Made by a program: the position numbers and the translations under genes. 64,000 bases of DNA from Mangifera indica (lineage: Eukaryota; Streptophyta; Magnoliopsida; Sapindales; Anacardiaceae). The DNA is taken from contig NC_058150.1 of NCBI RefSeq assembly GCF_011075055.1, forward strand, positions 9,896,330 through 9,960,329, read 5' to 3'. The notes below the pieces were generated by a model. It was not told the DNA's origin, made no database searches, and worked only from the letters and a program-made list of their open reading frames with translations. Shown piece by piece: positions 1 through 64,000 of this stretch. Every line of letters begins with the position of its first letter. Position 1 is the first letter of the stretch.

Positions 1-3000
1 GCAGCAGATGCTATGCCTGTAAAGATTGTGGCAACTGTTGAAGAGTACTTCTTCAAGATTGTATCTGAATCAATCAAATGACAACACAAATTAGTTTGTG
101 TAAAAATATACCCTAACATGGTCTACAAGAGCAAAAATGTAAATAAAAATATTTATATAAAATGCTTCTGGGAAATCCTAATTCTAGTCTACACTAAAAT
201 AAAATATGGCCTTAAAATCAATTTGACAAAAAACAGAGTGAAAATAAAAAACACAAGTAATTGATAAATAAAAGTAACCTGCATATTTGAAAAAGAAAGA
301 GGACAAAATTCCCTGTGCTGCATTATTAAAGATTAGAAGCATAGTAGCTTTTGAATGTCCTTGCAGGATATCAAAGCTTTCAGGACCTGAAACATTCAAA
401 ATCCAAAAACACAAGGGAAACACTCAAATTTCAATAGAAATTTAGCATGCACAAGCGCAACAAAATTATAAGCAAAGAGTGCATCAGTTATTTTCGGGCA
501 AACACCTCATTCAGGTTAATTTATGTGCAGACAGAATAGACTGGCAAGTACATTGCAATCTAATATTCGCATAATATCAGGACTGAATCAGCTTCTTCAA
601 AGGTATACATTTACATACAGTATGCAGATGGAAAGACAAAGTTTCATTATTATTTTATGATTAAAAACCCAACTATGCAAGAAACTGAAATAGCCTTATA
701 AAAATCTAAACTTCCTCAAGTTTTACTTCTCTCAGATAACAGACTCTAAAATAGCTCCTTCCAAACATAAATGATTTTGATTATATTAGCTGTGTTCTCA
801 ATCAGAGTTTTACATTTAAAAAAAAAAAAGAAGAAATTCAAAATTAAGGATAAGAAGAAAAGAAAAAAACTCAAGGCCTTCCACAATATATAATCTCAAC
901 TTGCTTATACTACTAAATGAAAAAGATCCTGTCCATACCTTTGATAATGGCAGTTACCAGTATACCTAGAAAGTTGAACATCGCACCATAGCCATATAAA
1001 AATAAATTCTGCAAGCCAAAGAAAGATTTGAGACAACAACTAGCTGAAACTATACATTTCTTAAAAATCAATGACAAGATAATCACAGGCTAGAATTCTC
1101 AAATTATTTCCCAACCTACACAGAAAATTTCACTAAATCACCGTATCTCACCTGTAAATAGATGCTTGTGTCATATTGGCTCTTCAGAGCATATTCATTG
1201 TAGACAGAAGCGAAAGATGGAACTGTTACCTGTAAAATGAACTCATAAGCCTCCAATTTGCAGAACACGTCTCAAAGATAATAACACATTTTGTAGAGGA
1301 AAACTGCCTATACTAACTGAATGCTAGGCCAGCACTTCTCTAATGCAGGATAAATAAGCAACCAGCATTACCATAAACAAGAATTAGCACTTATCACTCA
1401 CAAAGATCAATGTATAGATGTATGCACCAGTCGCAACTGGAAGGCCCAAAGCAGTTGTCCCTTCAGGCAAAGAACGCAGCTGGTTTACACTAATTCCAAT
1501 AAGCAATAAGGCAAGAGCTTCCCACTGTAGCAAAAGCAATAACCAATATTTTGCAAATACCATATTAAAAGAAGCATTGAAATTGAACCATGTACAGAAA
1601 CAAGTGAACACAGAAGAGTTACAATTAAAATTTCTCCAAATAATGTTTAGAAAAGCTAAATATGGAAATAAGTCCAACTAGAATATGGAACTAACCTGAA
1701 TGATGGAAAATCGGCGTCTCATTATTATCTTTAACAAAACAGCAATTACCAGCACCTGCACATTCACAGTCAAGCCAAAAAACGTGAAACCTAGAAGAAA
1801 TAAACTATGTTTAATTAGGAGAAATAACTAGCATTTCCATAACTCTTAGGAATATATTCATTCAAACCCAAAGGCACAAACACCCCAAACTTTGAAATGC
1901 AACATAATTAAGAATTAAGATTAAAAAAAAAAAAAAAAAAGAGGAGAAACAATACATATTAGGTAAAGGATCACACCCAGGAGCTGAGAAAATCAATGCA
2001 TTGAGGGTGTATAATATAAACATACTGATAAAAATAGCACTGCAAATAGAACTACCTTCAGATTGCTCAGCATTTTCACAGTTGCAGGATTGAAATACAG
2101 CTGCAAAATAAACAAACAGTATCAATCAGTTATGATTTTAATTTTAAAAAGTAAATTAGTGAGCAATAGAAAATGAAAATAAAGCAGAGCAGCATATCTT
2201 CACAGTTAAATTTTGGTCTGTCAATTTGCATTCTTTTGCAACAAGTCAGTTAATTTCTATGAATCCCTGATAGTTCTACAAGTTCATACAATTCTAAAAT
2301 TAGCTTATGTATTTTGAAGGACATCCCAACTCCTAGCAAGAGTTAAAGGCACTATAAGCACCTAGGCACTTGACACAAAATCTTGCAAAAAAATGAAGGC
2401 AACTTGCATAAGGCATACAAACATGAAGAGTATCACTTTGGATATTCAAAAGATTATACTAAGATAGCCAACAAAAAGAATTATACCTGCATGATGAATT
2501 TTAGATAGTTATTGATTGCATATAAAAATGCTGGAACAGCGAGAAGTGCATTGTTGCGGGCTGCCTGCAATAAAGTCATAGGAGGTTGCTAAGAACATAG
2601 GCCATCAAGTGGGAGGCCTTTATTGTCAGCATTCTTACACTAGAGATCAGAATCTTTATCAACGGCCAAAAACAAGTGCAGCAAAATTAAAATGAATATA
2701 AAAATTTCCTTAATAAGGTAAAAAAAAGAATCTATGCATGGATAAAAATATAGCAAGATTCTAAATTTTACAATAAACCCAATAAAACAAGATCTATATC
2801 TGAGAACCATATCCTCGTAATCCAAATTTTGACTGCAAAAATTCCAATATCAACAAGAAATTGATACCTGCAAAAATGTGGACATTGAGAGAAGGGGCTT
2901 TTCTCCAACTTTTTGATGCCTGGCCTGCAGATTTAACGAAAAATCTTGACAAGGTCATTTAATGTGAATGCAAATCATAAAAATGCATAATACATCACTC

Positions 3001-4221
3001 AGAAATTTCCACCATAAAACTCAGTTTACTTCAGAGTAGAATCAGCTACCAGAGACAACCATCTCTCTTTTCAGCCTAGAATCTACCAACTTCTCTCCCC
3101 AATTATCTTTCCTTCCCTCACACAAACACACACTATTGATTAACTTTTGATTCAGCTTTAATAATAAAAACAAAGCACAATCACTACCATTTGTGGAAGC
3201 AAATAAGAAAATATAATTAACCAATAATGTCAAATCATCCACTTAAAAAAGCACCTTCACTGCAGAAGAAGAGCTAATCTCATAAAGTATTCAGAGAAAA
3301 TTGACAACAAAATGCAAGAAACAAGCTATTTATCGAGCACAAGAATAGATTAAAAAAAAGTATACCTGGAACAGAAGCATAACAATTGCGAATAGAACTT
3401 TTGCAAGTTCAGTCAAAAAGTTTACACTAATGGGGCTAAACTTGAAACGGCCATCAACCTTGGACATATATACTAGAATCGGCTGCCAAATAAAATTTTA
3501 AAATTTAATGTGTCAATAATCTAGATACAAGGATCAAGTATTTGAGATTACAGTATGGTAAGAGGCCTTCACTAAACAAATGCAAACCATATGTATCATT
3601 GCCAATAAACATCACACAAGCTAACAGCCAAATGCAGGAAAAATAACAATTGGAAAAAAAAAGTTAGTTACAAAAATCAAACACATAGCAAAGTACATAT
3701 CTAAACCATTGCTTTAAAACTCAGATTGGACCAGCCACTTATACGGGGAAACAGTGACAAATCCACTTCGGGTCATGACTAAAACCTGTTTTAGTCATCA
3801 AACTAGATTGACAACCAAGTAAATCATACCAGGCCACAGTTTAAGTCATATTGGCATCATTGGTATGCTCGGTCAACCCATGGACCAACCCTTTGACCAG
3901 GTCAAGGCCTGGCCTGGGGCTAAAAACATTGATCTGAACTTAGTTCCCTTAAAAGATGAGTCCATGGGCGAAGTTTACACGAATAAAGCATAAAATTAAG
4001 GGGTCCTCAAATACTAAACAATTAAAAAGCAATAAAATGGAAAATGAATCTACCTGTAGACCAACTAGCATACAATCACCAACAACAAGGACGACATTGA
4101 GAAAGCGCTGCTTTGAAGACACCCTGTTCTTATGTCGATCATAAGCCCTGGACACAGATTTGGTAGTGGGGGAAACCAATTTGGAATGGCAGACGCTGCA
4201 TTCTATCATCCCGTTTTTCAT
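1..4221 (-). CDS. UTR6-like: UTR6 / CMP-sialic acid transporter-like nucleotide-sugar transporter (3' end off window)
   Basis: Probably a Golgi multi-pass nucleotide-sugar transporter (NST/DMT family). Eleven coding exons read on the minus strand with GT-AG junctions and continuous phase: 4221-4054, 3482-3366, 2924-2868, 2564-2487, 2100-2056, 1755-1696, 1524-1402, 1229-1152, 1008-939, 386-279 and 64 to below 1. The product starts [16 protein letters not shown] and contains [47 protein letters not shown] and [19 protein letters not shown], all recalled from Arabidopsis UTR6 (At3g59360). The last roughly 30 residues lie left of the window. The start is the first in-frame ATG after a leader intron. 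No frameshift or in-frame stop is seen, so it looks functional. The true substrate cannot be inferred: plants lack conventional CMP-sialic acid metabolism and these family names are historical. Confidence 0.93.
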
Positions 4222-4870
4222 CGATTTACCCCCAAAAGAATTTGTTGTACTCTATACAAAAATGAATCTGCCCAAACAACAACAACAAACAAATCCAAGT
4301 AAGTCATCAAATCCACCACCACAAATTCAAATTCCCAAAACACAAAGCAATGATATGAACTCTTACAGTATTTTAATTAATTCCAAAAGACACAAAATCT
4401 CGTATTGAATCAATACGAAACCGAATAAAAACACTTTTTCTAAATTTTATTAACCAAACAGATCATAAACTTAACGAACCAATCAGATCTTGCCACTTCA
4501 CAACCAATCCTCTCAAATTCAGAAATCAAGAACCATAATGACGATCTAGAAATCCACAATTCAGTCCGCACAAACAGATCAGATCTAAGCTGGAAGTAAA
4601 ATCGCAAAACGCAACTTAAAGTAAATCAGATCGTGAAAGAAACGAGTCTCACCTAATTAGTTAGACCAACAATTGGATCATTTCACAAATTGTGCTTCGT
4701 TGCAAATTCAAAGCTTATTGATTTGATTTGGTTATGAATTGTGCTGGTTTAAAAGGTGAGCAAGAGAGAGAGAGAGAGGAAAAGAAGTCGAAGAGATGCG
4801 AAGAATATGCAGAGGGAGAACGAGAAGTGTGAATTGTGTGTATTTTGCCGGAAGACTTCTCTTTTCTCCT
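4222..4870 (-). promoter_or_regulatory. 5' UTR, leader intron and proximal promoter of the UTR6-like gene
   Basis: On the minus strand a consensus donor lies at 4652 (CTAATTAG then GTGAGAC) and an acceptor at 4252, predicting a 401-nt intron in the leader just before the ATG at 4221. The first leader exon would lie above 4652. It contains a CT microsatellite (GA on the plus strand, 4763-4778) and a second pyrimidine-rich tract at 4855-4882, as is common at plant transcription starts. I see no clear TATA box. Intron ends are read from the sequence; the start site is inferred. Confidence 0.55.
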
Positions 4871-5735
4871 CTCTTTCTCTCTTAATGCTGTGAATTCACA
4901 AAACTGTGTCTTCTTTAGCGTTGAACTTTTGGAATAATTTTTTCCTTAGCTTTCAATAATTTTCTTTTAATTTACTTTATAATCTTAAGTGAACTTGTAC
5001 TAAAAACACATTGCTAATTTGCCATCCCATGTCACAAATCCTAAGTATGCATTTAAATAATTGAGTCGAACTAAGTTAAATAGTTTAGCCCAATTGCATT
5101 TAAATAAAGCTCAAGCATAAGCTTAAGTTCACCGAATTAAGAATTTTTTGGATCAATCGCAAGTTTAAGATAGAAATGACTAACTTAATTTTATTTTAAT
5201 AAAATTAAATTATATAGCTTATATATTTATCATTTATAGTAATAAGTCATAATGTAATATTTCAGAAGTGCAAGTACAATAGTTTAAACTTTTAAAAGTA
5301 TATTATTATTATACTCAAGTCAAATTGCAAGCTCTCAAGTTTTACGAACTAAAAAACAACAATCATGTGCTCAACTAGACTACAATAAAGTTTAGCCTCG
5401 TTTGACATAAACTTAGTGATCAGCAATTAGCAAATGACTTATTGGTTTATAACTTTATGCATTTCTTAAGAATATATTGTTGAGAGGTGGGAGTAACAGG
5501 ATCATTACCTTATCTACAACATTCCATAGCTTATAATGATCATCCTCAATGGTCCCCTATATTCAATCCATGTAGGGAGAAGGTCATATGTAAGCCTAGC
5601 CACGAATCACAATCTCTCCCATAGTGAAAGGGAGATATCCAACGAAAAATGTGTGGAGCGTCATTCAATTCTCATAGATGTTCTCCACTCCAAATTACTA
5701 ACGTCTTCACAATAATGCTAAGAAAGAGAAGACAA
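4871..5735. other. Intergenic, no feature recognised
   Basis: AT-rich sequence upstream of the UTR6-like gene. No coding potential, repeat ends or RNA gene recognised. Confidence 0.6.
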
Positions 5736-5844
5736 GTTGTAAAGGTGCACAATGCTTATTAGAAATAGCAAATGTTACAATAAAGTAACACTACAGTTTA
5801 ATGAAGTGGTTCAAACTTTACATACCTCGTCATTCAATCATTCT
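5736..5844 (+). repeat. Dispersed repeat, copy 1 (partner at 19529-19630)
   Basis: About 105 bp matching 19529-19630 in the same orientation. Both contain TTATTAGAAATAGCAA, then AATAAAGTAA, AAGTGGTT and TACATACCT. The second copy lies just downstream of a MULE transposase fragment, so this may be a MULE-derived stretch. Sequence between 5845 and 6560 shows nothing else. Confidence 0.5.
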
Positions 5845-6560
5845 TTGTAAGCGTTTATGGTCTTTAATACACAACGAAAGTACAAATTTAAAATTTTAAA
5901 ACACAAATAATTTACCATAAACATGCACATGGATCCATTTGTAGTAAATTATCTTACAAACATCCTATCACAAACAAGTGATCTGTACGATCAAGAACAT
6001 GTATCATACCCACATTAAAGGCTCTTACTCTTTGACAAGAATGAAAATGACAATAATCAATGCAAATCCCAAGGGAATGAAGACATCTGCAATCACTCTG
6101 AAAAGTCACAAGAAGACTACTAGGTGATATGTGAATGGGTAAGTGTTTGATATGCTGGGGTGTGCTCAATGTGTTTAAGGTGAAATTTTAGAAATTATAA
6201 AATTGTGTCTTTCTACATAGAGTCCATGCACAACTATTCAGTCGATATTTGTCTTATTTGTACAACTCATGATTATCCAGCTTTCAGGGTGAACAAGATC
6301 CATGGATAATACTTATCCAAGGATAATGCACAATTGTACATGGATCATGCATGGTTATACATGAGCCAAATTATCCTTATCTAACTTTATCTTATCCAAT
6401 TGGATAAAACCCAACTTTCATAAATTATATCATATTTAAACACCTTAGGATTATTACATTTTGGTACATAAATGCAATAACTTGCACTTTGAGCCCAGAA
6501 GACATCTCGAGACTCAAAAAAGTCTATTGAGATATTGATTGAATTCATATTGAGTAATCA

Positions 6561-7300
6561 TATGCCTTCAAAGTTTGATTAACTCATACTATGTGTGACC
6601 CATAAGCTCTTCATTAGGTTAGTAATGAATAAATTCGTATTAAGTTCTCGACTTAGTAATTATTTGTAATCAGACTAAAAATGAAATCTAATAAGGCATT
6701 ATGATCACTCGACTAATGAAAAGTCAATGATTGATTGTTAACCTATTAGTAATATGGCTGCTCGTATAATTCGATTCTTTTGTCATATGACATCTTTTCA
6801 AAGTTAATGTATAGATTTAATATCTACCTTAGGGTGTTGCGATTGATACCTTAAAGCCAATCCTTATAGTGATAAAGTTCATTAATAGAAGTCATATTTA
6901 TAATTTCTTATAACATTCTTTGTCTATGAAAGCATATGTTTATGCTTAGAAAAACGTCCTTAGATGATTGTACCATGATGAAAGAATCAATGCATGACAC
7001 TTGATCTGAGATCTTTATATGTACATTAGATCGTTACTCTTAAAATGTTTGTAACTTTAATATTACCATGACCAAGGGCATGGTAATACTAATAGAGTTA
7101 TCACAGTGTTGAATAACATTATCAAAAGATGATGATAGTTCTCATATGTCAAATTTGTTTGTTGACAACATGGTGCAAAACATGAGTGCATGTTGTAGAC
7201 GTGTTTACTAGACATACCCACTAAAAGAATTTCATATAGATGGTTGCTCTAGTGTCTATGAAATATATCATCTTAATGAATTGAGGTACACGTGATCTTC
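6561..7300. repeat. Rearranged dispersed repeat (related to 55021-55857)
   Basis: Two blocks match the 55 kb region. Block A (7025-7300) matches 55021-55270 in the same orientation, for example AGATGGTTGCTC and GTGCATGTTGTAGAC. Block B (6561-6718) matches 55698-55857 in reverse orientation, for example GACCCATA against TATGGGTC, both in long colinear stretches. Identity by eye is about 70-75%. No coding sequence is seen; probably an old non-autonomous element. From 7301 to 8583 I see no feature I can name. Confidence 0.5.
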
Positions 7301-8583
7301 TTGTGCAAAGATTTGTACGGTTTGCTAGAGAGTGCCAAATCATCTATTGATTTGTCATATCATACATATCTCAATACGGTCAATCATTATCTTTTTAGCA
7401 ACCTTTTATAACTACGACATTGGTTTGATGTCAAACTATATTGATCTTTGTATAAGATATTCTAATGACCTCAAGTCAAAGGATCATATACACCTTCATT
7501 TGCTAAAATGATGTATTTCATAGATACTGGAGCAACCATCCATATAAAATATTCTTAATAGGTCTATTTTAGTGGACACACCTATGTATTCGATCAATCA
7601 ACTGCCACCCCCATTTAAAATCCCACCACTTTGTGCTAAGGACCTCATTATAGATAGATGGATGCTTGATTCTTTATGGAAACTCTTACCTCAAAGTCTT
7701 CCCCCTAAGATTGAGTAGGTGAGGGCAATGCCTTGCTACCATCAAAGATTTTTAATAAGAGTTTTGAATGAGGTTTCTTTGCACTAATAACCTATACAAT
7801 TTTGTTTTTCTATCATGACTCAAAGGACAATTTTATCAAGAGAATGACTAGGTAAGGAAGCCAAAAATGTTGGTAGTAGAAGATCTAAACAAAAATCATA
7901 ACATCATTTGTAGTTTGGAAATCATACTAGTAGCCTAAATTCATAATTTCAATCGAAAAAAAAAAAGAAATGAGATTAGTTGTCTATAGTTTCTCGTCAA
8001 CTATGAGTTTGTCCAAATTACATCGTTCTTCAAAAAAAATCACAAAACTTTATAACCCATTTAGTCTAACTAATAGGTAGATTAGGCTTCAACTACTAAA
8101 TTATAAGAGGATACAATAAAAAAGATGAGCTACCATAAGCCAATCAGAACAAAGGACAAAATCCCTAGCATCCATTATCCATGACATCTAAAATTTTCCT
8201 CTTTTATTATAAGGGAAGAAAAAAAACTTAGTTTTCGAATCACCCATGTTATCCTTCATACAATTGAATCTTTCACATCTTTTGTTGCCTATATGGAGAA
8301 TAAGTAAAGTGTTGGAGCCTTTGGGTTGTCCTTCTTTGAATAAAGATTTGTGAGGTCCTTTGTCATAGGCTTTATGACTCCTAAAAAGTGGTATAATATA
8401 TAAAATCCTAAAATATATTGATATACATTTGGGTATAGTTGAAAAGGACCAACACCCAGTAGGCCAATCACTTCCTATGCAAATGGGTGCAAACGTAGAA
8501 TCACCATACACCTCAAATAATAGCAAACAATGCAGCCCATCCTTTTAAAGGATCATTGTATAGGCATTCTTATGCTTATGCAA

Positions 8584-9887
8584 TGTAACACCCCTTTTAG
8601 ATACATACCTCTACCTACCCAAAAAGATGTGCACAATTAGATTATTTAATTCAAAACATTGTAATTTAAGGTCTAATCATAAATATTCAAACATGTAAAA
8701 AGGTAAAATCTAAATAAATATCTCATTTTATTAAAACTCATAAATATAAGAAAGGTTTAAAATTTCAATCTAAGTAGTTAATATGCATAAAAAAATATCA
8801 ATTGTATTTGAATGTCATCAATACATGAATATAAAGAAATATATAAACATGAGTATCATGCCCTACACCCTTGCATAGCTGCTCACTGAACTGCTGACTC
8901 CTTCGCATGCCTCGTTACTCACTTCTACCTATAAAGCAAAAAAAAAAATGCATGAGTGAAAAATACTTAGTAAGTCAATAACCTTTCAGCACCTTGAATA
9001 CTCTTATAAACTAATAAACCTGCCATTTCATTTGTGAATCTTGATATGGACACAACTCAATACTCTTGTGTCTTAACGTAAGCCATTCACATAGGTGACT
9101 AAGGCCTATATTGAAATCAATATATTTGATGTATTAGTGAAAGCATAAGACACTTTATATTTCACTATCTACCATGTCTTACACACATGTTATATGACCT
9201 ATTAGGCTAGCTAACTAGGACACCCTGTTCACATAAGAAAAAATTTGGTAGCAGTTCATTCCCTTATCACATAAGTTAATTAAAACTGTTGTCTAAACTA
9301 TCTTGAGATAGCCTCTATCATGGATACATATGTGTTGCATCCTACTGACTGCGTGAGTAAATATCTGAAAAATCACAATCATTACCATATGCACCTAAAT
9401 TGAACTAAGTGACTATGCACCTTGACATCGAGTGTATAATGCATCTTATAGGCATCCAACCCTATCACTTTCACTTATCTTGTCAGTTTTACACATAATT
9501 GGTGATGAACTAGATTTAAACAACTCTACTTAACTTTTTTTTATTTTTGACCCCGAATCTAACTTAGTCGAGATCACATGTTGTCTCTTACAATCAGGTT
9601 CTTTCTAACTGTAATTGTCTTGTCTTTCTTACTAGGGTTTCTTATTCTTTCCTTTTTCTTCTTATTCTCCCTCATTGTTCTTGAATTAAGGGTAAAATAG
9701 TCTTTTTAATAACTACACAGGTTTGTGCATGAGATGCACCCTCGCGTGCCTCTTTTCAAGTACGAAGTCCACTTTTGGAAAGTCACACATGACGTACATG
9801 CCATGTCACATGATCATGTATGTCTTTCCTTAAAACGAGTCTTATTTTGTTTGAAGGACACACTGGCGTGTTTAGGGTAATACAAAA
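8584..9887. mobile_element. Candidate LTR fragment (TGTAACACCC ... GGGTAATACA)
   Basis: Starts TGTAACACCCC, the usual start in this LTR group, and can be ended at GGGTAATACA near 9877-9887. It holds a diverged ACTTAGTAAG motif at about 8968 resembling the motif shared by the other LTRs here. No target-site duplication found, so the right end is uncertain. 9888-10932 holds no recognisable gene. Confidence 0.3.
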
Positions 9888-11593
9888 TCGTGTGTCATGA
9901 TCTAGTGATCATGAAATCCTGCGGATTCTATAGGTTCTGGCTAGACACTAAAAATCCAAACATACACAACAGTTCACAAACAAGTTTCTATACACCCTAA
10001 ATCAAATGTTCATAACTATAACCATACAAACTTGATCAGCTAATCAAATCATTGGCAATCATCATCAACAACAATACTCAATACATTGCATATCAATCTT
10101 TACATTTGTCAAAACCTAATTTTTTAATCCAGATAATTTGTTCACTATGTTAGAGCATCAATATTTTCATTAATAACACACATACACATATCTTGATCAT
10201 TAGATTGAAAAAAAGACCCTTATGCTTTTTAGGATTACCACTATGTGACCACAACAACAATCAATAGTTTATCTAGTTTAAAAAGGGTCAAGAACCACCA
10301 CTTGTCTTTCAGTGAACAAGCAAGCTCTTTGCATGGTTGTGGTGTTTTTGGTGATTAGCGACTTCTTTTAGGCGACCACAAGTCTCTCCTCTCACTGCTC
10401 TCTCATTTAGGTGTAGCTATGGGTGTGAAAAATATATCAAAAATTAGGTTAAATGTGGTTTTTTTTTTTTTGCTCTTAGACATGACACAAAAACATATAT
10501 CTACAATATATAAGCATATGTCGTGTCGTACAATTAAGGAAACACATGATCTTTTCGCGATTCTTATCTTATCTAAAAATTCAAACTTGCTGACAATGTA
10601 TAATCATGTGTGCCTCTACACATAAGCAAACATCTCTGTGGGAATACTAATTAACTTATTTAAAAATCAAGAGAAAAGACTAGAATGCTTTTGGACTTAT
10701 TTTTAAAAGTTATATGTAACTCAATAGAAATGTCATAACTCAATTCAATGCAAACTAATTCTACTATAGTATGAGGAGACAATGTTACATTCTCGCTAGC
10801 TTTAGGAAGACATGTCAGGAAAGCTCCTTTATTAATTTGTTCTCTCCTTGAAACATAGATGTAAATTTGGTAGGATATTCTTGGACACTCCGTCTTAATG
10901 ACTTTTTTTTTCTACGGATTATAAGGACAAAAAGTAACATCCCTCCCCAGAAGTGCTATCTTCTAGAGAAAAAATATTACGAATTAATATTTGGAGTATT
11001 TATTTTAAAACAAATTTTAAAATGAACTCTCGCTAAAAGCATTCTAAAATTATTCTGAGAAAATTGAAAATCTAGAAGCGAACAAAAGATGTATATATTT
11101 CATATAAAAACTCATTCGAAAACATTTGAGATCATGGAGTAATCATATACATGCCCCTAGATACAACTATAAAACTATCTAAATAGGGCCAAAAATCAAC
11201 AATATCATATGTATGTAACAAAAACCATAAGTAACCAGCCCCAACTTGGATCTATCTTTGCTGACCTGACTTTGCCTCATAGCTACCTCAATCACTTGTA
11301 CCTACAATCATGAAAGAAAATGAAGTGAGAGATAAAAACACTCAGTAAAGGGAAAGAATTAAGTAAACTATCTCATTTCCTATTCTAAATCACTCTCGGG
11401 ACTCAATCTCATATCATAGCCTCCTTAATGAATCGAAGGGATAATCTAATTCATTATTTACTATCTAGGTCACACTTTGTCCCATCTGGTGTCCATTTGA
11501 TACTTTTTGGAAGCTAACTACAGGGATTTGACACCTTTCTAAGCTTGAGCTCTCTTCCTTTCTCTCACTACACAATTTCTAAATTTGAATTAT

Positions 11594-11689
11594 ATTCTAC
11601 TATGAGCATGCTCTACTGCGAGTGGACCTTACTATGGATCTATATCCTACTACAGACATATCCTACTGCAGAAGCGCCCTATTATAGGC
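11594..11689. repeat. Decayed copy of the six-hairpin LTR array
   Basis: Hexaloops TACTAT/TACTGC/TATTAT begin at 11598, 11614, 11630, 11648, 11664 and 11680, spacing 16,16,18,16,16, identical to 58840-58927. Most stems carry mismatches consistent with C-to-T or G-to-A change. Unit 2 (GCTC/GAGT) still pairs. Confidence 0.6.
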
Positions 11690-11915
11690 GGTGTAGCATA
11701 AAATGCCTCCTTATAGTTCATAGCATGCATACGTGGGTTATCTTTTACTAATCTTGCTTCCATCTAAAGCTGTCCATAACCCACCAGGTCATACTTTTAG
11801 GACGATCCCTGAATCTTGAGTCTTACATTCCTTTTCTTTTTCTCTCCTTTCTTTCTTTCATTTCTTTCTTTTCTTCCTTGTCTTTTTCTTCTCCTTTTCT
11901 TTCTTTCTTTCTTTC

Positions 11916-12500
11916 CGAAAACTATAAATTACTATTTATTAGACTGTTCACTTGGTACAATAGTCTTTTTGTTTATGCAATTTAATAGTCCAAATAGTCT
12001 CTAATTCATACAAACTATATATCATTGAAAGGAGGATTCAAAGAGCTTTTCAACAACCTATAACAACACTTATGATTCATCAGATAAGGTAATTAAAACG
12101 TAGGATGAAATCAGTGGCAAAAAACTATATTTACTGTTTATTTAGTAAGACAGTCTTTTTGTTCATACAATTTAATAGTCCAAACGATCTCTAATTTATA
12201 TAAACTATATATTATTGAAAAGAGGATTCAAAGATCTTTCCAAAATGTTATAATAGCACTCATTATTCATCAGATAAAGTAGTCAAAATATGGGATGAAT
12301 TCAATGGCAAAAAACTATATTTACTATTTATTTCATAAAACAGTCGTTTTGTTCATAAAATTTAATAGTCTAAACGGTCTCTAATTCATACAAGCTATAT
12401 ATAATTGAAACGAGGATTCAAAGAGCTTTCCAGAAAGCTATAATAGCACTTATGATTCATCAGATAAGTTAGTCAAAATGCAGGACAAATTCAGTGGTAA
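11916..12500. repeat. Three tandem copies of about 190 bp inside the LTR
   Basis: TTTAATAGTC recurs at 11981, 12171 and 12361 (period exactly 190), followed each time by CAAA/TAAA, a CTCTAATT block and ATTGAAA..GAGGATTCAAAGA. The sister LTR has one such unit (about 59210-59400), so the triplication arose in this copy or its source lineage. Confidence 0.8.
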
Positions 12501-13739
12501 AATTGTAAATATTATCCAACTTTTTGCCATGAACAAAATCGCATACATAGATATCCCAAATGATAAAACAACATTTCTCAACTTCAAAACCATTATTGAT
12601 AACATAGAGCCAAGGAACCAAAAGCATAAAATATGAAACATACCAAAAATAATTCCACTTACCTTGTTTCAAGCCAATCCTTACCAAGTTGGCTCCCTTC
12701 TCTTTATCTTGCTTCTTTTATCACCGAAACCACCTTAAATCAACACCAAAACACACTAACATATTCATATAACATGCATCCAATATGTATAAACATAGGT
12801 AAAGGGAAAAGAAAGAGATCTTTTAGTTATCAAGGCTTCCAAAGTGCTTTCTTTTTTTCTTTCCTTACTTTGTCTTACAAAACCCTTTCAAATCCTCTTT
12901 TTTTCTTCAAAAAACAAAGAAAATAGCATGAAGAAGGTCGAGCTTCTAGAATGGATAGGAGAAAAAATGTCTCAAAGTAAGGTCAAAAGACATAAATATC
13001 TCTGAAATGTACCTGAGAGTATTACAAAACATCCATAAAAGGCAAACCTTTTGACTTTATGTAATAATGGACACCATTATCATTAGAACCCTTTAAAGAC
13101 ATATGAAATGTGTAGAAAACTGTCATCAATGAAAGATACAACAAAGAAAGTGTTAAGAATGAACATCAATTCAAAAAAGATCTTAACTTAGCAAAAGTAG
13201 GGGAGGAAGGCACTACCTAATAAAATGTTTGGTTTGAAAGCTAGGGTTTCTTCAAAGAATGCATAAGGAACACTTATGACTTATGTAAAGATCTAACAAC
13301 TCATTTATAATCAATTGAGGAAAAAGCAGGTGAACATCCACATCCTTCAAAGCCACTCCTGAGTATTTGTCAACCATTTACTCAAAATGGAAAAGTCTGG
13401 CCCTCAAGACATCATGACTTTTGAAATGACTCAACTAACATGCGATTCATGTATGCAACAAATTAAGTGCTCATCATCTATCGCTATTGAGCTACTTCGA
13501 ACCTTGACTGACCACATGCAATTAATTTGTGCAACATAAGAGTTTTAGTAATGGTATTTACACTCCTAAAATTGAGGGGCAATTGTTAGGCTATCAAAAA
13601 TCTTCCTTGAAGTTAACTCTCTCATAAAATGACAAATAATGACAAACGGATAGCAACTAAAAAATTGCGACCATCATATGACAACTAGAATGGTGCAACT
13701 AAGTAAGTACTTTAAAGGATCAAAGTTTGAGATGAATCA

Positions 13740-13931
13740 ATTGTCTTTTTTCTTTAAAAAATATGGTAGCGATGAAACTCATCTGAGCTAGATCGTCCTT
13801 TTAGAATTAAATCAACCACATCAAATAAGTCAAATATATTTTTTTTTTTTTTAAAAATATGGTAGCGATAAAACTTATCCAAGCTAGATTATCCTTTTAG
13901 AATTGAATCAACCACATCAAACAAGTCAAAC
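13740..13931. repeat. Tandem duplication, period about 96 bp
   Basis: ATATGGTAGCGAT begins at 13761 and ATATGGTAGCGAT at 13857. Each is followed by AAACT.ATC...AGCTAGAT, CCTTTTAGAATT and AATCAACCACATCAAA. The copies differ at roughly one base in ten, and the second is preceded by a long T run. No function apparent. Confidence 0.75.
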
Positions 13932-15149
13932 TTTAGGTATAGTGATCGACTCTATAATTATTACATCAGTTAAGTCAATAATTTAATTTTGAAATATCAT
14001 CTAGAGATATTTGAACCTATAGCCTCTTACGCGTGGACCCCCTCTATTGCCGTTCAAGCAATTCCTTGGAAGCATGAATCAATTATCTTCTAAAAGCCTT
14101 GTAGCTAGATATCTAGGCCACGTTTGTCCCGACCTCAACAATGAATCAACACTAAGTAGAAGTTTTCTATTATCAAGAAATCAACTTATATAATTTAGCA
14201 ACAGTCAATAAAATGTACTTATTCCACCAATCATTTTGGAAGCCGCCATCCGATTATGACTTTTAATTACTACATTTTCTAAAATATAATTCTCTTACAA
14301 AATAATTTCAGTGTGCTCCATTCTCTACTGTAACTTCCAACGATCCAATTTTAGTCACATCAAGCTAGACCATCGTATTTAAGATGTGCACTTGGCCCTT
14401 TCTAAGTAATCTGGAGTTAGTTTAGTTGTTTAGTGCAATGTTCAATATTTTGTAAATATTTTTCGATCGCCAGTCTTTGGTTTCGACTTTATGCCTCCAG
14501 ACCATTCTCATTATCGATCCAAATGAATTACATATAGTCTCTCCTTAGCCGATTGGTGGTTTGATATACATTTATTTGACGCCTACCAGACTACATGTGC
14601 ATTGGTATAGGAACAAAATTAGTAGTACAACACAACCTGCTCTTATGTATGGTAACCCCTTTTCTTCTAACCATTCTATTTAGTTTCAAGACTGTATATA
14701 TATGTCTATTTGAGGTTAAAGCAATTGTTTCAAGTCCTCCATTAGTTTTGGTCTTTTTCATCTCTTTTATTTTTGTTCTATGTTTGCTCCTAACCATATG
14801 CTTTCTGCACTTAGATGTTTTCATTTTTTTTGTTTGCTTCGACTTAGTTTATTTCTGTAAAAATGATTGTTAAGTTTGATTTAAAAGCTTCATAAATCGA
14901 CTCAAATCAACCTCTATCAGGTGGCAAAGTCGTTAGAGATGCCTGCATCTATCATTTTTTACGACGAGGTAATCCCATACTTTCATAACTGGAGGTAATC
15001 TTATGAGGGCGGTTAACGCTACATTTCCCACATGTGCGGGGCTTATGGAAGATCGAAAACATATTTGAGTCTCCTAAAATTTTCCTAAATAATAATAATA
15101 AAAAAACCAAGGGCAGATATGTAATTACATACTAGGGCCACTGAATCAT
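13932..15149. other. Intergenic, no feature recognised
   Basis: Mixed AT-rich sequence. I found no protein family, repeat partner in the window or RNA gene that I could support. Confidence 0.5.
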
Positions 15150-17945
15150 TAGGTTTTATCATCCCCATCTTCATCGTCAGGTCCAAGCCAACTTATTTGT
15201 TCAAGTATGAGGCTTTGCTCTCAGAGAAAGAAGAGAAGCTTGCTGCTCCCTCTCTCTGATGGACAGTGAAGCCAGTGATTACACCATTTTCACCACTTTA
15301 AAATTTTACTTACCAAGAAAAAAAAAAAAAAACTAAACAAACTCACTTTCTCTCTCTCAATCTCAATTACTCTGATGGGGCTGTGACGATTGTTTCTAAA
15401 TCTAACTCAAGCGATCAGGCAGTTGAAAATCTTTTCTCATCATGTCGTGGCAGCTTCTGGGTATATTTAGAAAGTGCTTCTTGTTGTTGCCATGGTGGTA
15501 AAGTTTCATTTTTTGTCTGATAAAATCCGAATCTGAGCCTCATTATACGGTAAAAATTCGATCTTTTATTTATTTATTTATTTATTTATTATCATTTCCA
15601 CAAACCAAAGTTTCCAAAAATTACTCAAAGTTTCTCTCTCTCTCTCTCTCCATCGGATGAGGCTGTGATGAAGGTTTCAAGCTTTGTGTAGGACTCTTTG
15701 AGACTCGTTTCTTGGCGGGGCAACGTGGAGACAGATCCATCTTGCAGCCATGGAACTCCTCAAGGTTTCCCTTTCAGTGCTGAATCTGAGCCCCCATATA
15801 TCTGCTACTCCCATCAGCTTATTTTTGTTTTGTGTCTGTTATCTTGTTTTTTTGTTTGCTAAATTGCAAAACTAGCATTTTGGGAGTTAAAAGATGAGGA
15901 AATTCTCAGGTGTATGAGAGGCACTCTCTTTGGCTTTCTGAATCCAAATCCAAGGTTTCAGAACTTGAAGCAGAGTCAAGAGAGTTCTCTTTGGATTCTC
16001 TAGTCGGGAGACAATGGTATTTTGGTTTTAGCTCAGGCACTTACCAATATGAAATAGGTTTACTGGAAATTTAGAAGTATATCAACATGTAGTTTTTGTT
16101 AAAAGGATATGAGTAGAATGCTATTGAATTTGACCTAAAACTTTTTAGCTGAATCCTGAAGCTACATGACGCCAAAGGGTAAAGCCACTTTTTCTTTATT
16201 AAGAATTATAAAGAATGTCAAAATAAGGAAGAAGAATTGTAAGTTATAGACCAAATTCAAATGTTGATCAAATGCTCTATTTTATCTATCTGAGGCTACA
16301 CGATCCTTAGAGAGGTTGTGGGACAAAAATCGAGTTCAATAAGCCTTACAAATCAACTTCTGAATGCCAACATTTCCACATCAGACAAGATGAAGTATAG
16401 GTATTAGTGACCAACAGAGAGAGCAAAGTAATTACCGTGACTGGCTTTAGAGAAACACAATTCTTCTGAATGTTGGATACGCCAATTGATCTTGATGTGG
16501 GAGGAGGAACAGCGTTTGTACGAGCCCTGAGCTAGGAAACCGGCCCGGGCCATCACTGTATGAAGTGTTAATACTGGCCACAGCAGGAAGTGTTGCATCA
16601 GCAATTTTTTCAGAAGCAATGGATTGAGATCGCTTTTCAGTGGTAAGTTAGCCGGAGGCATCTCACCAAGGAAACCCCCACTTCTACTAGGGTGTATTTT
16701 ATAGGTCAAATTGGCATTGTTGTGAACCAAGTACTTTTTCCTCTGTTAGCAGGTAATCGTTATGTCAAGTTTGGGACGGGCAATTTATGTCTTAAATTTT
16801 CTGCATCTAATGAATTTCGTTTGCAGCTTTTCCCGACTGTGCGTATCTGATGGCATTAGCAGGAAACTCAGTTACAATTCTATCTACACCCATTGCCGTA
16901 TGGTTGTGGAATGAAAACATTGTGTCCATTCATTTAAACTCCAATGTATGCAGAGGTATTTGCACTATGCATTTCTCTTTCAACTTTTGTCGCATATATA
17001 GTATAACTTTCTCTACTTGGGATGTGACAACTGCATCAGCATACTTCCCGATCTCCTCCAGTGTCATATTGGGTGCATCACTTTTATAGCGTTGAGCTTT
17101 AAAACGCGTTTATAAGCATTGAACTTGGACAAGCTGAAGGGTCAAAAGAATGGATCAATACATTGCTTGTCAAAGGTAGCATTACTCGGGGCGTTGATGC
17201 TGGGTGGATAGCATTCTAAGCAAGTAGATAATGTTTTAGAACCTTTTATGACAATAATCATTTAAAACTTTTAAGTACACAGAAAAAATTCTTTTAAGAG
17301 AAAATCAGTGCTTACCTAATTCCATCAAAACTCCAGAAACACCTTTTGTCTTTGCGAAACTCAAAAAAATGAAGTCACAAATTTACCCCGGCTGCTGAGT
17401 TCATATTGAAGCGTGAACTTTGTTTATTACCATGGATGTGTATTGGAGCTGAAATCATAGTAGTTTGACATAAGTAATGATGCTAGAAGAAGATCACTGA
17501 GAATGAGAAGTTATTGGAGAAGCTTACGTTTCCAAGACTGAATCTCGCTCCATTTGAGATTGAAAATGATTCCATTGTCTGTTTGAATTGCGCCAACCTT
17601 AGTAGACTTAACAAGAAAGAGGACGTCAGAGTTGTTTCTCCCATGAGGTTCGGCGAGTCTAAGCAGAAGCCAACTCTTAACTTTTTGACATTTGGACTGA
17701 GCAATCAGTCATGTGCGCTTCATCATCCGCTGCTTGCTGATAAGCAAGATCAGTGCAGCCGGCTTAGATCTCTCTTACTCCATTATGTATTATGACTCGA
17801 AGTTTTGCTGCAAAGGCATAGAATTATGCCAAAACTTTCTAACAATTATTATGTCATAATTTGCTTTGGAATATGTAAGACTAGTATTTTACATCTCTAA
17901 TTTGTAATTACAAGTTTATTAATAAAAACTGATCGGCATAGGGTG
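15150..17945 (+). pseudogene. Unassigned locus with exon-like coding fragments
   Basis: I do not recognise the product. Plus-strand stretches that read like exons: MELLK at 15750-15764 followed by GT; an open stretch 15910-16016 (VYERHSLWLSESK..., charged, coiled-coil-like) between a CAG acceptor and GT; a stretch near 16540-16630 including LYEVLILATAGSVASAIFSE; one at 16828-16940 after TTTGCAG (FPDCAYLMALAGNSVTIL, hydrophobic); one at 17124-17220 (LGQAEGSKEWINTLLVKG); and a 93-codon stretch at 17514-17795. AATAAAA at 17921 may be a poly(A) signal. Upstream are CT-rich tracts (15340-15360, 15634-15651) and a TTTA microsatellite (15567-15590). Phases do not all join cleanly and one fragment ends in a stop, so it may be a pseudogene or a membrane protein with exons I misplaced. 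Confidence 0.3.
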
Positions 17946-17972
17946 TGTGTGTGAAATTGACTTAACTCTTTA

Positions 17973-18454
17973 GGGGCCGTTTGGTTATCGATTTTAAAGA
18001 TTACCTTGATAATTTATCTTTTATTCCCTTCTTTGGTTTGTCAGTAATAAAATATTACAGTAATCTTTTATTACCTATGTTGACATGACAGGTAATATAG
18101 GTGGTAATCTGATTACCACCTTTACCTTAAGTATTTAAAGATTATTAAGATAATCTTGATTTTATTATAATTATATTAGTATTTATTAATTTTTTGAGAC
18201 AAAAATAAATTTATTTTTAATTAATATGACAAATAATATAAAAAATATTTAAAAATAATTATATTTAAGGACATTTAAGTAAAATAATTTATTAGTAATA
18301 TTTTATTACCTTTAACCAAACACAATAATTATTTATACCTATCAAATTTTATCAAACATAATAATCATTTATACCTAGTAATCTTTTAAGTAATCTATCT
18401 TCAAGATAATCTTTCTATTTTGGTAATAAAATATTACCCAAACCAAACGCCCCC
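17973..18454. mobile_element. PIF/Harbinger-type (Tourist-like) MITE
   Basis: 482-bp element with terminal inverted repeats GGGGCCGTTTGGTT (17973) and AACCAAACGCCCCC (to 18454), flanked by TTA at 17970-17972 and 18455-18457. TTA duplication and G-rich termini are the hallmark of the PIF/Harbinger superfamily. The interior is very AT-rich with repeated GGTAATxxxxATTACC motifs and no coding capacity. It lies directly downstream of the unassigned locus. Confidence 0.9.
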
Positions 18455-18952
18455 TTAAGGTTTATATAGGTATAATCAAACCCTAAATTTAATACCAAAA
18501 TACCCCTATTTCCTTTTACATAAACCCTAATGTTTTATACCAACCAAACTTTACAAAGTTCAAAAACTTTTATTTTCACACCTGCTTCCAAATTTCAACA
18601 TTGTGATTTTGAAATTAAGAAAGAAAATTCTTTATATCCAAATATTTAAACTAACATGAACTCAAACTATCATTTTTTGATGATTGTGTGTTGAATTAAT
18701 TTGATAAGTTTGAAGTATATTTCAAAATTAAAAAAAGATAGAAAGAATTGAAATGATATTCTTCTCCTAGATATATGCTAGGGTTTAGATGGTATTTTGC
18801 ACATGCAAGTTTTCTTTTTTTTTTTTGAAATTTTATCATGTGGAGGGCAAATTAATATTTTACTATAGGGATAAATCAATATTTTCTAACATTTGAGTTG
18901 AAATTTTATTAAGATTATATTTGTACATTTAGTTACGAAATTTTTAGTTAAT

Positions 18953-19400
18953 TTGATTATAAAATTATATATTACCGTTGTAGAATTGATTGAAACAACA
19001 AATTTTCTTACCGTTTTGGTTCGTTATAAAGGGGAATGGATGAAAACAAATAGTAATAGAATGAAATACATTGGAGGTGAAGAGAAAGTAGTAAAAATCC
19101 TTGCGAACATGACATTCAAAGGATTAATTCAATTAATGAGCAAATGTCTTCATATTGATTATAAGTAGAACAATATTTAAAAAAGCATGAAATATCAAAA
19201 GTAAAAGATCAATCAAGATTATGGATGATGAAGATGTTGATTGTCTGATTGGTCTTTCTCAACAATTAATATAATCCATTTCAGTTTATGTGACAAATAC
19301 CTCTAAATTAAGACATGCATCTCTTGAAACCACTAACATTGATATTCAACAATTGCATAATAATGTAGTAGATGGTGATGGTTTACAAGGGATTGAATAA
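18953..19400 (+). pseudogene. MULE (Mutator-like) transposase N-terminal fragment
   Basis: A 71-codon open stretch (18953-19168) reads like the N-terminal domain of plant MuDR transposases: VLVRYKGEW, then YIGGEEK and FKGLIQLMSKCLHIDY. Downstream, in another frame, MDDEDVDCLIGL (about 19224) matches the DDEDV segment that follows in the family. The catalytic DDE region is absent, so this is a truncated, frameshifted remnant. The family call rests on recalled motif pattern. Confidence 0.6.
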
Positions 19401-19528
19401 TCGTATCATTAAGAGAGAATACCATAAGTAAGTTGAGCCCCACATTAGAATATTTCCTATGACAAAAAGGAGATACCGAACAAGAAGTATGTTAAGGATG
19501 TTGTAGCAATGGCAAGAACAGTCAAAAT

Positions 19529-19630
19529 GTTGTAAATGTACACCATGGTTATTAGAAATAGCAAGCAACACAATAAAGTAATACTAGAAATTAATAAAGT
19601 GGTTTACATACCTTATTGTTCAACCATTCT
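19529..19630 (+). repeat. Dispersed repeat, copy 2 (partner at 5736-5844)
   Basis: Same orientation as the first copy, with shared blocks TTATTAGAAATAGCAA and TACATACCT. It sits about 130 bp after the MULE fragment, so it may belong to that element's body. Sequence from 19631 to 20203 is otherwise unassigned. Confidence 0.5.
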
Positions 19631-20203
19631 CCCTTTTGAAAAATGGGAGGCCAAAACATTGCCTTAATTATATTATTGACAATGTATACCTCTAACTCAT
19701 TCATATCAATAATGTTGTTATGCTATCTAAATAATGCTAAGTCTTACTTTGTAGTGGATAACATAGATAGAGTGAGTATATACTTAAACCATTGGCCTCT
19801 TGATTCAATCGATCCATGCACAGACTACGGATGATGAGTAATTTCTTCACCACCTTACCATGAATCATGGATAGTGACTATTTATGCATGAATTATAATT
19901 ACATCACCATACACTGGTTGAGTGTTTGGTGAGTCCTAGTAGGAAAAGATATCAATAATGGTCTCCCTTTTAATGCCTAGGTACGTTGAAATTTCAAAAA
20001 AGTAACAAGTAAAATCTATCATAAACAATATAAAGTTCAACATTGATATTTACTTACATTGTCGTTGTTTAGACATGTGGTTGTTGGCTCCTCTTGGGAA
20101 TGAATGTTGATAACAACATCTAACTCGACATTCTATAACAACAACAAATAACATGAGTCAAATAAACTATACGTTATAAGCAAGTTTAAAGTAACAAAAC
20201 CAT

Positions 20204-21530
20204 TGGACCTTAAAGTTTTGATGATAATAAAAATGTAAGTTCAATATGTTAATATGTCTAATGAATATATGAAAGTATTACAAAAATGGACAAAGTGTGA
20301 AATTTGCAAAGTAGTCCTAAAGCAAAGAAAATATAGTCTTGCCTCTCTTGTGAGCAAGTTGTGCGTTAACCATTCAGTGTTCTTAAAAAAAAATACTCAA
20401 AAAGTAAAAGTCTGGTATGTTGTTCATCATCTAGTCGTGATGATCAAAATGTCCCAGCTGTGTCGTTGTTGCACATGTCCCAATCGTATAAACTATCTTC
20501 CAGTCATGACTGTTGTGCTTCATCCCAGTTGTGTTGTGCATCCCAAATTCCAACTGTGATATTCATTTGTCCAGTCATGCGGCTCGATCAACATTCAAGT
20601 CGTGCAAATATTTGTATAGTTGACTGCATCATCATTTTGCTCAATCAAGTAGATCAATGTTCTAGCCATGCACTTCATGGGTAGAAATTCAAGTCGTACT
20701 CATACTATGCACAAACAGTGCCTTTGCAGTTCAAGTTTCTGGATTTTTTTAATAAACAAAGAAATGACGCAAGCCACTTGTGACAAGAATTTGGTGCCCA
20801 TGTTGAGTGCATTTAAAATTATCCATTGCAACTCTGATTAAGATTATCTTTAGCAATTTTTTTAGTTGTTTTTCAATGGCAACTCAATCTCAACAGAAGC
20901 CTACTCAGCCCCATTAACTGGCTAGCTAACTCTATAAATTGAGCTTTGTTTGAAGAAGGCATGGTTAGATTAAAAAAAAAAGGGATTATAATTTTTTATC
21001 TTCATTTATTGCTTTCTCTTTCAAGAAAATCTCTCCCTAAGCTTTTGTTAAACTTTATTGAGGGAACCGGTGCACTCATCTTGTATTTACAATCTTAAAG
21101 AGGCATTCAATACTTTTATCTCTTTGTAATCAAACCTTTTGGGCATAATCTCATATCAACTAGTGTAGTGGGCACCATTCCAAACAAAGTATGTGTAAAA
21201 TTTTTTTAAAGAGATAGTGGAACTCCAAGGCAATTTGCTTGGAGAAGTAGACGTAGGAGGCTTGCAAGAAAAAAATTTCAAACCACTCTAAATTAAACTA
21301 TTCTAGACCTTAACTTTTTAATTCTTGTTTGGTGTTTATTGATTAATTGCTTGAGTTGTCCATTTACTCTATAATGATTATTCTCACTTACGTTCTATTA
21401 AATTTTATTGTGTGATTTATTATAGCCATATATAAATTTGGTTACTAAGAAAGAATTTATTTGACATTTTTAAAGAACCTATTCAACCATCCTCTAAATT
21501 CATATTAGCCATTATAAAAGGAGTTTCACA
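20204..21530 (+). mobile_element. 5' LTR of a SIRE/Opie-like Ty1/copia element
   Basis: Ends TTTCACA, two bases before a PBS-like sequence, preceded by a CCTATTCAACCATCCTCTA tail typical of SIRE-lineage LTRs. The left end is set at TGGACCTTAAAGTTTTGATG because that is the usual LTR opening; it could be off by tens of bases. A TATA-like CTATAAATTG lies at about 20931. The LTR contains a run of AGTCGTG-like motifs (20433-20700). No 3' partner LTR is in the window. Confidence 0.6.
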
Positions 21531-21532
21531 GT

Positions 21533-21544
21533 TGGTATTAGAGT
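21533..21544 (+). other. Primer-binding site (initiator tRNA-Met type)
   Basis: TGGTATTAGAGT matches the usual TGGTATCAGAGC at 10 of 12 positions and lies two bases after the LTR end, as expected for reverse-transcription priming. Confidence 0.6.
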
Positions 21545-21599
21545 TTAGACTCTAGTTTTATTAAAATCTAATGATTTTTAGAGTAAATGATCTTCTTTC

Positions 21600-24540
21600 T
21601 TAATGGCTAGTACATCTACTCCCATTTTTGCTAAGAGACAATGCACCATTGGACCACCCTTATTTTATAGAACAAGTTATACCTAATGAAAAATTAGAAT
21701 GAGGTTTCATGTTAGGCCTATTGACTTTAAATTATAGAAAATTATTAAACATGATTATTTAGTGCCAATAGACCCTTGGATCAATGAACCAAAAAATAAA
21801 ATGGATTTTAATGATGAGGATGAAAAGATGATGAACTTAAATGCTAAAGCTATTAACATATTGTTAGTGGTATCGAATTTAATAGGGTATGGGCTTGTGA
21901 GTCCGCTAAAGAAGTTTGGACCATACTTCAAACTATACATAAAAGAACAAGCCAAGTTAAAGAATTAAAGATTGAACTTCTCTTCTAGGAATACAAATTA
22001 TTTGAAATTAAGTTTGGAGAGAACATAACTGACATATATAAGTGGTTTTCCAACTTAGTGAATGATCTCAAAGGGCTTAGAAAGAGATTTGAGATAATTG
22101 AACTGATAAAGAATATTTTGAGATCATTACTAGATTCATGGACCATGAAGGTAATGACTATTGAGGAGTTCAAGGATCTTAGCAAGATAGGAATAGATGA
22201 GCTCAAAGGAAGTCTCCTTACCCATGAGATGAAGGGGAAACTAAAGAAAGATGAAGTTAAGGCTAAGAGAGATATTGCATTGAAGGTTATGAATGAAAAG
22301 GAAAAGGAAGGAAACTCTTCCATGGATGAAAATAATGTGAGTCTCTTTGCTAAAAAGTTTAGGAAATTCTTATAAAAATCAAAGATGAACAAAGGAAAGG
22401 GCTTTCCTGAACAAGGGGGAAAAATAAGGATGGCAAAAAGAGCAACAATGAGATAATTTGAAATAAATGCAAGAAGCTGGGTCATATTCATTAAGATTGC
22501 CCAAAAAAAAGAATAAAAAGGAAAAGAGATTCAAGAAGAAAGTGTTTACTATTACTTGGAGTGGAAGTGAAGACTCAAGTGATGAAAATGAGTCCAAGGA
22601 AGAAATGGCCAACATATGTTTCATGCCCAAGAGTGATTCAAAGGATGAGGTAAATGATTCAAACTTATACTCTTTGCATGAATTACAAGATGCATTTGAA
22701 ACCTTGATGGATGAGTATGAAAACATGGAAGCAAGATCTAAATCATTAAAGAAACAGTTAATTTGTATTAAAAAGGAACATGATATACTCATGCATGATA
22801 ATGATGAGTTAACTAAGAAAAATGATGTTGTTAGAAATGAAAAGGATTCATTCCTAAAAGAATTAACATGCATGAAAGAGAAACAAGAAGAATTAAAGAA
22901 AAAGTTATCAATTCTAATGAATTATTCGAAAAATTTAAAGTAGACATTAAGGGGTTGGATGAGATTCATGCATCTCAAAGAAGTAGTCATAATAAATAAG
23001 GAATAGGCTATAATGGAAATAACGATTTTTCAAACTCATATAGGTCTTTAAAGAAACCTTAAGCATTATACATGAAATGCAAATTTTGTTCATTCATTAG
23101 ACATTGTCCAATTTGGAATGGTAAACCCAGTAAAGTAAAGAAGGTTTAGGTTTCTAAGAGGACACTTAAAACTAACATTGATTGAAACCAAGACCATTTG
23201 GGTACCAAAAAGTGAATAGATGAATTTATCTTGTAGGCTTTCTTGTAATCTTTCTTGAGGTCCTTTAGCAAGTGGTACTTGGATAATGGTTGCTTAAGAC
23301 ATATGATAGGAGATAAGAGTTTATTTTCTCATTAAAGGCTAAAGATAGAGGTAATGTCAACTTTGGAGACAACTCCAAAGGAAAGGTGATTGGAATCAGC
23401 ATTATAGGTAACTAACTCTTCATTCTCCATTAATGATGTTTTGCTAGTTGAATGTCTTAAACATAATTTACTTAGTATAAGTTAATTGTGTGATATAGGC
23501 TTCAAGATTAGTTTTTATTCTTTATGTTATGAAATTGTTGATACTAGCATAAATGCAATTACGTTCATTGGTCATAGGAATTTAAATGTGTATATTATAG
23601 ACTTGTATGACATTGCATCTAGAGACCTATGTCTCATGTCAACCAAAGAGGAAAACATATGACTATAACATAAAAGATTAAAACATGCAAGCATTGATGT
23701 TCTTCAAAAGCTTTCAAAAAGAAACTTAGTAAAAGATTTTCCAAAATTAATTTTCAAAAAGAATCATGTCTATGATCCTTGTATGAAAGACAAACAAACA
23801 AGAATTTGCTTTAAATCTAAAAATTGTGTTTTAACCTCAAGACCCCTTCAACTTTTACATATGGATTTGTGTAGACTATCTAGAACTACAAGCCTAGGTT
23901 GAAAGCATTATTATTTTGTAATTGTTGATGATTTTTCAAGATTTACTTGGATTTTGCTTCTTGCAAATAAAAGTAATGCATTCCATGCATTTGTTCCATT
24001 TGTTAGAAAATTACAAAACCAAGTAGGTTATGCAATTACATGCATTAGAAGTAACCATGGAAAAGAGTTTGAAAAGTTGGATTTTGAATTGTTTTGTAAT
24101 GAACATGACATTTAACACAATTTTTTTGGCACCTAGGACCCTTGAATAGAATGGAGTTGTTGAGAGAAAACATAAAATATTTGTAGAAATGGCTAGGACC
24201 ATCTTGCATGAAAATGATTTTATTAAGTGTTTTTGGGATGAAGCCATTAGAAAACTCTTTATGAGTTATTCAAAGGGAAAAAAAAACTTAAAATTGCATA
24301 TTTTCATCCATTTGGGCATAAAGGTTTTGTGTTAAATAATGGTAAAGATAACTTAGGAAAATTTCATGTCAAGTTGGATGAGACAATTTTCCTAGGTTAC
24401 TATTCTTCATCCAAATCATATAAAGTCTTCAACAAGATAACTCTCTTAGTTAAAGAATCTATTCATGTGGCATTTGATGAACCTTCCAATTGTGTAAAAA
24501 ATAGAAATAAAGATGAAGTCTTTAAGTTCATATAGCAAAA
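21600..24540 (+). pseudogene. SIRE/Opie-like Ty1/copia gag-protease-integrase remnant
   Basis: Gag pieces in several frames: NLNAKAINIL (about 21837), LRSLLDSWTMKVMTIEE (about 22118) and LKGSLLTHEMK, the pattern of UBN2-type copia Gag. 22467-22943 encodes a lysine-rich, acidic then coiled-coil tail (WSGSEDSSDE, SLKKQL), characteristic of this lineage. Integrase follows: YFVIVDDFSRFTWILLL (about 23910), CIRSNHGKEFE, YFHPFGHK and GKFHVKLDETIFLGYYSS (to about 24400). The second catalytic Asp of DD35E is Asn (RSNHGKEF) and there are many stops and frameshifts. The open stretch breaks off before reverse transcriptase, so the element is truncated. Confidence 0.85.
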
Positions 24541-24559
24541 CTTGCCACTATGAAATATC

Positions 24560-25364
24560 TCCTTTTTGTAGCAACAACAAAAGATTAGGAACTACATCAA
24601 TGGGACGTAAACAACCCATTTCTTAATGACGATCTTGAAGAAGAAGTAATCACAAAAGTAGACCAAATATCACATTTGGTGTTCAACTTCTCAGCTAGTT
24701 CATGGGTGATCCTCGATAACTTCACATACATATGACACTTTGGCTGGTTTGATACTTGAAGAAATCTCCCACACAAGGCAATTTCTTTCCTTCAAATAAC
24801 TTTCTTACCCGTTTGGGCTTTTTGTTGTTAGGATTAGGCAACGTGTTCTACTAGTTGACATTTTTTGATAGGATTCATTACATTTTTAGGAGAAGCCCTA
24901 CTATTTTTAGGTCTAAAAAGCAAAAGACTATTGCCCTCTCCACCATAGAAGTAAAGTATCATGTCGTGTCTCACATAACTAAAGAGATCATATGGCTAAT
25001 TAACCTATTAAAGGTTTTACTTGTCCAAGTTCCTCAGCCAATCCATTTGTTATGTGACAACAAGTCTTATATACATATTGCATCTAATCTTATTTTTCAT
25101 GAGCCAACCAAACACATTGAATTGGGTTATCATTTTGTTCACAAAAAGTTATAATAGAAACTCATACTCCTTCAACATGTTCCTTCTGATCAATAATTGG
25201 TGGAACTTTTCACCAAAGAATTAAGCAATTTCTAGTTCCATAATCTACTTTAACATATTGGGATCTCTTGCATGCACCCATTAGCTTGAGGAGACATAAA
25301 CTTACCGAAAATATCCATCAAGGCAATCTAATGTGTGGCAACCTTTTTTCAGCTTGAGGGAGGT
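24560..25364 (+). pseudogene. Ty1/copia reverse transcriptase / RNase H 3' fragment
   Basis: Begins with an RT scrap (LHQWDVNNPFLNDDLEEEV near 24592), then RNase H: SKKQKTIALSTIEVKYH, LLCDNKSYIHIASN, FHEPTKHIE, ending near LVELFTKEL (about 25200) and a polypurine GCTTGAGGGAGG before the 3' LTR. Its style differs from the SIRE-type fragment upstream, so it is a second, internally deleted element abutting the first. Confidence 0.75.
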
Positions 25365-25722
25365 TGTTGGAAATATCAAATATTTATAGTAACTCAATCA
25401 ACCAAATTATTTGCATAATATATGGAAATATGATAAAATCTTCTACGATAGCCAATCTTCCTATTTTTTTTACATGACATATCTTCCCTTGTTCAAAATG
25501 GTAAGTTACCATTGTAGTGTAGAAGGAATTTTGTAGAATTTACTCTTTCCTTGTAATGTATATATATGTACTCTCTTTGTATTATTGATTTACACAATGA
25601 AAAAATATATATAATTTAAACTTTGAAGTTCTTCAATTATCAAAGCAAACACAAAATTACTTTTCTTATTGTTCTAGGTGATCTCTATGCTTACATAATC
25701 TTAATAAATCTTCCCTCCAACA
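25365..25722 (+). mobile_element. 3' LTR of the second copia fragment
   Basis: 358 bp with inverted termini TGTTGGA (25365) and TCCAACA (to 25722), directly after a polypurine tract. The following five bases are AGGTG; the matching 5' duplication is lost with the 5' end. Confidence 0.8.
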
Positions 25723-26263
25723 AGGTGTCTAAGTTGAAGAAGGCTTATGCAAGTGAGGTTTGTCAAATCAATTTATTCAGTTGGTTGTTATCTTAATTTT
25801 GTTGTTTTTTAAATTAATGCCTTTTGGCGTTATTTAAATCACCAAAAATAAGATCATTTAATTATAAGAATGATTTATTATTTTTTTCAAGAGAAAAATA
25901 AGTAAATTTTTTTTGCTTTAATTTACGAAGAAATGCCTAAGCACAAAACAAAGCAGACAACCAACTGCATGAGTAATATTATATATACAAATAAATTGTA
26001 CAAATTTTTATATACACCATAATGTGGTAGTATCTAATTAGATAATTTTGAAGTAAGAGAAAAAATAATTAATCACATCACTTAATTGTAGGTTGTCACA
26101 TCAATTTATTTGAAATAATGGATATGTTTCATTTTTGTATCCAATTCTCTACCTTCATTTTTTTATCTTTGAAATATGTGAAATCCTTGTTTGATAAAAT
26201 GTTGATTTTATTTAAGTGCAATGAGTAAAGAGATGAAATCAATTCAATTGAAAGATTTTTTAT
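25723..26263. other. Intergenic, no feature recognised
   Basis: AT-rich; nothing supported. Confidence 0.5.
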
Positions 26264-27075
26264 AGGCCAAATGACACTTGTTCACCCAATGTTTGATGAA
26301 CTAACAAATTCTCACATTTTAAACTTGAAAAAGTCAAATGCCTACTCATCCGTCAAAGTCAACTATTAGATTTAAAAATCAAAGTTTGTTTGTGTTATTT
26401 TAAGTTATTTTGTTTCCAAGATTTATAATATTACAATGACACCACTATTAAACTAAACTATGAAAATATTGTAAGGGTGTAAATGCATTTTATAAAAAAT
26501 TACAAGGGGCAATGAATATTTCCCTCCTATCTTGTTTAAGAAATTGTAATGTTCAACCCATATATTTTGAAAATAAATTATACCCTAAATAGTTTGTAAT
26601 ATGACATTTATATCTCTAATTTGTTGTGTTATGTTTTTTTTTTTAGTGTAACACTCATTTTTTAAAACTATTAAAGAACATATTGTAATTATAAAAATTT
26701 TTAAAACACCCTAAGCATTTTCCAAATTTCAAACCCCTCTAAAAATTTCAATACCGCTCCTAAATTTTTTTGAATTTATGATTTGATCTCAAACATAAGA
26801 TTCTATGTCTTTGACACCTCTATCTATACTTATACTATAATTTTTTTTATAATTTTTAATTAAAAGTAACATAAATTAGGATATAAAAATTATTTTAAAA
26901 ATTTAGAGGCAAAATGTTATTTAACTTGAGAGCCTTTTTGCCTTTTCATTAATTTTATAAAAAATTTAACATATTATGTTAACAAATTTAATAGGTTGGT
27001 GGGAAATTAACTATTTTAAACTTAAAATATAAGAATTTGTCATTTTATCAAACCTTTGATTATCTGACCATTTAT
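26264..27075. mobile_element. Degenerate foldback element
   Basis: Left arm (GGCCAAATGACAC..., GTTTGATGAACTAACAAATTC) is roughly inverted at the right (GAATTTGTCATTTTATCAAAC near 27034-27053). The left end matches the GGCCAAA(T/A)GAC start of the foldback family at 31967, 32999 and 50735. No clean duplication found. The interior 26583-26635 resembles 52610-52670, suggesting a nested repeat. Confidence 0.4.
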
Positions 27076-29629
27076 ATTAATGAAAGTAGTGACTATGTGA
27101 TTGTGAATATGTATCAATGCCAAATACATTGTAACCATATATCAAAGCCATAAAACCAGTTCATATCAAACAATATAGTGAAACAAGTTAAGTATAAAAC
27201 TCACAAGGACTAACTATTTAAGTACTAAAATTATGGAATTACTTTTCTTTCATATAATGAGAAAATTTTATATAAACCAAACTATCATGTAGGGCTAAAC
27301 TGACTAGTTAATCTAAAGTTTAATGTTAAAATATTATCAAAAAAAATTTAAACTCTTGCTTTTATACTTAGAATCTTATCTTTTGTTAGTCAAACTATCC
27401 TTTAAAGGTCGAATAACCTATTTTAAGTTAAACTTATTAAAAATTAAGAATTGGATTAACTAATTAATTAAACTTAAAAAAAGGCTAATTCAAACAACAA
27501 CTAAATCAAATACAATCAATGGCACATGCATAAATCTAGCTATGCAGACCAAATTGTTAATTTTATGCAATTAAATAGATAAATTGAATATATAACGGTG
27601 AAATTTCTTAATTTATTGGTTATTGTATCTTTAGATTATAACGAATCTATTCTATTTAATACATTCTTATACTTTTTATAAAAGTTGAATTAAATGAAAT
27701 GTATTAAGATTTGTGAATGTAGCTTATAAAGTAGTCACAAAGAATCGAATTTTATCTCTAATTGATTTTACTTTATGATGTATGATATTTATGAAGTTTC
27801 ACCTAGTATATATCAGATGCTTAAACACCCACAAGCATTACAAACAATATCATGCAACTAAGCAATATTCAGTGCATTCAGTTATACTAAAATCTCACAA
27901 TATTACACTAACACAGTCTTAGTACAAGAAGATTAGTCCATAACTAAATCAAAAACTAAAACCATCATTGACAGGAAAATTTTCGTAAAAACTATGTATG
28001 AAAGGAAGGAAAGATGACTCCTTCTTCTCAACCCACATGATATAGCCAACAGAGTTAGGTCTCCTTTGCTTCTTTTCAAACCCTAGCTTTCAAAGTTTTT
28101 GCTAAATAATAGAGTAAAAATTGAAAAATGCCCAGATTTCCACTGTCTCTCCAAAATCTGCAAACAAAAAAAAAAAAAAAAACAAGACAAAATTTATGTC
28201 TACAATAGAACGAGCAATCTAGTCAATGGAAAACCCATTTTGACCTTAAGCAATGACTATTATGTTAGTTGTTCCTTTGACTGTTAGACATTCTATATTG
28301 ATTTGTTGATTTAACCTAGAATGCCCGCTGTAAACTTCAAGTTAACGTTATTTCATTAGGAATAATATTGTTTCTCTGTCCATTAATCATTTGGTCTTGA
28401 ATTGGAGATTCAATCTGGAATGCCTACTATTTTTTGGGAACCCGTTCTTCCTTGAAGTTCTTATCATTTTTTTATTGAACTTACTTTTCTACCTGCAAAT
28501 TGGAAAAAAACGAAATTAGGGTTTAGAGTAAAATAGACCAAAAGCTATTTTTTTTTTGTTTAAAAAAAAGAGAGTACACGAGAACATTATGTGTATGAGC
28601 TTATCAATCTTATATACGAATTACTCGGCTCCACTCTGATATTGACTCATCTCATTCATAATCAATTTTTAAAATTATAATGGTATCCATGTATTTAGAC
28701 ATTTATATAAGTTTTGATCTTATTTAATCATATAATTGGTTTTCAATTTTTTTTGTTTAGATATTGACATAATTTGAAACGTACATATATATTATGTTAT
28801 TTATACCCAATACAAGAAAAAAAATTTAATTTCTTATGGGTAATGCATTCTATATTGGAAATGATTTTTTTTTTTAACGAGAACTCTAATTTGAGTTGAA
28901 TCACCCTTTTTGAACTGAATTTTATGAGTTGTGTAATAATATATGGAGCTAATAAAAGCACTAGAATTACTATCGACTTTTGAAAGATGTTGTATGAAAA
29001 TCGTTTATTCCACTATAACTAATATTATGTAAAGTTAATGATTTTGGGTTTACTTTATTTTTATTAGAAATATCGTTTAAAACTAAATTCATCTGTTTTC
29101 TTCAGATAACATTAAATAAACTCCTGTAAAAGGTTTTAAAATTTTGTAGAAGAGTGTTTAATAGTTGTAAGAAGTTTTCAGGTGAATTTTCTATATTTAT
29201 AAGTTCTTGTGATTGTATAATTAAGTGGTTCAAGTAACTGGTATTTTAGGTCGAGGGTCAAGCCACGGGGCTGTATTGGGAAACTAAGTCACAAGAAAAC
29301 CCAACCCAACCCTACCACTACTGTATCTCCTCAAACAAATCGAATTAACAAAATCTTAAACGTAATATAAAAGTAAACAAACAAATTAATAAATAAAACA
29401 AAACAAGAAGCCAATTCATTTCTAATCTGAACTGCCACAAATTCATTTTTTTAAATCTTGTTGAAAATTAAAATATAACTAAGATAAGCTGATCCATCAC
29501 CCACCAGCGGACTTCTTTTCTTCTAACTTATTGAATGGAGAAAGATTACAGCAACAAAATTACACTAAAATTATATAATAATAATCTTCATTCATGCCCC
29601 TTTCTTTCATTTTTATTCATTTTTCCCCC
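27076..29629. other. Intergenic between foldback element and pirin gene
   Basis: AT-rich with several A or T runs (for example 28161-28180, 28866-28876). No coding family, repeat partner or RNA gene recognised. The 3' UTR of the pirin gene should occupy the right end on the minus strand. Confidence 0.5.
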
Positions 29630-31085
29630 TCATTGAGACCTCCAATACTTTGCCATTTCAAACCCATTTTTGCAATATTGATAATCCTCAATGGCTTGCT
29701 CAATTTCAGCTTGTGAATTCATCACAAATGGTCCATATTGCACCACTGGCTCATTCAATGGCTGCCCTGCTATCAAAACAAACCTCAATGCCTTTGAAGA
29801 TTTGTTCCAAACACTTACCCCATCGCCAAGACTCAACACTAACGCATTATGAACCGATAATGGCGATGAATTGATTGATCCGAACACGCCTTCGCCTTCG
29901 ATTACATAAGCAAATGCGTTCCATGATTCCGGAATACTTTGATGTACTTCAGCTGTTGGTTTCAGAGTAAAATCTAGATACATTGTTGGAGTTCTAGTGT
30001 AAACAGGAGATTGAACTCCCATTGATTCTCCTGCTATAACACGAACTTCTACCCCATCTTTCTCTGCTCGTTTGATGTCCTCACTTTTAAGTTCTTGGTA
30101 CCTTGGCTCAATCCTTCAACAAATTTTTGGATTAATCATGAAAATTAGTGATTATAGCATACAAATTACTTAAACTGCGGGGAAAGGGGCACATCTTAGT
30201 GATAAAGGTAAAGGAAAAATTGATTGTGATCTGAAAGTTGGTAAACACATCAAGCAAGAACTTTATTGAAAAATTGCAATTTGCTTACATTTTATCTTTA
30301 GAAGAGAGATTGATCCAAAGTTGTAAACCCCATTGGATACCTTCACCAGCAGCCATTTCAGAATGAATTATGCCTCTTCCTGCTGTCATCCACTGCACCA
30401 AACAAAATTAAAAAAAAAAAAAAAAAACCATTGATAACACAGAAAATTATACACATTTTTTTTTTTTTGTGACAAATGTTATGAAATATAATTTACCTGA
30501 ACATCACCAGTCTGAATTGTTCCCTTGTGGCCTGCAAAATCTTGATGAGTAACCTTTCCCTAAATTCCATCAAACTTAAATTTAGATTATAAAAATCCTA
30601 TTAATTATCAGATAAAACTATGAAAAAGAAAAAGCTCGTTTACCTGTAACATATATGTAACAGTCTCAAAACCTCTGTGTGGATGATCTGGAAATCCAGC
30701 AGGAGGGGATGCTGAAAAAGACCAAACACAAAAAACACTCAAAAATCACAATACCCAAATCATTTACCCTTAATATTTTGTGAAACAATAGATTAATCCA
30801 ACCATACCTGCAAACTCATCCAACATTAAAAATGGATCCAAAAGTTTCAATTCACTCCTGAAAGCCGAAAGAAAAAATACCCAGATGACAAAACATCAAG
30901 AAACAATAAAGAACACAAATGAAATATATATGAAAACATGAAGAACACTATTTGATAAAAGGATGGAACCTTCCAATGCTTCTTCTAACAGCAGCACCAT
31001 CACCCTCTTGTTGAGTTTTGGCAGGAACTTTCTTGACCACCATTCTTGGCCTGTTGAAAGGACTTTGTGGATCGGATTGAGACAT
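29630..31085 (-). CDS. Pirin-like protein (bicupin)
   Basis: Six exons on the minus strand with GT-AG junctions and continuous phase: 31085-30970, 30857-30808, 30711-30644, 30559-30497, 30392-30289, 30113-29630, giving 294 residues, the normal pirin length. Pirins are nuclear or cytosolic iron-binding bicupins, some with quercetinase activity; in Arabidopsis PRN1 binds the G-protein alpha subunit. The metal ligands are present: HPHRGFET (His65, His67) and IIHSEM (His109, Glu111). The C-terminal domain includes GVQSPVYTRTPTMYLDF and ends EMAKYWRSQ. I chose the ATG at 31085 (MSQSDPQSPFN) because conserved sequence begins there; an in-frame ATG at 31154 would add 23 residues. No disabling change seen. 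Confidence 0.93.
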
Positions 31086-31206
31086 TGTTTTTCTGCAAAA
31101 GGGAGGGATAAAGAGATTCTTATGTGCCTTGAACAAGTTATTGATAAGTTTCATGAGAAAAGGGGAGGAGTTAGAATATCTCAGGAAATGATGAAGCTTA
31201 TTGTGC

Positions 31207-31243
<37 letters not shown>
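31207..31243. repeat. (AT)n microsatellite
   Basis: About 17 AT units, 120 bp upstream of the chosen pirin start and inside its probable leader or promoter. Confidence 0.9.
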
Positions 31244-31244
<1 letters not shown>

Positions 31245-31639
31245 CTATAGTTGTTGCCTCTAGACTTGTCGGAGGCTGTGTGGGGAAATGAAATGTTTAT
31301 TTTGAAAGTGGGAGACACGTTCTCACCTTTGGACCAATGTTAATGATGATGTCAAGCTAAGCTCATCATGATGGGGACTCTGAAAAATCTTTTTCATTAG
31401 TAACTTATTATTATTATTACTTTTCTATTCAAATAAAATTTCACCATTCGAGTCCTTTTCACTCAAAAAATGTAGGTAAGTCTATCGATGTTTAAAAAGT
31501 ATATGCATTTAAATAAAATCAATTTTGATAATATTGAAAAATCTCATTAAAACTACTTTTTATCAATGATATATTCATCATTAAAACCATGTTGTTTATA
31601 TTATTTGTATATATTATACTGTTTTTTATCAATAAAGTT

Positions 31640-31960
31640 ACGTATATAAATAATTCAAATAATATTATATATATATATTTTAAGTATATAAATATATATA
31701 CATTTATATATGTTATCATACGATTAGGTGTTATTTTATTCTTAATTTAAAATTACTCAATTATATGATAACATATATAAGTATATATATATTTATATAT
31801 CTAAAATGGGTATACATAGTTTTACTAAAATAATATGTATAACTTTATACACAAATAATGATATATTATCATATAATTAGATATTGTTTTATCTTTAATT
31901 TAAAACTAAATCATTCACATGATGATATGTAATTATTTATATACAAAATTATACACATTA
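31640..31960. repeat. AT-rich palindromic repeats (two units)
   Basis: 31705-31778 is a near palindrome (TATATGTTATCATA ... TATGATAACATATA) around GATTAGGTGTTATTTT and ATTACTCAATTA. A second unit at 31861-31930 has the same plan (TTATCATATAATTAG ... CATGATGATA). A third copy is at 52283-52353 in opposite orientation. Probably a small MITE family. Confidence 0.5.
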
Positions 31961-31966
31961 TTTATA

Positions 31967-32830
31967 AGTCAAAAGACTATTTCATACCCAAGGTTTGATG
32001 CAAACTCAACTTCTCACCCACTAACTATTGAAAATCTAAATACTCATCTATATGTTAAATTTCATAATTGTTGCCAAGGGTAAAATCTTCTTTTAACTAA
32101 AAAAATTAAAACTTTATCATATTTCCCCCCTAGGTTTAAAAACTAACATTTTTTCTCACCCAAAGTTTGAAAATCGATCATTCCCCCCATAAGGTTTCAT
32201 TTAAACTTATCCTTCTTTGGCGAGCTTTCTCTGACTAATAGTCAACCTCCTTCCTTTGTTGCGAATGACCACCGATACTAACTGTAACTTCCTTTGTCGC
32301 TAACATCCACCAAGACCAGCCTTTCACCACGATTTGTTGCCAACAAATCACAACAAAGATTGACGCGAAAAAGCCAATCTTTGGAGTCCTTGGTCTTCTA
32401 GAAACTTTGATTGGAGTTTCTCAAAGACCTGCATTTTGCACCAATCTTCGTCATGATTCGTTACAAAGGGCTGGTCTTGGTGGATGTCGATGACAAAGGA
32501 AGTTGCAGCTAGTATTGGTGGTCATCCACAACATAGGAAGGAGGCTGATTGTTGACCAAAGAAAACTCGTCAGAGAAGGATAAGTTTAAATGAAACCCTA
32601 GAGGAAAAATTGTCACTTTTCAAACTTTGGGTAAGGGAAATGTCAATTCTAAAACTAAAGGGGGAAAATATGATAAAGTTTTAATCTTCAAAATATTTTT
32701 AGCTAAATAATGATTTTACTCCTGATAGTGACAGTGAAATTTAATGAAGTATTGGTATTTAAATTTTTGATAGTTAAGAGATAGAAGTTAGACTTGTATT
32801 AAACCTTGGGGGGAAAATAGTCTTTTGACC
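31967..32830. mobile_element. Foldback (whole-length hairpin) element, MULE-like
   Basis: About 860 bp whose two halves are inverted copies: ends GTCAAAAGACTATTT and AAATAGTCTTTTGAC; further in, CCCAAGGTTTGATG / ATTAAACCTTGGG; then AAACTTATCCTTCTTTGG / AGAAGGATAAGTTT and CACCAAGACCAGCC / GGCTGGTCTTGGTGG. Flanked by TATTTATA on both sides, with one extra base on the right. No coding capacity. Confidence 0.75.
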
Positions 32831-32998
32831 ATATTTATATACATAACACTACTTTTTTGTCATATGTTTTTCTTCTTTGATAATTTTTTTAATAGTTTTT
32901 TAATTTACAATAAATATAAGATTACAAGATAATCATTATATGTCTTCTTTCAAATTTGATTGAATTCACAAAGCTTCTAAATTTTAATAATATAATTT

Positions 32999-33673
32999 GG
33001 CCAAAGACTTATTCCCGCCCAAAGATTACTCCTTTCTCAAGTTTTCACTCCTTTAACTTTTGATAAAATTTTTATCCATTTATGAATTGTTAAATTCGTT
33101 AGTTTTAAAGATAAAATCATTATTTTACCTTTAAAATTAAAAATAAACTAAAATTTTGTCTTCTTTTTTCTTTTAAACCATAAAAAATAATAATTTCCCC
33201 CCATGCCAAGTTTTAAAAAACAATATTTTCTCTTTTAAGGTTTACTCTTCAATCTTTAACGGCTCCTCTAGTGGTCTCTCGCTTCCAACATGTTCTCTCC
33301 CTCCCCCTAACTATGCAACATCCCCACAGTGCTTCTTCTGAGAAGACAATCATCTTCCCAGATGAAGTACCCTGGGGACACCATGCGATTGACTAGGGGG
33401 AGAGAAACTGTCAAGAGAGAGAGACCGTCGGAGATGGTGTCAAAAGAGTAGCTGGAGATTGAAGAGTAAAGTCTAGGGAAAAATGTTTTTTTTTAAACCT
33501 TAATCTGAGAGAAAAATTATTATTTGTTAAGGTTATGGGAAAATGATATAAATTTTAAAACTAATGGATTTAATTAATTTTAATAATTTATGAGTAGGTA
33601 AAAAAGTTTTTAAAAGTTAAAGAGTGAGATTTTATAAATGAGTAATATTTGGGTGGGAATAAGTCCTTTGGCC
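32999..33673. mobile_element. Foldback element with 8-bp target duplication
   Basis: 675 bp; ends GGCCAAAGACTTATTCCC and GGGAATAAGTCCTTTGGCC, flanked by TATAATTT at 32991-32998 and 33674-33681. The arms stay complementary inward (ACTCTTCAATCT / AGATTGAAGAGT; CTCCCTCCCCCTA / TAGGGGGAGAG) to a short centre near 33360. Confidence 0.8.
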
Positions 33674-33704
33674 TATAATTTGTCTGCATTTGAGTTATCC
33701 ATTT

Positions 33705-34615
33705 GGCCAAATAACTATTTGCCAGCCGGTTAAAAAGCTTTTTTTTTTTTTTTAAATGATCCATTTTTGTAACATTTGCAAAACATATTTTTGAATAATT
33801 AAAAGATTTTTTGTTCGTTTATACAAATTATTATAAATGATAGATTTAAAATAATTTAAACCCTTAATATAATTTATCTCAACCACTTAATAAAAAGTTC
33901 ATAACAATCCCCTCCAATTAACCCAAAAACAATGTACTAACAAGTTCATCATGTTTACTAAAGGATATCATTAAACACACTTTTTAATTAAAAGATAACA
34001 AGAAACATTTGACTTGTGTTGTTGCGTCCTTAAGCAGAAAAATGTATTCTTATAGCAAGCTAAACCATATGAAATTGTGTGATTAAGAGAAGGTAATAAA
34101 ACTCAAAGGAAAACGATTCAAAAAAGCCCAAATAAAACTATAAAAGATGATGAAGAGAAAAGGAAAAAGAAACTCAGAAGCAAGAAATCATTTACTGGTA
34201 AGGGTGGTAAAAAGAGAAGAAAAAGCCTTAGAAGCAAAATAATAATATATTTGTAAAATAAATATAACATAGGAGAGAAGCGAGATGGTATGAATATTAT
34301 GAAAGGAAGAAGGGAAGAAATGATTGCCAAAGGTATATTGATAGTGGGTTTTGGATTTTGAAGTGGATAATGGAAATTTTAGACATAAGATTTGTGGAAA
34401 GTGAAAAAGAGGTAGAAGGATAAACATGAAATTAATGAGAATAAGAAAAATAAGAGATTAAAAAATTATTATTTAAGAATATTTTTATCCCTTCATTAAT
34501 TTTACACTAAAATTTTAATATTTTATTAATAAAACTAGATTATAGATAGGAAAAAAAAATTAAATTAAAAGATAAAAAATTGTCATTTGGTCGAAGTGGG
34601 AAATGTCATTTGGCC
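33705..34615. mobile_element. Candidate foldback element, boundaries unsure
   Basis: Begins GGCCAAATAACTATTT at 33705 and may end at GTCATTTGGCC (34605-34615), where a second TGTCATTTGGTC also occurs nearby. Inner complementarity was not verified and no matching duplication is seen; it may be nested or partly deleted. Confidence 0.35.
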
Positions 34616-36745
34616 AAACTATTTCCCATAAACACATTTTATATTTGAATGTCGTATGAACATGATTGTGACAATTTCAGTTATTTGCACAGGCAAAAGA
34701 ATCACATTATGATCATAATTTAATATGCTCACATTATTGCCATCTAGAATCTTTTACTTTTTTATTATTTTATTATATTTGTTATATCTTATTTTTCTGG
34801 ACTTTCATAACCATGATAAGATAAATATAAAATAATAAATTCTAATAAATTTAATAAAATAGCTATAGAGTAAAAAAACTTTGACCTATCAATGAGAATA
34901 TCATCCTGACACTAAAATATTCAAATAACCCATTTGAAAGGCGTGTAGTGTGAGCAAAATTGGTCAATTCTTCACGCGTTATATTGATATAAATACCTAA
35001 TAGAATAAAGTTAAACGAATTTATCTTAATATATAAAAAAATGTTTTGATCAATGTAATATACATTTTCATACTTAAATTCATTCAAGTTTTTTGTTTGA
35101 TTTTATGGCTTTTGGGTGAAATTTTGACGATAAGAGTTGGAAGTGATATTGTAAAGAGTACTATGATTTTAAAAAAAAAAAATTAATTTTTTTTAAAGCC
35201 TATATGTAAATTTAAAATAAATAAATAATACATTTACTAAGAAAATCCTTATATATGCAAATGAAGTAATTGTTGCATAGTTGTGTGCATGTAAGGAAGA
35301 ACCTAAGTTATGGTATTATACTTAATGCAGCTAGGGTTTCGAGTCCATGCTTTTACTTTATTAGATCAATATAGTAATTTCAACTTTTTAGTTCATGATT
35401 TAAAAATATTTTTACGAATTTTAAAGATGATTTTTAACCTATATTGTATATCATGTTATTTTTAGTTAGGATTGTGCGTTAAGTATCATAGATAACGAGA
35501 TAAGATTTAATGAAAATTAGCTGTTGAGCAAATATAAACGTCTAAAATGTCGTCTACTTAGTGTATGTTTATCGCTAATTTTTTCTTCTTCTACGGTTGC
35601 AAGTAAAGATGAGTGCAAAGACAATGAGAGGAGTTAAGACAGTTGAGCTAAGTTATGAGAGAATTCATGATAATGTTTTTGAGAGGATTCATGATAAACT
35701 TGAGATTCGTGCACAATTATTAGAGAATGTTTTATTAATTTATGACACCTTTTGCATGCACCTCACAATTATGTTACTTAATGTTCTTCTGAGATTTATC
35801 ATTTATCATTTATCAATTGAGTTGAGTTTGGTTAACACTTTCTCTTTTAATGCATATTCTCCTTAGAGGGTATCATCCTACATACACATTACATGAATTA
35901 AATGATATTGTAACTAAATGGAAGTTTAAACACTAATGTAATTCTGGAACATGACACAAAACTATCAATTGATTAAACTAATGGTTCATTAATTATTATT
36001 TTTCTTTAAGTGGTTTATTGATTTATCGGCAGTCTAAACATAAATTATTTATAATCCAGACACTATAGCATAAGACAATAATCTAAATAATGCATTATAA
36101 ACTAAACATGTTAGATCTATATGATAATTTATAGGCCACAAATTATACTGAGCACAAAAATCTCATTAGAGGACAAAGGGTTAAAACCTTTCTTCGCAAC
36201 AGTAATATTGCAATGTCGAGTTTCCATCACATATGCTAGTATGTTCTCCTTAGATCATATAATATCTTTTTTACAACTAAGTACCAAATCGGTATACCAT
36301 TATTTCATAACTAACTACTAATCCAACAAGCATACCATGCAAATTATGTTAAAAAAAAATTTTCCAGACAAATAATACTAAATAATAAACATGTTTCAGA
36401 TTATTGCTAAGATGTGTTTGCAGAAGCTAACGTTATAACACACATAAGCAAAACTATTTTCACTGTATACGTTTCGAAATTCAGCTAACCTTAGGTCTAA
36501 CTACTGTATATCTTCTTAAACAGTCATATTAAATACATATAAAACTCAAACCTAGTCAAACCTAAACCTTGATCAACAATACAAAAAGCCCCTAGTCGAA
36601 GCCAAACATTTACATAACTTAAGTATCTTAAAATCCTAAAATTTATATATAGTGAAATATGGCACCCTAGACACATGTTTACCAAATATAAACTGTTTGC
36701 ATGAAAAATGCAACTCATAAATAACAAAAACTTCAAAACTATCTA
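34616..36745. other. Intergenic, no feature recognised
   Basis: AT-rich. An 89-codon open stretch at 35597 has a short internal repeat (ERIHDNVF / ERIHDKLE) but no recognisable family; I do not call it a gene. Confidence 0.5.
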
Positions 36746-37771
36746 TAGGGGTGAGCAAAAAAACTGAACTGAAACTGTTAGATATCCGGTTTTTAATTTC
36801 GATTTCTATCCAAAACCGCCCTACCTGGGGTAGGTTCTGATTCCAATTTAGTGGAATTGACCAATTTCGGTTCCACCTCTTAAGGAACCGAAACCAAAAT
36901 CTAGAAATAAAAGGGCAAATATATATACTTAATAAAGTGAAAAGGGGAATGTATATATGTGTTATAGTAATACATTGTATTTAACCTAGTATTGTAAATC
37001 ATCTTCCAAAATAATACAAATAGTATACAAAAGGGAATTTCTTATGTGTTGACTGGGTTGAGTTTTTTGAACCATTAACTAGAATAAGATTTAATGCTCT
37101 CAATGTCCACAACATTTTCAAAATGCCAATAATATTTAACTTTGTTAACAAATAAGTTGAAATTGAATTTTAATTGTTAAGAAACTACACCTTGTGGCAC
37201 CAACCAAAACTTGTTATCTACAATTATATGATCAACTTGCTGGGTGAATTGTAAGCAGTGAGGGGAGGTTGTTAAAAGAGAATGAATATGTTTGATATTG
37301 GAGGAATGAGTGAAAGGTTTAAGAGTTTACTACATGGCGAGAAAATGACAAAACTTTCTACCATTGATTAGGATTTGAAAATGAGACACATGAAGAAAAA
37401 GAATTAATAACATGTATAAAAATTTATGGTTGAGAGGCGGATATAAAGGAGTAGTATTTTTGTTTTGTTGAGCAGTTAATTGAAAAATCTTCAATCATGA
37501 TTTGTATTTAAGCTTTTAAAATCCTACATATTATTTTTTAAAACAAATTCAAGTTTTTGAAAAGTAAAAGTTCTAGGTAGGAATCAGAATCTACCCCAAA
37601 CCTATAAGATCAATTCCGAGTAGGATCTGACCTTGTAGATTCCCAGTTTTGATTCATTTTTTTAAGAATCAGTCAGTTTCAATACTAGTTTTGGTTTTAG
37701 TTCTAGTTCTAGTTCTAGTTTTAGTTTTGGTGTCTCAAATTTTTACAAGGTACCCGAACCCACTCACCCTA
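36746..37771. mobile_element. hAT-like non-autonomous element
   Basis: Terminal inverted repeats TAGGGGTGAGCA (36746) and ACTCACCCTA (to 37771), the usual plant hAT-MITE opening. Sub-terminal regions are also inverted (GGGTAGGTTCTGATTCC near 36830 against GTAGGAATCAGAATCTACCCC near 37575). A short TAGTTC tandem (about 37698-37722) lies near the right end. No clean 8-bp duplication found. 37772-38159 holds nothing else recognised. Confidence 0.55.
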
Positions 37772-38159
37772 TATATCCACACATTACACCATATTCCTAA
37801 GAAACCATAACACAACCCAACACTCATTTCAACATACAAACCCTAAAAAACATTTTACATATAACACCATCAAAATTGAACAAGTAAATACAATAACATT
37901 CTTTTTTGGGTGACAATGTAATCATAACACACACTTTATTACACTATACACAATCACCAAATAGACCAAACTTTAATTTTCACATAACATAATTGCAAGC
38001 CCTATCATAAAAGACACACCAAAATTTGATAAGTCGATGTCATAAACTTACTCTCAGAATTTGAAAATAACAAAGTCATCATAACCTTTACTTTCGTCTC
38101 TATTCATGCGTTTAGCTTAACAAACTATATTTGTAAACACTTAATGGTTGGACCTTTGC

Positions 38160-39513
38160 TGTAACACCCTCCTTCAGAAGTATTACCTTCCAGAGGAAGA
38201 AGTCACTAACTTAGACTATAAAAGCATACATTCACTTGACAAATACCATTCATTCCTAAACCTTATTGCAAATTTACTGAAATTATTATATAAAATTGGG
38301 AAAATGCACAAAGAATAAACGAATATAACATTCCATAACAGTATGTGTGTAGCAAAACATAAACATAAAATGTCTAATCCAAATACATAAGTTGGAATAT
38401 CATAAAATAAAAAATGACTAAACTGCCCCTTAGTTGCCTTATGCCTGCTAACTACCACTTGCCTTGTAGTAGTTACAATCACTTGAACCTGCATATATAT
38501 AAAGTATGGAACTTGTAGTAGCTACGATTACCTAAACTTGCACACATATAAAGTATGGAAGTAAGTAAAAAGTCGCTCAGTAAGTAAGGACTATACTAAC
38601 TTTTACATATTCTCCAAAATACTACTCGTGGCTTAACCCATTATAACTTGGTCATCAAGAGTCAATCCCCAAACTCCTATTGTGATGACATGGATCCTAT
38701 AGCTCATATTTACAAACTTTGAAACTTCTAGGCTACATAACATGTCTCTTGAGACTAATTGGGTCTATTAGGTCACTAAAAAATCATTTTAGGTGACGAA
38801 TTAGAGTGACCTCATCATCTTCAAGTAAAGCACTAACATAACTATAGTTGTACCTATATATAATATGAGCTTTTGCTATGTAGTCTACTCACCTACACCA
38901 TTACAAACTATCAAACTATAACTAGATTCTATTATGAGCAAGATACCTTATTGTAGGAATAACATCATGCTATGGACATGTCTTACTATAGATAGTATAT
39001 GAAGTATATACTCACAGTGCCCCCTTGTAACTATCTTAAGAAATGTCTAACATGCATGCATCTCAAGCCATATAATCATCTCAGACTCATCTTAGCTTTC
39101 ACCCTACTCATAACTCGTGTCCTAACATTATCTCTCTTTTGGGCAATTAGACACTACTATGTACCCAGAAAGTTCATTCTATCTGTTAGGATAACCCCAT
39201 AAACACTTAGTCTGGTACCTTTAACTTTCTCTTCTTTTGACATTATGCACAGGCATGTATCAATGAGTGCACAAGTGTACGTCTATTCCTTTAAGAACAG
39301 GGAGTCCCTTATAGTCATTGCCTTTGATACATGTTATGCACAATTGTGCCTTCTCTTTTCTTCTGAGCACAAACACTGTCATTGTTTATAACTCACTAAG
39401 ACACTTACAGGTACACATGGGCATGCATGGTCGGGTGCACAAGCATGTGACCTGCTTTAAATTTAATTAAACATGTAAACATTTTGACCTACATACTTCT
39501 TAGGGGTATTATA
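38160..39513. mobile_element. Gypsy-type LTR, abutting a second LTR
   Basis: Starts TGTAACACCCTCC and ends GGGGTATTATA, where the next LTR begins. Carries GCTCAGTAAGTAAGG at 38575 and a decayed hairpin block near 38926-38960 (TATTAT loop at 38930). A member of the LTR group seen at 10933, 39510 and 58172. No internal domain is attached to it in the window. Confidence 0.5.
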
Positions 39514-42081
39514 ACACGTTTTCTAGAAGTACTATCTTCTAGGGGAAAAATATTACTAGCATTGATCATTACAACAAATATTTAAGTAAATAATTAAATA
39601 AAACAAAACAATGAATTGAATTTAATAAAGAGAATACCAAACAACCCTTTTATAAAAATATTACAGAAATCATGTAAAGGATGTCATCAGTATATATAAA
39701 AAGAAAGTATTTACAAATCATCAATTAATAACCCAAATCTATGATTTATTGAAAACATAAACACATAAAACATAAATTGACATAAATGCCCTTACTACTC
39801 TTGTCGGACGCGACCTTGCATCGCCCATCACTTAGCTTTATCCCTTATAAAATAGACAAAATAGAAAATGGTGAGTGATAAACACTCAATAGGAACATAA
39901 AATAAACTTTACTAAAATTACTATTTTACCCTTAATTTGGTTCACACTAACCCGGTAATCGAGAATAAACTATTTATTCTCCTTTGGATGATGTGAACTC
40001 TCATATGATTGTTTGTACCTTGAGAGTCACTAACTTGATTTTCGTGTCACATGACTAATGATCCCTCAAGATCTTATCTTCACTTGACACACTATAGGTG
40101 AAAACTCATTTAACTTTTAACTAAAATGTAACTAGCATGTTGATCAAATTAAGTCAAAACATGGATTTGACCTTAGTCACGTGAGTATCATAACTTTAAA
40201 GTCCATTTCCTATAACACTATTGGATTGTAGTCTATCTTGAGCCTACTACGGTTTACCATACCCTATTATAGGTGATCAGTATCTACTACAAATAGTGCT
40301 CTACTATGAGCAATGTAAGAATTATCTCATAGGTGTCGCCTCATAATCACCTTAAAAATTGTACTTAACTATGGTACAACTTGGATTCTTGAGGCATTGT
40401 CTCATTTTATAAGTCTTGTTTCTGTCTTCGGAGCTTTTAGGATTCATTATTCATCTTTGAATTATTTGAACAACACAACTCATGATCATTCTTAGAGCAA
40501 GTTTCAAGTACATTCATTAAGTATTTTTGAGATATTATGATGACAATTTGACCATTGGTAATTGAAAATAATGATGAGTAAGTTTTGGTTGGATGTTGAT
40601 TGTAATAGAAGCATATCTAAAGTTTGGCATATGTCTCCTCACATTTTATACTTTACCTTTTCTATAATATAACTTGGATTCTTAAGGCATTATCTCATTC
40701 TATAATTCTTGCTTTTATCCTTGGAGTTTTTAGGATTCATTATTCATCCTTATATTATTTGTACAACATGACTCACGGTCGTTCATAACCTACGAATGGT
40801 TGTTCATTCTTTGTTCCTAACAAATGAATGTCCTTAGTATAATGGACAAACATTCATCATCCTTTACTATAAGTCCATTCCTTTTTATCTTGTCCTTTAG
40901 TAGGCTATAAAGTATCTTAGTCTTTTTACACTATACATAACTATTCATATCTAATGACCAATCATTCGTGACGTCTTTTCTGACATTGATAAACGATAAG
41001 CAGTCGTATGCACATTCATCTAAGCTAATTCAAAAAATTACGAGCCATGAACAGGCATTCATTATCATATAAATGGTTGTTCATGACATGTAAAAACACT
41101 ATTCTAGGCATGGGGCGGTCATTCATCTTATACAAATTATTGTCTATGGTATTTAGAATGCCTAAAATATTTTGTTTTATAAGTCCAATCATTACCAAAC
41201 ATTATGCAATGCTTTCGGCACATAAACAAATGACATTTTTTCACACATATTGTCAACGAACATATTGAAGTCTAAAATGTGAGGAGACATAGGCCAAACC
41301 TTAGATATGCTTATATTACAATCAACATCCAACCAAAACATACTCATCATTATTTTCAAGTATCAATAGTCAAATCATCATCAGAATGTCTAAAAAATAC
41401 TCAATGAATGTGCTTGAAACTTGCTCTAAGCACTGTAATAAGAAATTATCACTTACACACAAATAAGCAAGCATGAATCCATACATATACATATCACCAT
41501 ATTTTATGTACGCAATAACGCACAATTAACCAAGAACAATCATCACAATGCATCCTTTACACTAAAGAAACTCATAAAAAACCCTAGGCGAAAGTCCTAC
41601 TTATGTCCTTGCTGAATCAATAAATTCTTTAGGTTGTTGAATCTGTTCTCTCTCTCTGTAAGATTTTTACCTCAAAAACCTTGCTAAAAACCACTACTTG
41701 CAACTAGAAATTATAAAGTGAATTTTCTTCTCTCTAACGCACCCTTTGTCTAGATAAGAATGTGTCTATGTATTATGGTGTAAATCTCCGAAATAAAAAA
41801 ACGTGACACTTTTAAATGCAATTTCCATAACTAAACGAATGAGTGTTCATCCTTCAAGTGAATGGTTGTTCATCCTGTTTAAAATTGTATACGCGACTTA
41901 TCTAGCGTTATAAATATGAAAGGCTATACACGAAAGTTCATGGACTTATGAATAATTGTTCATAAACTGAAATTAAATATTTTTGTTTAATTTCAACTCA
42001 TTTTGGTCCATTGTCAACATGGGTCAAATTAAAATATATAAAATAACTATTTTACCCTTAATCTTACTTGTAGGTGTTATA
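39510..42081 (-). mobile_element. 3' LTR of a minus-strand Ty3/gypsy element
   Basis: In minus orientation it begins TATAACACC at 42081, right after a polypurine tract (42082-42095) that follows the integrase C-terminal region, which fixes its sense. It ends at the junction near 39510. It holds ACTCAATAGG (about 39885) and four hairpin units with hexaloops TACTAC/TATTAT/TACTAC/TACTAT at 40245, 40265, 40285 and 40302 (GCTC/GAGC arms in the last). The interior carries an inverted repeat and a direct repeat (40365-41440). Confidence 0.7.
40365..41440. repeat. Inverted and direct repeats inside the LTR
   Basis: 40492-40660 is inverted at 41276-41440 (for example GGTTGGATGTTGATTGTAAT against ATTACAATCAACATCCAACC), over about 160 bp with few mismatches. 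In addition 40373-40485 is directly repeated at 40670-40785 (AACTTGGATTCTT, TTTTAGGATTCATTATTCATC). Between them GAATGGTTGTTCAT-like motifs recur (40795, 41071, also 41862). Confidence 0.75.
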
Positions 42082-43560
42082 ATTCCTCCCTTCTTATTGA
42101 AATTTTATTCTCATAATTCACTAGAAATAGCTCAAGATAACGGCTCCTCATATCTTGTTCCACCTCCTAAGTAGCCTCCTTGATCTTATGGTTCCTCCAG
42201 AGAACCTTAACTAGCAAAATATGTTTATTTTAGAGTTCTTGAGCCCTTGGTCTAGTATCTACATTGGTCTCTCCTCATAACTCAGGTAATTTAAGAGCTT
42301 AATGTCTTCAACTCTTAGCACATATGAAGGATCCACAATGTACTTACACAACAGTAAAACATGGAACACATTATGGATTTGAATCATGTTTGCTAATAGC
42401 ACAAGTTTGTAGGCTATTATCTCGTATGGGCTAATAAATTTGGGAGCTAACTTACCCTTTCTCCCAAATCTCATAACATGCTTGAATGGGGTAATTTTGA
42501 TGAAAATTTTATCACCTACATTGAACTCTAATTCGCATCATCTCATATTAACATAACTTTTCTACTGATCTTTGGTTTGTTTCATTCTTTCCCTAATTTT
42601 TCTAACATCTTCAATTATCCTTTAGGTCATCGCTAGCCCAATCAACTGCTCTAGTGCATCTTGCTCTTTGATTTTATCCCAATAGAGAATGACACCTTTG
42701 CTCATATAACATTTTATAAGAGGCAATCTAAATAGTTGACTAGTAGTTGTTGTAAAAAAACTCTATCAATAGCAATAACTCAACCTAACTTGCCCTATAT
42801 TCTAAACAATAAGTCCTCAACATATCTTTCAACACCTAATTCACTTTCTTTGTCTCACCATCTTTCTAAAGGTGATAAGTTATACTAAAGGTTGAGTTTG
42901 TACCCAAGGATCTTTGAAGGCTCCTCTAAAAAGTTGATGCAAACCTTGTGTTTTTATCTGAAACTATGATCTTGGGTCCATCATAAAGCCTAACCATCTC
43001 CTTTATATAAATGTGATCTATTGATCAATAGAGGTAGTATCTTTCACTAGCAAAAAATGGGTTGTCTTAGTCAATTGATCTATTATAACCCATAAAACAT
43101 AAACCACTGTACCTTTGGGAGCCTACTATGAAATCCATGGAGATATACTTCCATTCAATGGCTACAACAACCTTGATGGTCTCTAGTGTTTGATTTTGAC
43201 CTACTAAGACATAAGGCATTTAACTACGTACTCTTCCATGTCTCTTTTCATTCCTTACCACCAAATATTTTTCTTCAAATCTCGATACATCTTTACACCC
43301 CCTGGGATGGATTGTATAAAATGAACCATGGGCTTCTGCCAAATTCTTTATCTTAACTTTGAGTCTTGGGGTACACATATCCTATCTTGAAATCTTATAA
43401 CCTTCTCCACAATTTGAAAATCCACTGCAAGTCCATTCTTAACCCTTTGGATTTTTTGTTCGTGTCATTTATCCAAAGCTTGCCTCACCTAGATCTTCTC
43501 TAGAAGAGTTGACTTGATTTCTAATCTTGTCTCTCTTCCTTCCAGTCGCCAAAAAGCTTC
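42082..43560 (-). pseudogene. Ty3/gypsy integrase and C-terminal pol remnant
   Basis: Minus-strand order: RNase H-integrase linker (SEAFWRLEGRETRLEIKSTL, about 43560), zinc-finger region (NLAEAHGSFYTIHP), integrase core (EWKYISMDF; ADR-like LTKTTHFLLV; IIVSDKNTRFAS; KDMLRTYCLEYRASWVELL), GPY-like C-terminal part (MRFGRKGKLAPKFISPYEI; VHNVFHVLLLCKYI) and a final VLWRNHKIKEAT segment before the polypurine tract. Several in-frame stops. Known: these are chromovirus-type pol signatures. No RT is found upstream, so the element is 5'-truncated. Confidence 0.85.
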
Positions 43561-44277
43561 ACTAGAAACTATTATGTGGATGAGCCCAAAATGCTTAAAA
43601 CCTCTCTTATAAGTAGATAAGAACAAAATAAAATTTGTGGGATAATAAACCAAGAATTCCAACCATGTGTCTTTTATAAATATTTTCTGCATAACGTCAT
43701 GCATGAACGTGCATACTTAATATGCACATCCATGTGCCATGTTTGAAATGTCTAATATAACAGGCTATCCTTCCAACTAATATGACAAACAATGCACAAA
43801 CATCTTACATGTACGAATGTACATCCTTTTAAAATTACAATATTTAGCTTATTTAATCAATAATTCAATTCATAACCATATACTTACATATGAACTCATA
43901 CAAAAAAACTAAAATATCACCAAGATGTATTCATGAATGCTACATTTGCTCTCAAACTTTTTCATTTTTGGTTTGCAGATAAAACAATCTTTTTTGCTTT
44001 TTTTTTCTTCTATATGCTAATCTGCATCGTCACATGTCACCTTAAGTTCACCACATATTCAATATAACAGATTTTTATTTATTTTTTAAATTTCAATGTA
44101 AAAAGACTAAACTGGCTTTAAATATGACATGCTAACATTGAACAACTTTATCCAAACCATCGAAATTTGATGAAAATTCTTTAACCTTCGATGATGACTT
44201 TGAACTCCATAATGCATTTAAAACTTTGCCCACCCACATGTCAATCATCCAAGACTTTACTTTTTAAAATATAACAT
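43561..44277. other. Unassigned sequence flanking the copia insertion
   Basis: AT-rich; no RT or gag homology seen that would continue the gypsy element. Continues at 50527-50734 across the copia insertion. Confidence 0.45.
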
Positions 44278-44282
44278 TGCTT

Positions 44283-44627
44283 TGTTACAGATGCAGGTGG
44301 CTTTCCACCAAAGCAAGTCAAGAAAAGGGATGTGAAAACATTTATTATTGCAAAAGAAATTGGAGAGACTGACACAGGAGAAGAAAATTTGGCCAAAAGA
44401 GAATGAGAAGGCATTAAATGCCTTGACAATTTTGGCTTGCAAATTGTATTTTTCTTGACTAAGAGGGCGGCCAAATGTTCTATAAATACCCCCTCATCCT
44501 TTGTAATTAAAGCATTCGAAAATCATAATTTCACTGCTTTGCTTTCTTCTCAATTTTGTCTTACTGTCTTCCTTCAATCTTCTTTCATTTTTTTATCTTT
44601 CATATTTGCTAAATTAATTCTATAACA
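44283..44627 (+). repeat. Copia 5' LTR
   Basis: Starts TGTTACAG, ends TATAACA. A TATA-like CTATAAATA lies at about 44480. It is followed by CATTATCAACACC; no standard initiator-tRNA primer site (TGGTATCAGAG) is present there, so priming must use another tRNA region or the site has decayed. Confidence 0.93.
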
Positions 44628-44784
44628 CATTATCAACACCATCTGTTCAAATATATTGTAATCTTCCCATTATGTCGTTATGCTGCTTATATATTATATA
44701 TATGGATATCCCAATTGTGATATCTCAATTATCTTTTAATTTATGTTATGCTTCTATTTAATTTTTCATAATAATTGTACTCTA

Positions 44785-45242
44785 TTTGCAACCTGAAGTT
44801 TGTAAAATTGTAAATCTAGACCTGAAGTCCTGAAGCCTTTGAATCTAGACCTGAAGTCTAAAATATCATAAATTTGGACTAGAAGTTCTGAACATTATTT
44901 ATAACCTGAAGTTACAAAAATTATGAACATGGACCTGAAGTCCTAAATATGATTACTGTATATAATCTGTAACCTGAAGATTACAAAATCATGAGAAAAT
45001 ATATATAGGCCTAAAGTCCTATATTTCATTGATATATTTATTATAATTACATCCCACTTACAACTTGAAGATTGCATAAGTGATGAAAATAATGAAATAG
45101 AAATCTAAAATATTATGTAAGTTTTACATAAAACCAGAAGTTTTGTGAATATATAACAAATACGAACCTGAAGTTCGCACATAATTTTTCTTCATTATAT
45201 CACTAATTATTATTTTTTTCATCAACCTGCAGTTGGTGAAAA
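44785..45242 (+). ncRNA. Leader array of twelve constant-loop, co-varying hairpins
   Basis: Untranslated leader of the copia RNA. Loops start at 44793, 44822, 44851, 44880, 44906, 44935, 44974, 45011, 45065, 45135, 45168 and 45227. The loop is CTGAA in most, with one-base variants TAGAA, CTAAA, TTGAA, CAGAA and CTGCA, always closed by C-G. Arms differ but pair: TAGAC/GTCTA, TAAC/GTTA, GGAC/GTCC, CGAAC/GTTCG, AAAAC/GTTTT, TGTAAC/GATTACA (bulged A), CAAC/GATTG extended by CACTTA/TAAGTG. The last (TTTTCATCAAC/GTTGGTGAAAA) ends at the gag start. Spacing is 29,29,29,26,29 for the first six. Function unknown; see findings. Confidence 0.8.
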
Positions 45243-46192
45243 CGACAAATCTTATAAAACTTCAATATGTTGCCCTTCGATTGGATGGAGCAAATTATTC
45301 TGAATGGGCTTTGGACATAGTTCTCCATCTACAATCAATGAGCCTTGGAGAAACAATAAAAGAAGGAAATGATGCATCTCAGTAGGATAAATCTAAAACT
45401 ACTATTTTCCTTCGTTATCATATCCACGAAGGGCTACGAGCAGAATACATGGATATTATGGATCTATTGGAATTGTGGAGAAATCTGAAAGAAAGATTCG
45501 ATCATCATAAATCAATAACATTACCAATGGCCTAATATGAATGGACTCATTTACGCTTACAAGATTCTAAATCTGTAAGTGAATACAACTCTGTCATGTT
45601 CAGAATTGTCTCCCGAATGAGACTATGTGGAGAAAAAATAACTAAAGAAAATATGTTAGAAAAAACTTTCTCCATATTTCATCCCTCAAATATGCTCATA
45701 CAACAGCAATATAAGGAAAGAAATTTTAAAAAATATTATGAACTAATATCCTGTTTATTGGTGGCTGAGCAAAACAATGAATTATTATTAAGGAACCATC
45801 AGACTTGCCCCACTGGTATTGTCCCATTCCCTGAAGTGAACGCAACTACTAGTAGTAGTTATCATGGGCACAGACAAGGTCCTGGACGAAATAAGTTTCG
45901 ATCCAGAGGTGGTCATAATAGAAAATCTTTCCACCGTTAAAAGACCAAAGATGAAGCAAAACAGGATAAAAGGAAAATGATACAGAGTAAACCACAGAAT
46001 CATAATAGTAAATGTTATAGATGTGGTTCAAAAGGTCATTGGTCTTGTACCTATCGTACGCCAAGACATCTGGTAGATTTATACCAAGCATCAATTAAAA
46101 ATGTAGACCAGAAGATCGAATCAAATTGTGTTGATAATCCAGACCTTATAGATTTGGCAAACTTTGATATTTCAGAATTTCTTCAAGACTAA
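45242..46192 (+). pseudogene. Copia gag
   Basis: UBN2-type Gag, the capsid and nucleocapsid precursor. Read-through includes YVALRLDGANYSEWALDIVL, IFLRYHIHEGLRAEYMDIMD, LRLQDSKSVSEYNSVMFRI and LLVAEQNNELLLRNHQ, then a basic Arg/Gly stretch. The expected start codon is ACG (45242-45244), probably a lost ATG, directly after the last leader hairpin. In-frame stops include one after NDASQ (about 45382) and one at 45532. The zinc knuckle reads CYRCGSKGHWSCTY: the last Cys of CX2CX4HX4C is Tyr, so nucleic-acid binding would be damaged. Ends LQD-stop at 46192. Confidence 0.88.
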
Positions 46193-46289
46193 GAAATTAT
46201 GTATATTATAGTGTGTAATTGGTACTATATGTTTCTTCCTTTCAAATTTTGTAATCACTAATGTAAATTTTAAAATGAAAGGAAATAGA

Positions 46290-49200
46290 CTCCAAACTTG
46301 AAACGTTAACTTCAAAAGCTGGTGATAAAAACCTGTGTTTGGTTGATAGTGCAACCACCTACACTATATTAAAAGAAAAGAAATTTTTCTTAATTTTATC
46401 ACCAATAGAGGCTAAAGTAAATACTATATCGGAATTAATCAATTTGATTGAAGGCTCCGAAAGAGCTATAATTATGTTAAACAATGGTACCAAATTAAAC
46501 ATCAATGATGCATTATATTCAAGTAGATCCAGAAGAAATCTACTCAGTTTTAAAGATATAAAAAATAATGATTATCATATTGAAACCATGAGTGAAAATG
46601 ATGCAAAATTCATTTGTATAACTAGTAATGCCTCCAGAAGAAGGCTTATACTAGAGAAATTGTCTGCTTTATCATTTGGATTGTATTATACAATCATAAA
46701 GGCAATTGAAACCTACACAGTATCGAACCAGAAGTTTGTTAATCCAAAAGCATTTATACTTTGACATGATCGTTTAGGCCACCTAGGATCTACAATGATG
46801 TGTAGGATTATTGAAAATTCATATAGACATACATTGCAGAATCATAAAATTTTATTGTCTAGTGACCAATTCTGCACCGCCTGTTCTCAAGGCAAATTAG
46901 TAATAAGACTATCCCCTTCCAAAATTAGAGGGGAATCCCTATCATTCCTGCAAAGGATTCAAGGGGATATATGTGGACCCATTCATCCACCAAATGGGCA
47001 TTTCGTTATTTTATGGTCTTAATTGATGCATCTGCACAATGGTCTCATGTTTGTTTATTGCCTATTCAAAATGTTGCATTTGCTAAACTATTAGCAAAAA
47101 TTATCAAATTAAAGTCACATTTTGCATAATATTCGATCAAGTCAATACGGCTATATAATGCTAGTGAATTTACATCCAAAACATTTGATGATTATTGCAT
47201 GTCTATAGGGATTGAGGTTGAATATCCAGTCTCGCATGTCCACACACAGAATGGATTAGCTGAGTCTCTTATCAAACGACTCTAGGTAATTACACGCTCT
47301 TTATTATTAAAAAGTCAATTACCTACTTCTATGTGGGGACATGCTATATTACATACTGCATCATTAATTCGCTTGTAACCTTCTGCTTATCATCAATATT
47401 CTCCCTTACAATTAGTCTTTGGTTATCAACCTGATGTATCTCATTTGAGAATATTTGGTTATGTTGTATATGTCCCTATTGCGTCTCCTCAACACACAAA
47501 AATAGGACCCCAACATTGTATGAAAATATATGTTGGATATAATTCACCATCCATTATCAGGTATCTGGAACCATTAACAGGTAATCTTTTTACTGCATGA
47601 TTTACAAATTGTCACTTTGATGAGACAACTTTCCCATCTTTAGGGGAAAAGAAAATGCCTCTTGAAGTTAGGCATGAACTTACTTGGTATGTACCTACCA
47701 TGTCTCATTTAGATCCCGCACATCCCAAAGTGAAACTAAAGTTCAGAGGATAGTGTGCTTACAAATTATTGCCAACCAAATGCCTGATGTATTTGTTGAT
47801 ACGGCAAAAGTGACAAGATCACATGTTCTAGTCGCTAATGCACCAGCAAGAATCAATATGACTATTGAACAGTCCATTCATATCGTGACTGATCAATCTA
47901 CCTCACGTCAAAAGCGTGGTAGACCTATTGGATCGAAGGACATTGTTCCTCGAAAAAGAAAGGTAAATAATCAAACAAATATTAATCATGATGATCCTAA
48001 GATAATTGAAAAATCTACACTCTCTAATATTCCTCCAGAAAAGGTTATAGTTCTTGAAGAGACTCAATCCCCTGAAGTGGCACAAGTCCCTGAAGTGACA
48101 CAAACCCTTGAAGTGGTACAAAATTCTGAAGAACAGGAAAATAAGAATATTGAAATATCTTTAAATTATGTTCATACACGAGAGGTGTGGAATCGTGAAA
48201 CATTTATAATTGATGACATATTCTCATTTGTAGTAGCTACTGAAATTCTAAATGATGATGATTTTAAGCCACATACTATGGCTGAGTGCAAACAAAAACA
48301 TGATTGGCATAAATGGGAAGAAGCAATTCAAGCAGAATTAACTTCTCATGCAAAACGTCAAGTGTTTGGGCCTGTAGTTCCAACACCTCAAGACGTACAG
48401 CCCGTTAGATATAAATGGGTATTTATGAGAAAAATGAAATTGTTAGATATAAAGCTAGGCTAGTAGCCTAAGGTTTTTCCCAAAGGCCCGATATAAACTT
48501 TGATGAAATATATGCACCTGTAATGGATATAATCACATTCAGATATTTAATCAGTTTAACAGTCTCTGAAAGACTGTATATGCATCTAATAGACGTAGTT
48601 ACTACTTATTTGTATAGAAATTTGGATACTGAAATTTATATAAAACTCCTTGAAGGATATAAATTGTCTGAAGTGAAAGGGGACAATCCAAGAGGCATGT
48701 ACTCTATCAAATTACAAAGATCATTATATGGATTAAAACAATCCGAACATATGTGGTACAATCGCTTGAGTGAATATTTGAAAAAAGAAAGCTATGTAAA
48801 TGATCCTATATACCTATGTGTTTTTATCAAAAGGTTAGAATTAGGATTTGCTATTGTAGCAGTTTATGTTGATGATATGAATTTAATTGGGACTCCTGAA
48901 AAGCTCTAAAAAACTACTGAATATTTGAAAAAGGAATTTGAAATGAAGGATTTAGGAAAAACCAAATATTGTCTCGGCTTGCAGATCGAGTACAATTCAA
49001 ATAGAATACTTATCCATCAATCAACCTATATCGACAAATTATTAAAACGTTTTCATATGGATAAGACTTATCCTTTGACCACTCTAATGGTTGTTCAGTC
49101 TCTTGATCTGAAAAAGAATCTATTTCGTCCTAAAAAATAAAATGAAAAGATATTTGGTCCTGAAGTACCATATCTTAATGCCATTAGGGCCCTATTATAT

Positions 49201-49875
49201 TTGGCCCAATGCACGAGACCGGATATATCATTTGCAGTTAATTTGTTAACCTGATTTAGCTCTACACCAACACGTCGCCATTGGAATGGAATCAAACATA
49301 TGCTTCATTACCTATGTGGAACTAGAGATTTGAGATTATTCTATTTTGTCAAATCCTTTAAAAATCCTAGTTTGGTTGGATATGCAGATGTTGGTTATCT
49401 TTCTGACTCTCATAAGGCTCGTTCATAGACAGGACATGTTTTCACTTATAATGACACAACAATATCATAGCGCTCTACCAAACAGACCTTGGTTGCAACG
49501 TCCTTAAATCATTCAGAAATTCTAGCTTTACATGAAGCCAACCGAGAATGCATATGGTTGCAGTCTGTCATCCATCATATCTGACATACATGTAGTCTTC
49601 GATCAACAATAAACACTTCTTCCATATTATATGAAAACAATGCAATATGTATTGCCCAAATTAGAGGTGGATATATCAAAGGAGATAGAACCAAATATAT
49701 CTCACCAAAGTTCTTCTACACTCATGAGCTCCAGCAGAGCAAGAAGGTTGATGTTAAGCAAATCAGATCCAATGAGAATCTGGCAGATTTGTTCACCAAG
49801 ACACTACCAACATCAACATTTGAGAAGTTAGTGTATAACATCAGTATGCGGTGGCTCAATAAGCAACCATGTTAA
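46290..49875 (+). pseudogene. Copia pol (protease, integrase, RT, RNase H)
   Basis: Order as in Ty1/copia. Protease VDSATTYTIL (46339). Integrase zinc region HDRLGHLG and CTACSQGK; the Trp before HDRLG is a stop (46762-46764). The second catalytic Asp is Tyr (RLYNASEF, codon 47154-47156); the Glu region AESLIKRL remains. RT: YKWVFMRKMK (about 48410), DVVTTYLYRNLDTEIYIKL, LYGLKQSEHMWY, and intact catalytic AVYVDDMNLIG (about 48868). RNase H: NHSEILALHEANRECIWLQ, YENNAICIA, LADLFTKTLP. Frameshifts near 46997 and 47720-47760 plus about ten stops make it inactive. A PEVxQ repeat at 48070-48120 overlaps three hairpins. Confidence 0.92.
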
Positions 49876-50156
49876 TCCTACTACAAAGAGGGGGAGTGTT
49901 CATTAGGGGGGAGAATTCATCAGACAAAATTTTAAAGTTTATCAAATATTGGACAAAAGGTGCCCTATACTCTTTTTTCCTTCACTAGGTTTTGTCCCAT
50001 TAGGCTTTCCTAGTAAGGTTTTTAATGAGGCAGTTTAAGCACGTCCAACGCCAACTTACAGAACATTTAATAATTATGTTTCTTTGCTTTGGTTTTTATC
50101 CCACTGAGTTTTTCTTTAGTAAGGTTAATATAATTATCTGTAAGTGGTGAAAATCC

Positions 50157-50165
50157 AAAGGGGAG
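50157..50165 (+). other. Copia polypurine tract
   Basis: AAAGGGGAG immediately before the 3' LTR; primer site for plus-strand DNA synthesis. Confidence 0.85.
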
Positions 50166-50521
50166 TGTTACAGATGCAGGTGGCTTTCCACCAAAGCAAG
50201 TCAAGAAAAGGGATGTGAAAGCATTTATTATTGCAAGAAGAAATTGGAGAGACTGACACAAGAGAAGAAAATTTGGCCAAAAGAGAATGAGAAGGCATTA
50301 AATGCCTTGACAATTTTGGCTTGCAAATTGTATTTTTCTTGACTAAGAGGGCGGCCAAATGTTCTATAAATACCCCCTCATCCTTTCTAATTAAAGCATC
50401 CAGAAATTATAATTTCACTGTTTTGCTTTCTTTCATTTTCTTCTCAATTATGTCTTACTGCCTTCCTTCAATCTTCTTTCATTTCTTTATCTTTCGTATT
50501 TGCTAAATTAATTCTATAACA
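50166..50521 (+). repeat. Copia 3' LTR
   Basis: Partner of 44283-44627. It has an about 10-bp insertion (TTTCATTTTC) in the pyrimidine-rich R/U5 part and a one-base insertion near 50240. Confidence 0.95.
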
Positions 50522-50734
50522 TGCTTAACTTTTTAATTTTTTTTTTAAATAATTCGGCATCACTCGGTCCAAATTCCTATCATCCATGTGGCGACTTCAG
50601 ATTGCAACAAACATTACCCTGATACAAATATTATTGCTTTTTTTATTTTTTATTTTTTAAATTCTTTTCATCTTCATTTTCTCGCTCATCAAAGTGTCAT
50701 CACCCCATTAGCTATGTTCTTTCAATTCTTTAAA

Positions 50735-51435
50735 GACCAAATAACTATTTCCCGCTAGAGGTTTGATGTAAAACTTTTTTACTCACTGATTATCAAAAAT
50801 CTAAATATTCACTTATTTATTAAATTTTATTATTACTATTAGAGATAAAATTATTATTTAATAAAAATATTTAAAAATATAAAAATTTATCGCATTTTTA
50901 TCCCCGATGTTTAAAAATTAACAAATTTCTCTTACCTAAAATTTGAAGAACTTTATTTCTCTCCTAAGGTTTTTCCAGTATATTGTCGATGGTCAGAGAA
51001 GACGTGACGACGACGTTCTCCCTCCCTCTCGACTTCTCTCTTAGTGGTGTTCTATTTTCGATCATGATCGATCAACGAAATCAATTCTTTTGCAACGATG
51101 ATAGTTGGAAATGAAGCACTTCTGAGAGAGAAGCTGGGAGGGAGGGAGAACGTTGTTGTTACCATCTCTAATAGTTGATGGTGGTAGTTGAAAAAATCTT
51201 AGGAGAAAATATTAATTTTTTAAATCTTAGATAGGGAGAAATTTGTTAGATTTTTAAACTTGGAAGATAAAATATAATAAATTTTTAGTTTTTTAAAATA
51301 TTTTAGAAAATAACAATTTTAACTCTTATAATAACAATGAAATTTAATAAACAAATATATATTTAAATTTTAGATAATTAAAAAATAACAAATTAGGTTT
51401 ACACCAAATCTTAGGCGGAAAATAGTCATCTAGTC
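50735..51435. mobile_element. MULE-like foldback element with 9-bp target duplication
   Basis: 701 bp; ends GACCAAATAACTATTTCC and GGAAAATAGTCATCTAGTC, flanked by identical TTCTTTAAA (50726-50734 and 51436-51444). Arms pair inward (ACGTTCTCCCTCCCTC / GAGGGAGGGAGAACG) to a centre near 51075. The nine-base duplication fits Mutator-like insertion. Same family as 31967 and 32999. Confidence 0.85.
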
Positions 51436-51444
51436 TTCTTTAAA

Positions 51445-53799
51445 ATTTCACTGGTTTAATTCAAACAAAGTTGAATGACAATTATACATTCACTTACACA
51501 TGTCATATTTCCCTTGGTTCTATTAAAAAATATATTTCACAATATCTTTTTAAAATACAACCAAATGACTATTATCCCCTTTCATCTCACGAAAGTCACT
51601 AACAGAGTAGATGATAAGTAAAAATTTAAGATTTTATAAATAAAAATTTATCGTTTCATTGGTTGAGAAATAATCTTTAAATCTATCATAAATTAAATAA
51701 TTCACAAGTGCTACGCTCACATAATTATTTCTTACAAGTACGTCTACTTTTAATTATTAAATTTAGAGGCTAATATTATTATTTTATAAATAGTAAATAA
51801 ATAACGTGAAAAATTAAGGAAAGAAAGAAGAAATTCTTAATCTTCTAGATTGGGGCATGATGTGTCCCACATGCATATTGCAATTATAAAATTATTAAAA
51901 TGGAATTTAATTAAAAATTAAAAGGGCATCGTGTTTGGCAAGACAACTCTTTTATTTATTTTTTAATATCGAATCTTTTGACTCAAAAATTTAAACTAAT
52001 CACTACATAACGTGCATAAAGGATAACGGATTCCAACTTCAGATTTTTAAAACCTCAATAAAAATTAAATGATTATGATTTTCGAAATATTCTTATTCAT
52101 AAACACATGAAAAATTGGTCCCGTTCCTTTATAAATTTTAGTTTTTGTTTCGGTAAATAGCATTGTCACCCAAAGTTTGACTTGTAAAACACTATTTCAC
52201 CCTTAGTTAATATGTATATAATTGTTTCACCTAAAAAAATAAATTATATTTAAAAAACAATAAAATTATACTACATAAATATATATTTCATTATATGATT
52301 AAATTATTTTGAATTAATAAGAAAATAATACCTATTCATATAATGAAATATATAAACATGTACATATTTATGTACTCAAAATAAATACGTATAATATTGC
52401 TCTTAAAAAAATTACAATAAAATAATAATTATGACATTAATAGATAATAATAATTTTATCATCTATTACTTTAAAATGAAATAAAAATAATTGCCTTTAA
52501 TAAAATCCAAATATTTTTAAAATTACAGTTTAACCTAAAAAGGTTTAAAAATTCTCAAATTAATCTCTAATATTTTTCAAACTTTTATATATTTTAAAAA
52601 TACTATTATAGACCTTATAGTTTTTAATGTGATATTTACACTCCTAGTTTGTTGTATTGTATCCAATAGGGGTATAATTACCATTGTTAAAACTACTGAG
52701 AGATATATAAAATTTTATTTATTTTTTAAAAACTCCTTTTTTCAATTTGAAAAACCCTAAAAAATTTTTTAAAACCCCTAATATCTTTAAAAATTGTAAT
52801 ATGCTTGTAAATATATAATTATATGCCATTAATTACCTTATTTACGGGAAGAGAGGAAGAATTAGTAAAGGTGAAAGAAAAAGAAATAAATGAGTTCTTA
52901 ATAATTTGGTAATTTAAAAAGTTTATTTTTAATTTTTTTAGTTTAAGAATATATTATAATTTTAAAAAATAATATAATTAGGGTAAAATAATAATTTTAT
53001 TTTTAAATTTTTTTATTAACTGAGTTTAAGTTTATATAAAAAAATATTATTTATGTTAACCACATGTGTAAAATGGTTTTAAGGCCAAACTTAAGGAGGC
53101 ACATGCCATTCACTCTTTTCGTTTTTGCTCACTCTGCAAGGGAAATCAGCAATTTCTTATTATTATTTTTTTTTTCAAAAGGAAAGAAATGAACGGGAAA
53201 AGTTAACGTAATCGACCCTTTTTGAAAGTGTCATGTGCCTGGGCCTGGCACAGCTACTGTACTATGGTGCTTTCAAGTAACAGCATTGCTCCCGGGAATT
53301 ATATTTTTTTTAGGTAGAAACAAGTGATCCATGTGCCAGAAAACTGGCCTTTTCTGTTAGATTTGTGATCATTAATTTTCCATCTACAAGCCTTGTATCA
53401 ATAAAACAATATAAATCGAATCAATTGTTGACATATCTGAAACTAATAGGATATGAACAAAATAATGATAATTTTAGAGGGTTTTATCAGTTATGTAGAC
53501 AATTTATTTCTCACTTAGCGATTCTTTTTCTTTAAAAATAAAATGTAATTTTAACCAAAAAAAAAGGATTTTCAAAAATTGGCTCACAAAATGTATTAGC
53601 TTCATCTTAAATTCCGAAAATTAATAATCAATGCCTATCATCCCGGACAAAATAGAGTGACAATATTGACACCCCACCAATTGTTCATTAAGCCCCTTTC
53701 TTCTCCGCATATACCCTTTGATGAGGTTACTAGAAAGAGTAAAAAGTTAAAAAAAAAAAAAAACTACAGACAGTCAGCACAAACATTTCTTTTCTGGAT
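51445..53799. other. AT-rich repeat debris
   Basis: Contains partial relatives of the foldback ends (CCAAATGACTATTATCCCC at about 51561; about 52160), the palindromic AT-rich unit 52283-52353, and 52610-52670 resembling 26583-26635. No gene. Confidence 0.5.
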
Positions 53800-54306
53800 T
53801 TTGTGCTTTTAGTACCATGGTGGGCAGGCTTGGGCTTTCATGGTTTGATTTTCTGGACTGTTGGATTGTTTTCAAGTAGGACTTTTGTGCTTGGGTTGGA
53901 TGTCTTTATGCTGGCTGCATATTTGTGCTTTTAGTATCTTTTATTCGGGGGCTGTTGGTTTTCTTCTTAATGTTTGTATGGGCTGGTTTCTATAAGAGAA
54001 GTTATTGTAATTTGTGTTTGTCTATGTATAGTTTTTTGGTTCATTTTCTTGAACTTTATCATTGTAAAAACTCTTACGGACATTCAAGAAAAAGGGGTTT
54101 TAGTTTTCTCTTTTCTACATAACCTATGATGTGTCCCATGGTATGTTTCTATTGTTTTCCTTAATTAGACTTCTTTGTTCATTTGGTTTTGTTTCGCTAT
54201 CTTGGGCTATCTTGTCCTTTGGCCAAGAAAGGCTTAAGTTGTTTTTCTCAGTGCCTTTTCCCTAGGAGCTTCAGTTTTTTATTAATACATACTTACCAAA
54301 AAAATA
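53800..54306 (+). mobile_element. Possible LINE 3' end
   Basis: GT-rich, A-poor stretch unlike its surroundings, ending TTATTAATACATACTTACC followed by a short A run (54299-54304), the usual look of plant L1-type LINE 3' ends. No endonuclease or RT sequence retained and no target duplication identified. Confidence 0.35.
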
Positions 54307-55020
54307 TTGAAGAAATCATAGAATTCAAAAGACCAAGATCAATCAAGTTTTAATAGTATTTCGAATTCTAATTTATTTTTTATCGCATGTTGTAAAAGAT
54401 TAAAATAATATTATATGCAAACAACGATTATGAATTTTTAATCATGACACACCTATGTTTATTGACAAAGGCAAATTGGTCATTTCTTACACGGTGTGTG
54501 AAAGTGACGAAGTCCAAAGAAACACACGCTCGTATATGTTGAGATACACACCATGTGTGATCAACGAAGTTTGAATTTTTGGATAAAGAGCAGTTTTGCA
54601 ATGATTTTGGAAACTTCTATTTTTGGGTAATGGCTTACACACCAGTGTATATGAGGCATATGATTGTGTAAGACATTTTTTTGGAAAAATAAAGAGAACA
54701 CATATGCCTTTAGCTAAGGATTTTTCTTCATAATTTTAGAAAACATGAAATATTGAGAGAGAGACAGAGAAGGCTTTGGGAGCCTGGGACGCGATGAGTC
54801 ACTAGAATTCACCCAAAGCCATATAAACACATTGCGAATTTGCTGGAATTGAGGTAAGTAGGCAATCTTTCTCTCTAATGGAATATGTATTTGTTGTGGA
54901 ATTATAATAAGCAAAATGGATGTTTGATGGAGGTTTAGTGCACTTGTAATCCATAGTAATAGTTGATTGGATATATAGTTTGGATCACATGTGGATTGAT
55001 TGTTGAACCCTATATGCACA
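54307..55020. other. Intergenic, no feature recognised
   Basis: No coding or repeat feature supported. Confidence 0.4.
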
Positions 55021-55960
55021 ATAAGTGGTTGTTCTTAAAATGTCTGGAACTCTGATATTACTATAACTAAGAGCACAAGTAATAGTGATAGAGTTATCAT
55101 AGTATTGAACGGCCTCATTAAAAGATGTTGACAATTGTCATGTGTCTATAACACATGGGTGCATGTTGTAGACATGTTTATCTGACTAACCCACTAAAAG
55201 GATTTCGTATAGATGGTTGCTCAAATGTCTATCAAATATATCCTTTTAGTAAACAAAGGTACATATGATTTTATACTTGAAGTCACCAGACCATCTTGTG
55301 TTAGGATCAATAAAGTTTGCCACAAGCCCAACATAGTCTAATTAGAGGATTGTCAGAAAGGTGGTGATTGGTCATATTAGAATTTGTATGAAGGTTATGG
55401 TGGATTAATAAAGGATTCATTACTCTCGAGTACAAAAACTAAATCTCAGTTAGGCCCCTTTAACGGATGACAATGACCAATTAAATTTATGGTCATAATG
55501 GATTGGTTGATGCTTGATCCAATATTATCATTGACAAAAATTCGTCTTTGTAATTTGAGGATCTCTGAAAGAGATTAAAGATCTTTGAGAGAGACAATTT
55601 ATCTATACCTTAGCCTCGAATAGATATCATATGAAGAAATGACTAAATTATACGAATAATTGTATCATTGACAAGTTAAGAAGTCATATATTGATATTCC
55701 ACTAATCGAGTGGTCATGATGTCTTACTAGAGGCCACTATTGGTTTGTGTTTGAACAAATATTGGGTTGGGAGCCCAACATGAATCCAGTCACTACTGAT
55801 TTAGTGAAAAGTCTATGGGTCACAAACAAAAGGAGTTAAGCAAACTTTGGAGGCATAGAATTTTTCAAATTGAATCTGAGTCAAATATAATCTGAATTTT
55901 AGATTGAAGGTTTTGAATCTCAGAATGATCTTTAGACTCAAAAGTATATTTTATGATTAT
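55021..55960 (+). repeat. Dispersed repeat related to 6561-7300
   Basis: Block A (55021-55270) matches 7025-7300 directly; block B (55698-55857) matches 6561-6718 in inverse orientation. Here A and B lie in the same orientation, so one locus has been rearranged. Confidence 0.5.
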
Positions 55961-57008
55961 TAGGGATTAAAGTGAAAGAATCTTAAATGGTTTGGATTGT
56001 ATGTAAGAAAGTATGAGGTCAAAATCCAAGCTTAATTCATAAATTCATATGACCATAAGAATAAATAAAAGTTTATGCGAATGATCAAGGGATAACTTGA
56101 CCAAATTCTCATATGGGGAAGCATAACGATGGAGGTTTGAATTCTACTTTAACAAACGTGAAGAATTTGGATCCATTGAGCTATGACGGAGGCCCAAATA
56201 CATGAGCAAAAGCCAAGAAGATGAAAGTGGCAATCATTGGGCTCGTTCAAAGTCATTTGGAGCTTATGGAGAAGAGTCCGAGCGAAGTCAAAGGTCAACT
56301 CATGGTCAACAGCATGACAAGCATGAAGTTTAGTTCAAGACTTGTGCATTTAATTCAATTTGAAGAATTAAAAGAGCTTACTTTAACATAAGAAGTCCAA
56401 ATACATGAATTGGTCTAAAGGCAGCAAAGAGCACATGTTAGGCATTATTCCTAACGCCAAATTTCATACTTAGTCGAATATGCACATGGAAGCCCAAGTC
56501 ACATCCATTCGGCTAAGTCCTTTTGTGATTAGTTATTATCTAGTTGTTATCCTAGTTTAATTAGTAAAGCTTTGTTTAGTTATTATCTAATTGTTATCCT
56601 AGTTTGACTAGGAAAGATTGCTTAATTATTATTTAATTATTATCCTAGTTTAATTAGGAGAGTACTAAGTTGTCATGAGTTGTTATTTTCCTTTTTTTTT
56701 TTTAAAAGGATTTGTTTTGTTTTTTTTTTTAGGGTTAGAAGCAACATATATATATGTATTAAACTCAAGATTATGGGTAGCCTAGATTCCAATCAAAATT
56801 TTGAATTTCTCCAAAGTTCTTGTGAGAGTTTTCTTTGAATTCACTTCTTGAGAAAGTTGTGAATTCTTTCTTTGATAATTAGAATTCCTTGTTGTTAGAT
56901 AACAAGAGGGTTTTAATTCTTTTAGTTTATGCTAGATAGATCTTTGGGCAAGATTCCAATATATTGTTATAGTTCTTGTTAGATCGATCTGTAAGGGTTA
57001 TATCAGTT
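55961..57008 (+). mobile_element. Probable 5' LTR region of the Ty3/gypsy element (left end unknown)
   Basis: Ends directly before a strong primer-binding site. A TATA-like ATATATATGTATTAAA lies at about 56744. I could not fix the left boundary because the 3' LTR is outside the window. Confidence 0.45.
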
Positions 57009-57020
57009 TGGTATCAGATC
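57009..57020 (+). other. Gypsy primer-binding site
   Basis: TGGTATCAGATC, 11 of 12 matches to the initiator tRNA-Met site TGGTATCAGAGC. Confidence 0.85.
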
Positions 57021-58835
57021 ATTGGGTCTAGTATAAGCTACGTAGCCTTTAGTTTTTTGTTCATGCATCAATATAAAAAAAAAAAAATTGCATTATTCAT
57101 TATCAAGTGATTCAGCAGCAGAAAATTCAACATCAAAATTCTTCATACAAGTGGTTCAACAACATCAAATCAAAAGGAGCCGTAAATGCACCAAAGTTCC
57201 ATTCCTTGTCTATTTGCATCAAGTATCACCAAAATCACATATCATGACTCAAGCTTCAAGAGGTGTTTGAAGGCTACCAGATCTGTTTAGCTAAGAGTTT
57301 TAGTGTTAATCAGGAAAAAGAAAAAAAGAAAAGAAAAAGAAAAGGAGAAAAAGTCGAATTTAGTTGTGGTCGAATTTACCACTGTAAAAGGCCAAATTCA
57401 ATTTTTTTATTGTTAGCTCTGATTGTCAAGGGACTGTAATTTTCAATTCTCTTTAGAAAATGAGTAGCAAAGGTTTAACTCAAATAAGAACTCCAAAGAG
57501 AAATTATGTGTGTGATTGTTTTGGTAAGCGTATTAGAGTGTTACAAACACATTCGAGCAAAACACATGAGGGAGGGTTAGAATAGGTGTTTTCTAACTTT
57601 TTTTCTTACAGGCTTACATTATGCACCCTAAGGAGAAAGTTACCTTAGAAAAATACAAGGAATGTTACAAAAGATGATGGCACAATAAGAGGATATGAGG
57701 AGTGAAAACCGTAATGTCCAAAAGAGGTTGGAAAGGTTAGAACAAGGTACCCCTAGCCGTGGCAAGACAAGAGACACAAAACGCAACCTCTTTGATGAAT
57801 TAGAAGAAGAGGTTGAAGAAGAAGGATCTACACGTTCCAACAAAGACCAATACAATGATGGGAATTTGGGATCAATCAAAATGAAGATTCCAGCTTTCCA
57901 TGGTAAGAATGATCCAGAGACATATTTAGAGTGGGAGAAGAAGGTAAAACGTGTATTTGAGTGCCATAACTACACCAAAGAGAAGAAGGTGAAATTGAAC
58001 GTCATCAAATTCACCGACTATGCTAGTGTATAGTGGGATCAATTTACCTCTACTAGGCGCAAAAGCGGAGAAGGTCATGTTTCTTCATGGTTTGAGATGA
58101 AAACAATCATAAGGAAGAGATTTGTACAACAACACTACTATAGGGAATTGTATAATCGATTACAAAGGTTGTGTAACATCCTTCCCTAGAAGTATTACCC
58201 ATCAAAGGAGAAATGTTACGAATTAATATTCGTAGCGTCTATTTTTTTCTTTTTAAAAATACTTTAAAATAAACGCATCATTAAAAGTGTTTAGGAAGTA
58301 TTCCAAGAAAACTAAAAATCTGGAAGCAAACAAAAGATGTATATACTCATATGAAGACTCATCTGAAAGTATCTGAAAATAGGGAGTAATCATATGTAAC
58401 TGTACCATAATCTCAAAAGTCAAAAGTCCATAAGAACATGCTACTGTATGCATGTAATAAAAACCAGAGATAACCTGCTCCAGCTGGATCTACCTACGCT
58501 GACCTGACCTTGCCTCGCAGCTACCTCGATCACCTGTACCTGCAGTCAGGAAAGAAAAGGGAGTGAGTGATAAGAACACTCAGTAAGGGGAAAAATTTAA
58601 GTAAACTATCCTTTTTTTTTCCTGTTCTAACTCACTTTTGGGACTCAACCCCACATCCTAACCTCTATAAGAGATTGAGGGGGTAATTTAGTTCACTCAT
58701 TACTATTTGGGTCATACTTTGTCCCATCTGGTGTCTATTTAATACTTTCTGGAAGCTAACTATAGGGATTTGACACTTTTTTTTTTAAGCTCAAGCTCTT
58801 TTTCTTTCACTACACTATTTCTGACTCTGAATTAA

Positions 58836-58931
58836 GCTCTACTGCGAGCATGCTCTACTGCGAGCGGACCCTACTGGGGGTCTATGTCCTACTACGGACG
58901 TGTCCTACTGCGGACGTGCCCTACTGCGGGC
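58836..58931. repeat. Six-unit co-varying hairpin array in the LTR
   Basis: Hexaloops TACTGC, TACTGC, TACTGG, TACTAC, TACTGC, TACTGC start at 58840, 58856, 58872, 58890, 58906 and 58922. Arms are GCTC/GAGC, GCTC/GAGC, GACCC/GGGTC, GTCC/GGAC, GTCC/GGAC and GCCC/GGGC, all perfectly paired. Pitch 16,16,18,16,16. On the inferred sense (minus) strand the loop reads GCAGTA. Confidence 0.85.
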
Positions 58932-59945
58932 GGTGTAGTGTAAAGTGCCCCCTCATAGTTTATAGCATACATGCGGGTCTTATATTTTACTAAATTTGCT
59001 TCCATTTAATTTTATTCATAACTCACCAGACATTACTCTTGGGACGACCCCTAAATCTTGAGTCCCAAATTCTTTTTCTTATTTTTATTTCTTTTTCTTT
59101 CCTTCTTTTCTTTCCTTTCCTTTCCTTTCTTTCCTTTCTTCTTCCTTTTCTTTCTTTCTTTCTTTCTTTCTTTCCTTCTTTCTTTCCTGCCCAGAATTGC
59201 AAAACACTGTTCACAGAACAGTCATTTAACAGGGCAACCTTCTTTTTCATACAATTTAACATCCCAAACGGTTTCTAATTCATACAAGCTATATATCATT
59301 GAAAAGAAGATTCAAAGATCTTTCCAACGACCTATAATAGCACTCATAATTCATTCAATAAGACAGCCAAAACATGGGACGAACTCAGTGGCAAAAACTG
59401 TAAATATTCTGTAACTTTCTGCCATGAACAAAATCACATACATAGACATCCCAAATGGCAAAAAAACATTCCTCAACATCAAAATCAACATATATAATAT
59501 AGATCTAAGGAACCAAAACCCTAAAACATATCATATATCAAGGAGGAAACCCCTTACCTTGCTTTAAGCCAAATCTTTGAAAGTTGGCTTCCTCCTCTTT
59601 GTTTTGCTTCCTTTATCACCAAGATCACTTTAAATCAATACCAAAACACTCTAACATATTCACATAACATGCATATAAACATAGATGAAAGAAGAAGGAA
59701 GGAGATCTTTGGTTACCAAAGCTTCCAAGTGCTTCCTTTTCTTTTCTTTTCTTTTCTTATCTTCCAACTCCCTCAAATCCTTCCTTTTTCTTCAAGAAAG
59801 CAAAGGAAAAAACTGAAAAATGGTGGCTGCTGGAGTTTCTTACGGGAGAAGATGTAAAATGATGGAAAAGTCTTCTCTTTCTCTTTATATCTAAAGCTTT
59901 ATCTCTTTCTCTTTTTCTCTTTTCCCTTTTTGCCCTTTTTTGCAT

Positions 59946-59976
59946 TTATATATATATATATATTTATTTATTTATG

Positions 59977-60042
<66 letters not shown>
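59946..60042. repeat. (TA)n microsatellite with TTTA interruption
   Basis: Nearly 100 bp of TA units broken by ATTTATTTATTTATG, near the right end of the solo LTR; absent from the 10933-13026 copy. Confidence 0.9.
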
Positions 60043-60047
<5 letters not shown>

Positions 60048-60819
60048 CACCCCTACATATATATATTTAAAATAAGAAAAATCTCAAAACAGGGTCAAAA
60101 GACATAATTACCCCTGGAATATACCTGAGGGTATTACAGGTTGAATCAAGGATCCAATAATGTTGAAAAATATCACCAAGAGATAGAGATGACCATGATT
60201 AGAGTCAACATTGAGGAGGATAGGAAAGCTACTATGACACGTTTTCTTTCAGGTTTGAATCGTGATATTGCTAATCTTGTTGAGTTGCATCATTATGTAG
60301 ATTTAGAGGATATGGTACACATGGCAACCAAGATTGAAAAACAATTAAGAGCTAAAACTAAGGTTGTTTCAACCCCAACATCATGAAAGTTGAACTGGAA
60401 AGGTAACAAAAAAGGTGATACGAATACAAATAAGGGCAGATATGATCAAAGCAAAAATAAAGAAATTAGTACACCAAAAATGCAACCTAAGGATGAAAAA
60501 TCCAAGGGTAAATCACGTGATATACAATGTTTTAGGTACTTAGGATACGGATATAGAGCTGCACAATGTCCAAATGTAAAGGTGATGACCCTATGCAATG
60601 GGGAGGTAGTGAGTGAAGATGGGAGCAAGGATGATGATGACTTAAGTGACATGCCACCATTGGAGGATGTTTCAGAAGAAGAGGGCGATGAACCAACCTC
60701 TAAAGGACCAATTTTCACGTTGGTTGCAAGGCATGCTCTAAACATGTAAGCTAAAGAACATGAGGTATAACGCGAAAATATCTTTTATACTAGATGCATG
60801 ATAGATAATAAATTGTGTA

Positions 60820-61243
60820 GTATGATTATTGATGGTGGTAGCTACACTAATGTGGTTAATGTTGGTTTAGTTGATAAAGTGGGATTGAAAACAACAAACA
60901 TCCTAGACCTTATAGGTTGCAATGGTTGAATAATAGTGGGGATATTAAGGTCACGAGGCAAGCATTAATTTCATTCTTTATTGGGCATTATCATGATGAG
61001 GTTTTATGTGATGTAGTACCTATGCATGCTAGTCACATATTATTGGGACGCCCTTTGCAATATGATAAGTGTCTTATACATGATGAATTTTCTAACCAAT
61101 ATTCATTCAACATGAATGGTATACCCATCAACTTGTTACCTATGACGCCTAAAGAAGTATACGAAGATCAAAAAACTTTGAGTGAATGTGAGAGTGCATG
61201 TGGAAAAGAAAAGATACACAAACAAAAGGAGAGATATGAGTAA
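60820..61243 (+). pseudogene. Ty3/gypsy aspartic protease region
   Basis: MIIDGGSYTNVVNVGLVDK (about 60820) is the retropepsin-like DGGS active-site region of this lineage; a frame change near 60910 leads to MQWLNNSGDIKVTRQ, DEVLCDVVPMHASHILLGRP and the tail PKEVYEDQ. One frameshift separates active site and body. Confidence 0.8.
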
Positions 61244-61435
61244 AGCCAAGAGAGATGTGCAAATAGAGAGGAAAAAGGAGAACAAGTAGAGAGGATGCAC
61301 AATGAGAAAAAAATTCATGAGAGTGCGCATGCAAAAGAAGAGAATAGTGTGCAAAGAGTGGCAAAAAAAGAGGTAAAAGGCAATTTCTATACAAGAGGGA
61401 GTGAAGTTTGAAAGGCTTATTTAACAAGGCAGCCT

Positions 61436-64000
61436 TTGATAATATTAGTATTCAAGGATGCATGTTTATCTTTCAAATCTAACCCAATTCTATCTTCTTT
61501 CCCTAGTTTTTTTCAAGCTTTGTTTCAAGAATTTGAAGATTTGTTTCCTGAATCCATGCCTGATGGTTTGCCACCATTGAAGGGGATAGAACATCAAATT
61601 AACTTCATTCCTAGAGCACAAATTCTAAATCGACCAGCTTATAGGAGCAACCCCAAAGAAACAAAGGAGTTACAACGTTAAGTGGATGAGTTGTTGTTAA
61701 AAGGGTTGATTAAAGAAAGCATGAGCCTATGTGTCGTTCCTGTTCTATTGGTACCAAAAAAGCATGGATCATAGCGTATATGTGTTGATTGTCGCGTCAT
61801 CAACAAAATCACTGTAAAGTATCACCATCCTATTCCTCGTTTAGATTATATGTTAGATGAATTACATGGTGCACGTATATTCTTTAAAATTAATTTAATG
61901 GCTGGTTATCATCAAATTAGTATGAAAATAGAAGATGAATGGAAAACTGCCTTTAAAACAAAATATGGTTTATATGAGTGATTAGTGATGCCTTTTGGGT
62001 TAACTAATGCTCCTAGTACGTTCATGCGCTTGATGAACCATGTTTTGTGTAAATTTATTGGCAAATTCGTTGTTGTCTATTTTGATGATATACTTGTGTA
62101 TAACAAATCACTCGAAGACCATGTTTTGCATGTGAGGTTTGTTTTTAGTGTTTTGCGTGCACAAAAGTTGTATGCTAAGCTTGCTAAATGTACGTTTTGT
62201 GTGCCTAAAGTTATATTTTTAGGTTATGTTGTCAGCGAGCATGGTATTGAGGTTGATAATGAAAAGGTCAAGGCTATTGAATCTTGGCTAACACCTAAAA
62301 ATGTTGGGGATGTTCGTAGTTTCCATGGCTTAGCTAGTTTTTATAAGCGTTTTGTGCATGATTTCTCTAGCATAGTCATCCTTTTGAGAGAAGTTATTAA
62401 AAAGAATATTGGTTTTAAGTGGGGTGATGAACAAGATAAGGCATTTAATATGCTTAAAACTAAGTTAATTTCTGCTCATGTTCTTGCTTTGCCTAACTTT
62501 AATAAAACCTTTGAGATTGAATGTGATGCTTCGAGATGGGTATTGGCACTGTTCTTATGCAAGAGGGCAAGCCAATCGTATACTTTACTGAAAAATTGAA
62601 TGTTGCAGTATTCAACTACTTAACATATAACAAAGAAATGTATGCATTAGTGAGGGCATTAGAGACATGGTAATACTACCTTGTGCCTAAAGAGTTCGTT
62701 ATCCATACCGACCATGAAAGTTTGAAGTATCTGAAAGGTCAAAACAAACTCAATAAGTGACATGCAAAATGGAGTGAATTTCTTGAATCCTTCCCATACA
62801 TCATCAAATATAAGCAAGGTAAGGAAAACATTGTGGCTGATGCACTGTCAAGAAGGTACGCACTTTTTAATACTTTAGATGCTAAATTGCTTAGTTTTGA
62901 GCATATTAAAGAGTTGTATGCACATGATCATGATTTTAGCGATGTGTATAATGCATGTGAGAAAGCTGCTTTTGAAAAATTTTATAGGCATAATGAGTAC
63001 TTATTTCATTTGAATAAGCTTTGTGTGCCTAAATGTTCTTTACGTTTGATGTTACTTCGTGAGGCACACGAAGGAGGTTTGATGGGTCACTTTAGCATAG
63101 CTAAAACTTTAGATGTTTTACAAGAACACTTTTTTTAGCCTAACATGAAATCTGACGACTCTAAGTATTGCACTAATTGTATCACATGTTTGCAAGCTAA
63201 GTCTAAAGTACATCCACATGGTTTGTACACGTAATTGCCTATCCCATATTCACTTTGGGTAAATGGTTCTATGGATTTTGTACTTGGACTACCTAGTACT
63301 AGACGTGGTAATGATAGCATCTATATGGTAGTTGATTGATTTTCTAAGATAGCACATTTTATTCCATGTCATAAAACTGATGATGCTTCATATGTTGTTG
63401 ATTTGTTCTTTAAAGAGGTAGTATGTTTGCATGGTATGCTGAGAACTATTGTTAGTGATAGGGATGCAAAATTTTTGTCTTACTTTTAGAAGACCTTGTG
63501 GGCAAAATTAGGAACTAAGTTGTTATTTAGTACTACCTGTTATCTACAAACTAATGGTCAAACTGAATTTATGATTAGAACGTTAGGGTAATTATTGCGT
63601 GCTATCATAAAAAAGAATGTGAAGTCTTGGGATGAAAGTTTACCCCATGTAGAGTTTGCATGTAATAGGGTTGTGCATTCATCCATGCATTATTCACCTT
63701 TTGAAATTGCGTATGGTTTTAATCCTTTAACACTATTAGATTTATCTTCTTTACCTTTGGAAGAGCATGTTAACTTCGATGGTGCTAAGAAGACAGATTT
63801 TGTGTGCAATTTCCATGAGAAAGTGAGGCAAAACATAGATAAAAGGAACCACCAAGTGGCGAACCAAAGGAATCAAGGACGTAAGAAGTTGGTTTTTGAG
63901 CCTGGCGATTGGGTTTGGCTGCATTTGTGCAAAGAATGATTTCCTCTGTAAAGGCAATCTAAACTTCACCTACGAGGAGATGGACCTTTCCAAGTTGTTG
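61436..64000 (+). pseudogene. Ty3/gypsy RT, RNase H and integrase (runs off right edge)
   Basis: RT: FEDLFPESMPDGLPPLKGIE (about 61531), [39 protein letters not shown], catalytic YFDDILVYN (about 62078), [14 protein letters not shown]. RNase H: FEIECDAS, a frameshift near 62560, [39 protein letters not shown]. Integrase: [75 protein letters not shown]. At least ten in-frame stops, mostly one transition from Trp, Gln or Arg codons. The window ends in the integrase C-terminal region. Confidence 0.93.

What the first reader, a model, noticed from the sequence alone, without database searches (positions are those of the whole stretch)
44785..45242. Array of twelve hairpins with an invariant CTGAA loop and co-varying stems in a copia leader
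The leader is not simple tandem DNA: outside a short core (AC-CTGAA-GT) the flanks differ from unit to unit yet remain complementary (TAGAC/GTCTA, CGAAC/GTTCG, GGAC/GTCC, TAAC/GTTA, AAAAC/GTTTT, TGTAAC/GATTACA, CAAC/GATTG with an outer CACTTA/TAAGTG helix, and an 11-bp final helix ending at the gag start). Eight units keep CTGAA exactly; the rest change one loop base; all keep the C-G closing pair. The first loops are phased 29,29,29,26,29 nt. Seen: the complementarity. Inference: repeated binding sites for one protein (Gag packaging, translational control or nuclear export), by analogy with multi-site packaging signals of some RNA viruses. I know of no description of this array.
Basis: partly seen in the sequence, partly recalled or inferred. 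Interest (0 to 1): 0.92.

Follow-up and report, generated by a model that had tools for sequence, protein, structure and literature searches.

The report
Hairpin array in copia retrotransposon leaders
A family of mango jumping genes carries a row of small RNA hairpins with nearly the same loop and different but matching stems before its first gene, and a related family that has lost its Gag gene has kept and lengthened the row, which suggests docking sites that get the RNA packed into particles.

Summary
The leader of a degenerate Ty1/copia element (44283-50521, 5-bp target duplication) has twelve units with loop CTGAA or a variant, a C-G closing pair and unit-specific complementary arms. Arms pair with their own partner far better than with a neighbour's (0 of 20,000 swaps). 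It is a family trait: 29 of 30 loci fetched by gag DNA alone have at least 4 units, and own arms beat swapped arms in all 69 leaders tested. Stems carry fewer lineage-level changes than spacers, relative to private changes. The genome is mango; the primer site points to the Bianca lineage (tRNA match recalled).

The new fact: a sister family with a broken gag keeps pol and has longer leaders with a median of 17 units, against 8. This resembles barley BARE2, which is packaged by another element's Gag, and favours Gag-recognition sites over control of gag translation. Binding and packaging are inferred. Strand evidence favours the + RNA only weakly (p 0.04); folding does not separate strands. 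No other plant's leader was examined except 129 nt of one contaminant, in which I saw no such hairpin.

The parts
44283..44627 (+). 5' LTR (TG...CA), 345 bp
   Evidence: direct-repeat blocks pair with 50166-50521 at 95-99%; boundaries read
44278..44282 (.). target-site duplication TGCTT, left copy
   Evidence: sequence
50522..50526 (.). target-site duplication TGCTT, right copy
   Evidence: sequence
50166..50521 (+). 3' LTR
44628..44641 (+). degenerate primer-binding site (many relatives read CGTTATCAGCACGA here)
   Evidence: 14-mer within Hamming 3 in 25 of 30 gag-selected loci and 35 of 42 array-selected spans, 200 shuffles never below 4
44785..44806 (+). hairpin unit 1, loop CTGAA 44793-44797, 8 pairs with a bulged T
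44815..44833 (+). hairpin unit 2, loop CTGAA 44822-44826, weak (3 bp plus 2)
44846..44860 (+). hairpin unit 3, loop CTGAA 44851-44855, 5 bp
44876..44888 (+). hairpin unit 4, loop TAGAA 44880-44884, 4 pairs with one G-U (not matched by my scan pattern)
   Evidence: sequence
44902..44914 (+). hairpin unit 5, loop CTGAA 44906-44910, 4 bp (0.0 kcal/mol in isolation)
44931..44943 (+). hairpin unit 6, loop CTGAA 44935-44939, 4 bp
44968..44985 (+). hairpin unit 7, loop CTGAA 44974-44978, 6 pairs with one bulged A
45003..45024 (+). hairpin unit 8, loop CTAAA 45011-45015, 8 pairs with one bulged T
45055..45082 (+). hairpin unit 9, loop TTGAA 45065-45069, bulged inner stem plus outer CACTTA/TAAGTG (-0.6 kcal/mol in isolation)
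45127..45147 (+). hairpin unit 10, loop CAGAA 45135-45139, 8 pairs
45163..45177 (+). hairpin unit 11, loop CTGAA 45168-45172, 5 bp
45216..45242 (+). hairpin unit 12, loop CTGCA 45227-45231, 11 pairs, reaching the gag start; a CTGCA unit at this place in 25 of 30 gag-selected loci
45245..46189 (+). broken gag (start codon lost, three in-frame stops); an intact relative has one CCHC zinc knuckle

Best explanation
The array is a cis-acting RNA element of a Bianca-like copia retrotransposon: a row of small hairpins in the genomic (+) RNA, most of them presenting a CNGAA-type pentaloop on a short helix. Most likely (inferred) the loops are repeated low-affinity docking sites for the element's Gag, whose single CCHC zinc knuckle could take the loop G, much as the single knuckle of MoMuLV NC takes the G of UCUG. 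Many sites together would mark the RNA for packaging into virus-like particles. A sister family with a broken gag would live on Gag made by gag-bearing copies and so keeps, and has lengthened, the docking array. Shown: the hairpins, the dependence of arm pairing on the own partner, presence across copies, fewer lineage-level changes in stems, and a broken gag in a family that keeps the array. Inferred: that the RNA strand is what is selected, that Gag is the ligand, and that the outcome is packaging.
For: Arm swaps: window 0 of 20,000; all 69 leaders with at least 5 units favour own arms, 62 of 69 with at most 20 of 2000 swaps reaching the observed value, 69 of 69 at most 100 of 2000 (3 of 72 spans skipped for too few units); 15-33 mutually dissimilar unit classes, 0-1 of 20,000. 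Stems have fewer shared variants relative to private ones than spacers: 27/94 against 166/308, p 0.009, sister family; 19/48 or 20/62 against 174/247 or 170/255, p 0.045 or 0.009, window family with two references. Shared G-U against A-C changes 26:15, private 45:59, p 0.042, favours the + strand (window family p 0.038, sister family alone p 0.35). Sister family: in 23 loci with any gag match none starts before gag residue 18, and in 10 of them two matches meet near residue 68-72 in different frames; the four copies printed share a junction that lacks the gag start. Its leader spans have 5-24 units, median 17 of 36, against a median of 8 in 30 gag-selected loci (the former were chosen by the array pattern, which biases them upward). 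Gag has one zf-CCHC. Precedents: BARE2 (PMC3735527, passages); MoMuLV UCUG (PMC7599994, passages).
Against: No binding or packaging data. Leader folding beats shuffles on both strands and, for the window copy, more on the minus strand (z -5.1 against -2.6); the minus strand has the lower z in 5 of 8 leaders. Loop columns show no significant deficit of shared variants (p 0.12-1.0). Fixed G-U and A-C pairs are even (7 and 5). Within orthologous units two-sided changes are rare. In gag-bearing copies shared pol variants show no significant constraint (p 0.18), so the neutral-control logic is only as good as these small counts. 13 of 36 sister-family spans were assigned by leader alone, with no gag match found. 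Ty1 Gag binds different RNAs with similar affinity in vitro, though it prefers packaging-signal RNA in competition (PMC8396678, passages). The one other-plant relative (L199) shows no such hairpin, by eye, in its last 129 leader bases.
Confidence: 0.55

Rival explanations
1. Translational control: the hairpins, above all the one that ends at the gag start, regulate ribosome entry or let Gag repress its own synthesis, as the MS2 coat-protein operator does (MS2 recalled).
For: The terminal 11-bp unit abuts the gag start, and a CTGCA unit is there in 25 of 30 gag-selected loci. The four spans counted hold 10-21 ATGs, so plain scanning to gag is unlikely. In the four sister-family copies printed, that unit is missing together with the gag start.
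Against: It does not explain why a family with a broken gag keeps and lengthens the rest of the array; control of pol translation remains possible (pol differences between the families favour codon position 3).
Confidence: 0.15
2. Mutational by-product: tandem duplication of a hairpin plus hairpin-templated correction during reverse transcription keeps arms complementary without selection.
For: Units are clearly related and phased; a copying process can make arms match (recalled).
Against: Stems carry fewer shared variants than spacers relative to private ones, and shared one-sided variants keep pairs in 14 of 23 types, private ones in 30 of 92 cells. These tests are modest in size, and private two-sided changes also mostly keep pairs (8 cells kept, 2 broken).
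Confidence: 0.12
3. Nuclear export or host-protein binding sites on the + RNA, analogous to the structured leader of plant pararetroviruses that recruits TREX components.
For: A structured 5' leader with export function is described for Cauliflower mosaic virus (PMC12786077, passages). It would also serve a copy with a broken gag.
Against: No direct evidence; does not by itself predict a repeated loop.
Confidence: 0.08
4. DNA-level sites: palindromic transcription-factor or enhancer repeats downstream of the LTR promoter.
For: The ACCTGAAGT core recurs and is imperfectly palindromic; leader or U3 repeats can act as enhancers in other elements (recalled).
Against: A factor site would fix the flanks, but the flanks differ and their complementarity is kept. 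One-base bulges recur.
Confidence: 0.06
5. Minus-strand cDNA hairpins acting during reverse transcription (pausing, strand transfer or chaperone sites).
For: The minus strand folds better against its shuffles than the plus strand in 5 of 8 leaders, the window's included.
Against: G-U tolerance points to the + strand, weakly.
Confidence: 0.04

Closest known systems
BARE1/BARE2 of barley (Ty1/copia); PMC3735527, passages read
   Same: A family that lost its gag start, yet is packaged into particles and keeps packaging and dimerization signals; the defective family predominates in the barley genome.
   Different: The passages read mention packaging and dimerization signals but no row of hairpins; the leader differs; trans-packaging is not shown here.
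MoMuLV core packaging signal with UCUG elements; PMC7599994, passages read
   Same: Leader RNA with several short sites; a single CCHC knuckle places the G of UCUG in its pocket; isolated hairpins bind weakly, the three-hairpin RNA tightly.
   Different: The NC-binding UCUG lies in a linker; here CNG is offered in a pentaloop repeated 12 times in the window copy and up to 24 times in the sister family. No homology implied.
Bianca lineage of plant Ty1/copia; PMC6317226, passages read
   Same: Primer site of the half-tRNA-Ile type with the edited anticodon base (tRNA match recalled); copia-type gag.
   Different: The passages read report no hairpin array for Bianca; RT placement was not tested.
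Ty1 packaging region (+230-580); PMC8396678, passages read
   Same: Structured 5' region of a Pseudoviridae RNA proposed as packaging signal.
   Different: Pseudoknot and palindromes, no repeated pentaloop hairpins in the passages read; low Gag specificity in vitro.
Short degenerate packaging signals of small RNA viruses (STNV-1); PMC6475782, listing with title and start of abstract only
   Same: Several short degenerate packaging signals in one RNA.
   Different: Plant satellite virus, unrelated protein.

Membership tests
Ty1/copia LTR retrotransposon | two LTRs, 5-bp TSD, PBS and purine tract | tested here: met
   TGCTT on both sides; AAAGGGGAGTG before the 3' LTR
Ty1/copia LTR retrotransposon | copia-type gag, pre-integrase and Pol domains | tested here: met
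   intact ORFs of relative L057: zf-CCHC, gag_pre-integrs and Pol_BBD above cut-off; Retrotran_gag_2 25.8 bits, just below its cut-off of 27; the window's own longest ORF (47684-48463) has no Pfam match
Bianca lineage | PBS complementary to half-tRNA-Ile with edited anticodon base | tested here: inconclusive
   14-mer within 3 mismatches in 25 of 30 and 35 of 42 spans; its match to tRNA-Ile is recalled, and the search for the mango tRNA did not complete
Bianca lineage | placement in RT/RH/INT trees | not tested
   no reference set on hand
BARE2-like trans-packaged family | gag disabled by shared lesions | tested here: met
   in 10 of 23 loci with any gag match two matches meet near residue 68-72 in different frames; L012 has a gapped 29%-identity match across that point; the other 12 do not reach both sides; none of the 23 matches before residue 18; shared junction in the four copies printed
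BARE2-like trans-packaged family | RNA packaged by Gag of another element | not testable with these tools
   needs particles and RNA
retroelement packaging signal | structured cis RNA element near the 5' end | tested here: met
   that the RNA strand is the selected one is only weakly supported
retroelement packaging signal | specific Gag binding and enrichment in particles | not testable with these tools
   experiment needed
Rfam RNA family | match to a curated covariance model | tested here: not met
   no match with E up to 1 for window 44200-45700 against 4227 families

The most novel reading that the evidence does not exclude
A plant copia lineage marks its genomic RNA with a dense row of like-looped hairpins that Gag counts, rather than with a single packaging fold, and a parasite with a broken gag has gained on its helper by raising the number of docking sites: an arms race in packaging-site number, readable from genome sequence.
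Probability: 0.25. Interest if true: 0.85.

Novelty: new variant of a known kind. Interest (0 to 1): 0.72.

Why it matters
How plant LTR retrotransposons choose their own RNA seems little known; the 2025 review seen in passages (PMC12786077) discusses packaging through RNA pools, capping and granules. A repeated, simple unit with matched arms, in a lineage with both gag-bearing and gag-broken members, makes the question testable with short RNAs and one small protein. If Gag reads the array, the number of units becomes a measurable trait in the contest between autonomous elements and their parasites.

Tried and rejected
Plain tandem repeat: rejected, because the arms differ between units while staying complementary. 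Known Rfam element: no match. A second query, a Xanthoceras gag, showed no separate mango clade among its 124 listed matches (117 of 804 candidates scored): its best hits were the same loci. Twenty further gag loci at 48-84% protein identity (of 131 listed) look like decayed copies of the same lineage: 16 of 20 had at least one unit at -2 kcal/mol or better, 5 of 20 had four or more. Whole-leader folding energy as a test of strand: not discriminating. Pair counting within the window family as proof of covariation: too much post-insertion decay. One search had minus-strand loci the wrong way round and is superseded.

Full report
What is there. Window 44283-50521 is a degenerate copia-type LTR retrotransposon: 5' LTR 44283-44627, 3' LTR 50166-50521, target duplication TGCTT on both sides. 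Its 615-base leader ends at gag. From 44785 to 45242 lie twelve hairpin units. Their loops start at 44793, 44822, 44851, 44880, 44906, 44935, 44974, 45011, 45065, 45135, 45168 and 45227; the first six are spaced 29, 29, 29, 26 and 29. Seven of the twelve loops are CTGAA; the others are TAGAA, CTAAA, TTGAA, CAGAA and CTGCA. All have a C-G closing pair. Several stems carry one unpaired base in the 3' arm. Taken alone, the units at 44906, 45065 and 44974 fold at only 0.0, -0.6 and -1.6 kcal/mol.

More than chance. Counting loops within one base of CTGAA between C and G, the leader has 12 hits (11 of the twelve units plus one overlapping hit, 44830; the unit at 44880 is missed by this pattern). 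Eight fold at -2 kcal/mol or better. In 1000 dinucleotide shuffles the means were 0.33 and 0.04, the maxima 3 and 2. The key control exchanges 3' arms among units, which keeps loops, core and composition: 0 of 20,000 exchanges reach the observed total energy, 1 of 20,000 without the overlapping hit. A loop-blind count of perfect 5-bp hairpins is not remarkable (4; shuffle mean 0.94, max 4), so the evidence rests on loop and arms together.

A family trait. The genome holding the window was searched. It is mango: the Gag protein of relative L057 is 98% identical to one named for Mangifera indica, on a contig whose length, 21,083,371, is that of contig C5. Exact pairs of ACCTGAAGT 5-30 bases apart occur at 290 places, against 3 for the reversed pattern (the first places only were listed). 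To avoid selecting on the array, loci were also fetched by the first 398 bases of gag: 41 matches (40 of 169 candidates scored), of which 30 were cut out, the window's own copy included. Of these 30, 29 have at least 4 units, at recurring distances from gag; L070 has none. A CTGCA unit stands directly before gag in 25 of 30. Together with 40 loci taken from the array pattern, 72 leader spans gave 852 units: CTGAA 409, TTGAA 122, CCGAA 94, CAGAA 71, CTGCA 54, CTAAA 42, CGGAA 40, ATGAA 10, others 10. L027 and L061 are one locus counted in both sets.

Arms stay matched. In 69 spans with at least 5 units (3 of 72 skipped), own arms beat exchanged arms every time: 62 of 69 with at most 20 of 2000 exchanges reaching the observed value, 69 of 69 with at most 100. 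These leaders are related, so a pooled test used only mutually dissimilar units: 32 or 33 classes (more than 4 of 18 arm bases different) gave 0 of 20,000, and 16 or 15 classes (more than 6 of 18) gave 1 and 0 of 20,000. In the reference leader of the sister family, pair position 4 shows all four Watson-Crick types in different units. In that family 96.3% of cells at the 101 pairs are standard pairs, against 46-69% when partners are slid by 1-3 bases; the helices come from one of the rows, which favours the unslid register.

Selection or decay. Copies decay after insertion, so variants private to one or two copies serve as a mutation control for variants shared by three or more. In the sister family, stems have 27 shared types to 94 private cells, spacers 166 to 308 (p 0.009; with a threshold of four copies p 0.0004). 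In the window family the ratio is 19 to 48 against 174 to 247 (p 0.045), or with another reference 20 to 62 against 170 to 255 (p 0.009). Loops show no significant deficit (p 0.12 to 1.0). Aligned were 36 of 42 array spans (dropped: four of the window family and two odd or short ones) and 26 of 30 gag loci (dropped: L068, L070, L071, L076). Shared one-sided changes keep the pair in 14 types and break it in 9; private one-sided ones keep it in 30 cells and break it in 62; private two-sided ones keep it in 8 and break it in 2. Stem labels come from one reference copy, which leans a little towards these results.

Which strand. G-U changes keep a helix in the + strand, A-C changes keep it in the minus strand. 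Shared changes are 26 G-U to 15 A-C, private 45 to 59 (p 0.042); by family the p is 0.038 (window family) and 0.35 (sister family). Fixed wobble-type pairs are even, 7 and 5. Interior mismatches of 355 unique units are 83 G-U and 56 A-C, beside 71 A-A and 50 T-T. Leader folding beats shuffles on both strands and, for the window copy, more on the minus strand (z -2.6 and -5.1); of eight leaders, five have the lower z on the minus strand, three on the plus strand. So the + RNA is favoured, but weakly.

A sister family with a broken gag and a longer array. Of the 42 array-selected spans, 36 were assigned to a second family by their leader. Those spans have 5 to 24 units (median 17; 15 or more in 24 of 36), against 0 to 12 (median 8) in the 30 gag-selected loci. 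The 36 were chosen by the array pattern, so their numbers lean upward, and some spans are truncated. In 23 of the loci a gag match was found; none starts before gag residue 18. In 10 of the 23, two matches meet near residue 68-72 in different frames; one (L012) has a gapped match of 29% identity across that point; the other 12 do not reach both sides. The other 13 spans lie in loci with no gag match in the stretch fetched. The four copies printed share one junction that lacks the gag start and the unit before it. Two copies examined downstream have no DNA match to further parts of gag but match the window's pol region at 87-88% over 4 kb, and the aligned parts of their two LTRs are 96% and 99% identical. 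In 17 sister-family and 28 gag-selected copies (L237, L073 and L077 dropped for lack of a long match), near-fixed differences in the first 861 bases of pol fall 7, 4 and 17 on codon positions 1, 2 and 3 (16 silent, 12 changing). Shared variants in the sister family are 17 silent and 20 changing with no stop, private ones 68 silent, 158 changing and 12 stops (p 0.054). In the gag-selected copies the same comparison shows no significant constraint: shared 65 silent, 118 changing, 8 stops, private 111, 260 and 18 (p 0.18). So the sister family seems to have multiplied with a broken gag, perhaps with pol still constrained; the codon-position bias between families may also date from before gag was lost. 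This is how BARE2 of barley is described: no gag start, packaged into particles although it cannot make Gag, packaging and dimerization signals kept (PMC3735527, passages).

Mechanism. A family that cannot make Gag must be picked up by Gag made elsewhere, so what it keeps in its leader is a candidate recognition element. It has kept and lengthened the hairpin array while, in the copies printed, losing the unit at the gag start. That argues for recognition of the RNA in trans (packaging) and against control of gag translation as the main role; the terminal unit may still have such a role in gag-bearing copies. Gag has one CCHC knuckle. In MoMuLV a single knuckle holds the G of UCUG, isolated hairpins bind weakly and the three-hairpin signal binds tightly (PMC7599994, passages). 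The loop offers C-N-G on a stem whose sequence is free, which fits such a reader. Gag binding, packaging and the idea of counting sites are inference.

Place in known kinds. The primer site CGTTATCAGCACGA lies within 3 mismatches in 25 of 30 and 35 of 42 spans. I recall it as the complement of the tRNA-Ile anticodon arm with C opposite inosine. Neumann et al. give a half-tRNA-Ile site with the edited base for the Bianca lineage (PMC6317226, passages). The mango tRNA itself could not be fetched (and earlier), and no RT tree was made, so Bianca is likely, not shown. Passages of five papers were read, none in full, and subscription journals are mostly not in the library.

Limits. No other plant's leader could be read apart from 129 bases of a contaminant contig, in which I saw no such unit (L199). 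All evidence is from one genome, and the tests of selection are of modest size.

Noticed in passing
L009-L048 (36 of 42 spans), L220, L221: A copia family with a broken gag, a pol region and a ~1-kb leader, which makes up most of the array-selected spans fetched from mango; BARE2-like anatomy.
   Followed up: partly
window 44628-44641 and relatives: Primer site that appears (from recall) to match the anticodon arm of tRNA-Ile with C opposite inosine, that is half-tRNA priming.
   Followed up: partly
L057:2445-2534: Gag ends at a stop and the pol reading frame opens about 85 AT-rich bases later, so pol expression needs reinitiation, splicing or another device.
   Followed up: no
L201: A derivative in which the primer site almost abuts gag and the whole array is gone.
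   Followed up: no
L199 (NZ_QPKJ02000023.1): A plant retrotransposon gag on a contig of a Solirubrobacter genome assembly: probably contamination.
   Followed up: no
window 45127-45147; CAGAA units of L034 and L041: CAGAA loops often sit on long unbulged AAAAC/GTTTT stems in both families, as if a separate sub-class of unit; there are exceptions (L010).
   Followed up: no
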